Assembly (NCBI RefSeq): GCF_002221505.1
Contig: NZ_CP011036.1
Span: 1,736,001-1,800,000, forward strand
DNA: 64,000 bases
Direction of reading: 5' to 3'
Source of the DNA: Pseudoalteromonas nigrifaciens
GTDB lineage: Bacteria > Pseudomonadota > Gammaproteobacteria > Enterobacterales > Alteromonadaceae
Below are positions 1 through 64,000 of the stretch, one piece after another. Both the position numbers and the translations under genes were made by a program. Numbering within the stretch: position 1 is the first letter of the stretch; each line of letters begins with the position of its first letter. Under the pieces are notes generated by a model. It was not told the origin of the DNA. It did not search any database and worked only from the letters and a program-made list of their open reading frames with translations.

Positions 1-227
1 AAGCGAGCTATTACATGGTGAAATTGCTCCATTTAGCGAAGCAAAGTGGGTGTGAACGTCAATTAGGACGATTTGTAGCAGCGTCAATTACTCAGCGACA
101 ATTACCGGCCATCCGAGAATGTGAAGCGCAATTTTTAGTGATTGCATCAAACATACCCACAATAACAATAAAGCAACACAGCTTGAGCGCTTATAGCAGC
201 ATGATACCGGGAGGTCTACATGGATAA
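1..227 (+). CDS. istA: IstA-like transposase, C-terminal fragment (cut by window edge)
   Basis: An open frame runs in from the window start (codons from base 3) and stops at 225-227, overlapping the downstream istB-like gene by 8 bases. About 75 C-terminal residues are visible and contain no catalytic motif, so the identification rests on position: in IS21 elements istA always precedes and overlaps or abuts istB. The overlap with a strong GGGAGG ribosome site before the istB start indicates translational coupling. The rest of the gene lies outside the window, so intactness cannot be judged. Confidence 0.65.
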   Translation, partial: ASYYMVKLLHLAKQSGCERQLGRFVAASITQRQLPAIRECEAQFLVIASNIPTITIKQHSLSAYSSMIPGGLHG

Positions 228-972
228 CTTCACGGCCTCGTTACCTTTAATGCTGAAACAATTAAAGCTTAGCACCATGCTTCAACAGTGGAATACTCTG
301 GGCAAAAAAGCGATAGAAGAACAATGGAGCCCACAGCAATACTTATCTGAGCTGTGCCATATTGAACTTGCGACACGCGATGACAAACGCCTTCAGCGGC
401 TTTTAAAAGATGCAAAATTGCCCGTGGGTAAACACCTTAGCAGCTTCGACTTTACCCTTGTTGATGGGGTTAGTAAGCCCCTTGTTGCTGATTTAATAAA
501 TCAGCCGGATTGGTTGAAGTACGGTGGCAATATATTGTTATTTGGCGCCAGTGGTCTTGGTAAAACGCATATCGCCAGTAGCATCGGTTATGGCCTTATC
601 GAGCAGGGCCATAAAGTTAAGTTTGTTGCCGCGTCAGCGATTGTTCAACAACTCCAGCAAGCAAAGCGACATTTACGCTTGCAAGACGAACTTGTAAAGC
701 TCGATAAATACAGCTTATTAATCGTTGATGACGTTGGTTACGTTCGAAAAACGGAACAGGAAACGAGTGTGCTGTTTGAATTGATAGCCCATCGCTATGA
801 GCGACACAGCATGATCATCACATCAAACAAATCATTCGAACAATGGGATGAACTATTTGATGATTCAACGATGACTGTCGCGGCAATCGATCGCTTGGTT
901 CATCATGCAACGATTATTCATTGCGAAGGTGAAAGTTACCGACGCAAAACAGCGCTCAATAAGAGCAAATAA
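220..972 (+). CDS. istB: IstB-like transposition helper ATPase
   Basis: A 250-aa AAA+ ATPase of the IstB/DnaC family, which helps the IstA transposase choose and capture target DNA. Walker A (GASGLGKT) lies at residues 109-116 and Walker B (LLIVDD) at 166-171, and the N-terminal 60 residues are the helical IstB-type region. Length is normal for the family (about 250). The start at 220 follows GGGAGG by a few bases and overlaps the upstream gene by 8 bases. The gene looks intact and is followed by the element's terminal repeats. Confidence 0.9.
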   Translation: MDNFTASLPLMLKQLKLSTMLQQWNTLGKKAIEEQWSPQQYLSELCHIELATRDDKRLQRLLKDAKLPVGKHLSSFDFTLVDGVSKPLVADLINQPDWLKYGGNILLFGASGLGKTHIASSIGYGLIEQGHKVKFVAASAIVQQLQQAKRHLRLQDELVKLDKYSLLIVDDVGYVRKTEQETSVLFELIAHRYERHSMIITSNKSFEQWDELFDDSTMTVAAIDRLVHHATIIHCEGESYRRKTALNKSK

Positions 973-983
973 AATTCGGTGTC

Positions 984-1029
984 AACCGGCCAAGATAATT
1001 GACGCGGAACCGGCCAAGTTAATTGACGC
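984..1029 (+). repeat. Terminal direct repeats of the first IS21 element
   Basis: Two 22-bp copies, at 984-1005 and 1008-1029, share AACCGGCCAAG followed by (A/T)TAATTGACGC and differ at one base. Spacing is 24 bp. Multiple repeats near the ends are a hallmark of IS21 elements, where they serve as transposase-binding sites. Confidence 0.75.
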
Positions 1030-1032
1030 TAG

Positions 1033-1253
1033 ATACGTGCCAGAAAATCACTCATAGATTTATCGGCAACACCTTATTACCACCTAATTGCGCGTTGTGT
1101 TCGCCGTGCTTTTTTGTGTGGCGATGATAAATACTCAGGCAAAAACTTTGACCACCGTAGGGAGTGGCTTGTTAAGCGGATGAAATTACTGAGCGATGTA
1201 TTTGCCATTGATATAGCTGCTTACGCTATTATGAGTAATCATTATCATGTTGT
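1033..1253 (+). pseudogene. REP-associated tyrosine transposase (RayT), 5' fragment
   Basis: Reading from 1033 gives about 73 residues typical of the N-terminal half of Y1 (IS200-like, REP-associated) transposases, including a segment [11 protein letters not shown] and, at the end, the HUH-type metal-binding motif in MSNHYHVV. The start codon is missing: the usual MARK beginning appears here as an arginine codon followed by ARK, directly after the first IS21 end. The frame is cut after HYHVV by the second IS21 element, and the rest of the protein resumes at 3889. The gene is therefore damaged at both its 5' end and its middle. Confidence 0.85.
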
Positions 1254-1471
1254 TGCATATTCTCATGCATCGCGATCACCTAATACTATCTAAGCCGATC
1301 ACCTAATACCATCCATCGAGATCACTCAATATCATCGATGCCGATCACTTTTCGGTCAAAATGGTATTGAGTGATCGGCTTGAATGGTATCGTTCAATTT
1401 GTACACGTTTTTGTCTAGCCAGTAGGTGTTTTTAACCGTTATTCTTTTCATTTTTGATGATGAGAATGACC

Positions 1472-3016
1472 ATGCCAACGGCACCTATTTCAATGCGTAA
1501 ACTTAAAGAGATTTTAAGACTAAAATACAGCTGTAAACTCAGTCATCGTCAGATAGCAACAAGCTTATCTGTTTCACCCTCAATCGTGTCTAAATATGCC
1601 TGTAAATCAGCAGAGTTAGATATTACTTACTGGCCGCTTGATGAGAAGTGGGATGATCACGCTCTGCAACAAGCGTTCTTCAAAACAAAGCCTCGATTAA
1701 AGGGCTTTACCATTCCTGACTGGTCGTTAGTTCAGCAAGAGCTTCGGCCTAAAACCATGACGTTGTTGCTGCTTTGGGAAGAATACAAAGAGCGGCACGC
1801 GGAAGGTTTTTACAGTTACACTCACTTCTGCCGTCAGTACAAGGCATGGCTTAAATGCCAAAAACCCTCCATGCGACAAAATCATAAAGCAGGTGAAAAA
1901 CTGTTTGTGGATTACTGTGGCCCAACCATGAGTATTGTCGATACAAGTACAGGCGAATGTCGTACTGCACAAGTGTTCGTTGCGGTCATGGGTGCATCAA
2001 ATTATACCTATGCCGAAGCGACTTACAGCCAGAAACTCGAAGATTGGGTGATGAGTCACGCCCGTTGTTTTGAGTTTCTTGGCGGTGTTCCTGAGCTAAT
2101 AATTCCTGACAACCTTAAAAGTGCCGTCACCAAACCGTGTCGATATGAGCCTGACTTAAATCCAACCTACCAACAACTAGCGACACATTACGATACGGTC
2201 ATTGTGCCCGCTAGACCCTATAAACCAAAGGATAAGGCTAAGGCTGAAGTGGGTGTGCAAATTGTTGAACGTTGGATAATGGCGCGCCTTCGCAATGAAA
2301 CCTTCTTTAGCTTGCGTCAATTGAACCTGAAAATACAAGCATTACTGGTCGATTTAAATCAACGTAAAATGAAAAAGCATCCTGGCTCACGGCTCAGTCA
2401 GTTTGATGCTATCGACAGACCTGCACTCAAACCACTGCCCACACAGCCTTACAGCTATACCTTAGTAAAACAGGTGAGCGTGCATATTGATTATCATGTG
2501 GAAATTGAAAAGCACTACTACTCAGTGCCACATACCTTAATTAAACAAAAGCTTGAAGCCCATGCCTCCGGGAAGTTGGTGACACTCTACCATCAAGGCA
2601 TACGAGTCGCTGTTCACCCCAGATCATACCGAGAAGGTGCGCACACCACGCTTGATCTGCATATGCCTATCGCTCATCAAAAGCAGCAACAATGGACACC
2701 ACAGCGGTTCGAACGCTGGGCGAGTAAATTTGGCACATCAACTGAGCAGTTTGTTATGCAATTGATGCAAGCTAAAAAACATCCAGAGCAAAGCTACCGT
2801 GCTTGTATGGGGTTATTAAGCCTAGGTAAAAAGTTTAGTGATCAACGTCTTGAAGCCGCCTGTCATCGCGCATTAACCACAGGTGTTACTCGCGTTAAAC
2901 AAGTAAAGAGTATCTTAGAAAAAGGCTTGGATAAACAACCCTTGCCACAAGCTCAAGGTGATTTACTACAAGATATTGATCATAAAAATATCCGTGGCAA
3001 CCACTATTACCATTAA
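1472..3016 (+). CDS. istA: IstA transposase of the second IS21 element
   Basis: A DDE-type transposase of about 514 aa (520 if translated from the upstream ATG at 1454). The N-terminus has a helix-turn-helix region (ISMRKLKEILRLKY onward). Counting from 1454, catalytic residues are visible as D153 (FVDYCG), D219 (IPDNLKS) and E265 (KAKAEVGV), within the rve integrase core. I prefer the start at 1472 because IS21 IstA proteins usually begin shortly before the ISMRK-type segment; there is no strong ribosome site for either start. istB follows 28 bases later. Nothing suggests inactivation. Confidence 0.88.
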   Translation: MPTAPISMRKLKEILRLKYSCKLSHRQIATSLSVSPSIVSKYACKSAELDITYWPLDEKWDDHALQQAFFKTKPRLKGFTIPDWSLVQQELRPKTMTLLLLWEEYKERHAEGFYSYTHFCRQYKAWLKCQKPSMRQNHKAGEKLFVDYCGPTMSIVDTSTGECRTAQVFVAVMGASNYTYAEATYSQKLEDWVMSHARCFEFLGGVPELIIPDNLKSAVTKPCRYEPDLNPTYQQLATHYDTVIVPARPYKPKDKAKAEVGVQIVERWIMARLRNETFFSLRQLNLKIQALLVDLNQRKMKKHPGSRLSQFDAIDRPALKPLPTQPYSYTLVKQVSVHIDYHVEIEKHYYSVPHTLIKQKLEAHASGKLVTLYHQGIRVAVHPRSYREGAHTTLDLHMPIAHQKQQQWTPQRFERWASKFGTSTEQFVMQLMQAKKHPEQSYRACMGLLSLGKKFSDQRLEAACHRALTTGVTRVKQVKSILEKGLDKQPLPQAQGDLLQDIDHKNIRGNHYYH

Positions 3017-3044
3017 TAAAAATTAACAAACCATAGGAAGACTT

Positions 3045-3809
3045 ATGCAAAATATCAATCAACAAGTTAATAATCAGTTAAGTAATTTAAAGCTAAGCGG
3101 CATACGTGATGCGCTATTGCAGCAATACGAGCAACCCAATTTATACGTTGAACAAAGCTTCGAAGAGCGGCTAAGTTTATTGCTTGAACATGAAATAACG
3201 CAGCGTGATCAGCGTAAAATAGATCGCCTAACGCGACAAGCAAAGTTCAGAGTTGGCGGCACACTTGCCCAACTCAACTATGGCGCAGCACGACAACTCG
3301 ATAAAGCTCAGATCCGTTCATTAGCACAAGGTGAATGGCTTCGTCTTCACCAAAACATCTTGATCACAGGAGCAACAGGTTGTGGCAAAACTTACCTCGC
3401 TTGCGCGCTTGGTCAAAACCACTGCCAACAAGGGAGTAGCGTTTATTATTTTAGGCTCAAAGAGCTATTAGAAAAGATGTTTCTAGCGCAAGCCGATGGT
3501 AGTTATCGAAAACTGATCAACAAGCTTAGCTCTGCCAATTTACTGATCTTAGATGATTGGGGATTAGAGCCATTAACGGCTCAACAACGGAGTGATTTAC
3601 TGGAATTAATTGATGCAAGATATGATACAAAATCGACCTTAATAGCGAGTCAATTACCGATAGAAAATTGGTATGAAATGATCGGAGAATCGACACACGC
3701 GGATGCGATTCTAGATAGGCTTGTGCACGGGGCGATAAAGTTGGAATTAAAAGGCGAGTCGATGCGAAAAAAACTAAATTTCTTGACTGATGCCGATCAC
3801 TCAAGTTAG
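3045..3809 (+). CDS. istB: IstB helper ATPase of the second IS21 element
   Basis: A 254-aa IstB-like ATPase with Walker A GATGCGKT at 109-116 and Walker B LLILDD at 166-171. It acts with the upstream IstA in target selection. A GGAAG ribosome site precedes the ATG. It is only distantly similar to the IstB at 220-972, confirming two different IS21 lineages. It ends about 80 bases before the right terminus of the element. Confidence 0.9.
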   Translation: MQNINQQVNNQLSNLKLSGIRDALLQQYEQPNLYVEQSFEERLSLLLEHEITQRDQRKIDRLTRQAKFRVGGTLAQLNYGAARQLDKAQIRSLAQGEWLRLHQNILITGATGCGKTYLACALGQNHCQQGSSVYYFRLKELLEKMFLAQADGSYRKLINKLSSANLLILDDWGLEPLTAQQRSDLLELIDARYDTKSTLIASQLPIENWYEMIGESTHADAILDRLVHGAIKLELKGESMRKKLNFLTDADHSS

Positions 3810-3888
3810 ATTTTACTGAGGTCTACTGACAGACAAAAAAGTGATCGGCTTGAATGGTATTGAGCGATCGGCATCATGGTATTACGCA

Positions 3889-4668
3889 ATTGTGGTTAAA
3901 GTAAATAAAAACAAAGCGCTTGATTGGTCTGTTGAAGAGGTTATAAGGCGTTGGTATAAGTTATATAAACAAGGAGACTCTTTGGTTGAACGCTTTTTAA
4001 ATGGCGAAAAATTAAATGAGGCTAGCTTATATATTTTTAGTGAAATTATAGCAACATGGCGAGCACGACTTTATGATATTAGCTGGTATATGAAAAATCT
4101 TAATGAATATATTGCCAGGCAAGCAAATAAAGAAGATAACTGCACAGGAAAATACTGGGAAGGGCGTTATAAATCCCAAGCACTATTAGATGATAAGGCC
4201 ATTTTAAGTTGTATGGCGTATGTTGATTTGAATCCAATTAGAGCGAAAATAGCTACAGAACTTGAAAACAGTGATTTCACATCAATTCAAGAGCGTATCC
4301 ATAAATATAAAAACACGCCAAAAAATAGTAAACAACCTGCACAAAAATCAGAGCTTTTTGAGCACAAAAGCCAGCCAATGCAATTACTTAAATTGGGTAG
4401 TAATGCAGAACCAGACACGATCCCATTTAGATTAATAGACTATTTAGAGTTAGTAAGTTGGAGTAGTCGTTATTTTACTTGCAATAAACAACGGGAAGTA
4501 AGTAAAAATGTACCCAATATATTAGCCAAATTAAATATAGAAGAGGGTGAGTGGCTAAACGCAATTCAGCATTTTCGTAGGCAATATGCAAACTTTGCAG
4601 GGAGTAAAGTAAGGTTAATGAATTTAGCTGCGCAGAACCAAGCTAAGTGGTACAAAGGTGTTGGTTAA
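3889..4668 (+). pseudogene. REP-associated tyrosine transposase (RayT), 3' fragment
   Basis: From 3892 the frame reads VKVNKNKALDWSVEEVIRRWY and continues to 4668, matching the central and C-terminal part of Y1/REP-associated transposases, including the catalytic-tyrosine region ISWYMKNLNEYIARQAN and the conserved CTGKYWEGRYKSQAL and AYVDLNPIRA segments. It is in frame with the 5' fragment once the IS21 element and one target-site copy are removed. An in-frame ATG at 3841 lies inside the element, so a chimeric, probably inactive protein could still be read. I saw no clear REP palindromes nearby. Confidence 0.85.
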
Positions 4669-4923
4669 TCTGTAAGTTATTTTATGCAGAGTAAATACGA
4701 GCATCCGCGAGGTCGTTCATAGATCTGTGTCAGCTTAAGTTAGCAAATATCCATCATATGAAGTGTAAGCCTCTAACTCTCGTTAAAACCTCCCTAAAAT
4801 CGAATAAACTTTAACTGTTGTGATTCAATGAAAGCCATACACTGGAGTAAATAATAAATAAACTGTGCATTTGTTTTTTAATAAAAATTAAATGCCTGTC
4901 CCATATTAAAATTTTTGAAATTA

Positions 4924-4956
4924 AATAAACACTCTGCTTTTGTGCGAGTGTTTATT
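4924..4956 (-). terminator. Terminator of the nirK-nirV-sco operon
   Basis: A perfect 11-bp stem AATAAACACTC (4924-4934) with GAGTGTTTATT (4946-4956) and an 11-base loop, 31 bases past the sco stop. On the minus strand it is followed by a T-rich run. The remaining gap 4669-4923 shows no gene. Confidence 0.75.
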
Positions 4957-4987
4957 CATTTTTATAGTTTACTTAAGGGTACGAGCT

Positions 4988-5575
4988 TTAAAAGTTTGTT
5001 AGCTTTTCAGCGGCTATTGCTGCGTTATTTATTACTCCAAGTTCTTGAAACTTAATACGTCCTTGCTCGTCTAAACCTGTCATTAAGTTGGAGTGATTAA
5101 CTTCATTGTTGTCTATGTTTTGAAACTTTATATTTAATACCATGGCTAAACTACGAACGTCTTGTGGTGTGCCGGTTAATAAACTCCAGTTTTGTAAATT
5201 TAACTTTCGGCTTTGTGCAAATTCTTTTAGTACTGCAGGTGTATCTGTGTCTGGAGTTAACGATACTAAAATAAAACCTACGTCTTGTTTTTCAGCCTCA
5301 CTCAGCTTATTTTCAATGGCTTGCATGGTAGAAACAATAGTAGGGCAGGTATGTAAGCAGTGTGTGTAAATAAGGCTTATGACTTGTTTTTTACCGCTAA
5401 AGCTACTTAAAGTACGTTTATTAGCGTCTTGATCTAACCATGTACTGTTAAGCTGATAAACAGAGTCTTGTGGTATGTTTTGCGAGTAAGCGTATGAGCT
5501 GGCAAGCATGCATATCAGCCCTAATATTTTGAGTGTTATATTATTAGAAATAATAGCTGGGTTATATTTTATCAT
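4988..5575 (-). CDS. SCO1/SenC/PrrC-family copper chaperone
   Basis: A 195-aa thioredoxin-fold protein of the SCO1/SenC family, which deliver copper to cuproenzymes in the periplasm. The copper-binding motif is visible as C73 and C77 (HCLHTCP) with the third ligand H161 (EVNHSN). The N-terminal 32 residues form a signal sequence or anchor. It is the last gene after nirK and nirV, 3 bases from nirV, so it probably serves copper loading of the nitrite reductase. A close paralogue lies at 11974-12633. The specific client is inferred from context. Confidence 0.9.
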   Translation of the reverse strand: MIKYNPAIISNNITLKILGLICMLASSYAYSQNIPQDSVYQLNSTWLDQDANKRTLSSFSGKKQVISLIYTHCLHTCPTIVSTMQAIENKLSEAEKQDVGFILVSLTPDTDTPAVLKEFAQSRKLNLQNWSLLTGTPQDVRSLAMVLNIKFQNIDNNEVNHSNLMTGLDEQGRIKFQELGVINNAAIAAEKLTNF

Positions 5576-5578
5576 TTT

Positions 5579-6337
5579 TTATTCCTTTGATTTCGCACAG
5601 CGAAACCCTAAATTGGGTAAAGTATATTTGGCCTGCAAACTAGATCGAAAGCCAAAGCGCATAAATGCGGCATAATCACTGGGATCAGCAGCGCCTTGTG
5701 CTCCTGCGGCGCAAAATAATTTTTGATTTATATCACTATCACCACGGGACTCGCCGCTGACCAAAGCGGAGTTAAAATCCTCTGTCCATTCCCAAATTAA
5801 GCCGTGTAAGTCTTGTGCCCCCCAATAGTTTGCAGGGTTAGTACCAACCTCAGGGAGTTGTTTGCTACTAGGGCGGCTATACCATTGTAAAATACGTTGG
5901 TTATAGCTTTTTTCTAGACTGCCATTGGGCTGGGTTGCACTGGCACTGGCAACACGTTCCCACTGAGCAACCGTGGGTAAGCTTTTATTAAGTGAATGGC
6001 AATAAGCTTGGGCTGCAAACCACGACACGTTAACTACAGGGCTGTTTAATTGCCCCTGTGATGGCTGCTTTGCTGTTTGATTTTGTTGCCAATGTTGTAA
6101 ATATTGAGCTTCTGCAAATATGCTAGGTATTTGCTGTGGCTGCCAACGTGGATTGTTTGTTACAAACTTTAAATATTGCGCGTTAGTCACAGGCGTAATA
6201 TCTATGCTAAAAGCGCCCACAAATGTTTGTGGGCTGTTTTTATTCATATAAAGCGGCCTGTAGTTACCTGCGGGCAGGGCTACCATTTTAGGTGGCTCTG
6301 CCAATGCAAGTGTCATCGTTAATAAAGAAAAAATCAT
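5579..6337 (-). CDS. nirV: NirV-like protein (formylglycine-generating-enzyme fold)
   Basis: About 252 aa with the FGE-sulfatase (SUMF1) fold: the segments ALPAGNYR, DITPVTNAQYLKF, PVVNVSWFAAQAYC, DLHGLIWEWTEDF and GFRCAK are the family's landmarks. NirV proteins are repeatedly found directly beside copper nitrite reductase genes; their biochemical role is not settled. The start at 6337 gives a normal signal peptide (MIFSLLTMTLALAEPP) and lies 1 base after the nirK stop; an upstream in-frame ATG at 6358 would overlap nirK by 20 bases. sco follows immediately, so the three genes form one operon. Confidence 0.85.
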   Translation of the reverse strand: MIFSLLTMTLALAEPPKMVALPAGNYRPLYMNKNSPQTFVGAFSIDITPVTNAQYLKFVTNNPRWQPQQIPSIFAEAQYLQHWQQNQTAKQPSQGQLNSPVVNVSWFAAQAYCHSLNKSLPTVAQWERVASASATQPNGSLEKSYNQRILQWYSRPSSKQLPEVGTNPANYWGAQDLHGLIWEWTEDFNSALVSGESRGDSDINQKLFCAAGAQGAADPSDYAAFMRFGFRSSLQAKYTLPNLGFRCAKSKE

Positions 6338-6338
6338 G

Positions 6339-7742
6339 TTACTTGCGCTGCTTAGCAACTTGTTCAGCAGAGATTTTTCCGCCGGCGTTATCCCAGTTAT
6401 TTAGTACAAAGGTAATAACATTGGCAATATCTTCGTCATTTAGGTTCATTGCTGGCATTACGCCGTTGTAGTTAACGTTATTAACTTTAATCGGACCCGA
6501 TAAGCCTTTAATAATCGCATTAACACCTAAAAGTGGGTTGTTGTTCAAATAATCAGACTTTGCTAAAGGCGGGAATGCTCCGGGAATACCTTCGCCATTA
6601 GCTTGATGGCAAGCCATACAGTTAGCCTCATAAACACGTTGGCCGAATCGTATTTGGTCATCTTTATTGTTGGCTGTTATTTTAGTAAATGTATTATCTA
6701 ACGACTGTACTGCTGAGCCTTCTGGTAAATATACGTTTTCAGCTGTTTTGCCTGTAAAAATAGAATGGTCGTCTGGGCCTTCTACTTTTAGCATTGCGAG
6801 TGCGCCTTTGTTAAATGCTCTAAAAATAGAATGATCGACCAAAATAAAGGTGCCCGGTACTTCTACTTTAAATTCAACAATGGCAGCGCCGCCAGCGGGG
6901 ATCAATGTGGTTTGTACGTTGTGATTTTTTAAACTGCCGCCTTCTACATAAACGGTATCAAAAATTTCGCCTATTACATGAAAAGAAGAAACCAAATTAG
7001 GGCCACCATTACCAATATATAATCGAACTGTTTCACCTACTTTAGCGGTTAAAGAGTTTTCATCTGTGGTGCTGCCTACTGAGCCATTAAATACTACGTA
7101 GTCTGCGTTTTCATCAATTGCCTTTGCCATATCAAAAGGTTGCAAGCCAGCTTCACCAAATTCGCCCTTAGTATAAAAATCCCCTTGTACTAAATAATAC
7201 TCTCGGTCTACGGGCGCAAGGCCTTCTTTTGGTTCAACTAAAATTAAGCCATACATGCCATTGGCTATGTGCATACCAACAGGAGCCGTGGCGCAATGAT
7301 AAATATAAAGCCCAGGATTAAGTGCTTTAAAATTAAATGTTGAGGTGTGTCCTGGGGCCGTAAATGACGATTCCGCGCCACCACCTGGGCCTGTTACCGC
7401 ATGTAAGTCAATATTGTGCGGCATTTTTGAGCTAGGGTGATTTGAGAGGTTAAACTCAATTTCATCACCTTCTCTAACTCGAATAAAACTCCCTGGTACG
7501 GTTTCACCAAATGACCAAAATACATATTCAACGCCATCGGCAATTCTCCCTACTTGTTCTCTTGTTTCTAGGTTGATAACTACTTTTGCACTGTGATCTC
7601 TATTAATGGCGGGCGGCACCATAGGAGGAGGCGTTAGTATTGCTTGTTCAGTTTTTAAATTACTGGCAGCAAGTAGGTTACCACTAAATAAAATAGCTAT
7701 TAGAGGGAGCCATAGGGTGTGCTTATTAGGTTGTATTTTCAT
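6339..7742 (-). CDS. nirK: Three-domain copper nitrite reductase with C-terminal cytochrome c
   Basis: A 467-aa periplasmic enzyme reducing nitrite to nitric oxide. Two cupredoxin domains carry the type 1 copper ligands H109, C150, H158 and M163, and the type 2 ligands H114, H149 and H304; the catalytic pair is D112 and H255. A class I cytochrome c domain follows, with heme motif CMACH at 375-379 and a likely axial methionine in VMPAM (429-432). A signal peptide covers about residues 1-25. This fused form, with its own electron-input heme domain, is known from Pseudoalteromonas haloplanktis and Ralstonia. It heads an operon with nirV and sco, behind an FNR-type box. All copper ligands are intact, so it should be active. 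Confidence 0.95.
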
Positions 7743-7779
7743 TTTATATTTTCCATTATAAATGACGATTAACTTAGTA

Positions 7780-7795
7780 TTGCACTTAAGTGCAA
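7780..7795. promoter_or_regulatory. Perfect 16-bp palindrome in the nirK promoter
   Basis: TTGCACTTAAGTGCAA is a perfect palindrome between the FNR-type box and the nirK start, about where RNA polymerase should sit. It could be the operator of a second regulator such as a nitric-oxide-sensing factor, but it fits no consensus I can name with confidence. Confidence 0.5.
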
Positions 7796-7802
7796 AAATG
7801 AC

Positions 7803-7816
7803 TTGATGCAGATCAA
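7803..7816. promoter_or_regulatory. FNR/DNR-type box upstream of nirK
   Basis: TTGAT-GCAG-ATCAA is a perfect match to the FNR-family consensus TTGATnnnnATCAA, centred 67 bases upstream of the nirK start codon. This suggests activation at low oxygen by FNR or an FNR-like nitric oxide regulator such as DNR or NnrR; the sequence alone does not distinguish them. Confidence 0.85.
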
Positions 7817-7999
7817 TTAACTTCCGATTAACAAAAGTTTAGTACTGATCAGCAATGTTAACGAGTTTGATTTTAAATCTATTGTTTGTTTTTATTGAGG
7901 TATAGCTTTTTATGAGTGAGTTAACGATTTATTGTTGTAAGCATGCTGTTAACTTTCTTTGGAAACTATATAATTAAATTTATATCAATAAGGATGATG

Positions 8000-8473
8000 A
8001 TGACAAATAAAGTAGAGGTTTCGGCCAAAAGTGGAATGCATTTTAAGTTTTACAGTGATGACGTAGAAGTTACTTATTACTGCTTGCCCGTATCGGGAAA
8101 AGAAGTTGTAAAAGTTAACGGTGAGATAGTTAGCGAAGCACAAAACTTTAAGTTTAGCTCTACTCATCAGTTTGAAATAAATGGCAACCCGGCCAAAATT
8201 AGGCTAAAAGCCCACGGTTTAACTAAAAACGTGACACTTTGTGAGTTTTTTGTGGCTGATGAATTAGTTAAAGCTTATAAACTTACTTACGGTACCAAAG
8301 GTAAAGTTCCGCTTATGGCTCAGCTTGTTATTAGTGTTATTGCCGCTGCAGTGGGTTGGTTTTTTGCAGCACAGTTTTTATCATCTTGGTTAGCTTTTGC
8401 AATAATGATAGCGGTTTTAGGATTAGCAGTGTTTAAATTTGAAAAGCCAAGCTGGGAATGCGAAGAGGTTTAG
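8000..8473 (+). CDS. Hypothetical protein with C-terminal membrane hairpin
   Basis: About 157 aa, not recognised. The first 100 residues form a soluble, beta-rich region and residues from about 110 form two hydrophobic segments (MAQLVISVIAAAVGWFFAA and SWLAFAIMIAVLGLAVF), followed by a short charged tail. I chose the ATG at 8000 because AAGGA at 7990-7994 is well placed for it; adjacent in-frame ATGs at 7994 and 7997 and one at 7943 are possible. It is divergent from nirK and shares its 250-base upstream region, but no functional link is evident. Confidence 0.7.
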   Translation: MTNKVEVSAKSGMHFKFYSDDVEVTYYCLPVSGKEVVKVNGEIVSEAQNFKFSSTHQFEINGNPAKIRLKAHGLTKNVTLCEFFVADELVKAYKLTYGTKGKVPLMAQLVISVIAAAVGWFFAAQFLSSWLAFAIMIAVLGLAVFKFEKPSWECEEV

Positions 8474-8524
8474 TAACACCTTCATAAAACTTTAAATTAC
8501 CTACCTTATACCCCGTATTTTTAA

Positions 8525-8559
8525 CACTGCAGCGAGCCTTAGTTGCAGTGATTTTATTT
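8525..8559 (+). terminator. Terminator after the 8000-8473 gene
   Basis: Stem CACTGCA (8525-8531) with TGCAGTG (8544-8550), a 12-base loop, followed by the T-rich tail ATTTTATTT. Confidence 0.7.
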
Positions 8560-8623
8560 AACTAATAAAGTTAACAAAATTTATTGCTCATTTACCTATT
8601 CGAGTAGTAGTATAGCCGACCTT

Positions 8624-8646
8624 TTTAGCTCAGTAACTGAGCTAAA
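8624..8646. promoter_or_regulatory. 10-bp inverted repeat upstream of the outer-membrane protein gene
   Basis: TTTAGCTCAG (8624-8633) and CTGAGCTAAA (8637-8646) form a perfect inverted repeat with a 3-base centre, 26 bases before the start at 8673. It may be an operator or a leader hairpin; no T-run follows, so a terminator is less likely. Confidence 0.5.
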
Positions 8647-8672
8647 TACTACTATGAAAATTTAGGTTATTA

Positions 8673-9481
8673 ATGAAGTTATGTATTGTCGGTTTTTTAT
8701 TTGCGTTTAGTGCCTGTTTTAGTTCCCTTGCTTTAGCGCAAACTACGCAAGAGTATAGTGCTGTGCAAAATGTTTCAGCAGATGCGGCGGGTCATATAAA
8801 AGTTGAGACGTTAACTAACATTGAACCTAATAACAGCTACGACAGGCACATTCATTCCTACTGGGAAAACCGCTATGTTACTGAAGGGCGTGATAACTTA
8901 GCAAATAAAGGGATTACCTCAGTATCTACAGAGCTAAATTATGAAAATTTCATAATTATTCCTTGGTTTGCTAAAGGCATTAATACCGATTATTCAGAAG
9001 TGAATTTAAATATAATATACGCAACGGTATTATCAAAAAACCTTGAGCTATTAAGTGGGTATAGTGCAATTGCCTCGCGCGAAGAAAGCAGTAACGCTTA
9101 CGATAATGAGGTTAGCCTTGAGCTTATTTACTCTTTTGCACAGCAGGTTCAGCTTATAAGTAGTTTATATTATTCATTTGATGACAAGGTGCTTTTTTAG
9201 ATGTTGCGCTAAATAAACATTATCAATTAACGCCCGTATTACAGCTTGATTTTAAAACCAGTGTTGGCTTTAATTCAGGGTATGTGGCCGATGGGCATAA
9301 TGGTGCTAATCATGTGCTATTTAGTACCAATTTATCTTACTCAGTAATAAAAAACATGCAGTTATACGCATATAGCAACTACAGTTTTGCTATTAATAAA
9401 GATTCTAACCGCTATGCCGACGATGAATTATTACAAGATGTATTTTGGGCGGGGCTTGGTTTAAGTTATCAATACAGATAG
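8673..9481 (+). pseudogene. Frameshifted outer-membrane beta-barrel-like protein
   Basis: The frame opens at 8673 with a clear signal peptide (cleavage near LALAQ) and runs to a stop at 9200, just after a run of six T. The plus-one frame then continues FLDVALNKHYQLTPV without a stop from about 9190 to 9481, ending in the aromatic LSYQYR typical of a barrel's last strand. Together about 268 aa, with alternating hydrophobic strands as in outer-membrane barrels. One missing base near 9187-9195 explains the break. It may be a true pseudogene, a phase-variable homopolymer, or a sequencing error. Function not recognised; it is next to the nirK locus. Confidence 0.7.
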
Positions 9482-9576
9482 CGCCTATAAATATAAGTTA
9501 AATAGTTATTGTGCTAGATCATTAAAAGCTTACTTTAAACACTGTAAAAGTTTTAAACGCGCTAAACTTCTTAAGT

Positions 9577-9771
9577 AACCTGAGCTCCGGATAATAAACT
9601 TATCTCAAGCAGCTGTTTTCAGCGCTAACTGCGTTGAATTTACTTGCAATAGGCCAGCTATTGACGCGTAAATTCGCCTTGTTTTCACTGAAAACCTCTG
9701 GCTAGAGAAAATAAAATTAAATATAACGATGATTCAATATGTTCGTAAATCTCTTAACCAGAGTTCAGGTT
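9577..9771. mobile_element. MITE-like palindromic element (195 bp)
   Basis: The ends AACCTGAGCTCCGGATAA (9577-9594) and, on the other strand, AACCTGAACTCTGGTTAA (9754-9771) match at 15 of 18 positions. The flanks are AAGT on both sides (9573-9576 and 9772-9775), a likely target duplication. Inside, about 9613-9705 folds into a long imperfect hairpin with arms sharing GTTTTCAG, GAATTTAC and CAATAG. No reading frame is present. This is the structure of a non-autonomous miniature transposable element; the rest of the gap 9482-9830 shows no gene. Confidence 0.7.
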
Positions 9772-9830
9772 AAGTACGGTGTGCTTGAGAAGTAAAGAGC
9801 GCATTTATTTCTTATATTTTTAGAGGTTTT

Positions 9831-10379
9831 ATGGCTATAAAAAACACATCTACCCATTACAATAAACTCTCAATAATCCTGCACTGGCTAATGTTATTAG
9901 TATTAATTGCTGTGTATGCCTCTATTGAACTACGGGTTTTATTTGATAAGGGCACAGAAACTCGCGATTTATTTAAAATGTGGCATTTTATGCTGGGGTT
10001 ATCAGTTTTATTGCTTGTAACTATTCGGCTATTTATTCGTTTAAAAAGTGGTTCTAAACCATTAATAACGCCCAGTCCAGCAAAATGGCAAACCATGGCA
10101 GCTAGTATTACGCACATTGCACTTTATGCTTTTATGTTTGCAATGCCTTTGGCAGGTTGGTTTATGCTGAGTTTATTTGATGCGCCAATCCCTTTTTATG
10201 GTTTTGAATTACCCGCATTAGCGGCAAAAAACACTGATCTGGCAAAACAAATTAAATACCTACACGAAACAACGGGCGTACTTGGTTATTACTTAATTGC
10301 ATTACATGCCAGCGCAGCACTTCTGCATCATTATATTATTAAAGACAATACACTTAAACGTATACTGTTTAAAAAATAA
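9831..10379 (+). CDS. cybB: Cytochrome b561 family protein
   Basis: A 182-aa inner-membrane cytochrome of the bacterial b561 (CybB) family with four transmembrane helices. Probable heme-ligand histidines are in the first helix (SIILHWLMLLVL), in the second helix (MWHFMLGLSVLLL) and in the last helices (KYLHETTGVLGYYLIALHASAALLHH). These proteins exchange electrons with quinol; superoxide-to-quinone transfer has been shown for the E. coli protein. An AGAGG ribosome site precedes the ATG. It is convergent with the YeeE/YedE gene. The gene symbol follows family membership only. Confidence 0.88.
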   Translation: MAIKNTSTHYNKLSIILHWLMLLVLIAVYASIELRVLFDKGTETRDLFKMWHFMLGLSVLLLVTIRLFIRLKSGSKPLITPSPAKWQTMAASITHIALYAFMFAMPLAGWFMLSLFDAPIPFYGFELPALAAKNTDLAKQIKYLHETTGVLGYYLIALHASAALLHHYIIKDNTLKRILFKK

Positions 10380-10392
10380 CGGTTAGTAAAAG

Positions 10393-10421
10393 TGCCGACT
10401 TATAATTTAAGTCGGCATTTT
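10393..10421. terminator. Bidirectional terminator between cytochrome b561 and yeeE-like genes
   Basis: Stem TGCCGACTT (10393-10401) with AAGTCGGCA (10409-10417), a 7-base loop, followed by TTTT on the plus strand and AAAA before it, so it can end both convergent genes. Confidence 0.85.
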
Positions 10422-10435
10422 AATTATAAAAGGTA

Positions 10436-11689
10436 TTATTTAATAACAGCATGTTGCAGCTTATTACCCAGTATTCCACCAAGCAGTAAAAAAATTAGGT
10501 AAATCCAACCTGACAATGAAAAGTTAGCGATAGGGGTAAATAATGCACCTACATTGCAGCCATTGGCAAAACGCGTACCAAACCCCATTAGTAGCCCACC
10601 AAGTGCAAATAAAGCAAACTGTTTAGCTGAGTGGTTTATTTTAAATGAAAACGAAAATTTACCCATAAGCAGCACGGCTATTAATGTGCCTAACATTATT
10701 GCAAAGTTTTGTACCGAAATAGCATGATCAAAAAAGCCTGTAGTAAACATTACTTCGGGTCTTAGAGTAAAGTTTGCAATATCGTTTGCGCTTATGCCAA
10801 GTTGCATTACAAGCTTACCAAACCATATGCCAAAAGGGGTAGAAGCGCCCCAGCCCGAACCAGTTGACGCCATCATTACACCAAATATAATTGCAATTAC
10901 TAAAGCAGAAGTGCGCATTTCCCACATGTTTCCTATCCAGCGTTTATATGTGTGGGTGCTAAAAAATGTAAATAGTTGTGTACTGTTGTGTAATAACTGC
11001 TTTTGTCGGGCTATTTCACCGTCAACCCCTAAATAAGATCCACTTTTTTGGCGGTAGTTCTCATATTTTTTAGCCAGCACTACAACAATTAAAGCAAAAG
11101 CAATCGTAACTAAAATAGCAATAAAGTAGCCATTTAATGGCCCCCAACTAAACAAATCGGGCAGGTAAACACCTTGCCCAGCATAACTACTTGTAGAGAT
11201 TACACTTTGCGTGATCCAGCTTTGCGTTGTTTGTAGCGGAAAGCCAAAAAACACACCTGCTCCAAAAAATACCAATGTTGTTAGTGCGCGTGGTACATCG
11301 CTTACCATTTCTACCATCATGCCGGTAGCACAGCAGCTCGACAAGCTCATACCGGCACCAAACATTACGCCACCAATAATCAGGCCTAAATTAATAGGGT
11401 TAACCCATAAGTTATAACTTGTTGAATCTGTATTTACTAATAAGCCAGCATTTATAATGGCAGTAATAACAAACATAAACATAAGAGTTTGCAATAGCTG
11501 TGTTGAGCCACGTCGGTATGCGCGATTAATGCTGCCAGCAAAACCAATTGAACCTTTCGCTAAGGCAAAACCCAAAGCTAAGCCTAGCAGTAGACGTAAA
11601 AACAGTGATGATGTTTCGAGAAATAGTGCCCCTAACAAAATAGATAAAATTGCAATAGCGCTACCTAGTATGGCTTGTTTTTTATTCAC
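10436..11689 (-). CDS. YeeE/YedE-family sulfur-compound transporter
   Basis: A 417-aa polytopic membrane protein of the YeeE/YedE family, with members shown to import thiosulfate. Conserved cysteine motifs are visible: SSCCATG near residue 120 and FANGCNVG near 377, in the two halves of the protein. About nine to ten hydrophobic helices are apparent, consistent with the family. It stands alone on the minus strand. The substrate is inferred from the family, and it may equally act on another sulfur species. No sulfurtransferase partner (TusA or rhodanese) is adjacent. Confidence 0.88.
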   Translation of the reverse strand: MNKKQAILGSAIAILSILLGALFLETSSLFLRLLLGLALGFALAKGSIGFAGSINRAYRRGSTQLLQTLMFMFVITAIINAGLLVNTDSTSYNLWVNPINLGLIIGGVMFGAGMSLSSCCATGMMVEMVSDVPRALTTLVFFGAGVFFGFPLQTTQSWITQSVISTSSYAGQGVYLPDLFSWGPLNGYFIAILVTIAFALIVVVLAKKYENYRQKSGSYLGVDGEIARQKQLLHNSTQLFTFFSTHTYKRWIGNMWEMRTSALVIAIIFGVMMASTGSGWGASTPFGIWFGKLVMQLGISANDIANFTLRPEVMFTTGFFDHAISVQNFAIMLGTLIAVLLMGKFSFSFKINHSAKQFALFALGGLLMGFGTRFANGCNVGALFTPIANFSLSGWIYLIFLLLGGILGNKLQHAVIK

Positions 11690-11914
11690 GTAAGTACCTA
11701 ATAATTAATAATACAAAGCAGAAGTGTAAGTGAAGGGCGGATTATTCTATTGTGCTGCAAATAAGTCCAACGCTACCCTATAACTTGTTGGTATATATAC
11801 GTCATTAATACTCTATGCTGTAAGCAAGTGAAGTAGTTGATTAAAAAAATATATGAGAGATTTAAAGCGGACTTAGGTAGGAGGTATTTTAAGTAAACAT
11901 TTATAAAATAATAT

Positions 11915-11942
11915 AAACACTCTATTTGCTAATAAAGTGTTT
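11915..11942 (-). terminator. Terminator after the second sco gene
   Basis: AAACACT (11915-11921) pairs with AGTGTTT (11936-11942). It is the counterpart of the hairpin after the first sco gene, which has the same AAACACT core. The rest of the gap 11690-11973 holds no gene. Confidence 0.6.
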
Positions 11943-11973
11943 TATATTTGTGTTTTTAGTAATAGTGAGTAGC

Positions 11974-12633
11974 TTAAAAGTTGGCAAGCTCCTTAGCAGT
12001 GAAAGTTGCATTACTAATTACACCCGTTATTTGAAACTTGATTCTGCCTTGCTGATCAAGCACCGTCATTATAATAGAGTGCTCTACCTCGCTATTCCCT
12101 ATATTTTGATACTTAATGTTTAATGCTGCAGCTAAGCTGCGCACATCATCGGCTGAGCCAGTGAGTAAGCTCCAATTATGTGCACTTAGTTTTCTGCTTT
12201 GGGCAAAGCTTTGTAATACCGTCGGGGTGTCTGTATCAGGAGTAAGCGAGACTAATATAAATCCAACATTGTTTTTTTCTTCATTACTAAGCTTATTTTC
12301 AATAGCTTGCATGGTCGACACAATAGTAGGGCAGGTATGCGCACAATGTGTGTAAATAAGGCTCACTATTTGCTTTTTACCACTAAAGCTACTTAATAAA
12401 CGCTCGTGGCCATCTTGATCTAACCACGTATTATTTAATTGGTAAATGGAGTTTTGAGGAATGTTTTGAGCTGGAGCCTGTTTGCTATCTTTAGATGAAG
12501 CTTGAGCATAGGCTTGTAAGTAAGCCTGTGTGTAGGTTTGTGAGAAGCCTAGTGAGTAAGCGGCTGAGCTGGTTAATAATGCCGTAACAGTACACATTTT
12601 AACAAATAGTGTTATCGATTTAAATTTTATCAT
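11974..12633 (-). CDS. Second SCO1/SenC-family copper chaperone (paralogue)
   Basis: A 219-aa paralogue of the sco gene at 4988-5575, with copper ligands C97, C101 (HCAHTCP) and H185 (VEHS). The two share long identical stretches from NIPQ onward. This copy has an extra N-terminal linker rich in YTQAY/LQAYAQAS repeats between the signal peptide (about 1-26) and the domain. It is monocistronic. Its upstream region is homologous to the nirK promoter, so it looks like the remainder of a duplicated nirK-nirV-sco operon from which the two central genes were lost. Confidence 0.9.
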   Translation of the reverse strand: MIKFKSITLFVKMCTVTALLTSSAAYSLGFSQTYTQAYLQAYAQASSKDSKQAPAQNIPQNSIYQLNNTWLDQDGHERLLSSFSGKKQIVSLIYTHCAHTCPTIVSTMQAIENKLSNEEKNNVGFILVSLTPDTDTPTVLQSFAQSRKLSAHNWSLLTGSADDVRSLAAALNIKYQNIGNSEVEHSIIMTVLDQQGRIKFQITGVISNATFTAKELANF

Positions 12634-12654
12634 TTTGATACTCCATTAAAAAAC

Positions 12655-12720
12655 CACAATTAACTTAGTGCTGCGCTATTAAGCAAAAAGGGTTTATGCA
12701 GAACAACTAACTAAATGTAA
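12655..12720 (-). promoter_or_regulatory. Decayed copy of the nirK promoter region
   Basis: The segment aligns with 7764-7830 upstream of nirK: both share ATTAACTTAGT, GCAAAAA, ATGCAGA and TAACT in the same order and spacing. The FNR-type box has become TTTATGCAGAACAA (12693-12706), one change in each half-site, and the 16-bp palindrome is also lost. Response to FNR is therefore probably weakened or absent. The rest of the gap up to 12984 is AT-rich with no gene. Confidence 0.7.
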
Positions 12721-12984
12721 ATTTTGTTAACATTATTTAGTGTTGATTATTGATACTATCGAGTTTTAATAGCTGCACATCGTTTATTTGCACTATATAA
12801 ATCATGTATAAGCACCAAAATGTAAAATAGTTGTTTTATTTTTGTTGAATGTGGTTTGCCTATTGTGCTAAGTTTTTAGCTGTTAAATATTTTCAAGTAT
12901 CTAAAAATTAAAACTAATAATTTATATACTGACATTTACTTAACTACGCTATGAAGCATATTTATAAACAATGGAGAGTTATTA

Positions 12985-13338
12985 ATGAGTGATGCAGCAA
13001 CATTAAAAAGTGCAGACGAAAAGTTTTGTTCGGACTGTGGAGGCGTAATTAGTTTAAAAGCAGAAATTTGTCCTAAATGTGGGGTAAGACAAACAGCGCA
13101 ACCTAATTCATTAGGTGGTACTGCGCCCAATGGTAAGAGTAAAATAGCTGCAGCATTGCTTGCGGTATTTTTGGGTGGCTTTGGTGTTCATAAGTTTTAC
13201 TTAGGGCAAATTGGCTTAGGCTTTATTTATCTGTTGTTCTTTTGGACAGCTATTCCGGCGATCATTGCATTTGTAGAGTTTATTATTTTATTAACCATGA
13301 GCGATGAAGCGTTTAATAATAAGTATGGTTACGACTAA
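12985..13338 (+). CDS. TM2-domain protein with N-terminal zinc ribbon
   Basis: 117 aa. Residues 13-32 hold two CxxC pairs (FCSDCG and CPKCG), a small zinc ribbon. Then follows the TM2 domain with its landmark AVFLGGFGVHKFYLGQ, two membrane helices joined by a short turn. TM2 proteins are of unknown function in bacteria. A GGAGAG-like ribosome site precedes the ATG at 12985. It stands alone, convergent with the aminopeptidase gene, sharing its terminator. Confidence 0.85.
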   Translation: MSDAATLKSADEKFCSDCGGVISLKAEICPKCGVRQTAQPNSLGGTAPNGKSKIAAALLAVFLGGFGVHKFYLGQIGLGFIYLLFFWTAIPAIIAFVEFIILLTMSDEAFNNKYGYD

Positions 13339-13391
13339 AACGTGTTTGACCTTCTAGGTTAAAGGTTATATTGCTTTAACTAACAATAAAA

Positions 13392-13426
13392 AACGCCAAA
13401 AGCATATATGTGCTTTTGGCGTTTTG
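13392..13426. terminator. Bidirectional terminator between the TM2 gene and pepA-like gene
   Basis: A perfect 13-bp stem AACGCCAAAAGCA (13392-13404) with TGCTTTTGGCGTT (13411-13423), 6-base loop, with T-run on one side and A-run on the other. Confidence 0.88.
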
Positions 13427-13458
13427 TGTTTTAGCTAGTAAAGCTAACTAATGTATAT

Positions 13459-14976
13459 TTAATTACTTAGTAGCCATTCACTCAATAAACGCACGCCAAA
13501 TCCGGTACCGCCAGCAGATACTTCGTCTTTGCCTTTTTTAGCTAATGCATTGCCGGCTATGTCAATGTGTACCCAGCGAGTGTCACCGGCAAAATGCTCT
13601 AAAAAGCTTGCTGCGGTAGTTGCACCAGGGCCGCTGGAGCCAACATTGGTTAAATCAGCAATATCCGACTTTAAAGCATCTTTATACCCTAAAGGTAGGC
13701 GCCATAAGTTTTCGTTAACCTGTTTACCGGCTAAGGTTAATTGCGTTACTAATTTATCATCTTGTGAAAATACTGCAGCGTATTCATTGCCAACAGCACC
13801 TACTTTAGAGCCAGTTAATGTGGCTACATCAATCATTATTTCAGGATTAAAGTGCTTACGCGCATACCACATTGAATCGCTAAGTACCAAGCGGCCCTCT
13901 GCGTCGGTATTAAGTATTTCTACACTTAAACCTTCAGCGGTACGTACTACGTCGCCCGGTGCTACAGCAAATTGCGACACCATGTTAGCGGCCATACCCA
14001 TCACTGCAACTACGTTTTTATCTGCTTTAGCAAGTGCCATTGCTTTTACAGTACCCAGTACCGCTGCTGCACCTGCCATGTCTGATTTCATTCGTGCAAT
14101 AGATGCACCTGTTTTAATGCTGTAGCCGCCAGAGTCAAATGTAATACCTTTACCTATTAGGGCAATAGGTGCGTCGTTAGACCCTTTATAATGAGCAACT
14201 ACAAGACGAGCGCCTTGTTCGCTACCACGGCCAACAGCTTCAAGCGCTCCCATACCTAGCTCTTTTAATTGGGCAGGCTCAAGTACGCTAATAGTAACGC
14301 CAAGAGACTCTAACTCTTTAGCTGCATTGGCAAAGTCGACCGGGGTCATGTGGGTAGCAACTTCAGAAGTTAAGTCGCGGGCCAAAAACACCCCAGCTTG
14401 AATGCTTTGTAGCAACTTATATGTTTTTTGTGTTTGCTTAGTGTTGGCAACATCAAATGTGTAACTAATAGTTTCTGTGCTGGCTTTTTGCTTATATTTT
14501 TCAAAGCGGTGGTCGCGTAAATTAGCACCGTGAGCAAAGTTAGCTGCTAACTCGGCATTGTTATTTAAGCCGGTTACGTCATCAAATATTACACTTGCGG
14601 TTGTTACTTTATTACCGAGTAAGCGAGCATGTATATTGCCACCTAATTTTGCAATACGGGCTTTATCTAGTTCTTTTTGTTTACCCGTACCTACCACTAA
14701 TATACGATCGTATTTACTGTTTTGTGGTGCTATAAGTTCGGCAACACTGGCGTAATCGCCTTTAAAGTTTTCAATGTCTATTATGCGCTGTAAATGCTGT
14801 TTAAACTCTTTATTAAGTGCTTTAAATTGTTTGTTTTTTCCATCTTGGCTATAAAATACGACTAATGTTTGTGCATCTTTGTTTATGTTTGATGAGAAAG
14901 TAAACTCAGCTGCGTGCGTACTCATACCAGCACAAAGCGCTATAGCTAAGGAAGAGGCTTTAATTATGTTTGTCAT
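13459..14976 (-). CDS. Exported leucyl aminopeptidase (peptidase family M17)
   Basis: 505 aa. The C-terminal two thirds carry the M17 signature NTDAEGRL and the metal-binding segments GKGITFDSGGYSIK and KSDMAGAAAVLG, all complete, so it should be an active dinuclear-metal aminopeptidase. Unlike the usual cytosolic PepA, the N-terminus is a signal peptide (MTNIIKASSLAIALCAGMSTHA, about 22 residues), which points to a periplasmic or secreted enzyme releasing amino acids from peptides. It is a single gene, convergent with the TM2 gene. Confidence 0.9.
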   Translation of the reverse strand: MTNIIKASSLAIALCAGMSTHAAEFTFSSNINKDAQTLVVFYSQDGKNKQFKALNKEFKQHLQRIIDIENFKGDYASVAELIAPQNSKYDRILVVGTGKQKELDKARIAKLGGNIHARLLGNKVTTASVIFDDVTGLNNNAELAANFAHGANLRDHRFEKYKQKASTETISYTFDVANTKQTQKTYKLLQSIQAGVFLARDLTSEVATHMTPVDFANAAKELESLGVTISVLEPAQLKELGMGALEAVGRGSEQGARLVVAHYKGSNDAPIALIGKGITFDSGGYSIKTGASIARMKSDMAGAAAVLGTVKAMALAKADKNVVAVMGMAANMVSQFAVAPGDVVRTAEGLSVEILNTDAEGRLVLSDSMWYARKHFNPEIMIDVATLTGSKVGAVGNEYAAVFSQDDKLVTQLTLAGKQVNENLWRLPLGYKDALKSDIADLTNVGSSGPGATTAASFLEHFAGDTRWVHIDIAGNALAKKGKDEVSAGGTGFGVRLLSEWLLSN

Positions 14977-15190
14977 TGTTTAACCCAAAAGAATATAAAG
15001 CCCTGTTTTACCTTATTTTAGCCCAATAGGTTAAGCCCTATACGTTGAATGCGCAATTTATAGCGATATGTAGCCTTAAAATTTAAACGAGCGCTATTAC
15101 TTGAGATAAAACTTTAAATAAAATAGAGTATTACACAGCTAAAAGGGTTATTAATTTAAGCCGTTATACTTCCTTAATTGAGAAAATACA

Positions 15191-17005
15191 GTGCAAGCCA
15201 AAGAAATTCGTAACTTTTATATTAACGAAGAGCAATCTGTTTATTTGCTCTCACACCACGATGCTAAAAAGCATCGGCAGTGGCTTAATATATGTATTAA
15301 AAAACTTACCTTACTTGGTTACGAAAATGTAGAAATGATTGGCTCAGGCGCTTTTGGTTTTGTTTTTGCGGGACACGACGATACCGGCTTACCTTGGGTA
15401 TTTAAGTTTTCGCGTATTACGCTAGCGCAAAGTATACGCGACCGCCTAGAAGACGAAGCTTACATGCTATCGCAAATTAACAATCCACTTGTACCTGAAT
15501 TTTATGCATTTGAACGAATTAAAAAACAAGGCATTTTAATGATGGCTCGCGCCATGGGCGAAGACCTTGAAAAAGTATCGTTGAAAAAAGGCCGAATTGG
15601 CGCTGCAAAAATTATGACGCTGGCAGTGCGACTCAGAAACGTGCTGCTCGATCTGCGCAATCATAATACGGGTATAACGGCGCAGCCTATTGTGCATGGC
15701 GACATTAAACCTTCAAACTTAGTATGGGACGAAGCCAGTGATGCACTATCGTTAGTGGATTGGGGAAGCTCGGTATACGCGCAAATAGATAGTGACGGTA
15801 ACCCCATTGCCAGTAATTTTATGGATTTAATGTCGGCAGACCTAAGCACTACTAACGCACGTATGGGCGATGTTTACTTTATTGGTGAAGCACAAATGTC
15901 GGGAGAGCAATCATCTCCACGCTTTGATGAGCAAGGCGTAGCGGCAACCTTGTACGCACTTGCTTCTGCACAGTCTTGTCGGTTTGGAGTAGACGTTATT
16001 CCGGCCAGCAGTTTAGGGCTACCAATAGAGCTGGCTAAAGTAATTGACGGTATGCTCTCTAAAAATAAACAAGTGAGAAATAGCGCAGGTGATTACTTTA
16101 TGCGTAACATTACTAGTATGGCGAAAGCATACCTACCTGAGTTACCTAAAAAAGTAGTTAAAGCCGCGATTCCGTTTTGGTTTAGTTATGACGAAGAGCC
16201 CGAAACCGTTGTATACAGTTCACGAAAGCAGTTTTTACGCCAAGCCGATCATAAACAGCAATTGCTTGATGTAAACGATGCCCAATTAGATCGTTACTAC
16301 AAAGAGTTTTTGTTTGATACCGGAGATACCGAAAAAGCATTTTTAGCTTCAATTAGTCGTTTAGCAAAGTATCCTGCGGTAGGCGGGTTAAGCTTTCATT
16401 GGAAAGATGAGTCACTGTTTGTTGAATCATCGCTAATTTTGTATAACGAAACGTTAGCCGCTGCATTTACCGATGCGGTAAATAATACCGTAATGCTGGC
16501 ACAAGCAATTAGCCAAAAAGGGCTGTTTAAATGTTGTTTGTTTGACGCACGTAAAACCATTCAGCTAGAGCGCGATAGAACCGGCGCCTTTAAGTTTGAA
16601 AGTTTACCAGAACTTGATTTTGAAACGGTGAATGTAAATGCCAGTGATGTTACCCGGCCACATTCTTACTTTGAAGATGGTAAAGATCCCGACGAGCAAC
16701 TACAACTGCCAAAAAAAGTAATTAAATGTGTGTTTGAGCTAAATCAAATACACCACACTGGCTGCATTATTTTTGAAGCGCTGCCCGATAGGCTCAAAAT
16801 ACATCATTACTACCGGTTGCTCGATGCCAGTAAAGAGGATGAGTTTAGGCGGCTGCTTAATAAGTTGATGCAATACGCAGTTAATATTACCGACGTAGGG
16901 GTAGCCGGTTTTATGAAGTTACCTTACAAAAATACTCGTGAGTTTAGTTTGTGCGAGCAGCAGAGCAATCATTACTATCCTAAAAACCCAAAAATGACAC
17001 TTTAA
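15191..17005 (+). CDS. Protein kinase-like protein with long C-terminal region
   Basis: A 604-aa cytosolic protein with a eukaryotic-type kinase fold: glycine loop GSGAFGFV at 51-58, likely ATP-binding lysine K72, catalytic loop HGDIKPSN at 169-176, and a metal-binding DWG (190-192) in place of DFG. The classic HRD is HGD, as in lipopolysaccharide- and choline-kinase-like groups. The region after about residue 300 is not recognised. I chose the GTG at 15191 because no ATG lies upstream of the kinase domain. The gene is followed 61 bases later by a DUF3859-like gene in the same direction. Substrate unknown. Confidence 0.78.
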   Translation: MQAKEIRNFYINEEQSVYLLSHHDAKKHRQWLNICIKKLTLLGYENVEMIGSGAFGFVFAGHDDTGLPWVFKFSRITLAQSIRDRLEDEAYMLSQINNPLVPEFYAFERIKKQGILMMARAMGEDLEKVSLKKGRIGAAKIMTLAVRLRNVLLDLRNHNTGITAQPIVHGDIKPSNLVWDEASDALSLVDWGSSVYAQIDSDGNPIASNFMDLMSADLSTTNARMGDVYFIGEAQMSGEQSSPRFDEQGVAATLYALASAQSCRFGVDVIPASSLGLPIELAKVIDGMLSKNKQVRNSAGDYFMRNITSMAKAYLPELPKKVVKAAIPFWFSYDEEPETVVYSSRKQFLRQADHKQQLLDVNDAQLDRYYKEFLFDTGDTEKAFLASISRLAKYPAVGGLSFHWKDESLFVESSLILYNETLAAAFTDAVNNTVMLAQAISQKGLFKCCLFDARKTIQLERDRTGAFKFESLPELDFETVNVNASDVTRPHSYFEDGKDPDEQLQLPKKVIKCVFELNQIHHTGCIIFEALPDRLKIHHYYRLLDASKEDEFRRLLNKLMQYAVNITDVGVAGFMKLPYKNTREFSLCEQQSNHYYPKNPKMTL

Positions 17006-17066
17006 ATATGGCAAATTTACACACCCTGCTGGCATACAATAAACGTTAAATATAAAGTTAGGTGAT

Positions 17067-17510
17067 ATGGCTAAATTAAAACCGATAATTACGCTGCAAA
17101 GCTACGGTATTTACTCAACATGGGATAACGAGAGTAAAGCATTGCCGCAAATAGAGCAATTTACTACCGAGGTCATCGCTACTCTTGATGTTGAATTTGG
17201 TTTGATCATAAATATTAAAAAAGCCAAAGGCGAAAAATTACATTACAGCATTTATCATCCTAATATACCCGATGATGAAGGCGACATAATGCCTCCTTTT
17301 TCCGGAGTGGTGTATGTTAAAGACAGCGACTGGCATTTTTATTTAGGTGATACTTTATGGCCACCAATTAATAATAAACTTGGTAATTGGCGCATGACCA
17401 TAGAGTACAATGGCAAACTTATAGCGGATAAAACATTTAATGTAGCACTGCCTACAGAGCGCTCGGCTGTAGAGTTTTGGCAAGATAGGGGATACAAGCC
17501 TCTAAAGTAA
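17067..17510 (+). CDS. DUF3859-like protein
   Basis: A 147-aa soluble protein. The segments SYGIYSTWD, EFGLIINIKKAKG, IYHPNIPDDEG and DWHFYLGDTLWPP match my memory of the DUF3859 family, whose function is unknown. A TAGGTG ribosome site precedes the ATG. It follows the kinase-like gene and may be co-transcribed. Confidence 0.7.
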   Translation: MAKLKPIITLQSYGIYSTWDNESKALPQIEQFTTEVIATLDVEFGLIINIKKAKGEKLHYSIYHPNIPDDEGDIMPPFSGVVYVKDSDWHFYLGDTLWPPINNKLGNWRMTIEYNGKLIADKTFNVALPTERSAVEFWQDRGYKPLK

Positions 17511-17565
17511 ACTTTATATCTTTGTTGCTGTTAACTTATAGGGTATGAGTAAAAAGGCGTAATAA

Positions 17566-17586
17566 AAAGCCGGCAATGCCAGCTTT
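17566..17586. terminator. Bidirectional terminator
   Basis: AAAGCCGGC (17566-17574), 3-base loop, GCCAGCTTT (17578-17586), one mismatch, between the DUF3859-like gene and the convergent gene at 17613. Confidence 0.75.
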
Positions 17587-17612
17587 AATAATGAGTGGTT
17601 TAACCTTGTGCT

Positions 17613-18029
17613 TTAGTTGCCCCAAGGATTAGTTGAGCTAACACGCTGTTTACGGGTACGCGCACGTTGCTTAGTCTCTTTTTTCTCCATAATACGCTTT
17701 GCATCAGTAAAGCTTAACTCACACGGCTCACCAGGTTTATGATCAGCAGGGATCACGCGATCACGCGGTGGCAGTTCGTATTGCACATCATCAGGGCGTG
17801 GTAAGTTTTTAAGGCGATACAAATAAAAGTTATCTACTTTTTCTTGTGCCCACTGTGTTTTACGTAAAAATTTAACCGCCGATTTAATATCAGGATTATT
17901 TTTAAAGCAATTTAGCTGTAAATAAGCGTATAGGAGTTCCCACCCATATTGTTCAACCAGCTCTTCAACCACTTGTTCTAATTTTACGCCTTGCAGTGGG
18001 TTATTACTGAAAAGTTCTTGGTTGCTCAT
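17613..18029 (-). CDS. VF530-like (DUF2132) small protein with basic tail
   Basis: About 138 aa. The first 75 residues (SNNPLQGVKLEQVVEELVEQYGW and FKNNPDIKSAVKFLRKTQWA in short segments) match the VF530/DUF2132 family, thought from structure to bind DNA. The C-terminal half is proline- and charge-rich and ends in a basic stretch (KKETKQRARTRKQR). The start at 18029 follows a GAGG ribosome site; an upstream ATG at 18056 lacks one. It stands alone. The DNA-binding role is inferred. Confidence 0.7.
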   Translation of the reverse strand: MSNQELFSNNPLQGVKLEQVVEELVEQYGWELLYAYLQLNCFKNNPDIKSAVKFLRKTQWAQEKVDNFYLYRLKNLPRPDDVQYELPPRDRVIPADHKPGEPCELSFTDAKRIMEKKETKQRARTRKQRVSSTNPWGN

Positions 18030-18101
18030 AGGTGTTACCTCGTTATTAAAATACAAAGTGTATTATAAATTTAATAACGAGGCTTTAACAGTGTAAAAAG
18101 C

Positions 18102-19094
18102 TTAACTTTGGCAATTAACTACAACCCGGCCGCGAATTTTACCTTTCATAAGCTGCTCGGCGTTATCAATTACTTGTTCAAGCGTTATTTCAGTCGATAT
18201 TTTATCAAGGTAATCAGCTGCTACTAAAGATGCTAAACGATCCCATGCTTCAATTCGGTCTGCTTTTGGGCGCATTACGCTATCAATACCTATTAATCGA
18301 ATGCCACGTAATATAAATGGTGCTACAGAGCCAGGTAAATCCATACCTTGTGCAAGGCCACATGCGGTTACAACACCTCCATATTTTAATGAGGCGCAAA
18401 TATTAGCTAAAGTATGGCTACCTACTGAGTCTATAGCTGCGGCAAAACGCTCTTTTTGTAGCGGCTTACCTGGGTTTGAAAGCTCATCACGATTAATTAC
18501 ATTTGCTGCTCCTAGCTCTTTTAAATAATCACTTTGCTCCATTCGTCCAGTAGCTGCGGTTACATTGTAGCCAAGCTGATTTAGTAAATATATTGCAAAA
18601 CTACCTACGCCACCATTGGCACCGGTTACCAGCACTTCGCCTGAATCGGGTGTTATGCCTTGTTTTTCGAGTGCAATTACACTGAGCATAGCGGTGTAAC
18701 CCGCAGTGCCAACTTGCATAGCTTGTTTAGGTGAAATGCCAGCAGGCAAGGGGATTAACCAATCGCTCTTAAGTGCTGCTTTTTGAGCAAGCCCACCCCA
18801 GTGTTTTTCGCCTACACCAAACCCATTTAAAATTACCTTATCGCCACTTTTAAATTCATCGCTGGTGGAGTGGCTCACAGTGCCTACTAAATCTATACCC
18901 GGCACCATAGGAAAACTGCGTACCACAGGCCCTTTCCCGGTTATTGCTAAGCCATCTTTATAATTTAAAGTGCTGTATAGCACATCAATAGTGACATTTT
19001 CATTCGGCAGGTCACTATTCTTAATGCTGCTTAAAGAGGTGCTGTAGTTATTATCATCTTTATTAATAACAATGGCTTTAATTGGGTTACTCAT
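18102..19094 (-). CDS. acuI: AcuI/YhdH-family NADPH-dependent acrylyl-CoA reductase
   Basis: A 330-aa medium-chain dehydrogenase/reductase without zinc ligands. Landmarks are NYKDGLAITGKGPVVR, the Rossmann loop VTGANGGVGS near residue 157, and the segment LRGIRLIGIDSVMRP typical of YhdH/AcuI. AcuI reduces acryloyl-CoA to propionyl-CoA and protects against acrylate, a product of marine DMSP breakdown. A TetR-family gene lies directly upstream in the same direction, and near-identical operators precede both genes. No DMSP lyase gene is in the window, so the DMSP link is only by analogy. Confidence 0.88.
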   Translation of the reverse strand: MSNPIKAIVINKDDNNYSTSLSSIKNSDLPNENVTIDVLYSTLNYKDGLAITGKGPVVRSFPMVPGIDLVGTVSHSTSDEFKSGDKVILNGFGVGEKHWGGLAQKAALKSDWLIPLPAGISPKQAMQVGTAGYTAMLSVIALEKQGITPDSGEVLVTGANGGVGSFAIYLLNQLGYNVTAATGRMEQSDYLKELGAANVINRDELSNPGKPLQKERFAAAIDSVGSHTLANICASLKYGGVVTACGLAQGMDLPGSVAPFILRGIRLIGIDSVMRPKADRIEAWDRLASLVAADYLDKISTEITLEQVIDNAEQLMKGKIRGRVVVNCQS

Positions 19095-19107
19095 GGGACA
19101 TCCTTTT

Positions 19108-19120
19108 AGACCGATCGTCT
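19108..19120. promoter_or_regulatory. TetR-type operator upstream of acuI
   Basis: AGAC-CGATC-GTCT, a 4-bp inverted repeat around CGATC, 14 bases before the acuI start. A near copy lies at the start of the tetR gene, so both are likely bound by that regulator. Confidence 0.7.
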
Positions 19121-19142
19121 TTTAATTGGTGAAAAAAACGCA

Positions 19143-19778
19143 TTAGGTTAGTAATGCGCGTAAAAACATTTCTGTATACAAAGTAAGTGGAGTATTAGAC
19201 TTAGTGAGCTTGGCACGCATAACCGCACCCTCCCAACCAATCCAAAAGTACTCACTCATTAATGGGGTGTTTACACTGTTGGCAATTGTACCTTGCTGCT
19301 TTGCTTGGTTTAAACACACCTCTACCAAGTTTTGCCAGCTAGTATAACTTTGCAATAAGCGGGTTTTAAATTCGTCACTTAAGTGATTCAGTTCTTGATT
19401 TAAATTGCCTACTAAACAGCCACGCTTATAATCGTACTTCTTCATCCCTTTAATGGCACTTTGGGTAAAGTTGACTATTCGCTCCAGCGGGGGCACGTCA
19501 CTTTGTTGTAAATAATGATTAAGTTTGGCAATAAAATAACTGTCGTAAGCATCAACAAGGGCAATACCGTACGCTTCTTTACTTTTAAAGTAATGATAAA
19601 AAGAGCCTTTAGGTACGGCTGCTTTTTTTAATATGGTATCGAGGCCAGTTGCGCTAAAACCAAACTCGGTTAATGTTTCTAGGCCTGTGCGAATAAGTAA
19701 CGCTTTGGTATCGGCGTTTTCTCTGGCTACTTTGGGTGGGCGGCCACGCCTCACTGGAGTTGGTGTGTTTTTGTTCAT
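19143..19778 (-). CDS. TetR-family regulator of acuI
   Basis: About 211 aa with an N-terminal TetR DNA-binding domain (LLIRTGLETLTEFGFSATGLDTILKKAAV followed by PKGSFYHYFKSKEAYG, given here in parts) preceded by the basic arm RRGRPPK. The start at 19778 (MNKNTPTPV) is preferred over 19817, because the operator at 19789-19801 would otherwise lie inside the gene. It resembles AcuR-type repressors that sense acrylate or acryloyl-CoA. It lies 48 bases upstream of acuI and is probably autoregulated. The ligand is inferred. Confidence 0.82.
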   Translation of the reverse strand: MNKNTPTPVRRGRPPKVARENADTKALLIRTGLETLTEFGFSATGLDTILKKAAVPKGSFYHYFKSKEAYGIALVDAYDSYFIAKLNHYLQQSDVPPLERIVNFTQSAIKGMKKYDYKRGCLVGNLNQELNHLSDEFKTRLLQSYTSWQNLVEVCLNQAKQQGTIANSVNTPLMSEYFWIGWEGAVMRAKLTKSNTPLTLYTEMFLRALLT

Positions 19779-19788
19779 ACAACATATT

Positions 19789-19801
19789 AGACCGATCGAC
19801 T
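19789..19801. promoter_or_regulatory. TetR-type operator upstream of the tetR gene
   Basis: AGACCGATCGACT shares 11 of 13 bases with the acuI operator at 19108-19120 and lies just before the tetR start codon, which suggests autoregulation. The following gap to 20164 is AT-rich and shows no gene. Confidence 0.65.
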
Positions 19802-20164
19802 TTAAATAATCAAGCATTAATTGTGTTGTTTATTAAATAAGCTAAAGAAAATTTAAAATAATTAAAAAACAGACTAAATTAATTTGGAACTAAGGCTAAA
19901 TTAGCCGGTCACAATATATACACAACAGTGTAATAAAACGATTTTTTAATCGTGTTTTTAAGTTAGATTAAACCGGTCAATACAGTGCAAGTACGACCAC
20001 TTACTTTTTAAAAAGCTAATTCATCATTGCATCAGCAGCTTAGTTAAAGTCAAACTAATTAATTGCTTTTATAATTTGAATTAACCTTTTTTATTAGCTA
20101 TTCATTACATGTAGATTTCACTAATGCTACAAAATATATAAATACAAAGGTGAGGATATTACCG

Positions 20165-20335
20165 ATGAAGAGACAAAAAAGAGATCGTTTAGAGAGAGCA
20201 CATTCTCAAGGATTTAAAGCAGGTTTAGCAGGTCGCTCTAAAGAGCATTGTCCCTATCAACAAGTTGATCCAAAATCAGAATGGTTAGGTGGTTGGCGCG
20301 AAGCAATAGATAATCGTAATATTTATAAAACATAG
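20165..20335 (+). CDS. rmf: Ribosome modulation factor
   Basis: A 56-aa basic protein beginning MKRQKRDRLERAHSQG and containing GRSKEHCPY and WLGGWREA, the hallmarks of Rmf. It converts 70S ribosomes into inactive 100S dimers in stationary phase. The start at 20165 fits the family exactly; an upstream GTG at 20150 would add five non-conserved residues. GAGGAT upstream is the likely ribosome site. A strong terminator follows. Confidence 0.95.
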   Translation: MKRQKRDRLERAHSQGFKAGLAGRSKEHCPYQQVDPKSEWLGGWREAIDNRNIYKT

Positions 20336-20354
20336 TATATAACTGAATTTAAGC

Positions 20355-20382
20355 AAAAATGCCTCCAAGTGGAGGCATTTTT
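20355..20382. terminator. Bidirectional terminator between rmf and fabA
   Basis: AAAAATGCCTCCA (20355-20367) and TGGAGGCATTTTT (20370-20382) form a 13-bp stem with a very short loop, flanked by A and T runs so that it can serve both convergent genes. Confidence 0.88.
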
Positions 20383-20411
20383 GTATGTGTATTTTAATTA
20401 TTAACAGTTAA

Positions 20412-20927
20412 TTAAAATGCACTGGTGTCTTGAAATAGACCTACTTTTAAATCTTTCGCTTCGTAGATTACACGGCCATCTACTTCTACCGTGCCATCGG
20501 CAACACCCATAAATAATTTGCGTTTAATTACGCGTTTCATTACTAGGCGGTAGGTTACTTTTTTAGCGGTTGGTAAAATTTGGCCGGTAAATTTAACTTC
20601 ACCCACACCTAGCGCACGGCCAAGACCTGGACCGCCAGACCAACCTAAGTAAAATCCAACTAACTGCCACATAGCGTCTAAACCTAAGCAACCTGGCATT
20701 ACAGGGTCACCTTTAAAATGGCAGTCGAAAAACCATAAGCTAGGGTCAATATCTAGCTCAGCAACAATTTCGCCTTTACCATGTATTCCGCCATCGGCAG
20801 TAATAGAGGTAATGCGGTCCATCATTAACATATTGTCGCTTGGTAAACGGCAGTTACCTTCACCAAACATTTTACCTTCACCACATAGGATCAAGTCTTC
20901 TTTTGTATAGCTATTTTTAGGTTCCAT
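20412..20927 (-). CDS. fabA: 3-hydroxydecanoyl-ACP dehydratase/isomerase FabA
   Basis: A 171-aa hot-dog-fold enzyme of unsaturated fatty acid synthesis that dehydrates 3-hydroxydecanoyl-ACP and isomerises trans-2 to cis-3-decenoyl-ACP. Active-site H70 ([14 protein letters not shown]) and D84 (CLGLDAMWQ) are present, and length equals the E. coli protein. It is a single gene, with FabR- and FadR-like sites upstream arranged as in E. coli. Confidence 0.97.
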
Positions 20928-20963
20928 AACACTTATCTTCGCTTATAAATTGCCAACTACTTT

Positions 20964-20999
20964 AGCGTACACTTGTACGCTGAACAACTCGGATCAGTT
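20964..20999 (-). promoter_or_regulatory. FabR-like and FadR-like sites in the fabA promoter
   Basis: AGCGTACA-CT-TGTACGCT (20964-20981) is a perfect palindrome matching the FabR box. Directly upstream on the minus strand is AACTGATCCGAGTTGTT (20983-20999 on the plus strand), close to the E. coli fabA FadR activator site. The order and contact of the two sites match E. coli, as I recall it. Confidence 0.75.
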
Positions 21000-21130
21000 A
21001 AAAAAGCTAAATTTAGCAGGTTTTTTAATCAATCGATTGGTGTAATTGATTTTAGCCTGATTAAACCGCGCAATTACAATCATAAATCATTATAATTACC
21101 GCTGACTTTTAACCTGTTTAAAGGAAATTT

Positions 21131-21988
21131 ATGATCCTTTTTGTTAACTCACTAACAGTGATAGATTTTTCTTACTTGTGTAATAAACGCGGCGCAGTTG
21201 GCGAGAGCTGGATTGTTGATTTAACTTTGCATGGCAAACTAAACGATGAGTCTATGGTATTAGACTTTGGCTTAGTTAAAAAGCAAATTAAAGGCATTAT
21301 AGATGAGTGTATTGATCATCGTTTAGCTGTACCTAATAATCTAAATGGCGTGGTTAGCGAATTTAGCGACCATAAAACATTAGATTGTACATTTGGTGAT
21401 AACCACCATTTGGCGATGAGTGCTCCACATCAAGCTTATTGTATGATTAACGCAGATGAAGTAACTATTGCATCGGTTACAGATTTTTTAATAGCGACTA
21501 TTTTGCCACAACTGCCAGATAATATAGAAAAAATTGAGCTGTCATTGAAGCCAGAGCATAATCAAAGCTATTATTACCATTACAGCCATGGCCTTAAAAA
21601 GCATGATGGTAATTGCCAACGTATTATTCATGGGCATCGTTCTCAAATTGGTATTAGTTTAGATGGTATTTCTATGCCTCGCCTGCAAAAAGAATGGTCA
21701 CAAAAGTGGCAAGACATTTATTTAGCCACCGCTGAGGATCAAATTAAGGCAGACGATTTACAGCACGTTAGCGCAAAAGCTGGCGATGTATGTTTTGCAT
21801 ATACTTCAGCGCAAGGCTATTTTGAAATGGCTATTAGCGAATCGCGTTGCGATATTCTACCTAGCGATACCACGGTTGAATGCATTGCAGAATACTTAGC
21901 GGGTCAGGTAAAAGCACAATATCCTGAAAAAGCGGTAAAAATAACGGCCTACGAAGGAGTAGGCAAAGGGTCTATTAGCCATGCTTAA
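21131..21988 (+). CDS. QueD/6-pyruvoyltetrahydropterin synthase-like protein, double length
   Basis: A 285-aa protein, about twice the length of QueD. The first half has the family segment MVLDFGLVKKQIKGII followed by IDHRL; the second half has HGHRSQIGISLDG, the HxH of the zinc site. The zinc and catalytic residues therefore seem spread over two domain copies, each incomplete, and the usual N-terminal histidine of the first copy appears as cysteine (YLCNKRG). It may form 7-carboxy-deazaguanine precursors or another pterin, or have changed function. It overlaps the next gene by 8 bases, so the two are coupled. Confidence 0.75.
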   Translation: MILFVNSLTVIDFSYLCNKRGAVGESWIVDLTLHGKLNDESMVLDFGLVKKQIKGIIDECIDHRLAVPNNLNGVVSEFSDHKTLDCTFGDNHHLAMSAPHQAYCMINADEVTIASVTDFLIATILPQLPDNIEKIELSLKPEHNQSYYYHYSHGLKKHDGNCQRIIHGHRSQIGISLDGISMPRLQKEWSQKWQDIYLATAEDQIKADDLQHVSAKAGDVCFAYTSAQGYFEMAISESRCDILPSDTTVECIAEYLAGQVKAQYPEKAVKITAYEGVGKGSISHA

Positions 21989-22799
21989 AACATTATTAGC
22001 AGCCGTGTTAATTTCCTCTACTAGCTTAAGTGCAATGGCACTTGAGCTAAAAGGGCAATTAACTCAAGGCGGTTTAGTAACCGGTAATATTAGCAACGCG
22101 CAGTCGGTTAGCTTTAACGACAAAACACTTAAGCTTTCGAGTAAGGGTGATTTTGTATTTGGCTTTGGCCGCGATGCACCAACAAATCACACACTTAAAT
22201 GGGTTGATAAAGCTGGTGTTGAGCACACTGAAAGCCTAGTAATTACTAAGCGCGACTATCAAATTGATAAAATTACCGGCGTTGCTAAAAAATATGTATC
22301 GCCGGCTAAAGAACTCAGCGCACGTATAAGTAAAGAGGCTGCTGCGATTAGAGCTGCGCGCCAAGTTAATTCTGACCTATTGTACTTTTTAGATCCTGTG
22401 CTAAAACCTGCACAAGGGCGTATATCTGGGGTGTATGGTAGCCAACGTTATTTTAATGGCGAGCCACGCAGACCACATTTTGGCTTAGATATAGCCAATA
22501 AAACGGGCACACCTGTGTATGCACCTATAAGTGGTACTGTGGTGTTTTCGCAGCCGGATATTTATTATTCAGGTGGCACACTTATTTTAGACCATGGCCA
22601 CGGCGTTACTTCTACTTATATTCATTTAAGTAAGCTTGATGTAAAGCTGGGCGATAAAATTGAACAAGGTAGTAAAATAGCTGAAATAGGTGCAACAGGG
22701 CGAGTAACAGGCCCGCATTTAGATTGGCGTTTTAACTGGCAAGGTGAACGCCTTGATCCGGCCTTATTAATGCAAGACAAATTAGCTAATAAAAAGTAG
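21981..22799 (+). CDS. M23-family (LytM) metallopeptidase, exported
   Basis: A 272-aa protein with signal peptide (about 1-20) and C-terminal LytM domain. Zinc ligands are visible as H166 and D170 in PHFGLD, and the second motif around HGHGVTSTYIHLS (H205-H215). Such enzymes cut peptidoglycan cross-links. The N-terminal 110 residues are a beta-rich domain often found in this subgroup. It starts inside the end of the QueD-like gene and is followed 5 bases later by the thioesterase gene, so the three genes likely form an operon. Confidence 0.9.
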   Translation: MLKTLLAAVLISSTSLSAMALELKGQLTQGGLVTGNISNAQSVSFNDKTLKLSSKGDFVFGFGRDAPTNHTLKWVDKAGVEHTESLVITKRDYQIDKITGVAKKYVSPAKELSARISKEAAAIRAARQVNSDLLYFLDPVLKPAQGRISGVYGSQRYFNGEPRRPHFGLDIANKTGTPVYAPISGTVVFSQPDIYYSGGTLILDHGHGVTSTYIHLSKLDVKLGDKIEQGSKIAEIGATGRVTGPHLDWRFNWQGERLDPALLMQDKLANKK

Positions 22800-22804
22800 A
22801 TACT

Positions 22805-23239
22805 ATGACACAAGTAGAGCGCGATGCTATTATCGCGCAACGTATTAAAGATTCCACCACGTCGGTAACTAAAACAGTTTTTCCGGGGCGAACTAATCAC
22901 CACAACACTTTATTTGGTGGCGACGCTTTAGCCTGGATGGACGAGGTTGCTTTTATAGCGGCAACGCGTTTTTGCCGTAAGCCTTTAGTTACTATTTCAT
23001 CAGATAGAGTAGACTTTAAAGAGGCTATTCCTGCTGGTACTTTCGCTGAACTTATAGCAAAAGTAGTGCATGTAGGTAATACCAGTTTAAAAGTTGATGT
23101 CGATATACTTCTAGAAACTATGCATAATGATAACAAGCATTCCGCTATTAGTGGCAGCTTTACCTTTGTTGCAGTAAATGATGATCACAGACCAACGCCT
23201 GTGGTTTGCGATAAAATGATTTATGGTTTTGACAAGTAA
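22805..23239 (+). CDS. Acyl-CoA thioesterase (YciA-like hot-dog fold)
   Basis: A 144-aa hot-dog thioesterase. The segment NHHNTLFGGDALAWMDEVAF carries the family's asparagine/glycine helix start and acidic residue, and VSISSDRVDFKEA-like spacing (TISSDRVDFKEAI) follows as in acyl-CoA thioesterases. It hydrolyses medium- or long-chain acyl-CoA; the exact preference cannot be read. It is the last gene of the three-gene run and is followed by a hairpin. Confidence 0.85.
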   Translation: MTQVERDAIIAQRIKDSTTSVTKTVFPGRTNHHNTLFGGDALAWMDEVAFIAATRFCRKPLVTISSDRVDFKEAIPAGTFAELIAKVVHVGNTSLKVDVDILLETMHNDNKHSAISGSFTFVAVNDDHRPTPVVCDKMIYGFDK

Positions 23240-23270
23240 ACATTAGAATAAAATATTTTAATGTTATTAA

Positions 23271-23298
23271 AAATAAGCACTTTAAGTAGTGCTTATTT
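23271..23298 (+). terminator. Terminator after the thioesterase gene
   Basis: AAATAAGCACT (23271-23281) pairs perfectly with AGTGCTTATTT (23288-23298) across a 6-base loop; the stem's T-rich 3' arm supplies the tail. Confidence 0.75.
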
Positions 23299-23392
23299 AA
23301 ACACCCAAAAAGAACACATCATACTAATTAATTGCAAAAGATATAGCTAAACAGCAGAGTCAATTTTAATAAAAATTATCAAGGTGGGAGGT

Positions 23393-23425
23393 CGATAACC
23401 TAATCTATTATTAGGTTATCGTTTT
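23393..23425 (+). terminator. Second hairpin before the convergent antiporter gene
   Basis: CGATAACCTAAT (23393-23404) pairs perfectly with ATTAGGTTATCG (23410-23421), 5-base loop, followed by TTTT on the plus strand. It may be a back-up terminator for the plus-strand operon. Confidence 0.65.
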
Positions 23426-23437
23426 ACATTACTTAGG

Positions 23438-24760
23438 TTAAAGTACCATGGCAGCTATCCAGCCAAATATTAATAACGGTATATTAAAGTGAATAAAGGT
23501 AGGCACTACTGAATCCCAAATGTGGTCGTGCTGGCCATCAGCATTTAGCCCGGAAGTTGGCCCAAGTGTAGAGTCAGAAGCGGGGGAGCCTGCATCACCT
23601 AACGCACCGGCCGTACCCACTAAAGCAGCAGTGGCCATAACCGAAAAGCCCAGCTCTAAACATAAAGGAACAAATAAAGTAGCTATAATTGGCACGGTTG
23701 AAAATGAGCTACCTATACCCATGGTAATAAACAATCCAACTAATAAAATAACCGCTGCCGCAATGGGTTTATTCCCAGCAAATAACTCAGCGCCACTGTG
23801 TACTAAACTAGCCACATGACCTGTAGCTTGCATAACAGCTGCAAATCCTTGAGCAGAAATCATTATAAAACCAATCATTGCCATCATAGCGACGCCTTTA
23901 CTAAATACGTCGCCATTATCTTCCCATTTAACGATACCGAAAACGCTAAAAATCATTACACCCACTAAGCCGCCTAAAATCATTGAACCGCTAGCGTTTT
24001 GCGCAATAAGTGAAGCAAGTACAGCAAACAGGCCAACTAACATTACCTTTTTTGGGTTTTCTACCGTGGTTTCTTTACTTTCTATGGTAAGTGGAAGCGC
24101 TGCGTAGTCGCGACGTTTTCTGTAACTAAAAAATATTGCAATTAATAAACCTGCAAACATGCCCAAAGCCGGAATTATCATTGCCATAGGAACTTGGGTA
24201 TTTATTATTTCTAAACCGTTATCCACTAAATTTTTATGGAGTATTGAATATAAGTAAATACCACCAAAGCCATACGGTAGTACCATATAAGAAGTAGCTA
24301 AACCAAAAGTTAATATACAAGCTATTGCACGTCTATCCAGCCTAAGTTTATTAAAAATTACCAGCAGCGGTGGAATAAGAATAGGAATAAAGGCGATATG
24401 AACCGGCACTAAGTTTTGCGATGAAATGGCGCAGATCATTATTATAAATAAAATAAAATAACTGAGCAGGGTTTCACTGCCAGTTTTTTGTGCATTAACT
24501 TTAGCTAATAATTTTGCGGCTAAAATACGTGTTAAACCTGACTTAGAAATAGCCACTGCAAAAGCACCTAACATGGCATAACTTAGTGCTATTTCAGCAC
24601 CTGCCGACAATCCCGAATTAAAGGCGTCTATACTTTCTTTTAAGCCCAAACCAGCGGTTAAACCAGCAACTAGGGCACTTATTATCATTGCAACAATAAC
24701 ATTTACGCGGACCAAGGTAAGCCCAAGCATTAATAAAACGCCTATAACAACCGCATTCAT
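23438..24760 (-). CDS. NhaC-like sodium:proton antiporter family protein
   Basis: A 440-aa polytopic membrane protein with about 11-12 helices. The segments [20 protein letters not shown] and [19 protein letters not shown] are typical of the Na+/H+ antiporter (NhaC/YuiF-like) family. It probably exchanges sodium or small organic acids for protons at the inner membrane. Its start overlaps the stop of the transglutaminase gene by 4 bases, so it is the last gene of a five-gene operon; its functional link to the others is unclear. Confidence 0.85.
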
Positions 24761-26739
24761 AGATTTCTCTGTTTCGTAGATTTAATTAATTTTATCAGAT
24801 ATTTTGCCTGAGTTTTACGTTCTTTATTAAATGGTTTTTTAGCATAACGTACTTGGTTAAATAACTGACTAAACTCGAGTAATTGTTGCTCAACATGCGG
24901 CGCTTGCGATGCTAAGTGTTGTAATTGTTGAGTAGGCGTTAAATGATCGGCTATCTTAAGTTTACGTTTTTTAGCCCAATTTATTAATTGTTCAAACTCT
25001 TTAACCATAGGAGCTAATTTAGTAGCGGGCTTAGGCCAATTTAAATAAACAAAATAACTAACAAAAGTCAGCCCTAAAATAACAATTACAGCCAGCGGTA
25101 CCAGCCAAATATTTTTGCTGCCAAAAATAGACTTTAAAAAGTCGTTTTGTTTTTCATCATCAAAACCAAGTACCCAGCTAGACCACTTATAATCTAAGTT
25201 TTCTAGCTCTAGCCTTAGCCAATTAATAGCTGCAAAGTTACTTAAACTGACCAAACCAAAGTCGAGATTGCTTTTAAACTCATTATTTAATTCATTATTT
25301 TGTGAAAGCGATCCTGTAAGCCTATCGGGAGCAACCACCGCTGTGGCATCAAATATTTGCCAGCCTTCATTATCTAAATACACTTCTACCCATGCATGTG
25401 CATCATATTGGCGAACAGATAAAGTATTATTATCAGTATTAAGCTCACCACCTAAATAACCACTGACAACTCTTGCCGGTATACCCGCACTTCTAAAAAT
25501 ATAAGCTGCGGCACTGGCATAGTGGCCACAAAACCCACGTTGTTGCTCAAACATAAACTGATCAATAGTATTGTTGCCGCTCATTGGCGTCGGGTTAAGC
25601 GTATAACTAAATTTTTTGTCTATAAAGTACTGTAGTAATGCATTGTAAAAATCACGGTCGCTGGTTAAGTTTTGTTTTAAATTATAGGCAAGAGCACTTG
25701 CTTTGTTATTGTCGTTATTTACTAAGTGTTTGTAGTGCTTAGTTTGCCACTGTAATAAAGGAGCATTTGTTAGTGCAGAGCTGCTTGCTGTGTATTGCAC
25801 ACTTTTAGCTTGGTAATTTTTTTTACGCAGTAAGCCCAGTGAGTCACTCTCTACGTTATCGTTATTACTGGTTGCAAAGATGAGCCCATATAACCACTTT
25901 TGACTCGAGGGCTCGGCAATAATCGAATAGTCGTATTTTGTTAAACTACTAACTTGTTGCGTTTTAGTTTGAGTTACGCTGTTATGCTTTAATAAATTGG
26001 AAGTGAGCCACGCATTTCCGTTAAACTCATCGTGTACTAAGACTCGCCAATACAGGGGAGCTTTAGGTGCTAGATCATTAAATTTAGCTCTAAACACCAG
26101 TTCATCTGAATTAGATAACTTGGCAATATCAAACGGATCTATTTGCTCAGACAAACCTGTTTTAGCTAACTTTGGCCCAGGTAGTTGCCAAAATGCCGGC
26201 ATTTTTGGTAAAAATATTAATAAAAATACCGCCAGCGGTAATGCCAATAATAGTAATTTACCGCTTTGTTTAGATGCGACTTTTAAATTATGTTTTGATT
26301 CTAACAAGCCTAGTACGGCAAAATTTAAAATGTACAAACTACTCACTACTAAAGTAGTTAAAATACTTTGGTTAAATAAATAAACCGCCGAAAGCGAAAA
26401 AAATGTCAGCGTAGTTATTACATGATAATGCTTTTTAGTTTTCGCCTGTAACAACTTAAATAAGCTTGAAAGCAACAACATAGCCACAAATAAAATAACC
26501 GTGTCGCTAAATCCCACACTAAAAAGCATTAACCCTAAAGCAAGTGCTGCTAAAGCGTTAGCCAACCAGGCATTAGGTTTAGTTTTATTACTTATGGTTA
26601 CATAAAAGTTCCACGCACAAAGTAGCGCTAGTACACTAATAAATACAATTGGTAAGTGAGCAATAAAAAACACGACTAAGCAGCTGTATATAAAACACAG
26701 TGAATAATTTATTACTTTTATGTTTTTTATTGCCGTCAC
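24757..26739 (-). CDS. TgpA-like membrane transglutaminase
   Basis: A 660-aa protein with about six N-terminal membrane helices (DUF3488 region, residues 10-175), a periplasmic transglutaminase core with catalytic triad C404 (RGFCGHY), H448 (YDAHAWVEV) and D464 (IFDATA), another helix near 555-575 and a cytosolic DUF4129-like tail. TgpA of Pseudomonas aeruginosa is essential; the substrate is unknown. It is coupled to the DUF58 gene by a 4-base overlap. The gene order MoxR-DUF58-TgpA is widely conserved, which supports the call. Confidence 0.92.
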
Positions 26740-27725
26740 TTTGTATAACCATTAAATGTACTAAGTGATTCTAAACAAAGTGTTTTATGTTGCACACCTA
26801 CGTTGGTAGCTATTATTTTACTTGGTAGTTTTAGCATAAAGGGGCTGTTATTCTCTGTTGCTTCACATACTAAAAAGCACAGCTGGTTTAAGCGTTGCTC
26901 GGTATCGCCATGCATTAAATCAAAATCAAATAATGCATCAGCAGCTTTAAAATCAACAAACTCTTTAACTAATAACTGCTGTGTTTTAGCAAAATGTTTC
27001 CAAGAAATTCTTTGCAATCCCATTTCATGCAAGTGCGGTATTAATGTTTCAAACTCTTCACTACCGAGTTGTTTGGCAATACCGTTTTCGGCTTGCTCGG
27101 CTAGACTATTTATCTGAGCGTCACTAAACACCTTTTCAAGTGAAGGGTAAATATAAACACTCGATTGTAGTTGAATGTAGCTCCAAACAGTGATCAAGCC
27201 AAAGGGATAATTACTGGCAATTTTTATTCGCTGTAGTGAGTAACATCCGCGTTTGTTATAGGGTAGTGGTAAGCTTAGCGTTTGGGCTGCATTGGTTATT
27301 TCATCATGATTAATTTGCGTTTGTTGATCGCCTTGATAAATTAGCATCACAGATTGGCAAATCGAGGGGCTTTGTACAGCAAACTGAACTTGCGGATTTT
27401 GTGGTGCAAAGCTCGAAAGTGAATTTTTAAAAGTAACAGTTAGCCCTTTTGCATTGCTGTAACCCAGTAGTACAGCAATAATCATTACCACAAACATTAA
27501 ATAAGCCATGATCAAAATTAAGTTGTTTTGATAGTTAATCCCCATCACAAAATTTAAAATAGCTACACTAATAAAGTAGCAGCCAAGGGCTGATGGAAAA
27601 ACATAAATAGTTTTGTGTTCTAGTGTAATTGACTGTTTTAAATGTTTATTTTTTAATAATTTATTAAATATGGCACGTTTAAATGACTTAAATAAAGCAG
27701 GGCGCTTAGCTTTGTTATTTGGCAT
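26736..27725 (-). CDS. DUF58 domain protein
   Basis: A 329-aa protein with two membrane helices near residues 45-90 and, at about 230-260, the DUF58 motif LHEMGLQRISWKHFAKTQQLLVKEF (in parts), related to a von Willebrand A-like fold. It works with MoxR-type ATPases in an undefined chaperone or envelope role. It lies 5 bases after moxR and overlaps tgpA by 4 bases. Confidence 0.9.
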   Translation of the reverse strand: MPNNKAKRPALFKSFKRAIFNKLLKNKHLKQSITLEHKTIYVFPSALGCYFISVAILNFVMGINYQNNLILIMAYLMFVVMIIAVLLGYSNAKGLTVTFKNSLSSFAPQNPQVQFAVQSPSICQSVMLIYQGDQQTQINHDEITNAAQTLSLPLPYNKRGCYSLQRIKIASNYPFGLITVWSYIQLQSSVYIYPSLEKVFSDAQINSLAEQAENGIAKQLGSEEFETLIPHLHEMGLQRISWKHFAKTQQLLVKEFVDFKAADALFDFDLMHGDTEQRLNQLCFLVCEATENNSPFMLKLPSKIIATNVGVQHKTLCLESLSTFNGYTK

Positions 27726-27730
27726 AAATG

Positions 27731-28657
27731 CTATACCGGAACCATAACAGCTTTTAATATTTGTATAACTTGCGCTTCGCCAGATTCATTGTGTAACCCT
27801 AAACGGTGCTGACAAACACTGGCAAAAACTGCTTGCACATCTTCAGGCATAACAAAGTCACGACCGTCAATATAAGCCCATGATTTAGCAGCTTTTGCTA
27901 ATGCCATGCTAGCGCGTGGCGATAACGATGCAGCAAAATTATTACTTTCGCGTGTATAATTTACTAATTCAATAATATAATCAATTACAGGATTACTAAG
28001 TGTAATATTGCTAATTTGAGTTTGAATTTGAGCTAATTGTTGCTCAGTAATACGTTGTGGTAGCTGGCTGTAGTCACGCTTTTGCATATTTAGTAACAGC
28101 CTTTTTTCGGCTTCTTTTGGCGGAAAACCAAGGCTAATACGCATTAAAAAACGATCTAGCTGCGACTCAGGTAAAGGGTAAGTACCTGATTGATGTAATG
28201 GATTTTGTGTAGCAATAACAAAAAATGGGGTAGGAAGAGAATACTTTTTACCATCAACAGTAACTTGTTGTTCTTCCATTGCCTCAAGTAAGGCGCTTTG
28301 TGTTTTAGGTCCCGCTCTGTTTATTTCGTCTGCTAAAACAACTTGGCTAAAAATAGGCCCTTTATGAAAGCTAAAACTGTGTTCATTACTATTAAATACA
28401 TTAGTACCTAATATGTCGGCTGGGAGTAAGTCGCTGGTAAATTGTATCCGTTGATACGACAAGCCTAAAACGGCTGCTAAGGCATGCGATAACGTTGTTT
28501 TACCCATGCCAGGTAAATCTTCAATTAGTAAATGGCCTTCACTAAATAAGCAGGTGAGCGCGAGCTTTATTTGTTGTTTTTTACCAAAAATAACATTAGA
28601 TAAATCATCGATAATTGCACTAACAGAACTTTGCATACTAACCTTAATATTATTCAA
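27731..28657 (-). CDS. MoxR-family AAA+ ATPase
   Basis: A 308-aa ATPase with Walker A in PGMGKTT (near 50), Walker B VVLADEINRAGPKTQSALLEAMEE and sensor FFVIATQNP. MoxR proteins act as chaperones with DUF58/VWA partners, here encoded just downstream. The start overlaps the upstream response-regulator gene by 8 bases. Confidence 0.93.
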   Translation of the reverse strand: MNNIKVSMQSSVSAIIDDLSNVIFGKKQQIKLALTCLFSEGHLLIEDLPGMGKTTLSHALAAVLGLSYQRIQFTSDLLPADILGTNVFNSNEHSFSFHKGPIFSQVVLADEINRAGPKTQSALLEAMEEQQVTVDGKKYSLPTPFFVIATQNPLHQSGTYPLPESQLDRFLMRISLGFPPKEAEKRLLLNMQKRDYSQLPQRITEQQLAQIQTQISNITLSNPVIDYIIELVNYTRESNNFAASLSPRASMALAKAAKSWAYIDGRDFVMPEDVQAVFASVCQHRLGLHNESGEAQVIQILKAVMVPV

Positions 28658-29033
28658 TGAGCTCTAAACGCTTCATTACTGTATCTACTTTTTGTACATT
28701 AAACGGTTTTGCTATAACCCCTTTAGCACCAAGTTCCCACGTATTTTCTACATTTTCGAAACTGTTATGGCCAAAGCAAATAACAACATGAATATGCGGA
28801 TAGCAATTATTTATATAAGTTAAAATATCACTACCTTCAGAGTCAGGTATTTCGACATCTAAAAATATAACCTTTGGGGACTTTTCGCTAAGCAGCGGTT
28901 TTGCACAATCAAAATCTTCACACTCAAGAATATCTTCATAACCAAGATCCGTTAAAATTTGGTTTAGATAGTCGCGACTGTTTTTTGTATCATCAATAAT
29001 TAAAATAGGTTCTAGTGGGTGCACAAATTCCAT
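28650..29033 (-). CDS. Stand-alone response regulator receiver protein
   Basis: A 127-aa CheY-like receiver domain and nothing else. Acidic pocket residues are in ILIIDD (near 13-15), the phospho-acceptor aspartate in IFLDVEIPD near 60, and the conserved lysine in IAKPFN near 110. It heads the moxR-DUF58-tgpA-nhaC operon by an 8-base overlap, an unusual partner for that cluster. No histidine kinase is adjacent, so its input is unknown. Confidence 0.88.
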   Translation of the reverse strand: MEFVHPLEPILIIDDTKNSRDYLNQILTDLGYEDILECEDFDCAKPLLSEKSPKVIFLDVEIPDSEGSDILTYINNCYPHIHVVICFGHNSFENVENTWELGAKGVIAKPFNVQKVDTVMKRLELIE

Positions 29034-29459
29034 ATGTTGTTACTTCTATTGTTAATACCATTTGAGTACTTTCAATACTAAGCTAACCACCTCATAAGCT
29101 CAAGACAGTAACTAAAAAACAGTCATTAATAACTGATTTAAATGATTTTTAGCTACTTTGTCGTTTTATTAAATAACCTCCGCGCATTACTTATCCTTTA
29201 ATATTGTAAAAATTTACGTTGTAAGTGATTTACGTTTAATTAATAAAAAACAAATTAACAATTATGGTGTTTTAACCTACTGATATAATTTGCTTATTAT
29301 TGCAAGGTAACGCATTGTGAATTTTTTGTTATTTAAATAGTTGACGTACGAACCTCTTGCTGGGATTATGACCACAGCAAGGGCTTATGCCCATACTGTA
29401 ATTTAGCACTATATAACTCAAGCCAAACGCAGAGCTTATACAACCAAAGAAGCATATTT
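29034..29459. other. 426-bp intergenic region
   Basis: Two divergent promoters must lie here. The only structure I see is a 7-bp inverted repeat CTTGCTG (29356-29362) with CAGCAAG (29375-29381). No gene or repeat is apparent. Confidence 0.5.
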
Positions 29460-30203
29460 ATGAAAGCTAAACATGTATTAACACTAACGGCAGCAATAGC
29501 GACTTATAGTAGCCAGGTACACAGCAACGATTTTAATTTAGGGTTAGAATTTAAAACAAATCACTTATGGCATGGCTCAATTGTAACGCCAGGCCCAATG
29601 GTTGCTGGTGAATTAACTTATAAAACGGCGGATAATAAAATCACCTTAGGTTTATGGGGTGGGACCTCTTTTGATGGTGAGTATCAGGAGTTTACTTATT
29701 TTGCTTCTTATAAGTTTTCAGAGCAGCTGTTCATTGAAATTGTTAATCATGGGAACCACTCGTCGATTAATAATGTAGATATTTTTGACTATTCAAGCGA
29801 TCCGGATAAAACCGGAAACTTTATTGATGTCGGTCTTGGTTATACCTTTGCGGGCGAAATGCCATTATCACTTTACAACTCAGTAATAGTTCAAGGGATA
29901 GATACCTATTTAGATGAAAGTTCAGGAAAAAACAAACAAGCTTACACTAACTATCTCGAAGCTAGCATGCCCGTGTGGAAGGGTAATGAATTAGATGAGC
30001 AAGTCTCTGTATTTATTGGTGGTGCTTTTTCTTTTTTAGATCAGCAAAACTTTTATGATGATAACGCTAATATAGTTAACTTAGGTTTTACTTACTCCAA
30101 GAGCTTACAAATATTAGAGTATAATTTTCCTATATCGGCAACAGCTATGTGGAACCCCGCGCAAAATAAAGGTGCATTACAGGTCGCATTTACGTTTTTA
30201 TAA
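29460..30203 (+). CDS. TorF/Gcw_chp-like outer-membrane protein
   Basis: A 247-aa beta-barrel-like protein with a signal peptide cleaved near residue 22 (SQVHS). NLGLEFKTNHLWHGS near the start, GLWGGTSFDGEYQEF and the last strand GALQVAFTFL fit the TorF/Gcw_chp family of putative porins. It probably admits small solutes. It precedes a SorC-type regulator gene in the same direction by 237 bases, suggesting a role in sugar or polyol uptake, although no catabolic genes follow because a prophage lies downstream. Confidence 0.78.
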   Translation: MKAKHVLTLTAAIATYSSQVHSNDFNLGLEFKTNHLWHGSIVTPGPMVAGELTYKTADNKITLGLWGGTSFDGEYQEFTYFASYKFSEQLFIEIVNHGNHSSINNVDIFDYSSDPDKTGNFIDVGLGYTFAGEMPLSLYNSVIVQGIDTYLDESSGKNKQAYTNYLEASMPVWKGNELDEQVSVFIGGAFSFLDQQNFYDDNANIVNLGFTYSKSLQILEYNFPISATAMWNPAQNKGALQVAFTFL

Positions 30204-30440
30204 TTTTTATAGCTGTGGCCATAACTTGCACTTAGCTGTAATAGAAAAAATATGTTGTGAGCAATTAGAAAGCGTTAACTTGATTTCTATTAGTGCAATA
30301 ACATGAAAATTCGACACTTTTATTAAATGAATGGTATATTTAGAGGGCTAATAACAATTAAATAATTCGTTCAATTAACAAAAATATTTTGCTGTTAATC
30401 AATTTTAATAGTCTATTTATTTTGATTTTAAGAGGTTTCA

Positions 30441-31400
30441 GTGGCCAAGCTATCTAATACAGAAATTAGAAAACTCGATGACGCAGCAAGAGCAGGGTGG
30501 TTGTATTATGTTGCAGGTAAAACACAAGACGAAATAGCTAAAAAGCTTAATACCTCACGCCAATCGGCACAAAGAATGGTAGCGCTATCTGTTAGCCAAG
30601 GATTAATAAAAGTAAGACTCGATCATCCTATTGCTAAATGTATGGATTTGGCTGAACAAATTAAAACACGTTTTGGTTTGCTCTCTTGTGATGTAGTCCC
30701 TAGTGATCCGTCAGAACCTTCATCTACATTAGGTTTGGCACAAGCTGGTGCGGCTGAAATAGAACGCCATTTAAAATCACCACAACCAAAAGTTATTGCA
30801 ATGGGAACTGGGCGAGTTTTACGCGCATGCGTAGATGAGCTGCGAACACAAGATTGCCAACAACATAAAATAGTTGCCATGTTAGGCAATATGGCATTAG
30901 ACGGATCAGCATCGCCATACGATGTAGTAGTAAGAATGGCGGAACATATAAATGCCAAACATTACCCTATGCCATTACCAGTTTTGCCACGCACCATTGA
31001 GGAAAAGCAGCAACTGCATTCACAGCAGAATGTTGCTAGTAATTTAAAATTAGCCACGAATGCAGATGTTACATTTGTAGGCGTTGGTAATTTAGGATTA
31101 AATTCGCCACTTCATAAAGACGGTTTTGTAAGCCTTGACGAACTCCAAGAGTTACAACAGCAAGGTGCTGTAGGAGAAATGATAAGCTGGGTGTTTGATA
31201 AAAATGGTAAGTTATTAGATTGTAATGTTAATCAACGAGTAGCAAGTACGCCATTAAAAGTTAATTCAGATAAACAAATTTTTGCCATAGCTGCCGGAGA
31301 AGAAAAAGTATTAGCCATTTTAGGTGCGCTAAGATCTAAAATGATTAGTGGGCTTATTACTAACGAATACACGGCCGAGCGTTTACTAAGTATTGAGTAA
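30441..31400 (+). CDS. SorC-family sugar-responsive transcriptional regulator
   Basis: A 319-aa protein with an N-terminal helix-turn-helix (AGKTQDEIAKKLNTSRQSAQRMV) and a C-terminal sugar-phosphate-binding domain of SorC/DeoR type, including VIAMGTGRVLRACVDEL and FVGVGNLG. Such regulators control sugar or polyol operons. The GTG start at 30441 follows AGAGG. The expected downstream target genes are not present; the transposable prophage begins within 850 bases, possibly separating them. Confidence 0.9.
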   Translation: MAKLSNTEIRKLDDAARAGWLYYVAGKTQDEIAKKLNTSRQSAQRMVALSVSQGLIKVRLDHPIAKCMDLAEQIKTRFGLLSCDVVPSDPSEPSSTLGLAQAGAAEIERHLKSPQPKVIAMGTGRVLRACVDELRTQDCQQHKIVAMLGNMALDGSASPYDVVVRMAEHINAKHYPMPLPVLPRTIEEKQQLHSQQNVASNLKLATNADVTFVGVGNLGLNSPLHKDGFVSLDELQELQQQGAVGEMISWVFDKNGKLLDCNVNQRVASTPLKVNSDKQIFAIAAGEEKVLAILGALRSKMISGLITNEYTAERLLSIE

Positions 31401-32248
31401 CTTATATTTTAAATGAAAACCTAAATATAATATTCCATGCATTAGATTACATACATTAGAAAATATTAATTAAATTTAAATGTACCAAACTGAGAATAAC
31501 TAACTTAGATAAAAACCTCTTTAATGTCCGATACCGTCTAGTATTGGACATTGCAGGACTAATAAAGAGAATATATAGCACTCCTTATTAATACATATAC
31601 AACTACCTATAATTTATATTATGTTAAATAGAGTTTGAAATAAGCTATTCAGTATAACTATGTGTGTTGTAAGCCTTCTCGTTACGAGATTATTAAGTGT
31701 ATTTTACGTTTTTAAGTAAATTCAATACAGCTGCTTTCCTACTACTACGAATACATAACTTTAAATATGGATGCTTTACTTACATGAGCCCTATAAAGCA
31801 AGTTTGTTATTTAAACATGTATTTGTATAAAACAAGCCCGCTGATAATTTAGCGGTTAAAGTTCTCCTTGTTTATAAAGCGCACCTATCTATAACTAACC
31901 AGTCTGCAAGTATATTGTTATGCCTTTGCTATATTTTCAATTCAAATAACGGAATTTTGCTGCTTACTGTAAGGGGCTGTTCATTCTTGGAATAATGATG
32001 GGATATGGATTTTCGCCCTCACGTTTAGCAAACCCGCATTATTACTAGGCTTTGGTGGCCACGAGCGCAAAAACTACTAAATTTAAATTACGCATGGTTT
32101 TAGACGAAACCTGTTCAAACTGACTCATTCCCCAATCATTCCTGCTCATTATACGTTTAGAATTAGATCATTGTTGATCGTTTAAGTTTATTCAAACGGT
32201 CTTTAAACGCCATTTAAACGCTCTTTAAATATTTATAACTGCCAATGT
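31401..32248. other. Host-prophage junction region, no gene
   Basis: 848 bases without a coding frame that I can support. The prophage's left boundary must lie here. A 12-bp inverted repeat AATGTCCGATAC (31523-31534) with GTATTGGACATT (31541-31552) is near the host end. A possible phage terminus of the TG type is TGTAAGGGGCTG at about 31969. Similar, oppositely oriented motifs GGAATAATGATGGGA (31999-32013) and TCCCCAATCATTCC (32129-32142) may be transposase sites. None can be confirmed without the right end. Confidence 0.45.
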
Positions 32249-32254
32249 TTAAAG
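32181..32254. repeat. 11-bp-phased TTTAAAC array A (prophage left end)
   Basis: Heptamers start at 32181 (TTTAAGT), 32191 (TTCAAAC), 32202 and 32213 (TTTAAAC), 32224 (TTTAAAT) and 32248 (TTTAAAG); the central steps are 11 bp. It lies directly after the last gene of the leftward arm. Confidence 0.75.
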
Positions 32255-33391
32255 TTTTTCAGCAGCTACGATGGTATTAAACTGTGGGCCTAGTTCTATT
32301 GTGACCATGAAACCTTGATACGATAATTTTAGTTGATTACCTATATAAGCAAACGTATTTGGATTTTGAACAGCGTTCATTAGGTTGTGTATTTGCTCAA
32401 TGCTAAGTTGCCCAGCTAACAGCTTTTCAATCTGAGAGCTGCTTATTGTAATAGTGCTACTATATATAGGTGCGTTTTTACGTGACAGTTCGTTTAGTAA
32501 ATTAACAGGCAAGTGCCCTAGCGTAAATTCTTGGCCATCTGGTACTGACTTATTAAGCGCTACCTTTGCTGCTTTTAAATTTACCTGCTTTATATAGTAC
32601 TGCTGAGACTTTAAAACCGCTTCGTTAAATTGTGGTACCGCCAATGCTTGTAAATCCTTTGAAAGATTTATTACCGATTTCCCCGCAGATATATCCGCAC
32701 CCAACCAGGCTTTGCCCGGATTATAATCCCAACCTAAGTCTATACCAGGTAACTTATTAAGTTCTTCGCCTGTTGATGAGTCTGTTACTTTGAACGACTC
32801 CATAAACTTATTAACCGATTCTGGCTTAGTTACTGATAAGCCCATTCGTGCAATATCACGTGCGTTAAGTGATACGACCTTACACCTACAGTTATAACCA
32901 TTTGGCGGATAATGCGTATCCCAAAACGGATGGTCAACAGGCAGTAAAATGTAATTCCACTTATTGTGATCAGGTCTTACACGACTATCGCCAGCGGTTA
33001 AATATAATAAGTAAGGTCTGCGCTCTTTTAAACGCGCTTGTTGTTGCCAACGGCCAGCCGCCCGCGCGGTATTTTTATTATTCTGATAGATAACTTTTGA
33101 GCGCCAGCCACGCTTACCATTGTATGACCAACCATGATCAGCGACTATTTTGTCAAAACGTTTTCTAAAGTCCGATATAGTTTCGCCATCACTAATTGCA
33201 GCATCAACCGCTTTATAAAAGTCATTAAGTATTGTGAGTTCAGTTGCTCCAGCCACAGTAAATGCTTTAGCGTGTATTAAGCCCTGCAAATCTTTATAGC
33301 TTTCGCTGGTAAGCTTAATTTTGTCTTTGAAGTGAGAAATGGCTTCCTTGAATTTAACAAGGTCGCCATATTGTGGAGCTGGTAAAGTCAT
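32249..33391 (-). CDS. Phage head morphogenesis protein (Mu gpF / SPP1 gp7 type)
   Basis: A 380-aa minor head protein. The conserved segment RPYLLYLTAGDSRVRPDH near 140 and HPFWDTHYPPNGYNCRC near 175 are the landmarks of the Mu F-like/SPP1 gp7 family, which sit near the portal in the procapsid. It is the last gene of the leftward arm, 1 base after the membrane-protein gene, and separated from the portal gene by three smaller genes. In Mu the F gene follows the portal directly. Confidence 0.88.
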   Translation of the reverse strand: MTLPAPQYGDLVKFKEAISHFKDKIKLTSESYKDLQGLIHAKAFTVAGATELTILNDFYKAVDAAISDGETISDFRKRFDKIVADHGWSYNGKRGWRSKVIYQNNKNTARAAGRWQQQARLKERRPYLLYLTAGDSRVRPDHNKWNYILLPVDHPFWDTHYPPNGYNCRCKVVSLNARDIARMGLSVTKPESVNKFMESFKVTDSSTGEELNKLPGIDLGWDYNPGKAWLGADISAGKSVINLSKDLQALAVPQFNEAVLKSQQYYIKQVNLKAAKVALNKSVPDGQEFTLGHLPVNLLNELSRKNAPIYSSTITISSSQIEKLLAGQLSIEQIHNLMNAVQNPNTFAYIGNQLKLSYQGFMVTIELGPQFNTIVAAEKL

Positions 33392-33392
33392 T

Positions 33393-33935
33393 TTAGTACT
33401 CTTTTAGAGACTGTTGAATGTCTTGAATTTCATTTCTACGTGAATTATCACGGCTGTTACCAAAGAAAAAGTTCAAGATTGACGCTATAACCGTGCCTAA
33501 AATAAAGCCCAGTATAGTATCTGCAAAACGTGTTGCAGTATCGGGTATAGTTATAAAGGTAATGCAACCTATGTATACCACAGTAGAAAACGACCAAAAC
33601 CACGCGTAATAATAAATAAAACGTTTCGAAAACTTATCATCTTGGTTTAATGCCTGAATTTGCATGGTGCGAGCACTTTGGGTATTTTTAAACGCTAAAT
33701 CATCAAGCTCTTTTTCACGGTTTAAAATGGTTTGCCTTAACTCTTGCTGCAAAGCACTTGATTGTTGAACAAGATTTAATGCTTGCTCAGGTGTGCCACC
33801 ATTGGTAAGGGTTTGTGCCATATCAACCACTTTAGACGCAACCTTTGCGCCATTATCGCCCCCTATCCAACTGCCAATTTTTTTATCCAGGCCTGTGAGT
33901 TTTGCAAGGCCAAGTGCTATTGTTACTGGGTCCAT
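33393..33935 (-). CDS. Phage membrane protein, possibly a holin-like 3TM protein
   Basis: A 180-aa protein: N-terminal amphipathic region, a helical charged middle (about 70-105), then two hydrophobic helices (FIYYYAWFWSFSTVVYIGCITF and ILGFILGTVIASILNFFFG, given in part) and a charged tail. This resembles the 3TM holin group of gene transfer agents and phages. It overlaps the next upstream gene by 13 bases. A holin role is inferred; the endolysin gene is about 5 kb away in the same arm. Confidence 0.6.
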   Translation of the reverse strand: MDPVTIALGLAKLTGLDKKIGSWIGGDNGAKVASKVVDMAQTLTNGGTPEQALNLVQQSSALQQELRQTILNREKELDDLAFKNTQSARTMQIQALNQDDKFSKRFIYYYAWFWSFSTVVYIGCITFITIPDTATRFADTILGFILGTVIASILNFFFGNSRDNSRRNEIQDIQQSLKEY

Positions 33936-34381
33936 GGTGATACCTTTATATAGTCAGCAAAAGATTTGCCGCCAATTTTAATAAGCTCTAAATTTTCGAG
34001 CTTATTATATTGGCGAACTAGGCTTTTAGCGGTTGAAAAATCGCATACGTGGTATTCATTTTTTTCATATAGCTCTGGCATTTCTTTTTTTGCACGGCGT
34101 TTACCCCATATTTTTTCAGCATTTTTGATTGATTTAGACGTGTATTTGGCGCGGGTTCGTTTACGCCACACATCAGGAATACATGAAGGGCGTTCTTTAT
34201 CTTCAATAAACCAAGCGCCCTTAATTACATCGTCTACGTACACAACTAAACTTGTTTTAGACTCAGATACACGGCCACGAGTGACGGTGATTTCAAACTC
34301 ACCGTACTTGAAAATAACCGAGCTAAACAAACCAGCTAAGTGTTTTTCTATCTCTGCCCACTGCTCTTTTGTAATGGCCAT
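33923..34381 (-). CDS. Hypothetical phage protein
   Basis: 152 aa, not recognised. Beta-rich N-terminal half (KYGEFEITVTRGRVSESKTSLVVYV in short parts) and a lysine/arginine-rich middle (RKRTRAKYTSKSIKNAEKIWGKRRAKKE). No signal peptide or membrane segment. It sits between a DUF3164 gene and a holin-like gene in the head-gene region, which makes a structural role uncertain; it may be an inserted accessory gene. Confidence 0.6.
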   Translation of the reverse strand: MAITKEQWAEIEKHLAGLFSSVIFKYGEFEITVTRGRVSESKTSLVVYVDDVIKGAWFIEDKERPSCIPDVWRKRTRAKYTSKSIKNAEKIWGKRRAKKEMPELYEKNEYHVCDFSTAKSLVRQYNKLENLELIKIGGKSFADYIKVSPWTQ

Positions 34382-34391
34382 AAGCGCCCCG

Positions 34392-35009
34392 CTACAGTTT
34401 TGCTATATCAAGTGAAATAGGTTGCTCAATGCCTTTATCGTCTTGTTTGTAAAAACGTATAAAGCGGCATGAATCAACAACACCAACCGACTCGGCAATA
34501 ATATTCATTGCCTTAGTCCACTTGCCAGAATCGTCAGATATTTCGAGCTTACGCAAGCCTAAAATACGCTGTGGATTAAGTGAGCCTTGCTTGTCGGTAT
34601 TAAATACATTGCTAACAATAGCGCGAATATTTTGATTTCCGCCTTCAGTCCATTCGTCCAGGCATTGATCAATTAACTGCTTAGCAAGTGCTAATTCAGG
34701 GCCCAACTCAATACGTTCTTGTGTTTGAAGGGTTACTTTTAACTGGCTATCAAAGGTGCGCAGAGTCACATTGCCTTTTTTACCGCCAAGGTTTACGCCA
34801 TGTTCTTGTGCTAATAGCTCTATAAAGTCGTCGGCTTCAGCCATTAAAGCGAGCTTAAACTCAGCCAATTGGGCTTGCATATCTTCAGCGCACTTAATGG
34901 CTTTTTTTACAAACTCGTCTTTAATTAAATCAGTTGCTTTTACATTGGCAACAGCGACTAAATTGCCTTTGCCATCTTTTAAATAACCTTCAGGTACTTC
35001 ATTCATCAT
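34392..35009 (-). CDS. DUF3164 family phage protein
   Basis: A 205-aa soluble protein. VPEGYLKDGKGNLV at the start, NLGGKKGNVTLRTFD in the middle and the C-terminal domain with AESVGVVDSCRFIRFY match the DUF3164 family of transposable phages. In Mu-like phages this gene normally lies in the early region near gemA. Here it overlaps the end of the portal gene by 11 bases in the late head region. Function unknown. Confidence 0.75.
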   Translation of the reverse strand: MMNEVPEGYLKDGKGNLVAVANVKATDLIKDEFVKKAIKCAEDMQAQLAEFKLALMAEADDFIELLAQEHGVNLGGKKGNVTLRTFDSQLKVTLQTQERIELGPELALAKQLIDQCLDEWTEGGNQNIRAIVSNVFNTDKQGSLNPQRILGLRKLEISDDSGKWTKAMNIIAESVGVVDSCRFIRFYKQDDKGIEQPISLDIAKL

Positions 35010-36501
35010 CTATCTCCACAGTTTTAGAATTAGCCTCATTCATACCCGCCATATACTCGTACTCCATTGCTGTTTGGGCTACTTGGGCCAAAGCAGTGGT
35101 TGAAATGTCGGGAAATTGTGAGGTGATTTTTTGTTTAAGTTCGTCCAGGTCTTTAGATGCCTGAGCAAAATGAAAAAGCTTTTTAATGGTGTCGTCGGTA
35201 GCGTGATCAAACACATCAAATTCGTCTGTCAGCTCAACGTTGTTACTTAATGCTTTAGCAAACTCAGACTTAGCTGCCGTAGCAATGCCTTTACTTTCTT
35301 CGGGAATGTCTAAAATAGCTTCGCTGTCATTCGGTTTTGGTATGCCAAGTTCGTTGTAAGCCCAATCAACACCAATAGGCACAAGGCGTGCTGATTCGCG
35401 CACGCGAGTTACCGTTTCGCTGTTTATTTCGCGTTTATCTTTAAAAATAAATTTCGGGGGTTCGCCACCATCAAAATTTACTGTGTGCAGAGCATTGGTT
35501 ATTTGATTACGAAAAGACGCTACAAGTGCCCTGTCTGATCGTTGATTATCGCCCGCACGTTTTGCGTGAGTTTCGCTGGCAGCACGTGCGCCACCGCCTT
35601 TTTGTTCAGTGGCTAATGTTTGGCTAGTGAGTGCTTTACTTATTTCGGCATTACAAAAGTTAACTAGGCGCTCAGGAACTGGCTCGCCCGATAATTTGCT
35701 TTCTATTATTTCAATTGTTGTATCATCAGGAATAGCAGCAATACCGTCTTGCACTAGTTTGGCAAGGCCATTTAATAAGTTGTCTATGTCTTTATCTTGT
35801 GAGCCAACCGGGTATTTACCCACAGGAAAAGGAATACCAAAACGCTCACACAGCTGTACAAAAAACTTAAAACCACCGTGTTTAAAGGTCCATGGCCAAA
35901 AACAGCTGCTAAGTAATGCAATGCCGTATGGGTTTTCGGCGCTCGGCATATGGCGAACACACGACCAACGACGGTGATCAACTAACTCGCCCTGTGGATT
36001 TTCGCTGGTTTTTACCATCAGCTCACTATCGCTACTAAACGCAAAGCGACTATTGCGCCAGGTTTCTACATATTCGGGTTGCCAGTTGCCATTATGTTTT
36101 ATGTATTTGCCCAAGTGGGTAACACTAAAACCGTTTAAAATAGCGCTGTAGTTGTGCCAATCCATATCGGCCCACTCGGTATGGTGGCATGGCTTTTTAG
36201 CAAAAAATGCCTTAGCAAGTTCATAGCTTTTTAAGCTTGCGGCATCGTCGCCACCTGGTACTAGCTCGGTATTAAAGCTAAATAAACCACTACGCAAAGA
36301 GCGCAACTCACCTATTACATGCGCATCGCGCGAAATTTCTTCGTAAATAGCCGTGTTTTTGCCTGCACGGCGTAAAATAGGGTCTGGATTAGGCAGCTCA
36401 GTAATAAGCGATGTAAGGCTAGGATCTAATCGGTTTTGATCAAACATACGATTAAGTGCAGCGTATGCTTTAGATGTTATACGTGGCTTGCTTTTAAACA
36501 T
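34999..36501 (-). CDS. Phage portal protein (DUF935, Mu gp29-like)
   Basis: A 500-aa portal of the DUF935 family, forming the dodecameric ring for DNA entry and tail joining. ISRDAHVIGELRSLRSGLFS near 55, RWSCVRHMPSAENPYGIALL near 180 and FVQLCERFGIPFPVGKYP near 220 are typical. It overlaps the terminase large-subunit gene by 8 bases and follows it, as in Mu. Confidence 0.92.
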   Translation of the reverse strand: MFKSKPRITSKAYAALNRMFDQNRLDPSLTSLITELPNPDPILRRAGKNTAIYEEISRDAHVIGELRSLRSGLFSFNTELVPGGDDAASLKSYELAKAFFAKKPCHHTEWADMDWHNYSAILNGFSVTHLGKYIKHNGNWQPEYVETWRNSRFAFSSDSELMVKTSENPQGELVDHRRWSCVRHMPSAENPYGIALLSSCFWPWTFKHGGFKFFVQLCERFGIPFPVGKYPVGSQDKDIDNLLNGLAKLVQDGIAAIPDDTTIEIIESKLSGEPVPERLVNFCNAEISKALTSQTLATEQKGGGARAASETHAKRAGDNQRSDRALVASFRNQITNALHTVNFDGGEPPKFIFKDKREINSETVTRVRESARLVPIGVDWAYNELGIPKPNDSEAILDIPEESKGIATAAKSEFAKALSNNVELTDEFDVFDHATDDTIKKLFHFAQASKDLDELKQKITSQFPDISTTALAQVAQTAMEYEYMAGMNEANSKTVEIDDE

Positions 36502-38233
36502 AATAGCCTCTTATTTGTTTAGTTACTTTGCGGCTACTTACACGCGGAATACCGCCTGCACCAGTGCTCGACACCATCCATAAAATGGCAAGTGCACAGC
36601 TTAAATCGTAGTGATGCATGGTTTGTTTTTCGGGCCAGTTTTCTAGCTCGTCGAGTAGTAAACGGCACCGCGTATGAAACGCAATTTGAGCCGGTGTATT
36701 GGTTACATAAGTTTCAAGTGAGCCTATGCGCTCTTCTGCAGGTATAGTTGCAGTAACTCCACGCAGTGGCAGTGCAATGCCTTGCTCTAACCCCGTTTTA
36801 ATAAACTGGCTGCGCATAAAATCAAACGCATTATTGTTTTCAAAACCCCACACACGGCAGTTATATTCTTTTTGCGCACGTATTAAATCGTTAAGCAAAC
36901 GGCTGGTACCACGTACTTTGCGGCTTTCGTATTCAACGTGCAGCTTGTGTAAATCTTGAGAATAAAATCCCACTAATATAGCGCTGGGGTCGGCTTTTTC
37001 GGTTTTACCCATACTTGGATCACATGCACCATAAGGCACCCACTCGTTTAAGCGATCTACCCAAAAATCGAATTGGTAAAAAATAGACTCTTCATCGCTT
37101 TTGGCAATGCCTTGCATTTCACGGTTAAATTCGCGTTTATTAGCTGCCCACATACACATTAAATCGTAAAGCGTTCGCACACTTGGCCAGCTGGTTTTAG
37201 CGCCCTTAAGCATTTGCTTTTTATTTTTTAGCCAAAACTTAAACGACGGTTTAGCCTCAGTTGAAACGGCTTCGCCTTTAGTGGCAGCGCGTTTTTCAAA
37301 GCGCTTATCGTCGTGCACCATTAAATCGCGACATTGTTCCCATAAATCCATGCGTTCAGGCATTTGCTTAATGGCTTTAAAGCGATGAACGATATGGCCA
37401 GGCGCATCTTCGGCGCGGCTTATTGGGTCGTCATTATTTAAAACTGTATTAACACCTAAAAACTTAACGCTGCCATCAGGCGGGCCTAGGTATTGCACCG
37501 CGGCTTCTAAAAAGCGCCAACGGTTATCGCGCTCAGTCGGCGATTTAGCTTCAGCATCGGTAATAATGTCATCAGAGAGCAGTAACTTAGGGCGACTAGC
37601 TCCGTGGAACGTACCGCGAACTGACTGCTCAGCACCCCGGCTTTCAAAGCGCACACCTTGAGCTGTTACAAACTCACCCAATTTCCACACAGGTGATGCT
37701 GTGCACACCTCAGGAAAGTCTAGCGCCAAGTTATTATTGTTAAGCAGTTCGGTTTTAACTACCTCTAATGTTTTGGTTGGCATTTTTGTTTCAGCGCCAA
37801 ACAAAATTACAAAATCAATAAATTGCTTTATTTTTTCTAAGCCCAGGTCTTGGCAAATTTCAGGGTCTTGCAATAGCGCCAGCACAGCTACATACACAGG
37901 CGCAATTTTTACCCCTAGGGTACTTTTGCCCTCACCACGCGGGGCTACAAACCAGTTTTTCCAGCCATTTTTAAGCTTGAGTGCTTCGGGAAACCACTTC
38001 ATAAAATAGCTTTGAAATTCAGACGCATTTTGGTCGTCATCAAGCCACATATGATGCGGAAAGTAGGTGTATACAAAAAACTCAAAATCGCCACCCAGTA
38101 CGCGTTTGCGGCGCTGTTTAATGGCGGCTGGGCTTGGATCTATATTGCGCTCTTTTGCTTCAATATCGCGGCGCAGAGAACCGGTTATTTGTTCTATTTC
38201 AGCTAAAAATTCACGTGAGTTCATATCGGCCAT
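36494..38233 (-). CDS. Terminase large subunit (Mu gp28-like)
   Basis: A 579-aa packaging motor. Walker A APRGEGKST is at 97-105, the probable Walker B region is PKLLLSDDIITDAE near 220, and the C-terminal nuclease begins with PYGACDPSMGKTEKADPSAI near 400, supplying metal-binding aspartates. Located between DUF1804 (small subunit) and portal genes as in Mu, and touching both reading frames. Confidence 0.92.
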   Translation of the reverse strand: MADMNSREFLAEIEQITGSLRRDIEAKERNIDPSPAAIKQRRKRVLGGDFEFFVYTYFPHHMWLDDDQNASEFQSYFMKWFPEALKLKNGWKNWFVAPRGEGKSTLGVKIAPVYVAVLALLQDPEICQDLGLEKIKQFIDFVILFGAETKMPTKTLEVVKTELLNNNNLALDFPEVCTASPVWKLGEFVTAQGVRFESRGAEQSVRGTFHGASRPKLLLSDDIITDAEAKSPTERDNRWRFLEAAVQYLGPPDGSVKFLGVNTVLNNDDPISRAEDAPGHIVHRFKAIKQMPERMDLWEQCRDLMVHDDKRFEKRAATKGEAVSTEAKPSFKFWLKNKKQMLKGAKTSWPSVRTLYDLMCMWAANKREFNREMQGIAKSDEESIFYQFDFWVDRLNEWVPYGACDPSMGKTEKADPSAILVGFYSQDLHKLHVEYESRKVRGTSRLLNDLIRAQKEYNCRVWGFENNNAFDFMRSQFIKTGLEQGIALPLRGVTATIPAEERIGSLETYVTNTPAQIAFHTRCRLLLDELENWPEKQTMHHYDLSCALAILWMVSSTGAGGIPRVSSRKVTKQIRGYYV

Positions 38234-38739
38234 TAGTCGTCTAACTCCTTATCGAGCCGTGGACCAAACGCCGTGAGTATTTCAACAAACTCAGGAGCAA
38301 ACTCTGGGTATTTGGTTGATACAAACTTAGCCAAAATTTTAAGTACCTCGGTTGCAATGGTACGTTTTTCAAGGCGTTTATTACCGCCCGACACTTTCAT
38401 TACTTTGCTCATCATGTCGGTTAGTGAGCTTAAAACCTTGGTGCGTTGTTCAAGTGGTAGCGCAGCGCCTTCAGCTGACTTTAAAAGCTCAAAGGTTTCG
38501 TTTACTTGAATAGTAAACTCTTCAATAAAGTCGGTAGTAAACTCCCCTGCAGTGCCTTCACTTCGTCGGCTTGCTGCGCGGGCTAAATCCCAATCGTCGC
38601 CATTGTCTTTGGCTTCCATTTTCCAGCGTCGTGCGGTGCCATCGGCCACACTGTGTTTAATACCCGCAACACTCAGTGCTAGTAGCTCGGTTACATAGCT
38701 GTGGCGTACTGCGTTTTTTTTCTCTGCGGGGTGTGCCAT
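38233..38739 (-). CDS. Terminase small subunit-like protein (DUF1804, Mu gp27-like)
   Basis: A 168-aa DUF1804 protein with an N-terminal helix-turn-helix-like part (VTELLALSVAGIKHSVADGTARRWK) that probably recognises phage DNA, and a helical C-terminal part. It directly precedes the large terminase gene. Mu gp27 has the same position. Confidence 0.82.
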   Translation of the reverse strand: MAHPAEKKNAVRHSYVTELLALSVAGIKHSVADGTARRWKMEAKDNGDDWDLARAASRRSEGTAGEFTTDFIEEFTIQVNETFELLKSAEGAALPLEQRTKVLSSLTDMMSKVMKVSGGNKRLEKRTIATEVLKILAKFVSTKYPEFAPEFVEILTAFGPRLDKELDD

Positions 38740-39077
38740 TAGTTCATCAATCCATTTTTTACGGCGTAGGCGATTAACGTTACCGCCAAACCCGCAGACC
38801 CACCCATAGCCGCTACTTTAAGCCGCTGGTTAGTAAGTTTTTCTTCAACACTTTTTAACCGTTCATCGTGTTTATTAATTGCGATAAGTTGGCGTTTTTC
38901 GCTTTCTTTTAAATCGGTTTTTAATGCGTCGGTTACTACTTTTTGGCGTGCTTCGCTTTTTTCGATACTATGATGAATATCGGCTTTTATCTCAGCAACA
39001 CTGGTTAAAATGGCCTCTTGGCTTGCTTTAATAGAGCCAATAGATTCAAAAAGTAGGTTTTCTTGTTCTGGGGTCAT
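38739..39077 (-). CDS. Phage coiled-coil protein with C-terminal membrane anchor
   Basis: A 112-aa protein: a charged, heptad-like helical region through residue 85, then one hydrophobic helix (VAAMGGSAGLAVTLIAYAV). This layout resembles XhlA-like lysis-associated proteins. It lies between the endolysin and terminase genes, so a role in lysis, such as holin or spanin helper, is plausible but not shown. Confidence 0.65.
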   Translation of the reverse strand: MTPEQENLLFESIGSIKASQEAILTSVAEIKADIHHSIEKSEARQKVVTDALKTDLKESEKRQLIAINKHDERLKSVEEKLTNQRLKVAAMGGSAGLAVTLIAYAVKNGLMN

Positions 39078-39087
39078 TGGCTAATCC

Positions 39088-39531
39088 TTACGGGTTAAAT
39101 ACTTTAATGCCCGTCCACGTAGGCGTGCGTACATCAAAATGAAACCAACTTACTAAACCTTCAATGGCGGTAATGTCTGGAAACTCTTCAGGGTGGGCTA
39201 ATACGTAATCACGTACTTGTTGAGCAGTGTAATTTTTAAAGCTGCAGTCAAACCCTTTGCCAAGTTTGTGCTGGCTGCGCTTAGCACCAATGGTGCAATC
39301 AAGTGGACGATAACCACGGTATTGATTAGCGCCGCCCCAATACCAGTTGTTTACAGTGCATGGGCCAAACTTTTCACGTAGTTTTTGCAACATGCGCAGC
39401 GCACGAGCATCAAAGCAATTGATTAAAAATAGAGGTGAATCTTTAAATAGTTCAAAGGTTGCTTTAGGTACCAGTTCTTGAAATATAAAGCTGGGTGCTA
39501 AAGGAACCGCCACACGTTGTTTAAGTGCCAT
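39088..39531 (-). CDS. Endolysin, M15-family peptidase
   Basis: A 147-aa enzyme of the M15 type that cuts D-Ala peptide bonds in peptidoglycan. Zinc ligands are visible in SQHKLGKGFDC (H and D near 93 and 100) and SWFHFDVR (H near 132). No signal peptide is present, so release needs a holin. It overlaps the next upstream gene by 11 bases. Confidence 0.88.
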   Translation of the reverse strand: MALKQRVAVPLAPSFIFQELVPKATFELFKDSPLFLINCFDARALRMLQKLREKFGPCTVNNWYWGGANQYRGYRPLDCTIGAKRSQHKLGKGFDCSFKNYTAQQVRDYVLAHPEEFPDITAIEGLVSWFHFDVRTPTWTGIKVFNP

Positions 39532-39775
39532 GCTGTTTAGTCCTTGTGATTTTAGTTAAACGTTGTTTAGTTAGGACATAACAGGCAGGTAAGCGCGTAT
39601 TGCGAAGTGGTTTTTTAGCCGCAGGGTTAAGCAGCTGTTTAACACGGGCACGCAATGCTGGCAGGTCTTGTAGCGGGCAACGACGCGAAATAGCGATTTG
39701 CTCGGCTTTAGAACTGGCTTTAATTATTTGCTGAGCTAAATGCTCAATAATTGGGATATGCACTGTATTTGTCAT
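39521..39775 (-). CDS. Hypothetical phage protein
   Basis: 84 aa, basic (many K and R in the C-terminal half). The N-terminal half is helical with CPLQDLPALRARVKQLL near 33-49. Not recognised. It overlaps the endolysin start by 11 bases, so the two are probably translated together. Confidence 0.6.
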   Translation of the reverse strand: MTNTVHIPIIEHLAQQIIKASSKAEQIAISRRCPLQDLPALRARVKQLLNPAAKKPLRNTRLPACYVLTKQRLTKITRTKQHGT

Positions 39776-39901
39776 ACAGTAAGTAAATCAATTTAGGGGG
39801 AAATAAACCGCTGTAAAGTTGTTTTCAGCTAGGCGCTGTAGAGGTGTTATATTAGGTTAAAGCAAATTGGCTTATGATTACAAGAGCCATAAGCCAATTA
39901 G

Positions 39902-39953
39902 TTTAAATAAGATTTAAACAGGGTTTAAAGTAGTGTTAAAAGTTCGTTTAGCA
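39902..39953. repeat. 11-bp-phased TTTAAAC array B
   Basis: TTTAAAT at 39902, TTTAAAC at 39913 and TTTAAAG at 39924, exactly 11 bp apart, followed at 11-bp steps by weaker GTTAAAA (39935) and GTTTAGC (39946). It overlaps the 3' end of the gene at 39925-40149 and lies in the short gap 39776-39924. Confidence 0.75.
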
Positions 39954-40149
39954 GGTCGTTAACTTGGCGATCTGTAAGCGTGCATTCTTCCAGTGCATCT
40001 TCAATTAATTGTCTCGCATCATCGTTTAATGCCATTTGGTTGTTAAAACATACACGGCGCAGACTCCCTCCGTTAATGTTCATGCCAGCGGTGACTTGAG
40101 GTGCCTCGCCTTCAAATTTAACTACGTAAGTTTGGTATTCAGTTGCCAT
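39925..40149 (-). CDS. Hypothetical phage protein
   Basis: A 74-aa acidic protein, not recognised: a beta-type start (TYVVKFEGEAPQVTAG) and a helical C-terminus (LTDRQVNDLLNELLTLL). It begins at the last base of the upstream gene's stop region, indicating coupling. Its last codons carry part of array B. Confidence 0.6.
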   Translation of the reverse strand: MATEYQTYVVKFEGEAPQVTAGMNINGGSLRRVCFNNQMALNDDARQLIEDALEECTLTDRQVNDLLNELLTLL

Positions 40150-40340
40150 TATTTACCCTTAATTTCTTTATATGCTTCGCGGTATTCGTCCATCATGCCT
40201 GTTGTATCTAGGCCAAATAACTTGCGTTGGTTTATATACCGGTTAAACAAATTTAAACTGTGTTCGTACTGCCACGGCTTTGGCTTAGCGCCGCCGCTAA
40301 GCTGTAAAGCCGTGAGCAATACAAAGTTATTGCTTTGCAT
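40149..40340 (-). CDS. Hypothetical phage protein
   Basis: A 63-aa protein, not recognised, helical with HSLNLFNRYINQRKLFGLD in the middle. It lies between two other small phage genes with 2-base or shorter gaps, so it belongs to the same operon between mor and the lysis genes. Confidence 0.55.
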   Translation of the reverse strand: MQSNNFVLLTALQLSGGAKPKPWQYEHSLNLFNRYINQRKLFGLDTTGMMDEYREAYKEIKGK

Positions 40341-40342
40341 TG

Positions 40343-40648
40343 CTAAGCATTTTTCCTTTGATATTCACGGCCGCAATAACAGCAATGAGTAGCCATAATT
40401 GTCATGTCTATTTTTGACATGTTTCGTGCATGGCCACCATGTTTTTTAGGCGATCTATATTTAACTTCAATTTTAGGATTGACAGGCGCGTACTCACCCC
40501 CAGAAAGTATGTACGCTTGCCCCTGCCACCTAAAGTCACTATCAATAGCGCCAGCAGGTATTTTACCTTGATCTGTTAAATGGTTTTTAACGCGCTCTAA
40601 CGTTTCAGCAAAACAGTTACATGTTTTATTTTCAGTATTGCTACTCAT
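40343..40648 (-). CDS. Hypothetical cysteine-containing phage protein
   Basis: A 101-aa protein with cysteines near the start (KTCNCF) and end (THCCYCGRE), which could bind a metal. The middle contains a short beta-rich segment. Not recognised. It is followed by three further small genes before the lysis module. Confidence 0.6.
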   Translation of the reverse strand: MSSNTENKTCNCFAETLERVKNHLTDQGKIPAGAIDSDFRWQGQAYILSGGEYAPVNPKIEVKYRSPKKHGGHARNMSKIDMTIMATHCCYCGREYQRKNA

Positions 40649-40657
40649 TATATTCCC

Positions 40658-40813
40658 CTAATAATCTGCATCTAATTTCACTTGAAAGCTTTCATCACAG
40701 TGCTGGCAGTCTGCTTCCTCATCCTTTAATTCACTTTGATAAACCGTTGTTTCATTTTCGCAATGCGGGCATTTCGCATGTACATCAAACTGTGTTATTT
40801 CACCTAATTTCAT
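40658..40813 (-). CDS. Small zinc-ribbon-like phage protein (51 aa)
   Basis: A 51-aa protein beginning MKLGEITQFDVH with two CxxC pairs, CPHC and CQHC, spaced about 20 residues apart, as in a zinc ribbon. A strong GGAG ribosome site lies 8 bases before the ATG on the minus strand. It fits precisely between mor and the next gene (9-base gap downstream), which supports its reality. Many small phage proteins of this type modify host transcription, but the role here is unknown. Confidence 0.7.
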   Translation of the reverse strand: MKLGEITQFDVHAKCPHCENETTVYQSELKDEEADCQHCDESFQVKLDADY

Positions 40814-40824
40814 TTTAATAACTC

Positions 40825-41232
40825 CTACAAACTTAGATTGAGCTGCGTTTCATGATTACGCTCTAACTGATACGCGCTGTAAATACTGGTTATTTGCTGA
40901 CGCGTAATTTTAAAACGCATTACCAGCTGTTGAATGGTGCTGGTTTTGTTATCCAGCTCTTTGCATATTTCTTGGTTACGAATTTGCATTAGTACTTTGT
41001 GTAACATGGGCATTTGGTAATGCTTAGTTTCGTATTCTGCTAGTAGCTCGTTAACTACATCCATACCAAAAATTTTAACCACTTCGTGATCAGCTGTTGG
41101 CTGCTTAGGTATATAAAACATTTGCCCTTGTTTTTCGGTTAAAATAGCAATCGTTTTTTCAACCCCCAAGTGCTTAACTATGCTGCGCAAACCATAAGGC
41201 AATGCACGCATATCAATTGTTACTGAACTCAT
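40825..41232 (-). CDS. Mor-family transcription activator of middle/late genes
   Basis: A 135-aa protein of the Mor/C family. The segment LPYGLRSIVKHLGVEKTIAIL and the C-terminal helix-turn-helix FKITRQQITSIYSAYQLER fit Mor, which activates the middle promoter in Mu by binding upstream of it. Only one Mor-like gene is visible. It lies downstream of gemA as in Mu. Confidence 0.85.
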   Translation of the reverse strand: MSSVTIDMRALPYGLRSIVKHLGVEKTIAILTEKQGQMFYIPKQPTADHEVVKIFGMDVVNELLAEYETKHYQMPMLHKVLMQIRNQEICKELDNKTSTIQQLVMRFKITRQQITSIYSAYQLERNHETQLNLSL

Positions 41233-41426
41233 TAATCACCCTCCAGTAAGTGTTCTAAATTATATTCGCGGTCAATTTCACGCTGCTCTTTGTAGGCTTC
41301 AACATTGCGCCTGGCTTTACTTTTTTTAACGTCGCCCGCTTTTACTGCGCGGCGATTTAACACCTCTTGGTACTGCGGGTTGCGTGGGTTAATAGTAAAG
41401 TTTTGGTACTCTTCGTAATTAGCCAT
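41232..41426 (-). CDS. Hypothetical phage protein
   Basis: 64 aa, highly charged (KAGDVKKSKARRNVEAYKEQREID), not recognised. It overlaps or abuts both neighbours (gemA and mor), so it is a genuine member of the operon. Confidence 0.55.
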   Translation of the reverse strand: MANYEEYQNFTINPRNPQYQEVLNRRAVKAGDVKKSKARRNVEAYKEQREIDREYNLEHLLEGD

Positions 41427-41825
41427 TTAAGCCCCCTGCTTAGCCTTTTGACGTGCAAGCCATTGCTTAAGCACCTCTATAATATGCGGCCACTGCTGCG
41501 CACTTTTATACAGGGTTTTACCTTGTAAATGTTTTTCGCAAAACGCGTCGCAAGCCTGCTTAGAATCTACATTTACCGCGCCTGCTCGGTGCAGCTGCCC
41601 CCATAGGCTGTAAATCATTTTTAGCTGTGCAGGTAATTGCTTTTTACCTGCATTAGGGTTCATAGCGCGGTAACGAGCAAGCAGCTGCTGTTGTTCAAGT
41701 TTACTAAGCCCTGTGCATGTATTTGTGCGGCCATCTGCAATGTACGACACATTAAGTTGATGGGTATCTTGGTCGATACCCGCAGCCTTTTGGGCAATTT
41801 TGATTTGTTGTATTAAGTTGCTCAC
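41427..41825 (-). CDS. gemA: GemA-like protein (DUF1018)
   Basis: A 132-aa GemA-family protein. IQQIKIAQKAAGIDQDTH, LPAQLKMIYSLWGQLHRAGAV and the C-terminal helix WPHIIEVLKQWLARQK are the family landmarks. GemA of Mu affects host gene expression and DNA topology. Overlaps the upstream gene by 4 bases. Confidence 0.82.
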   Translation of the reverse strand: MSNLIQQIKIAQKAAGIDQDTHQLNVSYIADGRTNTCTGLSKLEQQQLLARYRAMNPNAGKKQLPAQLKMIYSLWGQLHRAGAVNVDSKQACDAFCEKHLQGKTLYKSAQQWPHIIEVLKQWLARQKAKQGA

Positions 41826-42181
41826 GCTATTTCCTCCTGGGCTACAAATTCGAAGGTTGGTGAGTCGGTAATGGCAATTATTTTAATGCCCCAATCGTGC
41901 ATACCTTCAGTAAACACCAGTGGAAAATGACGATAAATAGTATTAAAACGGCGTGCTGTATGGGCATGAGAGTTAACCTCGTGCACGTGATGTATTGCAA
42001 AAAGCTTATCGGCAACTAAGGTTGCAAATGCCGCTTTTATATTACCGTCGCAGTTGTCGATTAACTCCCCCTGTGGGTCCATTTTTGCCAGTAGCGAAAA
42101 CATGCTTTGGTTAGTAACGCGATCACTAAATGCCAATTGTGCTGTGTAACGTGCTGTGTTTAATTTTATTGAAAATGCCAT
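41822..42181 (-). CDS. Hypothetical phage early protein
   Basis: A 119-aa protein, not recognised; begins MAFSIKLNTARYTAQLAF and contains histidine-rich stretches (HHVHEVNSHAHTARRF). It overlaps gemA by 4 bases. The array C repeats lie immediately upstream of its start, between it and muB. Confidence 0.6.
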   Translation of the reverse strand: MAFSIKLNTARYTAQLAFSDRVTNQSMFSLLAKMDPQGELIDNCDGNIKAAFATLVADKLFAIHHVHEVNSHAHTARRFNTIYRHFPLVFTEGMHDWGIKIIAITDSPTFEFVAQEEIA

Positions 42182-42182
42182 G

Positions 42183-42223
42183 ATTAAATCCTTATTTAAA
42201 TTATGTTTAAACGGCGTTTAAAC
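42183..42223. repeat. 11-bp-phased TTTAAAC array C
   Basis: TTTAAAT at 42195, TTTAAAC at 42206 and at 42217, exactly 11 bp apart, with a weaker ATTAAAT at 42183. It fills the short gap after muB. Confidence 0.7.
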
Positions 42224-43462
42224 CGCTGGTTTATTAAGTACTGATGAAAAAATGCCATTTATTAAAAGTTTATCTATGGCCGTGTCTGGGTTTTTATTTG
42301 TGTGGTTAAGCAAATGCGGTAACAGGTTTTCAACCAGTTCACGTGCATTACCTTCAACGCGTTTGTGCAGCCACTGCCACCATTTTGCGTCGTCTTGGGC
42401 GAGTTTTACGGTGCCCTCGGTTAACTCTAAAAACAGGGTGCGAATGTCTTCAACGGTTATTTGGCCAATGGGTTTAGGCCAAAAGCACACGCGGCTTGCT
42501 ATTAGTTCGTAGCGCTCTTGCGTTTGCAGTTTGTCGACCAGCTGAATGTTGCCAACGAGAGTTACGCCTACAATGGCTTGGTCGCTAATGGTGCGCAGTG
42601 GGTCGAGTGAGTTAGGCTTGCACTTATCGGCTTCGTCTAAAATGATTAAACGGTCGGTATCGCGCAGTGCCATAATAATTTTTTGCATGTTTTTATACGC
42701 ACTTGGGCAGCGCGATAAGCCTAGGGCTGCAGTTAACTGCTCAAGCACTTGGGTACTACTGGTTTGCTCGCTGCCGGCGATTAAAATGGCTTCTTTATTT
42801 TGGCGGCAATATTCATTAATACCTTTGGTTTTACCTAGGCCCGCTTGGCCTGCAAACACACTAAAGCGCTTACGTGCGCGCGCTTGGTCGCACGCCATAG
42901 CAATAAGCTTAGAGGTACTAGTAGGAATAAAGCGTACATCGCCGTACACAATACTAATTTGCTTGCGCTCGGCGGGGTTGTTATTAGCCTTGCCTTGGTC
43001 AACGTCTGCAGGGCAAATTAACGCCCAAATGTCGTGTAAGTGTTTAGTGGGTTTGGCGTTGTATTTACCGTTAATTAATTGGCTAATAGACGACGTGCTT
43101 TTACCCATGCTTACGGCAATACTGGCGCTGGTAATATTTTGGTCGCGTATTTCGGGCGATTGCAAGCGCAAACAAATACGTGATGCTAATTCGCGATCGG
43201 CTTTAGCATACGACTTATTAAAGCCGTTACGTTTTTCAATGTCGGTAATAGCCGCTTCACCAAAGAGCTTATGCCACATAGCTACAACTATTTTTTCAGG
43301 ATTTATAGTGCATTTATTTGCCAGCACCTCTTTAACCGATTGCAGCGCAAAGCCACAATTTAGCTCCTCAATAGTCATGCCTGTGGTGCTCAGCTCTTGG
43401 TTAATAAGCTCAACACGTAGCGTTTGCTCGGGTGTGTATGGGAATGGTTGGTTATAGCTCAT
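42218..43462 (-). CDS. MuB-like transposition ATPase
   Basis: A 414-aa AAA+ ATPase, longer than Mu B (312). Walker A GQAGLGKT is at 205-212 and Walker B LIILDEAD at 272-279. The N-terminal part contains a helix-turn-helix (SIAVSMGKSTSSISQLINGKYN) as in MuB. It should capture target DNA, activate the transposase and give target immunity. It overlaps the transposase gene by 11 bases. Confidence 0.92.
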   Translation of the reverse strand: MSYNQPFPYTPEQTLRVELINQELSTTGMTIEELNCGFALQSVKEVLANKCTINPEKIVVAMWHKLFGEAAITDIEKRNGFNKSYAKADRELASRICLRLQSPEIRDQNITSASIAVSMGKSTSSISQLINGKYNAKPTKHLHDIWALICPADVDQGKANNNPAERKQISIVYGDVRFIPTSTSKLIAMACDQARARKRFSVFAGQAGLGKTKGINEYCRQNKEAILIAGSEQTSSTQVLEQLTAALGLSRCPSAYKNMQKIIMALRDTDRLIILDEADKCKPNSLDPLRTISDQAIVGVTLVGNIQLVDKLQTQERYELIASRVCFWPKPIGQITVEDIRTLFLELTEGTVKLAQDDAKWWQWLHKRVEGNARELVENLLPHLLNHTNKNPDTAIDKLLINGIFSSVLNKPAV

Positions 43463-45116
43463 AGCTGTGTTCCTTACGTAAAAGTGGTTGGTCTAATAAT
43501 TCGTTTAGGTCAATTTCGTGCTGTGGCACTGCAGGTGCTACGTCAAAATCAAAAATATTTACTGGGGTTAACTGCTCAGTAATGGCATTAACAGGCGCGG
43601 CCAGCTCAGTTACTGCATCAATATCAATAATGCGTGTACTGGCTTCTTGGGCGCGCACTTCTTGTAAATGTACTTGTAAGCGTTTTTCGCGGCCTGTAAG
43701 GCGTTTTTGCTGGGCTTGCTCAACACGCGAAGACGGTATTGCATGGGTTTTGCTTTTTAAGTTAGCAACCATTAAAAACTCACCGTTTAACTTATAAAGC
43801 TTGGTGTAGCTGTCGTCGTGCATGTCGTAGGCTGCAATTAGTTCTTGGCCATTAAACTGGTGCAAAAAGTCGGCACTGTAATCACGTTGATGCAAGCGAA
43901 AGCGGCCACGGCGAATGTTTACCGTTTCGCGCGGCAGCATTACAAAGTCGCCCTCTACCGGTGGTACGCGGTCAACGTTTTCATCCCATACTTGTTGGCG
44001 AGTTTTACCTTTAACTTCTGGGTGCTCACTGTTGTGGTAGTCGTTTAAAAAGGCTTTAAACTCAGCTATCCACTCGTCAACGCTTGGCAGTTTACGTTTG
44101 CCTTGCTTGGCTTCTTTTAGTACCAGCTGCTTATGGCGATCGTTATGATGGCGACCACAATAAGTGCTGAACTTTTTGCCTACACGGTCTTCCATGTGCA
44201 AAAAGAACCGCTCTATCCACTTGGCTCTGGCATTGCCAGGTATGGCAAAAATAACGTCTATTTCAAACTGGGCATAAAAGCCGGTGGTGTCGTCGTTCAT
44301 TAGTTTGTTTTTGTAGCCAGAGCCGTTATCTAAATAAAACATGGCAGGCACGTTGTTATGTACTTTAATAGCGCGGCTAATAGCGGCTAAAGTATCAATC
44401 GTGCTTTCGGCGTAGCCAAGTTCCCAGCCCACAATGCAGCGGCTTGCTACGTCTTGAAACGCGGTAAGTTCTGCACGGTATGGCTTGCCTGTTTTAGGGT
44501 GCGCTAAATACACGTCAATGGTGTGGCCATCGCCGTTATACATAACGCCAGGCTTAATGTTGTCGGTTGAGCGCAGTAAGTGATCTTTGTGCTTTTCGCG
44601 ATACAGTTTTGCACCCATACGGTATGGGCTTTGTGGGCCTAACTCATGGGGCAATGCATTTATAAAGCGGCGTACTTGGTGGTGCTGTGCCTTGTAACCC
44701 TCTTTATTTAATTGGTCGCTCACTTGCGCAAAGCTTGGGCTATTTGGGCTGTGGTACAGCTCAAGGCTACGTGCAAGCCAGCTGTACTGGGTTTGTGCTT
44801 TGCCTTTATGGTTAGGTAATAAGCCATTAATGCCATTGTCTTTGTACGCATTACACCAGTTATATATAGTGGCGCGGCCAGGCAGCTTGCCTAGTACTTC
44901 AATAGCGACCATTAAGGTGCTAGGCGCTAGGTTTGCACGGTAATTAGTTACAAGTAACTCAAACGCTTTTGGTAACCCGCCTTCTTGGGTAAGCAAGTGG
45001 CGCACAAGTACAGCACGGCTTTGGGCTTTTTTACGGGCCGTTTCGCTGGCATTTTGCCAACTTAGTTCGCTACCTGTGCTTGGTAAGCGATTAAATCGTT
45101 GAACTGCAGGATGCAT
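43452..45116 (-). CDS. MuA-like DDE transposase
   Basis: A 554-aa transposase of the Mu A type (Mu A: 663). The N-terminal 170 residues hold helix-turn-helix DNA-binding regions; the catalytic core shows D196 (YNGDGHT), D263 (YLDNGSGYK) and E302 (KWIERFF), followed by the beta-barrel domain and a C-terminal region that should contact MuB. It performs integration and replicative transposition. It lies 10 bases downstream of the 45126 gene. Confidence 0.93.
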   Translation of the reverse strand: MHPAVQRFNRLPSTGSELSWQNASETARKKAQSRAVLVRHLLTQEGGLPKAFELLVTNYRANLAPSTLMVAIEVLGKLPGRATIYNWCNAYKDNGINGLLPNHKGKAQTQYSWLARSLELYHSPNSPSFAQVSDQLNKEGYKAQHHQVRRFINALPHELGPQSPYRMGAKLYREKHKDHLLRSTDNIKPGVMYNGDGHTIDVYLAHPKTGKPYRAELTAFQDVASRCIVGWELGYAESTIDTLAAISRAIKVHNNVPAMFYLDNGSGYKNKLMNDDTTGFYAQFEIDVIFAIPGNARAKWIERFFLHMEDRVGKKFSTYCGRHHNDRHKQLVLKEAKQGKRKLPSVDEWIAEFKAFLNDYHNSEHPEVKGKTRQQVWDENVDRVPPVEGDFVMLPRETVNIRRGRFRLHQRDYSADFLHQFNGQELIAAYDMHDDSYTKLYKLNGEFLMVANLKSKTHAIPSSRVEQAQQKRLTGREKRLQVHLQEVRAQEASTRIIDIDAVTELAAPVNAITEQLTPVNIFDFDVAPAVPQHEIDLNELLDQPLLRKEHSYEL

Positions 45117-45125
45117 TGCTCTCTC

Positions 45126-46031
45126 CTACTTATGGGTTTTAGTTTGGTCGTTAAACATGGCTAGCATGTATTCACGGTTTGCTTGGGCGTCTTGCCATTC
45201 ATCTTCGGCAAATTGCGGTATGCAGTCAGCGCCGGCTAAATGCTCTGGGCCAAACTCGCCACTTAAACGGTTGAGCATATGGGTAATGCGTTGCTGTACC
45301 GCTAAGAATAAATGCCAGGTTGTTTGCGCTGCACCAATGCGGTGGTTTAAATCGAGGTCGCGGGCATTACAAAGCTGCTCGGCCATGGCAATAAACTCTT
45401 CGAGTGACTCGTTAACAACGGCGTTGTGTGCAAAAGCCTTTTGGCGCACCTGCGCTACTAACATAGGTAACTGGTACATTTGGGTTGGGGCTTTAGTTAA
45501 GCGCTCGTTTTCAAGGGCGTTTATAAGCGTGGCCGTGCTTTCTTCAAGCTCTTGTGTTCGCTCAGTTAACTTTTGCACTTGGGCGCGAATTTCTTTGCCG
45601 CTGGTTTCGGCCAGTACATCGAGGTCGTCATCATCCAACTGGGCAATAGACTCAAGCGGTACTTTAGTCAGCTCGCTTAGTTGATGTTGGCTCATGTTCA
45701 AAAGTGACAACTTGTCACTTTTGGACTTTGGTAAGCTTGAGAGCATTTTTGCGATGGCCATTGAACGTGCGGCAGTTCTGTAATGAATACCTGCACTTTC
45801 AAGCAGTTGCTTGAACTCGCCATGTTCTACTTGCTGCTTTACATTAAGTAAAATAAAGCCGGCCTCAGCGGCATCAGTAAATTGGCGGTTTGCTAAAAAC
45901 ACTACGCGGTCCATGCATTCGGCTACGCTTTGTGGCATCACTATGTTCAGTGGTGTTTTAAGCTTTTGTAGCTGGTGTTCTATTTCGTTGCCGTTTTCTT
46001 TACCTACTACATCGACTAAATTAGTGCTCAT
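45126..46031 (-). CDS. Phage early protein, possibly DNA-binding
   Basis: A 301-aa protein (start at 46031, MSTNLVDVV, preceded by GGAG). The segment HYRTAARSMAIAKML near 90 and LSLLNMSQHQLSELTKV resembles DUF3102/ParB-like helical modules, and 145-175 is a coiled-coil stretch. In transposable phages a similar protein often precedes MuA. It overlaps the 59-aa gene upstream by 11 bases. Function unknown. Confidence 0.65.
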   Translation of the reverse strand: MSTNLVDVVGKENGNEIEHQLQKLKTPLNIVMPQSVAECMDRVVFLANRQFTDAAEAGFILLNVKQQVEHGEFKQLLESAGIHYRTAARSMAIAKMLSSLPKSKSDKLSLLNMSQHQLSELTKVPLESIAQLDDDDLDVLAETSGKEIRAQVQKLTERTQELEESTATLINALENERLTKAPTQMYQLPMLVAQVRQKAFAHNAVVNESLEEFIAMAEQLCNARDLDLNHRIGAAQTTWHLFLAVQQRITHMLNRLSGEFGPEHLAGADCIPQFAEDEWQDAQANREYMLAMFNDQTKTHK

Positions 46032-46200
46032 AGCGCGCTCCAAAAGTGCTTGTTATAAATGAAACCGTGCCCGTTTTAAGGTTTGTTACCGATGTAAGTT
46101 GTGGCCTAACTACGCTTTTGTTGTTTGCTAACAGCATTACATCAGCCTCAATATTGCTAATTTGGTGTTTTTTAGACGGAGCTTGGTCTTTGATGGTCAT
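46021..46200 (-). CDS. Small phage early protein (59 aa)
   Basis: A 59-aa frame starting MTIKDQAPSKKHQISN and ending in GARYEH. It fills the otherwise empty 200-base gap in the early operon and overlaps the next gene by 11 bases, including that gene's ribosome site. AAGG upstream is a weak ribosome site. Residues are mostly polar with no membrane segment. Not recognised; support comes from position and coupling. Confidence 0.5.
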   Translation of the reverse strand: MTIKDQAPSKKHQISNIEADVMLLANNKSVVRPQLTSVTNLKTGTVSFITSTFGARYEH

Positions 46201-46247
46201 TGTTTTAGCCTTAATTTGGTTTTATAGCGGGTGGTGTAATGGTGCTG

Positions 46248-46697
46248 TCATTCTTGGTCGTCGTTGGTGAGTAACGACTCGGTAATGTAGCGCTGCATGG
46301 CGGTGCGCTCTTCTATTTCCATTTGCAGCTCAGCGTGTTGTTGCAATAGCTGCGAACGCTGATCAACCGCTTTAAACAAAATAGGTTTTAGCAACACATT
46401 GGCAGGCTCGGTTGAACGTACGGCGTAACACAGTGCAGGTAAAAAATGCATTGGCATGTAGTGGGCTTGGCTAGGTGCTAGCCACTTATTGAGTTTTGAC
46501 TGATCAACCTCGTTGTTTTGCGAGTGCAAAGCGTCGTTCATACGGTCCGCTATTACTGGGCGGCTAAAGCCAGAGCGCTTCATGGCTGAGCATACACTGT
46601 GAATAAACAAGTGATATATATCGCAGTCGGGTGCAACATCGGCTTCAAGTATGCTTTTAGTCATTTGGTTTTTTTGTGCCATTGTTAAATGTTCCAT
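46248..46697 (-). CDS. Hypothetical phage early regulatory protein
   Basis: About 149 aa from the ATG at 46697 (MEHLTMAQKNQ). The middle part CSAMKRSGFSRPVIADRMNDAL and DQSKLNKWLAPSQAHYMPM looks like a helix-turn-helix with target-recognition segment, and the C-terminus is a coiled coil. It lies second in the leftward early operon. It may be a regulator; no family is recognised. Confidence 0.6.
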   Translation of the reverse strand: MEHLTMAQKNQMTKSILEADVAPDCDIYHLFIHSVCSAMKRSGFSRPVIADRMNDALHSQNNEVDQSKLNKWLAPSQAHYMPMHFLPALCYAVRSTEPANVLLKPILFKAVDQRSQLLQQHAELQMEIEERTAMQRYITESLLTNDDQE

Positions 46698-46753
46698 AGG
46701 TAAAAATCTCTTACACAATTACATTGATTTAAAATGCGTTATTGCCGATGCTG

Positions 46754-47017
46754 TTATTCGCTGGCTAATAGCTCGCGCAGCGCTTGTACTTTTTGGCTGC
46801 GGGTATCTTTATTTTTTGTATAAGCAGATACATCTGGGAAAATGGCTTCTACCGGTTCACCAATAATTTTGGCAATAGCAGAGGCTACTTTGTATGAGGT
46901 GGTGTGTTGGTAAATAACACTGCTAACGTGCGACAGGTTTAAGCCTAGTGCAGTAGCAACAATTGATAGTGAATAGCCTTTTTCTTCAAGTGCTTGTTTA
47001 ATTTGGTCTGGTTTCAT
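46754..47017 (-). CDS. Ner/Nlp-like DNA-binding protein
   Basis: An 87-aa protein with an N-terminal helix-turn-helix: PDQIKQALEEKGYSLSIVATALGL followed by SHVSSVIYQ (in parts) and IAKIIGEPVEAIFP, close to Ner of Mu and Nlp. Ner turns down early transcription and blocks repressor expression. It is the first gene of the leftward operon, divergent from the repressor gene, as Ner is. Confidence 0.85.
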   Translation of the reverse strand: MKPDQIKQALEEKGYSLSIVATALGLNLSHVSSVIYQHTTSYKVASAIAKIIGEPVEAIFPDVSAYTKNKDTRSQKVQALRELLASE

Positions 47018-47102
47018 TGTAAAGTGCCTTTTGGTTTACATACTCTTTTATGTTCTTTGGCGAGATATAAAGCGTATGTTTTTGTTAATGTGTGGCAAGT
47101 AT

Positions 47103-47221
47103 AGTTTCAATATATTGAAACTGTCAACGCCTTTGGTTTCAATATATTGCACTTAAACTTCATTTTTTTGTAAGTTACTGATGTTTAATGCGATTAAAAT
47201 GGTTAAAAGTTTCAATAAATG
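47103..47221. promoter_or_regulatory. Immunity operator region between ner-like and repressor genes
   Basis: AGTTTCAATA-TATTGAAACT (47103-47122) is a perfect 20-bp palindrome. A second copy, GTTTCAATATATTGCAC (47136-47152), matches it except at the outer right arm. A third partial copy, AGTTTCAATAAATG (47208-47221), covers the start codon of the repressor gene. The arrangement suits graded control of both divergent promoters, with autorepression through the third site. Confidence 0.8.
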
Positions 47222-47899
47222 ACAACTTTTTTGCGCGATGAACGTAACCGGTTAGGGTTAACGCAAGCTGAAGCTTCAAAAGCTATTGGTGTTGGTAAGA
47301 CAACTTTTCTTAGGTGGGAGGCGGGACATCCAATTCCTTCCGATAAGTTAATCGCCCTATCTGATATAGGTTTTGATATTAACTACATACTAAAAGGCTC
47401 TAAAAGCGCTCCCCTACCTTTAGTGAAAACAAAAAGTACAGCGCTACAAACCAGTCATGCTGATCTAACGGCTGTGCCACAATACGATTTAGCGGCCAGT
47501 GCGGGCGGTGGTGCTTTGGTGGTGGCTGAACACCCAATTGCGCGGTTTGAATTATCGAGCCGTTGGTTGCAGCAAAATAACTTACATAATAAAAAATTAA
47601 CGGTAGTACCTGTACGCGGCGATAGTATGGAAAGAACCTTGTTTGACGGCGACTTAACTTTGGTCTCGTTGATTGATGACCAAACTGATGCACGTGAAGG
47701 TGTGTGCGTACTACGCTTTGATGATGAAATTTTTGTAAAGCGTATTCAGTACGACTTTAAAAGTAAGGGCTATAACATCACTAGCGACAACAGCGCCTAC
47801 TCTGGCTTTTTTGTTGATGCGGATGATATTAACGCTGGGCGCTTTAGCGTGCTTGGCCGTGTAGAACGTGTGCTACAACGTGCGCGTAAAGTGGATTGA
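47219..47899 (+). CDS. LexA/CI-type self-cleaving phage repressor (XRE + S24)
   Basis: A 226-aa repressor: XRE helix-turn-helix at 5-60 (LTQAEASKAIGVGKTTFLRWE) and a C-terminal S24 peptidase domain with cleavage pair A95-G96 (ASAGGG), catalytic S136 (GDSM) and K174 (VKRIQ). Such repressors cleave themselves when RecA is activated, so this prophage should be SOS-inducible, unlike Mu with its c repressor. There is no good ribosome site; the start codon lies in an operator half-site. Divergent from the ner-like gene. Confidence 0.92.
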   Translation: MTTFLRDERNRLGLTQAEASKAIGVGKTTFLRWEAGHPIPSDKLIALSDIGFDINYILKGSKSAPLPLVKTKSTALQTSHADLTAVPQYDLAASAGGGALVVAEHPIARFELSSRWLQQNNLHNKKLTVVPVRGDSMERTLFDGDLTLVSLIDDQTDAREGVCVLRFDDEIFVKRIQYDFKSKGYNITSDNSAYSGFFVDADDINAGRFSVLGRVERVLQRARKVD

Positions 47900-47917
47900 T
47901 AATAAAAAGGAATGCAG

Positions 47918-48292
47918 ATGGAGTTGTTAGACCGCAAATATGTACGAGAGTTGGCTAGTCAACATGACATAAGGCTGCTTGCTGCTGCCCTAAATAAGAC
48001 CTCCCCGCAACTACAGCTTGATTTAGACGATGAACTAAGTGAGTTAACTAAAGAGCTTAGCGAAGAAGAAGTTAAAAAGTTTGATATGATTTACTGTCAA
48101 GAGATGGATGCTTTAACAGTAATGAAGGAAGTAGAAGTTGCAAAGGACAAATTAAAAATCGCTGAACTTGAAGCTAAAACCGCTGAGGTAGAGTTGAATC
48201 AAGCGCAAGAGCAAGGCGAAATTAAAATTATTGGTTATGTTGTGGCCTTTGCAATCATATTTTTTGTTGGGCTGTTTATTTTTGGTAAGTAG
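47918..48292 (+). CDS. Coiled-coil protein with C-terminal membrane anchor
   Basis: A 124-aa protein (start at 47918, preceded by AAAAGG). Residues 25-100 are strongly charged and helical with heptad character, and the end is one hydrophobic helix (IIGYVVAFAIIFFVGLFIF) plus GK. Not recognised. It lies 18 bases after the repressor gene on the same strand, so it is probably made in the lysogen and may serve host conversion or exclusion. Confidence 0.65.
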   Translation: MELLDRKYVRELASQHDIRLLAAALNKTSPQLQLDLDDELSELTKELSEEEVKKFDMIYCQEMDALTVMKEVEVAKDKLKIAELEAKTAEVELNQAQEQGEIKIIGYVVAFAIIFFVGLFIFGK

Positions 48293-48344
48293 AGCATATA
48301 AAGTAGGTTTTTAGTTTTAACGTTTATTTAATGAGGGATTATTT

Positions 48345-48824
48345 ATGAAGAGTGTTTTTATAACGGCTGCTATATGTGCGGTACTTGTCGGCTGCGGTAA
48401 TAAAGAAGAAGTGCAAGCTACACAACTTACTCCACCACCGAAAGATTTTATTAGCCCGGATCGGTTCCTCAAATTTAGACTTGAAGCAGCAAGTGATATT
48501 TTAAAGACTGCCGCAACTGCCGATGGTTCAATTACTACAACTACCTCGCAATACAAAACCCGCTATGACAGTACTGATGGTGTTATTACATATTCTGAGA
48601 TTTACTTGCTAGATACTGCACCATGTAGCCAAACAGAAACTTTTGATCCTATTGCGGTGTTAAATGCTGTTGCTGTGAATCCAAAAAAGTTAGAAGAACA
48701 AGACAGAATGACCCATTTAGTCACTTACTATGATCATCAAGAAAAATTAAAGATTAGTGTTACCTGTGAGCAAGACGGAACGCCGATTGTGGTTAGGTTT
48801 AGTAATAAATATTATGGACATTAA
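48345..48824 (+). CDS. Putative lipoprotein in the lysogenic region
   Basis: A 159-aa protein with signal peptide ending in the lipobox VGCG (cysteine at 17), so it is probably a membrane lipoprotein. GAGGG precedes the ATG. Its mature part is not recognised. Because it follows the repressor in the region usually expressed in lysogens, a role in superinfection exclusion is possible, but this is inference. Confidence 0.7.
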   Translation: MKSVFITAAICAVLVGCGNKEEVQATQLTPPPKDFISPDRFLKFRLEAASDILKTAATADGSITTTTSQYKTRYDSTDGVITYSEIYLLDTAPCSQTETFDPIAVLNAVAVNPKKLEEQDRMTHLVTYYDHQEKLKISVTCEQDGTPIVVRFSNKYYGH

Positions 48825-48840
48825 TTAATAGTTTAGACTT

Positions 48841-48884
48841 TATAATAGGTTGATATTTTTAGTAGGCTATGTACAATTTAGATT
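48841..48884 (+). promoter_or_regulatory. Putative sigma-70 promoter of the RT unit
   Basis: TTGATA (48850-48855) and TACAAT (48872-48877) with a 16-base spacer form a good -35/-10 pair, giving a start near 48883-48885, exactly at the base of the long-range stem. A perfect TATAAT also lies at 48841-48846. Confidence 0.55.
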
Positions 48885-49036
48885 CCTGACATTAGGTGGC
48901 ACTTGCCGCTCCCTTCATGTATGTCACTATTGTGATTCTTATAGGCTCCTATGATGATTCTAATTGTATCTAATTGTCTCATTGTTGCCTACTCAGTTAG
49001 TTTTTAGTCATGCGCTTGCGCTAGACATGTCAGGGA
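48883..49036 (+). ncRNA. Structured leader RNA of the reverse transcriptase unit
   Basis: TTCCTGACAT (48883-48892) pairs with ATGTCAGGGA (49027-49036), a 10-bp stem with one G-U pair, enclosing 134 bases. Inside are four local hairpins: GGTGGC/GCCGCT (48895-48910), TCAC/GTGA (48924-48935), TTATAG/CTATGA (48939-48954), and GCG-CTTG-CGC (49012-49021) with a CUUG tetraloop. Between the third and fourth hairpins lies the tandem repeat TCTAATTGTA-TCTAATTGTC (48959-48978) with a weaker third unit. No convincing coding frame covers it. Position and closed form resemble RNAs that act with retron or defence reverse transcriptases. It is predicted by eye, not folded by program. Confidence 0.55.
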
Positions 49037-49053
49037 GATATGGAGGGTTATGT

Positions 49054-49206
49054 ATGGAAGATAAATCTAAACATAGTCTAGTTAAAGAGCGTATCGAATT
49101 AGCAACAGCCGTTATTGGATTCTTAAATGAATTTTATGACTTTATGCTGATTGTTATCGATCTCTTTAACATGGCTTTTAATTACTCATATTTGCTAAAA
49201 AAATGA
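49054..49206 (+). CDS. 50-aa hydrophobic protein coupled to the reverse transcriptase
   Basis: A 50-aa protein: a charged start (MEDKSKHSLVKERIE) followed by a long hydrophobic helix (AVIGFLNEFYDFMLIVIDLF in part) and a lysine-ending tail (YLLKK). It has a strong GGAGGG ribosome site 7 bases upstream, better than any for the in-frame ATG at 48964, which would lie within the structured leader. Its stop TGA overlaps the RT start as ATGA, and the RT has no ribosome site of its own, so the two are translated together. It could be a membrane effector or regulator; no family is recognised. Confidence 0.7.
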   Translation: MEDKSKHSLVKERIELATAVIGFLNEFYDFMLIVIDLFNMAFNYSYLLKK

Positions 49207-49970
49207 TTTACAATTCCAGTTGGTCCAATAGATTCGAAATTAAACCTGGTAGGTGGGTTTACAACCCAAGCTCTTCAAGTCGTAAGTCTGGTGAAAATGT
49301 ACTAAAAACACTTAATAAATCATGGCGATCCCCTTCGTATTATTATCACTTAAGATCTGGTGGACATGTAGAAGCATTATCTGTTCATTTACAAAATAAT
49401 TTCTTTTCAACAATCGATATAGCTGATTTTTTTGGCTATATAAGTCGTAGTAGAATTACAAGAGCGTTAAAGAAAGTTATCAGTTACGAAAAAGCTAGAG
49501 AAATAGCAAAACTGTCTACCGTTAAAGTAATGGGAAATTACCCCCACTCTCATCACTTACCCTACGGCTTTATACAATCTCCATTACTTGCTTCTATATG
49601 TTTAGCTGATAGTGCGCTAGGTATTTTTTTAGAGGAAATATACAAAAATAATTTAGCAACTGTGTCAGTTTATATGGATGACATTGTAATATCTTCAAAT
49701 GACGAAAGTGGTCTTAATAATATTTATGATAAGTTGATTGATAAATTAGAGAAGTCAAAGTTCCTAATTAATGATAAAAAATCAAATAAAGTTTCTGAAA
49801 AGACAACCGCATTTAATATAGAAATTTACCATAATGAGATGAAAATTGAGTACGAAAGGTTTGTTAAATTTCAACGAGCATATTCTTTGAGTAATTCAGA
49901 TCATCAAAAGAAAGGAATCGGATCATATGTTGGTAGTGTTAACAAAAAGCAATCTAAGCTTTTAATTTGA
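49203..49970 (+). CDS. Stand-alone reverse transcriptase (defence-RT-like)
   Basis: A 255-aa protein that is only a reverse-transcriptase domain. Visible motifs: motif A FFSTIDIADFF with D72; motif B LPYGFIQSP at 119-127; motif C VYMDDIVIS with YMDD at 157-160; and a following AFNIEI segment near 203. N-terminal YYYHLRSGGHVEAL precedes motif A. No maturase, endonuclease, helicase or primase part. The QSP in motif B excludes diversity-generating RTs (which have SQ). It lacks the retron NAxxH and VTG motifs. It therefore fits best among unknown-group or defence-associated RTs. It is AT-rich, lies in the cargo region of the prophage, and is coupled to the small upstream gene. Target and product unknown. 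Confidence 0.88.
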   Translation: MIYNSSWSNRFEIKPGRWVYNPSSSSRKSGENVLKTLNKSWRSPSYYYHLRSGGHVEALSVHLQNNFFSTIDIADFFGYISRSRITRALKKVISYEKAREIAKLSTVKVMGNYPHSHHLPYGFIQSPLLASICLADSALGIFLEEIYKNNLATVSVYMDDIVISSNDESGLNNIYDKLIDKLEKSKFLINDKKSNKVSEKTTAFNIEIYHNEMKIEYERFVKFQRAYSLSNSDHQKKGIGSYVGSVNKKQSKLLI

Positions 49971-50090
49971 CCCTAGATTATTTAAGTATACAAACTTCTA
50001 ACACTTTTTCATTTATTATACCCAAAATACATTAACGCCTGTAAGCTATTTTAAGCGCCCTGCTTTGTTTTGTGGCTACATTGGCTTTAG

Positions 50091-50148
50091 TTGAAACCGT
50101 TTAAACACACCCAGTCGAATTTAAACGCAGTTTAAACATGGTTTAAAC
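50091..50148. repeat. 11-bp-phased TTTAAAC array D
   Basis: TTGAAAC at 50091, then TTTAAAC at 50100, 50120, 50131 and 50142; the last three are exactly 11 bp apart and 50100-50120 is close to two steps. It lies in the gap 49971-50181 after the RT gene, which otherwise shows no gene. Confidence 0.75.
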
Positions 50149-50181
50149 TCATTTGCGGGGTGTGTTTGTTAGATTCACTTG

Positions 50182-50553
50182 TTATAGCGCATTTAAGGCA
50201 CTGGTTAAATCGGCTTTAGCTTTGCGAGTTGAATAGTTTATTTGCTTACTTGAGCGCAGTGGGTCTTTTAATACTATTTGTTGCTGGGCTATTGCTATGT
50301 ATTCATCCGTTGAAATATAACCATCACTAAAGCTGCTTTTAATTTTTGCTGTTAGTAGTGGGTTTGTGTTTTGGATAATACGCTGCGTGAGTGTGTCGTA
50401 CATGTTGGGCGATATTTCATTGGGCTTTCCATATTCAACATTTTTTATGTTGGGTTGTAGCAATAACTGCTGCGAAGCAAATAATGCTGCAGCTATTAAT
50501 AATGTCACGAATAACGCTTTTTTGGTTTGAAGTATTTTAGGGAGCATGGCCAA
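50182..50553 (-). CDS. Hypothetical protein with N-terminal membrane anchor
   Basis: A 123-aa protein with an N-terminal helix (ALFVTLLIAAALFASQQLLL) after a short basic start, then a soluble part. The remainder is polar with no known motif. It lies between array D and a terminator, transcribed against the RT unit. Not recognised. Confidence 0.55.
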   Translation of the reverse strand: MAMLPKILQTKKALFVTLLIAAALFASQQLLLQPNIKNVEYGKPNEISPNMYDTLTQRIIQNTNPLLTAKIKSSFSDGYISTDEYIAIAQQQIVLKDPLRSSKQINYSTRKAKADLTSALNAL

Positions 50554-50615
50554 TCCTTGGTTGTTTGATAGTTACTTTAGTTTAAAACAAATTCATAGGA
50601 ATGCTAATATGATAT

Positions 50616-50648
50616 AAAAGCCACCACCTAAAGTTAGTGGTGGCTTTT
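50616..50648 (-). terminator. Terminator after the small zinc-ribbon gene
   Basis: A perfect 12-bp stem AAAAGCCACCAC (50616-50627) with GTGGTGGCTTTT (50637-50648), 9-base loop; works on the minus strand for the gene at 50654-50794 and equally on the plus strand. Confidence 0.85.
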
Positions 50649-50653
50649 ATAGA

Positions 50654-50794
50654 TTACTTGCAGCTAGTGCAGTGAGGGATAACTAAGCATCGTTTACCTT
50701 TTTTGGGGTAGATTACTTTGCCGTTTTTAGTCACATGACTAACAAAGCTTACCTCACAAGGTTCTTTGCACTTAGGACAATAACCATTTTTCAT
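50654..50794 (-). CDS. Small zinc-ribbon-like protein (46 aa)
   Basis: A 46-aa protein beginning MKNGYCPKCKEPC with CxxC at 6-9 and a second pair at the end (HCTSCK), the pattern of a zinc ribbon. The start at 50794 is preferred over the in-frame start at 50845 because GGAGA precedes it. A strong terminator follows. Not recognised. Confidence 0.65.
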   Translation of the reverse strand: MKNGYCPKCKEPCEVSFVSHVTKNGKVIYPKKGKRCLVIPHCTSCK

Positions 50795-50981
50795 AGTCGT
50801 TTCTCCGTTGCTGAGAGAATACAACCATACAAATGCAACTTGCACATGCTTTACTAGGGGTTTATAATCTATATCGCCAAATATAATTATGACCTAGTTT
50901 GTTTGTATTCTCAGGTTAAAATTAACTTTTACTGTTAAGGTAAAAGACCCAGTTTAGCCTTGACCTTTGGTCAGGGCTTTA

Positions 50982-51449
50982 CTACCCATAAAAGTCAAAA
51001 GACAATTGTTTTGTTTCATAACCCATTATAGAAAGTATAATTTCTGCAAACATATCCGCTTGCCATTCAGCATCTTCTATTTCTTCAGCTGGTTTATCGG
51101 AATAATGCATTAACGACCGATGTCCTAGAAATAAATGACCCAACTCATGCAACATTACTGCTAAAGCTTCCTGCTCCCCAATGCATGCATTATTGTATAT
51201 AGACTGTGGTACACAGATTATTGCTTTACTTGGGTCGCAGTGACCTTTAGTTAAAAATATCCAATCTTTATCATCTACAACTTCTAACGTAACTCTGAGT
51301 TGATACAAAAGCTCAAAGTTTTTGTCTAAGTTTCGTCTGTTTCGACGTTTAAAGTCGAAAGCTTTGGCAAAATTCTCTGCAACGACTTTAATTTGACTGA
51401 GAGGTAACGGCGAAACTCTGTTCCCTCTCAATCGGTAATTTTCAGGCAT
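50982..51449 (-). CDS. ImmA/IrrE-type metallopeptidase
   Basis: A 155-aa protein with the zinc motif HELGH (in VMLHELGHLFLGHR) and a downstream DAEWQADMFA glutamate segment, typical of ImmA/IrrE peptidases. These cleave a partner XRE repressor encoded beside them; here the XRE gene is 2 bases upstream. The pair may form a switch, independent of the main repressor, or a toxin-antitoxin-like unit. Confidence 0.85.
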   Translation of the reverse strand: MPENYRLRGNRVSPLPLSQIKVVAENFAKAFDFKRRNRRNLDKNFELLYQLRVTLEVVDDKDWIFLTKGHCDPSKAIICVPQSIYNNACIGEQEALAVMLHELGHLFLGHRSLMHYSDKPAEEIEDAEWQADMFAEIILSIMGYETKQLSFDFYG

Positions 51450-51451
51450 AA

Positions 51452-51814
51452 TTATTCCTTACTACATTTGTTAATATCCTCTAAGAACTCTGCAAACTTT
51501 TTTAACTCATCCGGAGTAAAAGGTGAATGCGCGAATCCAGCTATAAGCATTTGCTGTTGCTGAGATAAACCACTTAACGATACGTTCTCATTGGCTACGT
51601 CTGCTAGCTGCCCTAAATTACTTATTGGGTGACCTTTTGATTTAAAAAAAGTATATATTTTACTAACCCAATTTTTTGATATTTTTTTACTACCAGTTTC
51701 TAATCCACTTAGATAGGCAGTCGAAGTTTCTAGCTCTTGAGACATAGTTTTCAATGTGTAACCTACGTCAATTCGAGCTTTACGAATTGTTTTACCAAAT
51801 TCAGAAAGTGCCAT
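51452..51814 (-). CDS. XRE-family regulator paired with ImmA-like peptidase
   Basis: A 120-aa protein with an N-terminal XRE helix-turn-helix (TLKTMSQELETSTAYLSGLETGSKKIS) and a helical C-terminus. The start at 51814 follows a strong GGAGG, so the upstream in-frame ATG at 51832 is unlikely. It is the probable substrate of the ImmA-like peptidase and probable ligand of the palindrome at 51904-51918. Confidence 0.85.
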   Translation of the reverse strand: MALSEFGKTIRKARIDVGYTLKTMSQELETSTAYLSGLETGSKKISKNWVSKIYTFFKSKGHPISNLGQLADVANENVSLSGLSQQQQMLIAGFAHSPFTPDELKKFAEFLEDINKCSKE

Positions 51815-51903
51815 TGTTCCTCCTCGCTTCATGACCCGATTTGAAGCTATTTATAATTTACCATAAAAGAATAATAATTCAACTAAAAAGGTTAATTTAT
51901 TTT

Positions 51904-51918
51904 ACCATTAATAATGGT
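51904..51918. promoter_or_regulatory. Palindromic operator candidate
   Basis: ACCATTA-A-TAATGGT is a perfect 7-1-7 palindrome between the divergent XRE gene and the rightward head operon; a half-site TTTACCAT recurs near 51857. It may be the XRE operator and would then also control the head genes. Confidence 0.6.
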
Positions 51919-51956
51919 TGATACTTTTTAGATACCCGCTTAGCCTATATAAGCAA

Positions 51957-51997
51957 CCCCAATACACCCGCTGTAAAGTCTATTCCAGCGGTTGGGG
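51957..51997 (+). other. Nested RNA hairpin in the leader of the head operon
   Basis: CCCCAA (51957-51962) pairs with TTGGGG (51992-51997), and directly inside it CCGCTG (51968-51973) pairs with CAGCGG (51986-51991); the only interruption is a 5-base bulge (TACAC) on the 5' side. It is followed by a pyrimidine run CTCCTCCTC, complementary to ribosome-binding sequences. No T-run follows, so it is probably not a simple terminator. Confidence 0.55.
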
Positions 51998-52051
51998 CTC
52001 TCCTCCTCACATACACTGGTGCCACTTAGTTAGTTTATTGGCACTGGGAAC

Positions 52052-53218
52052 ATGGCAAACAAAACAAGCACAAACACCAAATTCAATTGGTTTGAAGTAT
52101 TTAGAGCCGGTACACAAACCGATTCTAAAGGCGTAACACACACATTTAGCGATGCAGATTTAAACAGCGTTGTAACCAACTTTAAACCTAAAACCGCTCC
52201 GCTGGTTATTGGCCACCCTAAAATGCACGATGCTGCATGGGGCTGGGCCAGTGATTTAAAAGCTGAAGGCGGCTCTTTGTTTGCTAAAGCAGACGATGTT
52301 TGCGCTGAATTTGCCCAAGCTGTAGCCGATAAGCGCTACCCTAACCGCTCGGTACGATTAGAAAAAGTAGCTAATGGCTACCAACTTGCGCACATTGGTT
52401 ATTTAGGTGGCAAGCCCCCTGCTGTTGAAGGCCTTGCCTGGCAGTTTAACCAAGCCGATGATGCCGACACCCTTACCCTAGAATTTGCTGCAGGCGATAT
52501 TGACAACATATCGCTGCACACATCAAACACCCTTACCCGCCTTATGAGTAATTTACGTGGCTTTATAACTGACCGCTTTGGTAGTGAAGCAGCAGATAAA
52601 GTTGTGCCTAATTACGAAGGTGAATGGTTAAAAGAAGAAACCATTATTGCTGAGCATGAGCGTGCTAAAGCCAATAGCGACAATACAGAATTTAATAAAG
52701 GCGATGATGCTATTAATACCGATATAAATAGCAACGCCACCCCACCCACCCATGAGGACAATGCAATGGATGAAAAAGAGAGAAAGGCGCTGCAAGACCA
52801 AATTGATGCAGCGAACGCTAAAAACGCTAAGTTGGAATACGCGCAGCGTGTTGCCGCGGCCAGCACCTTTATTAATACCGAAGTAAACGGTGGTAAAGCG
52901 CCGCGTTTAACGAATACCGATGGTGTGGCTGAGTTTATGGCCAAGTTAAATGATGGCGATGCCACGTTTGAATTTGCAGCCAGCGACGGTAAAAACCAAG
53001 AGCTTAAACCTGCGACCTGGTTTGAAGGGTTTTTAAAAGGTTTACCAGAGCAAACTGGCTTAACAAGCGAGTTTAATAAAGACGATAAAAACGGCGAAGT
53101 AACTGACGATAGTGCAGAAACACTGGCAGCTAAGGCGCTTGATTATCAACAATCACAATCTAGTAAAGGCGTGACTATTAGCATTACCGCTGCGCTGGAC
53201 CAAATTAAAAAGGCATAA
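52052..53218 (+). CDS. Phage head maturation protease/scaffold (Mu gpI-like)
   Basis: A 388-aa protein. The N-terminal half (NWFEVFRAGTQTDSKG, APLVIGHPKMHDAAWGW, YPNRSVRLEKV, YLGGKPPAVEGL) matches the Mu I protease family; the C-terminal half from residue 239 is charged and helical, as a scaffold. As in Mu (I and Z), an internal start can give the scaffold alone. It is the first gene of the rightward arm and precedes the capsid genes. Confidence 0.88.
   Translation: MANKTSTNTKFNWFEVFRAGTQTDSKGVTHTFSDADLNSVVTNFKPKTAPLVIGHPKMHDAAWGWASDLKAEGGSLFAKADDVCAEFAQAVADKRYPNRSVRLEKVANGYQLAHIGYLGGKPPAVEGLAWQFNQADDADTLTLEFAAGDIDNISLHTSNTLTRLMSNLRGFITDRFGSEAADKVVPNYEGEWLKEETIIAEHERAKANSDNTEFNKGDDAINTDINSNATPPTHEDNAMDEKERKALQDQIDAANAKNAKLEYAQRVAAASTFINTEVNGGKAPRLTNTDGVAEFMAKLNDGDATFEFAASDGKNQELKPATWFEGFLKGLPEQTGLTSEFNKDDKNGEVTDDSAETLAAKALDYQQSQSSKGVTISITAALDQIKKA
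52766..53218 (+). CDS. Internal-start scaffold protein within the protease gene (gpZ-like)
   Basis: An in-frame ATG at 52766 (MDEKERKALQDQ) is preceded by GAGGA at 52754-52758, a good ribosome site inside the coding sequence. It would give a 150-aa scaffold, like Mu Z within I. The location at the boundary of protease and helical region supports real use. Confidence 0.65.
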   Translation: MDEKERKALQDQIDAANAKNAKLEYAQRVAAASTFINTEVNGGKAPRLTNTDGVAEFMAKLNDGDATFEFAASDGKNQELKPATWFEGFLKGLPEQTGLTSEFNKDDKNGEVTDDSAETLAAKALDYQQSQSSKGVTISITAALDQIKKA

Positions 53219-53222
53219 GACT

Positions 53223-53618
53223 ATGGCAAATCCAGGATTTATTAAAAACTTTGCGGCAACAGCTACTATTGCTGCTAACCGCTTGGTTGTTGTATCGCCA
53301 GTGGCTGACTTTGCTGTAGCAAGTGCGGTAGATGCAAGCGCAGCGTATGCCGGCGTAACTGAGCAAGGTACAGACGATCATTTACGAATAGATGTGGTTA
53401 TGACTCAAAGTGCGCCGGTTGAATTTGGTGGTGTAATTGAAGCGGGTGATTTAATTATTGCAGACGCAGACGGTAAGGCAGTGGCATTTGACTTAGCGAC
53501 TAGTGTGGGTGCGACACAAATACATATTGCAGGCTGGGCCATGGAAGACGGTGACGTGGGTGTAATTGGTGACATATTTTTAGCGCCACAAGTAATAGCG
53601 ACTATTCCAACTGCATAG
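53223..53618 (+). CDS. Capsid decoration-like protein
   Basis: A 131-aa small beta-rich protein (NPGFIKNFAATATIAANRLVVV, in part) rich in alanine, glycine and valine, between protease/scaffold and capsid genes. Position and composition fit a DUF2190-like decoration or stabilising protein. Not firmly recognised. Confidence 0.65.
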   Translation: MANPGFIKNFAATATIAANRLVVVSPVADFAVASAVDASAAYAGVTEQGTDDHLRIDVVMTQSAPVEFGGVIEAGDLIIADADGKAVAFDLATSVGATQIHIAGWAMEDGDVGVIGDIFLAPQVIATIPTA

Positions 53619-53659
53619 CGCAGCTGGGTTAACTTAAATATATATAATAAGGATTTGTC

Positions 53660-54595
53660 ATGAGTAATGGTATGCCATTTACCCCTGATGTTGAGCAAAC
53701 GGCGATTGCCATTGCTTACAAAAATAAAGCCTTGGTTGCAGATACACTTGCACCTTATTCACCGGTTGGGTTACGTAACTACAAATGGACCGAGTATAAA
53801 AAAGGCGAAAAATTTACCGTTGTAGACGATAAAATTGGCCGTAAATCGTCTCCTAATCAAGTTGAGTTTAGTGTTGAAGATAGAACAGGCTCAGTTGTTG
53901 ATTTTGGCTTAGCAGATGTTGTGCCAAATGACGATGTTACGAATGCGCCAGCAAACTATAACCCGCGTTTACATGCTGCTGAAAGTTTAACTGATTTGGT
54001 ATTGCTTAATCGTGAAATACGCGTTGCTAATATGTACAACAAAGCTGCTAACTTTGGTAGCACTCAATCATTAGCGGCGGGCGGACAAAAGCGTTTAGAT
54101 GATGCAACACTGGATATTTTGCCGTTCTTTTTAGACATGCTTGATGCACCACTTATGCGCCCGAATGCCATGACGCTATCGCAAAGTGTGGCCACTAAGC
54201 TGCGTACCCACCCTAAGTTACTAAAAGCGTTTAACGGTACTAGTGGTGATCAAGGCCTAGTGCCATGGAGTTATATTAAAGAAGTACTTGAGCTTGATTA
54301 TATAACCGTAGGCCAAGCGCGACTGAACACAGCTAAAAAAGGCCAGGCACTTGATCTGCAACGTGTGTGGAAAGATAGCTTGTCGTTTACTTACCACGAT
54401 CCGCTTGCGTCGTTTAACAATAACCGTATGACCTTTGCGCTAACCGCCCGTTATGGCTCGCGTACATCGGGCAATCGTGATGTTGCTGCTGGTTTAAACG
54501 GTGGTGTTGAAATTATGGTAGGCGAAGCTGTACAAGAGCAAGTTATTGCAAAAGATTGCGGTATTTTACTTACCAACGTATTAACGCCTGGCTAA
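53660..54595 (+). CDS. Major capsid protein
   Basis: A 311-aa protein following protease/scaffold and decoration genes, with AAGGA ribosome site. Segments such as TPDVEQTAIAIAYKNKALVADTLAPYSPV and KWTEYKKGEKFTVVDDKIGRKS (in parts), and SLSFTYHDPLASFNNNRMTFALTARYG near the end, fit phage major capsid proteins of the B3/D3112-like type. It is followed by a terminator. Confidence 0.85.
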   Translation: MSNGMPFTPDVEQTAIAIAYKNKALVADTLAPYSPVGLRNYKWTEYKKGEKFTVVDDKIGRKSSPNQVEFSVEDRTGSVVDFGLADVVPNDDVTNAPANYNPRLHAAESLTDLVLLNREIRVANMYNKAANFGSTQSLAAGGQKRLDDATLDILPFFLDMLDAPLMRPNAMTLSQSVATKLRTHPKLLKAFNGTSGDQGLVPWSYIKEVLELDYITVGQARLNTAKKGQALDLQRVWKDSLSFTYHDPLASFNNNRMTFALTARYGSRTSGNRDVAAGLNGGVEIMVGEAVQEQVIAKDCGILLTNVLTPG

Positions 54596-54627
54596 CGCTA
54601 GATTTAATTTTTCATTGTTCCCTAGTT

Positions 54628-54665
54628 AAAAGGCCTCTTTTTTTGTTTTTTTGGGGCCTTTTTTT
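54628..54665 (+). terminator. Terminator after the capsid gene
   Basis: AAAAGGCC (54628-54635) pairs with GGCCTTTT (54655-54662), T-rich loop and T-run tail. It probably reduces transcription into the connector and tail genes, keeping capsid expression high. Confidence 0.75.
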
Positions 54666-54681
54666 ACTAACTGAGGTGTGT

Positions 54682-55149
54682 ATGTTTACGACAGTTCAAG
54701 CAGTTATCGACAAAGTTGGCATTAATGTGCTGTTGCAATTTGCTACGGCTAAGTTTGCGGTGGCGGGCAGTCGCCCTACTCGTGACGATGTAGAAGCCGC
54801 ACTTTTAAGTGAAACGTATAGTGAGTTACAAGCGCAGATTAATGCTTGGTATAACCAAGCGCAAAAAAATGTAAATTCAGTTATTGCAGGGTATGTAGCG
54901 CGGTTTGAGCTAAACCAACGCGACATTGATGGATCGTTATTACCGGGCATAGCTAATGATTTAATGCATTGTGAACTTGCCCCTAACATTGCAGACGAAC
55001 ACCTTAAAAACCTTAAAAGCAGTGCTATGGCGATGCTAGACAAGGTTAGTAAAGGCGTGATCCAAATTAAGGAAGACGGGCCCGCAGCCACAAGAACAGG
55101 GATGCGCACGAGAGTTGCGGGCACTCAATTTAACTGGCCAGGCTATTAA
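54682..55149 (+). CDS. DUF1320 (Mu gp36-like) head-tail connector protein
   Basis: A 155-aa protein with DUF1320 landmarks (TRDDVEAALLSETYSELQAQINAWY in parts, NSVIAGYVARF). Mu gp36 is of this family; a role at the head-tail junction is likely. The start at 54682 has GAGGTG; upstream codons belong to the terminator region. Followed by the virion-morphogenesis gene. Confidence 0.8.
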   Translation: MFTTVQAVIDKVGINVLLQFATAKFAVAGSRPTRDDVEAALLSETYSELQAQINAWYNQAQKNVNSVIAGYVARFELNQRDIDGSLLPGIANDLMHCELAPNIADEHLKNLKSSAMAMLDKVSKGVIQIKEDGPAATRTGMRTRVAGTQFNWPGY

Positions 55150-55150
55150 A

Positions 55151-55573
55151 TTGGCGGGTGTATTTATAAATATAACGGGTAATGCACTGCCCCGCTTAAC
55201 CCAAATTGCAAACACAAGCGGTGAACCAGCTGATGTACTGGACGACATTGGTGCATTTTTAGACATGGACGTCACCACTCGATTTTTACGTGAAGTAACA
55301 CCCGAAGGCCGTAAGTGGGAGCAGTCGCAAGCGGCCAAAGACCGTGGTGGTTTAACGCTTACTGATGAGCGTAACCTGGCAGGCTCTGTTACGCATAACG
55401 TAAATGGTAATACGCTTGAGCATGGCTTAGGTGAAAAGTACGCAGCCATACACCATTTTGGCGGTAAGACCGGCCGTAATAAAAGCGTGACCTTACCCGC
55501 ACGGACAATACTGGGTATTGCTGCTGTGCAAGAGACTGAAATTAACGACATCATTACTGATTGGTTAATTTAA
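55151..55573 (+). CDS. Phage virion morphogenesis protein (Mu gpG-like tail completion)
   Basis: About 140 aa starting at TTG 55151 (AGVFINITGNALPRL), two bases after the DUF1320 stop. FLREVTPEGRKWEQSQAAKDRGG and YAAIHHFGGKTGR are typical of the phage virion morphogenesis (gpG/gpS-like) family for tail completion. An alternative TTG at 55115 would overlap DUF1320 by 35 bases. Confidence 0.8.
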   Translation: MAGVFINITGNALPRLTQIANTSGEPADVLDDIGAFLDMDVTTRFLREVTPEGRKWEQSQAAKDRGGLTLTDERNLAGSVTHNVNGNTLEHGLGEKYAAIHHFGGKTGRNKSVTLPARTILGIAAVQETEINDIITDWLI

Positions 55574-55641
55574 ACAGCCCCTTGGTTAAGTTTAAACAGT
55601 ATTTAAAGAGCATTTAAATGGCATTTAACTTTGATTTAAAC
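55569..55641. repeat. 11-bp-phased TTTAAAC array E
   Basis: TTTAAAC at 55569, then 55591 (TTTAAAC), 55602 (TTTAAAG), 55613 (TTTAAAT), 55624 (TTTAACT) and 55635 (TTTAAAC). All steps are exactly 11 bp, except the first, which is 22. The array covers the gap between two genes and continues over the start codon of the next one. Confidence 0.8.
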
Positions 55642-56061
55642 AACATAGAAACCTTGCTAAGCAACACTGTGCTTAATGCAACCGTTGGCTTTGCAAGCGA
55701 CTTTAACTACGTGCGTGAACATGCAGTACACAGTGCCCAGCTGTTTGTATTGCCACTGGCCGATGACAATATCAATACCAATGAAGTGCCTGGGCTTGAT
55801 GAGTACCAGGTTAAAGATGTGTTTGCGGTGATGATTGTGATCCCCTGCTCTGCAGGGAATGCCACCACTGATGAGCAAATTAAACAATTGCGAAGTGATA
55901 TTAAAACCGCCGTGGCTGGGTGCCAGTATGCGGGGTGGGATGCAATAAAACTTGATAAAGGCCGCACGATTGAGCTTAGCAAGAAAACAAATAATTTAAT
56001 TTATCAGTGTCAGTTTAGTGTAACTGGCATACATACCGTAGCTGTGAGGGCAATGCCATGA
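55618..56061 (+). CDS. Mu gp37-like (DUF1834) tail-region protein
   Basis: A 147-aa protein with features of the DUF1834/gp37 family (YQVKDVFAVMIVIPCSAGNATTDEQIKQLRSDI in parts), likely a tail terminator. Follows virion-morphogenesis gene. The start codon sits inside array E. It overlaps the next gene by 4 bases. Confidence 0.75.
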   Translation: MAFNFDLNNIETLLSNTVLNATVGFASDFNYVREHAVHSAQLFVLPLADDNINTNEVPGLDEYQVKDVFAVMIVIPCSAGNATTDEQIKQLRSDIKTAVAGCQYAGWDAIKLDKGRTIELSKKTNNLIYQCQFSVTGIHTVAVRAMP

Positions 56062-56261
56062 GCAAAAAAACAGAGCCGCAATTAACAAAACCCGCTGAAC
56101 AAAAGGCTGACGTTAACATAAAGCCTAAAATGTCGCGAGCGATGACAATTGCACAAAACGTTAACCAAACTTTGGCAAATGCTAAAGGTAACAGAGATGA
56201 GCTAGCCGGCGCTTTTGATTTAAAGAGCGGTGAGCTAATTAAAGTGGAGGTTACGGCATGA
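56058..56261 (+). CDS. Hypothetical small phage protein
   Basis: A 67-aa basic protein (TKPAEQKADVNIKPKMSRAM), not recognised. It overlaps both neighbours by 4 bases, so it is a genuine member of the tail operon. Confidence 0.6.
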   Translation: MSKKTEPQLTKPAEQKADVNIKPKMSRAMTIAQNVNQTLANAKGNRDELAGAFDLKSGELIKVEVTA

Positions 56262-57157
56262 GCACGTGGCGATTTAAAGACAAACTCATTTTAGCAGATG
56301 CAGCTGGTACGACGCTAACTGGCCTACATGCAATATATGCCAGTGACGTGGAGTTTACGCCAGAGAGCGAAAGCGAAAAAGACGAGTTAGAAACGAGCTA
56401 CAGCGGTGCAAGCATGGAAACCTTTTATGGCGAGCATGTAAGCCTAAACTTTAAAACACCGCTGGCAATGAGTGGTACAGCGGGTACAGCACCAGCATAT
56501 GCGCCACTTCTGCTTGCCTGTGGCATGGTGCAAGTGTCTGATGTTAGTAGCGTTACCTTTACTAAAGGTGCGGCAGTGGCTGCTAAGTGCACGTTACGCT
56601 TTGGTAAAAACACCCATAACATTACACAAATGAAAGGCAATGTGAGCTTTGCACTTGAAAAAGGCAAGCCCATGCTTAACTGGCAGTTTAAAGGTTTGTT
56701 TAGTCCGCCGGTTGCAAGCAGTGCCCCGCCAAGTGTTGATTGGGATCGTTGGGTACGCCCCGAAGTGCTAGGCGTAAGTAACAGCTCTGACTTTAAACTA
56801 AGTGACACCCAACGCACGCTGCATAAGTTAACAGTTGATTTGGGTAATAACGTGGTGTTTGACCGTGCCATTAACCACGAAGAAATTATGATTACCGGGC
56901 ATGAAAGCAGCGCTAACTTTACACTAAGCGCCGATGAGCTAACAAACTTTGATCCATGGAAAGACGTGGGCAAAGTGCAAACGTTTGAGTTTACCCATGG
57001 CACAGCCGTAGGTAAAAAAGTAACCATTATTGGGCGTTACCAAATGCCGTGGCCCAAATACACTAGCTTGGACTCGGAATTAACCGGTTACGAATTTGAC
57101 GGCAAACTAGTACCCAGTGGCACAGGCTATGACGAACTAACGATTGTTTTTGAGTAA
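56258..57157 (+). CDS. Phage tail tube protein (siphovirus-like)
   Basis: A 299-aa protein beginning MSTWRFKDKLILADAAGT. Its two related halves and position before the tail chaperones and tape measure fit the major tail (tube) protein of non-contractile tails. No sheath gene is present, in contrast with Mu. Family assignment by position and composition. Confidence 0.75.
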   Translation: MSTWRFKDKLILADAAGTTLTGLHAIYASDVEFTPESESEKDELETSYSGASMETFYGEHVSLNFKTPLAMSGTAGTAPAYAPLLLACGMVQVSDVSSVTFTKGAAVAAKCTLRFGKNTHNITQMKGNVSFALEKGKPMLNWQFKGLFSPPVASSAPPSVDWDRWVRPEVLGVSNSSDFKLSDTQRTLHKLTVDLGNNVVFDRAINHEEIMITGHESSANFTLSADELTNFDPWKDVGKVQTFEFTHGTAVGKKVTIIGRYQMPWPKYTSLDSELTGYEFDGKLVPSGTGYDELTIVFE

Positions 57158-57345
57158 TGCTTATGCGATTTCAAGCAATGAACATGACCAATATAAATAC
57201 TGGTGAAGTTGAATTTTATACCGTCGTAGTAAAAAGAAAAGGGAAAGCGCCAAGTTACTGTAAAGACAGCAATGGCATGTTGAAATTTAATACTCTTAAC
57301 GCTGCTAAAGACGAAGCTTTAAGACTAACTAAAGAATATAAGTGA
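57157..57345 (+). CDS. Hypothetical small phage protein
   Basis: A 62-aa protein, not recognised (beta segment VEFYTVVVKRKGKAP followed by a helix NAAKDEALRLTKEY). It begins at the last base of the tail tube stop and ends 7 bases before the tail chaperone gene. Confidence 0.55.
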   Translation: MLMRFQAMNMTNINTGEVEFYTVVVKRKGKAPSYCKDSNGMLKFNTLNAAKDEALRLTKEYK

Positions 57346-57352
57346 GTTTGCA

Positions 57353-57679
57353 ATGAAATTAAAATTACTAAATGACTTAAAAACTGCGGTGGTAAAAGCC
57401 CCCCTTAATTTTGAGTTTGGTGGTGTGCTATTTAAGTTTACCGCACACATAAAGCTAGTGACTGAAAGCGAGCTAAAACTGCTGACTGAAAAGCAAGGCG
57501 CTAATGATGGTGAAATTGTACGTGAACTGCTTATTAGCTGGGATGGCTTTGTTGATGACGGCAAAGACGTACCTTTTGCAAACGACACGCTTGAAGAACT
57601 GCTGGCGTACAGCGGCATAACCGCCCGCTTAAGTGTTGAGTGTATTAATGCGCAGTACCGTATACACGAAAAAAACTAG
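57353..57679 (+). CDS. Tail assembly chaperone, short form
   Basis: A 108-aa protein (PLNFEFGGVLFKFTAHIKLVTESELK in parts) between tail tube and tape measure, the position of lambda G. It ends at TAG 57677-57679, directly after a slippery heptamer. Chaperones of this type coat the tape measure during tail assembly. Confidence 0.78.
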   Translation: MKLKLLNDLKTAVVKAPLNFEFGGVLFKFTAHIKLVTESELKLLTEKQGANDGEIVRELLISWDGFVDDGKDVPFANDTLEELLAYSGITARLSVECINAQYRIHEKN

Positions 57680-58041
57680 CCGATGTTGCTAGGTGGTTTT
57701 TGGGCGACCTAGCAGCATCAAGTAAAATACTAGATGACGACGAAGCCCATTTTGGTGCACCTAAAGCACCGCTTACAAAAGAAGATACATTATTTGTATT
57801 GCCGCAAAACCACTGTGCTGTAATTGCACTTACAACTGCGAGCAGCCAGTGGCAGCGTGATAACGAAGGGGTAGAAATAGCCCTAGATTATGCCCGGGCA
57901 GATATAGCTTGGCGCTATGCAAATATAACGTTAACCCCTAATGATTTTGAAAAACTACAAACATTAGAGCGCACCATAATAAACATAATAAGGCGACCCG
58001 ATGAGCAACAAACTGAATTTGGCGTTACGCTTAAGTTATGA
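57353..58041 (+). CDS. Tail assembly chaperone, -1 frameshift form (G-GT-like)
   Basis: Slipping back one base on A-AAA-AAC (57670-57676) lets translation go on past the TAG as KKLADVARWFLGDLAASSK and on to 58041, giving about 229 aa. A hairpin (57684-57717) lies 7 bases after the slippery site. The second part (QNHCAVIALTTASSQWQRD) is typical of the T part. The second frame has no good start of its own, and its end overlaps the tape measure gene by 41 bases. Confidence 0.82.
57670..57717 (+). promoter_or_regulatory. -1 ribosomal frameshift signal
   Basis: Slippery heptamer A-AAA-AAC at 57670-57676 in the correct zero frame, 7-base spacer with the TAG stop, then an 11-bp stem TGTTGCTAGGT (57684-57694) with ACCTAGCAGCA (57707-57717), one G-U pair, 12-base loop. 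Confidence 0.85.
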
Positions 58042-60877
58042 CGGTAAAGCAGTTACCACCGGTGCGCGCCAAAACGTAAACGAACTAAACCGCATTCAGC
58101 AAGCGGTACAGCGACAAGTTGCTGCTAACCAGCAATTAGGCGCAAGCCAAGCCCGCACTATGCAACAGCAAGGCGCTATGACCCGCCAGCTGGGATTAAT
58201 GAATAGCGCCTACGGGCAAATTGGTGCAACCCTTACTACGCTTGTGGGCATTGGCACCGCCACTATGTTTGTGCGCGATACGGGCGCTGCCCAAATGTTA
58301 GATCAGCGTATAAGAGGCTTAACCAGCTCGGCGCAAGAATATGCGCAAGTACAAGCGTACTTGTTTGCTGCCTCGGATAGATTAAACACCGGTTACACCA
58401 CCCTTGCCGACTCCTACAGTAAAATTTTAACTCTACAAGATGCCGGCGTTGTAAGCCAAACCCAAGGTAAAGCCATTTTAGAGGGCATGGCTAATGCGGC
58501 GGCAAAAACAGGTGCGAGTAACGTACAGTTAAGCCAGAGTTTATTTGGTATGACTCAGGGCATGACTGCCGGCACGTTACGCGCAGAAGAGTTAAACCAA
58601 GTAACTGAGCCATTGCCAGGCTTAATGCAAAAACTAGATAAAGCCACGGGTGGCGCTGCCGGTAGTTTTAGGCAAATGGTTAATGCCGGTCAAGTTACTA
58701 GCCAAATGTTTAAAACCTACTTAATTAAAGCCCTGGATGATTACGCCGGTGCAGCTGAGGCCACCGAAGGTAAAATAAACGCCAGCTTTGCTGAAATGGG
58801 TAACGAATACCAGCGCTTAATACGCAAATACGAAGAGCCAGTAAATTTTGCTGTGACCAGTGTGGTAGATAGTATTACCGACACTATGGCTTATTTACGT
58901 GAGAACGAAGGCGCCGTAGATAGTTTAATGATGGCAACAAGTGGATTGGCTGCCGTTTTAACAGGGCATTTAGTTGCTGGGTTAGCCGCAAGCTCTAAAG
59001 GCTATATTGCCAATGTTGCCGCAAAAAGTAAGGCGTTAATTGCTGATGCAGCCTTGGCAAAACAAGCAAAAGCGACTGCTATTGCAGAGCACCAAAGAGC
59101 ATTAGCTGATCAGGCCGCTGCAAAAAGGCAGCTAGCAATGGCGCATACTGATGGCACTAGAGCAGCTGGAGTTAATAAGTTAGCTGCAGCTAATATGCAA
59201 GTAGCCGCAACACAAGGGGCAGTGAACGCTACAACCAGCGCGTATGGACCTATTGCTCGTAGAGCGACCCTTGCAGCTCGTGGGCTTAGTGCTGTTATGG
59301 GGCTACTAGGCGGGCCTGTTGGCCTACTTGTCACAGCTGGAATTGGTCTTGCTTACTTTGCAAGCCAAGGCGATGACGCTACCGACTCAGTTAATAAACT
59401 TAAAGAAGCAAGTAAAGATTTAAACCCATATGCCAACTTAACTGGTAGCCAAGCACAAGGCTTATTGCTAATGGCTCAGGGGCGGATTAAAGGCGCAATA
59501 CAGCTAGCCGATGAAGCAAGAGACCGATTTAATAACCCTTTTTTAAAAGGTAAATTTTCGGATGTGGAAGCTGCTGAAAAGCGTGTTACTGACTTAAAAA
59601 ATGAAGTGGTGGCACTGCAACAAGTACTTGCTATTAAAGAGAGTGAAAAGCCTAAACCAGTAGTAACAAGCTCTGTGCTACCAGACAACATTAAGCGCTT
59701 AGAAGTGAGCTTAATGGCTGAGGAAGCTCGTTTAAAAGACAGCTACGATAAACGTAAGCAAATGGTGATCACCGCTCGTAGCAACGATGCTGGTAATAAA
59801 GCTAAATACGATGAAATTTTAAAGCAGCTTGATATTAAGTACAGTGATGACTTAAAAAGTATAGCTGTTAAGCGCGAAGCTGATAAAACGCGGATACAAA
59901 ACCAAGCAGAAGAAAAGCGTAAAAATGACTTACAACGTGATTTAGAAAACCGTATTGCCGTAGTTAAAGGTTTTGCTGGGCGTGAAGCGCTGGCTGCTTA
60001 CAACAACGAACTGAGTGTTGAGCAAGCTAGGCAACAAGCCAGAGTTGATGCAAAACGCCGAGCACAAATTGGCTTGGCGGCTAATGATGATGCGGGCGAA
60101 CTTGAATACAATGCTGATAGCCAAATTAAGGATTTGGAACGACAGACAGAACTTAATGCAGCTAACGGTTATTACAGCCAGCGCGAGGCTGACGAGGCAG
60201 CTCATCAAGAGCGGTTAATGCAAATTAAAACCCGCCATACAGGAGCACTGCAAAGCAATGTTTTAGCATTTGCTAACTTTGAAAAACAAACCGAAACAGA
60301 AAAAGCGAGTGCTATTGTTGGTTTAGGTGCTGCCACATTTAAAACTATGGCAGGACAAAGTAAAACAGCCTTTAAAGCGTATAAAGCATTTGCTATAGCG
60401 CAAGCGGTAATTAATACATACCAAGGTGCCACTGCTGCATTTACCTCACTTGCGTCTATTCCTATTATTGGCCCTGTGCTGGGTGGTGTAGCAGCTGCGG
60501 GTGCTGTTATGAGCGGCTTACAGCAAGTACGACAAATAAAAGCACAGCAACCAGCGGGTATTGCGCACGGTGGTTTAGACTATGTACCTAACGAATCCAC
60601 TTATGTACTGCAGCGTGGTGAGCGTGTATTAAGCCCGAAACAAAATACCGAAATTAGCCAAATGGCACGACGTTATAATGGTGGCGGCGCTGCTAATGAT
60701 GCTGGTTCTGGCGGGGTTAGTATTAGTATTACCAACCAAATTACGGTGCAAGGCTCAACTAATGAGCAAAACTCGCAAGCAGTTGGCCAAGACATAGCAC
60801 GCCAAGTAGTGGGTGTTGTGGTAGCTAATATACAAGAAAACGGCTCGATTATTAGAGCAGTACGCGGTGCTGCTTAG
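58001..60877 (+). CDS. Tail tape measure protein
   Basis: A 958-aa protein, the longest in the window. N-terminal residues are glutamine- and alanine-rich coiled coil (RQNVNELNRIQQAVQRQVAANQQ in parts), with tape-measure domain landmarks MLDQRIRGLTSSAQEY, ADSYSKILTLQDAG and AEELNQVTEPLPGLMQ. Hydrophobic segments lie near 305-330 and 430-455, charged helices near 560-770, and another hydrophobic region near 800-840. Length predicts a tail of about 140 nm at 0.15 nm per residue, an established rule of thumb. The last part carries IAHGGLDYVPNESTYVLQRGERVLSP. Confidence 0.9.
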   Translation: MSNKLNLALRLSYDGKAVTTGARQNVNELNRIQQAVQRQVAANQQLGASQARTMQQQGAMTRQLGLMNSAYGQIGATLTTLVGIGTATMFVRDTGAAQMLDQRIRGLTSSAQEYAQVQAYLFAASDRLNTGYTTLADSYSKILTLQDAGVVSQTQGKAILEGMANAAAKTGASNVQLSQSLFGMTQGMTAGTLRAEELNQVTEPLPGLMQKLDKATGGAAGSFRQMVNAGQVTSQMFKTYLIKALDDYAGAAEATEGKINASFAEMGNEYQRLIRKYEEPVNFAVTSVVDSITDTMAYLRENEGAVDSLMMATSGLAAVLTGHLVAGLAASSKGYIANVAAKSKALIADAALAKQAKATAIAEHQRALADQAAAKRQLAMAHTDGTRAAGVNKLAAANMQVAATQGAVNATTSAYGPIARRATLAARGLSAVMGLLGGPVGLLVTAGIGLAYFASQGDDATDSVNKLKEASKDLNPYANLTGSQAQGLLLMAQGRIKGAIQLADEARDRFNNPFLKGKFSDVEAAEKRVTDLKNEVVALQQVLAIKESEKPKPVVTSSVLPDNIKRLEVSLMAEEARLKDSYDKRKQMVITARSNDAGNKAKYDEILKQLDIKYSDDLKSIAVKREADKTRIQNQAEEKRKNDLQRDLENRIAVVKGFAGREALAAYNNELSVEQARQQARVDAKRRAQIGLAANDDAGELEYNADSQIKDLERQTELNAANGYYSQREADEAAHQERLMQIKTRHTGALQSNVLAFANFEKQTETEKASAIVGLGAATFKTMAGQSKTAFKAYKAFAIAQAVINTYQGATAAFTSLASIPIIGPVLGGVAAAGAVMSGLQQVRQIKAQQPAGIAHGGLDYVPNESTYVLQRGERVLSPKQNTEISQMARRYNGGGAANDAGSGGVSISITNQITVQGSTNEQNSQAVGQDIARQVVGVVVANIQENGSIIRAVRGAA

Positions 60878-60925
60878 TTGTTAAGATACTGACATTAGTG
60901 TAAAAAGGAGTTTTTAAACGAGGGA

Positions 60926-61825
60926 ATGTTTGTGAGATATAGAAAAAGCAAAAAAAACTATGGGGCAATTATCGCTATCGTAATTGCAACTATCAGTTCA
61001 GTAATATCGTTAGGTTTGTTTTTTTACCGCTTTGGTTTTGACTTTAGTGCAACAATAACTGACTGGATTAATACGGCAACTTACTTTAATAACCTTCTTT
61101 CGCCTATATTTTTATTTATTACAATTTTACTGCTGTATTGGACTTGGCGAGATACTAAAGAAGCTCTTGAAATCCAGAGTAATGAGCTTTCATTACAACG
61201 TAGAGAATTAAAAAGTAATCGCTCAATTCATGAAAAACAACTTCAAACTCAAAAACGAAAAGATGATCTAGATATTTTTTCTAGAAGAATAAATGAACTT
61301 GATAAGAACTTTGTATCCGTTTTAAGCGAAAGAGATTTAATGTATATCTTACCTAGGTTTCTGGCTGCTTTGCATAATAACAACCTTTTAGAAGATTGTT
61401 ATATAAAAGTAATGGATCAAGTACGTGTAGTAGAGCCTGACGTTAAGCAAATGACGATGAATATATCAAAGTATATATATAATGAAACGTTCAACACAGA
61501 TGATGCTATTAAAGACTACTTAAAGCTCTCTATTACTCATAATAAACAATGCTTATTAGCACATTTATTTGAAATTGATGAACACAGAAGCCATATTTTT
61601 ACTGTTATGATCGGGCAAATATTAATTAATTCGAATATATTTAAGAGAAGAGTTAACACCCTTGAACGTTTACTTGGTAGGATAGATAGGGTATCAATAG
61701 CCTTTTCGCATATCTATATCGAAGAGCTAGAATTACACTTTGATATAGAAATTATTTTTTTATTAAGTGATGCTGGGTACCTTAATATTCCAGAAGGATT
61801 AGATACTGTTCTTCGAGAGCTTTAA
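60926..61825 (+). CDS. Putative phage abortive infection-like membrane protein (moron)
   Basis: A 299-aa protein with two membrane helices (AIIAIVIATISSVISLGLFF near 15 and NNLLSPIFLFITILLLYWTW near 55), then a coiled coil (75-120) and a helical soluble part. This layout, with LLSPIFLFITILLLYW just before a coiled coil, resembles the putative phage abortive infection (putAbiC-like) family. It is AT-rich and lies alone between the tape measure and the distal tail genes, where virion genes are expected. A GTG at 60932 is an alternative start. It probably protects the lysogen from other phages; this is inferred. Confidence 0.65.
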   Translation: MFVRYRKSKKNYGAIIAIVIATISSVISLGLFFYRFGFDFSATITDWINTATYFNNLLSPIFLFITILLLYWTWRDTKEALEIQSNELSLQRRELKSNRSIHEKQLQTQKRKDDLDIFSRRINELDKNFVSVLSERDLMYILPRFLAALHNNNLLEDCYIKVMDQVRVVEPDVKQMTMNISKYIYNETFNTDDAIKDYLKLSITHNKQCLLAHLFEIDEHRSHIFTVMIGQILINSNIFKRRVNTLERLLGRIDRVSIAFSHIYIEELELHFDIEIIFLLSDAGYLNIPEGLDTVLREL

Positions 61826-61918
61826 CCTCTGATACCCATGTAAACCCCTTTCCAGCCAAAGAGTTACCCCTTAAGTTTTATACTCGTTACCAGTGTTTAA
61901 TCTTGAAACCTGGTAACG

Positions 61919-62524
61919 ATGCAACCTCTTCCACTCCCAAAACGGCCTAAGTTATCTAACTTTACGTTAGTGCCTAATAGCCAAACTCATTTAAATAAAG
62001 CTAACAATGCCACTGAAATTTACGACTTAGAAGGTGCTTATTGGGAGTTTGAAATTGAACTTGCCAATGTGCCTGAGCGCGATGCGTTGGCGCTTGATGG
62101 TTTTATTGCCAGCCTTCGCGGCCAAGTGGGTACATTTACCTTAATTGATTATCGCCGTGAGCAGCTAGATAAAGACTTTACTGGCTTTGTACGTGGTGCA
62201 AACCAAGATGGCAACATATTAAATATCGATGGCTTACCCGCTAACAAAATCTTGCTGGTTGCTGGCGAACGCATGCAAGTTGGCGTTGGGCAAAGCACTG
62301 AGCTTAAAATATTAACGGCTGACTTGGTAAGTAATTCGATTGGCCAAGCAACGGTTAATTTTGAATCTCCTGTTCGCAGAATACCTGCAGACAATACCCT
62401 AATTACGTTTAAGCAACCCGCTGGCTTATTTAGACTTGCAGATAATAAGCAAGGGCTTGCGAGTGCTCAATATAAAAAAGGCATTGTTACCAGCTGGAAA
62501 ATTAAAGGCCGGGAGGCGTTTTAA
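61919..62524 (+). CDS. Distal tail protein-like
   Basis: A 201-aa protein (YDLEGAYWEFEIELANVPERD, GQVGTFTLIDYRREQLD in part) following the tape measure gene. Such two-layer beta proteins form the tail tip hub in siphoviruses. It ends one base before the next gene begins. Not assigned to a named family with certainty. Confidence 0.7.
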   Translation: MQPLPLPKRPKLSNFTLVPNSQTHLNKANNATEIYDLEGAYWEFEIELANVPERDALALDGFIASLRGQVGTFTLIDYRREQLDKDFTGFVRGANQDGNILNIDGLPANKILLVAGERMQVGVGQSTELKILTADLVSNSIGQATVNFESPVRRIPADNTLITFKQPAGLFRLADNKQGLASAQYKKGIVTSWKIKGREAF

Positions 62525-63114
62525 TGGAAAGCTTAAATGCTGCTTTACTTGCTGATTTAGCTAATAGCGGCCGTGCCCGCTACTTTGTGCGCTTAGCCTT
62601 TAAAAGTGGTGATGTTTTACTGCATACAGGTGTTGGTGAGCGCCGCTTTAAAAACCGTACTTGGCATGGCGTAGGTATGTTAGGCACGGTAAGCGAAATA
62701 CCGGCCAGCGATAAAAATGACAGTGCCCGTATTCGTTTAACTTTACACACTCAAGACCAAGCTGTTTTAGCTGAGGTTGCCGAAAATGACCCTATTAGCC
62801 TGGGCTGCGAAATTTACCTTGTAACTGTTGATGAGCATTACCGCGTTAGCCAAAGCCAAATACTTGAAAGCGGCTACATTGTTGCGTGCGATGTTGAACG
62901 TGGTGACGTGTCGCAAATTCAATTGAGCATAGCGGGTGAAAGCGAGCGTTGGAAAGATGCACGATTACACCAACGCTGGAACGATGCAACCCAAAAAGCG
63001 CTGCACCCGGGCGATAAGTTTTTTAGTGAGCAAACAACGGCAAACAAACAAAAGCTACGTGACACACAACCGGGTAAATACATAGGGGATAATCGACATG
63101 AACGCCAACGCTAA
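62524..63114 (+). CDS. Tail protein of the DUF2163/BR0599-like family
   Basis: A 196-aa protein with NRTWHGVGMLGTVSEIPASDKNDSARIRLTL and ISLGCEIYLVTVDEHYRV (in parts), typical of DUF2163/BR0599 tail-tip proteins in GTA-like and siphovirus tails. It overlaps the next gene by 17 bases. Confidence 0.78.
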   Translation: MESLNAALLADLANSGRARYFVRLAFKSGDVLLHTGVGERRFKNRTWHGVGMLGTVSEIPASDKNDSARIRLTLHTQDQAVLAEVAENDPISLGCEIYLVTVDEHYRVSQSQILESGYIVACDVERGDVSQIQLSIAGESERWKDARLHQRWNDATQKALHPGDKFFSEQTTANKQKLRDTQPGKYIGDNRHERQR

Positions 63115-63508
63115 ACTTGCTGCTTTTGTTACTCAGCGTAACTGTGAACCTTTTAAATGGGGTAAAAATGATTGTTGCTTATTGATTGCAGATTGGGTGT
63201 TGTTTGCAACGGGCAATGATGTTGCAGCTGACTTTAGAGGCGCTTATCGCTCAAAAACGGGGGCATTTAAACAATTGTTTAAACGCGATTTAAACGATGT
63301 TCAAAGTGTATTTAAAGACCGTTTAAACCCTGAAGTACCGATTGCTTACGCACGCCGTGGCGACATTGCATTAGTTGAATTTAATAATGAATATGTGGGC
63401 GGCATTGTGACTGTTAACGCTGTGGTATGTGTAGGTGATAAAGGGTTAGTTACTCTACCTATGGATGCCGTAAAGGCGGTGTACCCGTTGGAGCCTCGCG
63501 ATGTCTAA
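63098..63508 (+). CDS. DUF6950/NlpC-like tail-tip protein
   Basis: A 136-aa protein with the segment FKWGKNDCCLLIADWVLFATG, where the ND-C pattern resembles the cysteine motif of NlpC/P60-like tail peptidases, and RRGDIALVEF further on. Position before the tail-tip J-like gene matches the K-type protein. Residues 56-77 are encoded by array F. The downstream gene starts 8 bases before this stop. Confidence 0.75.
   Translation: MNANAKLAAFVTQRNCEPFKWGKNDCCLLIADWVLFATGNDVAADFRGAYRSKTGAFKQLFKRDLNDVQSVFKDRLNPEVPIAYARRGDIALVEFNNEYVGGIVTVNAVVCVGDKGLVTLPMDAVKAVYPLEPRDV
63266..63328. repeat. 11-bp-phased TTTAAAC array F inside a coding sequence
   Basis: TTTAAAC at 63266, 63278 and 63289, TTCAAAG at 63300, TTTAAAG at 63311 and TTTAAAC at 63322: steps of 12, 11, 11, 11, 11. 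It lies wholly inside the gene at 63098-63508. An 11-bp period is not a multiple of three, so the motif falls in changing codon frames and is not an amino-acid repeat. Confidence 0.85.
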
Positions 63509-64000
63509 GGTTGTTGATGTTGTAGTTGATACTGGGGGTGATATTTTTGGCCTAGGGCGCAGTGTTTTTAATAAAACAGTGGGAGCGCTCTGGGATTCGC
63601 TTACGCCTGATTTACCAGAAGAAGATTTAGCGACACTGGCTAAAGGCTTACAAAAAGGTATTGATCAGCCCCGACGCATTACGTTTGGCCGCGACCGTGT
63701 TGGTGGTGTTATTGCGCACCAGGCGGAAGTTGAACGTGGTGAAAAAAAGTTTGTGCAAATGGTGGTGCTTATAAATGGTGCCCCTATTGACGCGCTTGAA
63801 GAAATTTATATAGCTGATAAACCCATTACTGATTATCCAGGCGAAAGCTGGGATTATGAGTTAAGTGATGGCCGCCATACAACGGCTAATACTAAAGCTG
63901 TGGCTAAGATGGCCGGTTGGACAAATGAGCATATAGGCATTGACCAAGCACATATTTTTATAGAGCTGGAAAACAACCGCGAAGTATTTGAAGATGGTAT
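63501..64000 (+). CDS. Tail tip/host-specificity J-like protein, N-terminal part (cut by window end)
   Basis: An open frame starts at 63501 (MSKVVDVVVDTGGDIFGLGRS, in part) and runs to the window end, at least 166 aa. PRRITFGRDRVGGVIAHQ and YIADKPITDYPGE are typical of the N-terminus of J-like tail-tip proteins in B3/lambda-type phages, which contact the host receptor. It overlaps the previous gene by 8 bases. Confidence 0.75.
   Translation, partial: MSKVVDVVVDTGGDIFGLGRSVFNKTVGALWDSLTPDLPEEDLATLAKGLQKGIDQPRRITFGRDRVGGVIAHQAEVERGEKKFVQMVVLINGAPIDALEEIYIADKPITDYPGESWDYELSDGRHTTANTKAVAKMAGWTNEHIGIDQAHIFIELENNREVFEDG

Follow-up and report, generated by a model that had tools for sequence, protein, structure and literature searches.

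A compact reverse transcriptase unit with a folded peptide message in a Mu-like prophage, possibly a retron-like antiphage cassette

Introduction

The window analysed here is a stretch of 64,000 nucleotides (C1:1736001–1800000) from a 4.27 Mb genome of Pseudoalteromonas nigrifaciens. It holds a short reverse transcriptase (RT) gene directly preceded by a small open reading frame (ORF) and a leader region, and the questions raised by this locus are whether the parts form one unit, where the RT belongs and what the unit might do. A preliminary description, made from the sequence of the window, had read it as a prophage-borne antiphage system built on an RT of the unknown-group (UG/DRT) kind. Conservation, fold, coding, linkage and the cargo slot are established below by comparison of sequences. 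The features are collected in Table 1.

Table 1. Features of the RT unit, in coordinates of the window
Feature	Position	Strand	Basis or remark
Promoter-like TTGATA-N16-TACAAT	48850..48877	+	Sequence; TTGATA 48850-48855, TACAAT 48872-48877
RNA domain 1	48883..49036	+	P1, P2, P3, variable hairpin, conserved block with P4
P1 closing stem	48883-48892 with 49027-49036	+	99.1% of cells paired
P2 hairpin	48895-48910	+	Single-strand fold
P3 hairpin	48923-48936	+	Single-strand fold
Variable hairpin	48942-48991	+	Single-strand fold
Conserved block	48996-49026	+	Contains GCGC-TT-GCGC hairpin P4 (49012-49021)
P5	49022-49026 with 49076-49080 (in peptide gene)	+	Crosses P1: pseudoknot or alternative fold
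Shine-Dalgarno-like GGAGGG of small ORF	49042..49047	+	Sequence
P6 hairpin around small-ORF start codon	49048-49053 with 49071-49076 (ATG at 49054)	+	Swap test
50-aa hydrophobic peptide ending ...FNMAFNYSYLLKK	49054..49206	+	Hydropathy, coding test, presence before RT
P7	49081-49089 with 49162-49170	+	Closes 90-nt hairpin of peptide codons
Reverse transcriptase, 255 aa	49203..49970	+	Fingers, palm, thumb, no extra domain; YMDD 157-160

Results

An exchangeable cargo slot in a Mu-like prophage

The unit is surrounded by a Mu-like prophage with a transposase (43452–45116; PHROG 310, 8.6e-100), regulators, a repressor with an S24 domain (47219–47899) and, further on, the head protease, scaffold and major head protein (52052–54595). 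From the repressor toward the head genes, the order is a 126-aa ORF, a 159-aa ORF, the promoter, the leader, the small ORF and the RT. Comparison with sister prophages reveals an exchanged slot from approximately 48816 to 50024–50042, with which the extent of 48841–49970 and the variable cargo setting given in the preliminary description agree.

In one sister Mu-like prophage (G178), the 159-aa ORF before the slot and a patch after it (50042–50146) are common with the window, and three other ORFs lie inside; relative to this prophage the cargo of the window is the leader, the small ORF and the RT, and nothing else. Two of the three ORFs correspond to the PADLOC candidate defence pair PDC-M53A (1.2e-143) and PDC-M53B (8.2e-64). 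In that slot (L203:3167-5790), the remaining ORF encodes 352 aa and returned no Pfam or PADLOC match. A further slot (G191) holds different genes, and three of its ORFs gave no PADLOC match. Among 108 genomes of the same genus the RT is confined to the genome of the window (392.8 bits; runner-up 53.6), while the repressor region finds some match in 12, two of them long. An RT identical to that of the window is also found in an IMG/VR viral contig of 42,444 bases (L061). Beside the slot, at 50982–51832, a metalloprotease gene (PHROG 87, weak Peptidase_M78) lies next to a minus-strand HTH regulator, a pair that we take to resemble ImmA/ImmR-type phage regulators.

Linkage of leader, small ORF and RT

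Among 5.8 billion proteins searched, 139 are relatives of the RT at E 1e-3 or better. The 120 listed are mostly about 255 aa long and are named, if at all, reverse transcriptase or hypothetical protein; their named hosts include Vibrio, Photobacterium, Shewanella, Acinetobacter, several Enterobacterales and Ralstonia. Loci were gathered from species genomes (60) and viral contigs (45). The RT lies close to one record end in 13 Klebsiella phage records. Plasmids gave 11 matches, nine at 30–46% identity over 77–97% of the RT and two weak, one of which is an annotated Ec67 retron. One copy (L005) is in a MAG named Candidatus Roizmanbacteria, remote from the other hosts, and may sit on a misbinned contig.

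The preliminary description had named the presence of the leader and of the small gene beside homologous RTs as a check on the unit. When the P4/P1 motif of the leader was searched alone against 2.9 million viral contigs, 36 matches were returned, 35 of them with the present RT directly downstream; the stretch of the 36th ends 86 bases past the motif. Of 106 loci, up to 99 have a small-ORF candidate ahead of the RT (77 of them reach E 0.01 or better); 97 are profile matches and two were found by inspection (L018, L067). Twenty of the profile matches are weaker than E 0.01, mostly with an NY or HY ending and judged by reading, and L050, L052 and L105 are doubtful; the seven loci without a candidate have no upstream DNA or no matched RT start. 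No other gene (ORFs of at least 60 aa) is common within 3.5 kb of 85 non-redundant loci. There, the next real neighbour families, named by PHROGs from one example protein each, are integrase (16), baseplate (10) and tail proteins (at most 5). In pairs of loci such as L025/L036, L027/L028 and L033/L101, high identity is confined to the stretch between roughly the promoter and the stop of the RT, with unrelated sequence on either side. The promoter, the structured RNA, the small hydrophobic protein and the RT are borne out as one conserved unit in prophage cargo.

A promoter and a retron-like leader RNA

The alignment of 70 non-redundant upstream regions starts at a -10-like box and reaches the RT; its -10 columns are conserved, in keeping with the promoter assigned to the unit at the outset. 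Structure was assessed in an alignment of 56 sequences, mostly gamma- or betaproteobacterial or viral. The RNA of the window folded alone forms P1 (10 pairs), P2, P3, a long variable hairpin and P4. Across the 56 sequences, 94.4% of the cells of P1, P3, P4 and P5 are paired, versus 22.8–41.1% with partners slid by 1–3 columns, so that the leader is structured far beyond chance, as had been proposed. Both sides change in five of the six P1 pairs counted for covariation; P4 is nearly invariant and therefore without a covariation test. The covariation score of the leader (0.327) lies above all 500 shuffles (mean 0.212), and two other measures were reached by shuffles, double-change pairs in 4 of 500 and further pair types in 173 of 500. 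Mean z values are −2.5 for P2 (52 of 56 below −1) and −1.5 for the variable hairpin (33 of 56 below −1).

A covariance model scores the window, which is among the model's own sequences, at 109.7 bits. Of 93 sources, 77 have a single match to it, placed upstream of the RT, 56 of these being the sequences that built it, and no match lies elsewhere in 1.0 Mb up to E 1; 13 of the 105 loci, as near-duplicates, were left out. The distant matches are five weak ones (1.7e-5 to 0.0043) and one at 0.4. Nine distant loci and seven sources without upstream DNA or a matched RT start make up the 16 without a match. Rfam gave no match in 47000–52000 up to E 1.

The layout upstream of the RT is of the retron type, with a 5′/3′ closing stem, small hairpins and one variable hairpin, and as far as the predicted fold goes the leader resembles retron RNA. 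After the 5′ strand of P1, A12 and G13 are invariant in the 56 sequences and U11 is present in at least 90%; as a retron-type priming guanosine site, the conserved U11-A12-G13 is suggestive only.

The fold continues through the gene of a hydrophobic peptide

The structured RNA continues through the peptide gene to approximately 49170, which the preliminary description had missed. P5 pairs the nucleotides after P4 with codons 8–9 of the small ORF, and P7 encloses the codons of the hydrophobic stretch. Pairing was compared with swapped partners, a control that preserves the sequences and breaks relatedness among loci. P5 scores 5.53 against 4.77 ± 0.10 (maximum of 200 swaps 5.08) and is the weakest helix, with 83.6% of cells paired in fixed columns. 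The corresponding values are 5.54 against 4.03 ± 0.12 for P6 (maximum of 300 swaps 4.39) and 6.90 against 4.17 ± 0.18 for P7 (maximum of 500 swaps 4.63; 56 loci). For P7 the result was repeated on 12 distant, mostly alphaproteobacterial loci (8.83 versus 5.66 ± 0.41, 0 of 500 swaps as high); 14 had been tried, two were without the NY anchor, and none was used to find P7. Full exchanges of the two P7 strands are seen as GTTAAAGAG/CTCTTTAAC, GCTCAGAAG/CTTCTGAGC, GTTGTAGAG/CTCTACAAC and GCTAATGAG/CTCATTAGC, and the Val-Asn, Ala-Ser and Val-His residue pairs in the peptide follow from this base pairing. Folded alone, 49081–49170 gives a single 90-nt hairpin of −29.2 kcal/mol, and for the RNA between P5 and the beginning of the RT gene the mean z is −2.3 (46 of 56 below −1). 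Since P6, P5 and P7 abut, the fold appears to run without a break from the leader through the peptide gene. Between P7 and the RT start (49168–49185 in the window, and in relatives), a short AACAUGG...AACUA-like stretch is partly conserved at third codon positions.

Stops are found in frame 0 in none of the 56 segments, in frame +1 in all 56 and in frame +2 in 48, whereas composition shuffles of the segment are open in 21%; the lack of stops in frame 0 and their presence in the other frames show that the small ORF is coding. Judged by the aligned loci, P5, P6 and P7 covary although the frame is clearly coding. The peptide follows the pattern MKK-(L-V-x-E-R)-variable-length hydrophobic stretch-(N)MAFNY-tail, and most loci share an ending in NY or HY. 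With a 17-residue hydropathy maximum of at least 1.6 in 76 of 92 and a median N-terminal charge of +2, it is probably a single-pass membrane peptide. The hydrophobic ORF, its GGAGGG and the overlap of its stop with the RT start as ATGA are all present as first described.

The RT is a sister of the retron RTs

The RT ORF matches RVT_1 above the family cut-off (E 1.5e-17). In 27 aligned RTs, picked from the 120 listed relatives and with the window included, D72, P120, G122, Q125, S126, Y157, D159 and D160 are invariant, and the original reading of a stand-alone RT with the core motifs holds.

In a tree that samples 36 of 94 near full-length family RTs, the family is the deep sister of all 13 retron references (98.5/100), which cover only the types labelled VI, II-A and I-B. 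Outside family and retrons branch DRT2, the UG2-like RT and UG17, the UG groups sampled, as well as eight intron RTs, all above the TIGR04416 cut-off of 300; the retron and UG labels are those of the search that retrieved each reference. The best fold matches of the RT are retrons. The unknown-group or DRT placement is not supported by the tree, for the UG groups it samples, or by the fold matches, grouping with retron RTs having been listed in the preliminary description itself as evidence against its proposal.

NAxxH and VTG, which we take to be retron RT motifs, are found in four and three, respectively, of the five retron references printed. In the family A58 replaces the N, and F204-N205 (x-F-N) stands at the VTG region, in 27 of 27 RTs. 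By the tests made, the RT belongs to the retron branch, outside the sampled retron types and with two retron motifs altered.

Curated models assign no type. The RT is below the cut-off of the NCBIfam retron model (retron St85, 59.1 versus 235), far below those of the DRT models (Drt3a 21.5/200, Drt5 18.6/550, Drt3b 17.0/350 bits) and below that of the group II intron RT/maturase model (36.1 bits versus 300), the protein stopping after the thumb. PADLOC gave cross-hits only on the RT unit of the window. The impression that the candidate matched no type that could be named is upheld, no specific NCBIfam or Rfam model being above cut-off. To the type VI retron model the RT scores 59 bits, versus 120–281 for the 13 best matches to that model. 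Group II intron RTs match some retron models as well or better (St85, 77–82 bits in three of eight versus 59; RT_II-A, 68.3 for the introns of the same genome versus 54.5), so that retron profile matches alone prove little. The same genome has 12 further RTs. Nine have open frames of 443 aa and fall into two score groups, and three contain an inner TGA; one RT of each score group was checked, and both are above the group II intron RT cut-off.

Uneven divergence within the unit

In several sets of loci (L032, L033, L034 and L101; L003/L042; L071/L080), the leader and small ORF are nearly identical, with hardly any change at the synonymous sites of the small ORF, and the RT is far more different; for L033/L034 the values are mostly 96–100% and 68–94%, respectively. 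In others (L097, L099 and L100; L058/L094), the peptide gene is largely replaced or remodelled with the leader and much of the RT still similar, L097/L099 having 82–96% in the leader, 86–100% over most of the length of the RT and 38–58% in the peptide. It is as if the peptide were a swappable module. Such comparisons would fit both RNA constraint and module exchange. In L035 the RT is apparently frameshifted and in L036 the RT match stops at residue 178; the leader and small ORF look intact in both.

Discussion

The explanation that we favour, with middling confidence, is a retron-like antiphage cassette, complete in itself and borne by the prophage as cargo, in which a folded message controls a membrane peptide. 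By comparison of loci, one transcript begins with the retron-like RNA, runs on through the start-codon hairpin of the peptide and the long hairpin of peptide codons, and ends with the RT. The RT would bind the leader and, as in retrons, reverse-transcribe a portion of it; the RT-RNA(-DNA) complex and the folded start region would jointly keep the peptide unmade or inactive. Infection would disturb this complex, and the peptide, made or freed, would insert into the membrane and stop the cell before the invading phage matures, which would make the unit an abortive system. DNA synthesis, repression, toxicity and defence are proposed here from the anatomy of the unit, and the case for defence is strengthened by the candidate pair PDC-M53 in the slot of the sister prophage. 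The strongest contrary points are L035/L036 and the altered retron motifs. An RT that looks broken beside an intact peptide gene argues against a strong toxin kept in check by the RT alone, unless the fold of the RNA is sufficient or the assemblies contain errors. The large replacement of the peptide in L097/L099 while the RT stays similar also counts against this explanation.

The small ORF might instead be a leader peptide, whose translation opens P5–P7, couples to the RT start through the ATGA and sets only the level of the RT, any defence being due to RT and RNA alone. The start codon and codons do sit in conserved hairpins, and the ORF stops close to, or beyond, the start of the RT. Of 19 pairs with a finite dS for the RT, 16 show slower synonymous change in the small ORF than in the RT; the pairs come from a set of 30 listed, of which two were skipped and one (L063/L068) was misanchored, with members shared between pairs and some RTs partial. 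We consider this unlikely, however, as a coupler need not stay hydrophobic or keep the ending that is common to most loci.

A system like the class 2 DRTs (DRT2, DRT9), in which infection triggers the copying of a confined RNA template into repeats or a repeated gene whose product is the effector, seems quite improbable. It would account for a conserved neighbouring RNA with a crossing helix, as DRT2 likewise uses a pseudoknotted RNA (PMC12039810), and two UG2-type RTs form the next branch after family and retrons (82.9/98). The RT is nevertheless on the retron branch with the UG2 types outside, and the peptide is already supplied with a start codon and a Shine-Dalgarno site of its own. To a similar degree doubtful is that the RT copies the P7 stretch and, as an antitoxin, turns the toxin message into an RNA-DNA hybrid, the peptide being made only if a phage blocks reverse transcription; retron-like template and toxin gene would then be the same nucleotides.

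Similarly improbable is that the unit serves the prophage itself, in repression, maintenance or the timing of exclusion, rather than defence. Copies do occur in phage and viral contigs, and some have integrase, baseplate and tail genes as neighbours, and we know of no test of any copy of the unit. Against such a role, the slot is exchangeable in the Mu-like prophage here, the unit lies beside other phage genes elsewhere, and the same slot holds PDC-M53A/B in the sister prophage. That the small ORF is an untranslated accident of the long RNA hairpin is hardly credible: the hairpin explains several conserved residues (the Val/Asn, Ala/Ser and Val/His pairs) but not the frame-specific lack of stops.

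Comparison with known systems

Returning to the favoured cassette, its closest likeness is to retrons (Ec86, Eco8, type VI and type I-B RTs), with which it has in common the RT branch and fold, an upstream RNA with closing stem, small hairpins and variable hairpin, and a partner gene. It differs from them in its RT, which is only 255 aa long and has x-F-N for VTG and Ala for the N of NAxxH, in its RNA, which overlaps the partner gene and gives it structure, and in the partner itself, a peptide of approximately 30–60 aa. The retron RTs hereby gain a deep, widespread sister lineage of very compact build, with promoter, RNA, peptide and 255-aa RT in approximately 1.2 kb.

Type I toxin mRNAs such as hok and tisB, whose systems include an antisense RNA, also encode a small membrane peptide with a folded start region and message. 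The unit is alike in these respects, but here an RT gene follows directly.

A membrane partner beside a defence RT has precedents in drt1b with DRT1 and in the RT-nitrilase (UG5) with a 1TM protein (PMC13275509; PMC9122126). Unlike the present one, those are unknown-group RTs with a nitrilase domain, and the descriptions consulted mention no such leader RNA. The DRT1 paper compares drt1b to Hailong, in which DNA adducts block an ion channel (PMC13275509; PMC9122126). DRT2 (UG2) is similar in that a short operon with an RT has a pseudoknotted RNA next to it and yields a toxic product (PMC12039810); its RT is on another branch, and its product arises only after cDNA synthesis.

In the unit described here, one folded RNA seems to be both the partner RNA of the RT and the message of a small membrane peptide; the unit may represent an antiphage system of a new kind. 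The conserved overlap of folded RNA and membrane peptide gene raises the question of whether an RT controls translation of its effector by binding or copying the message.
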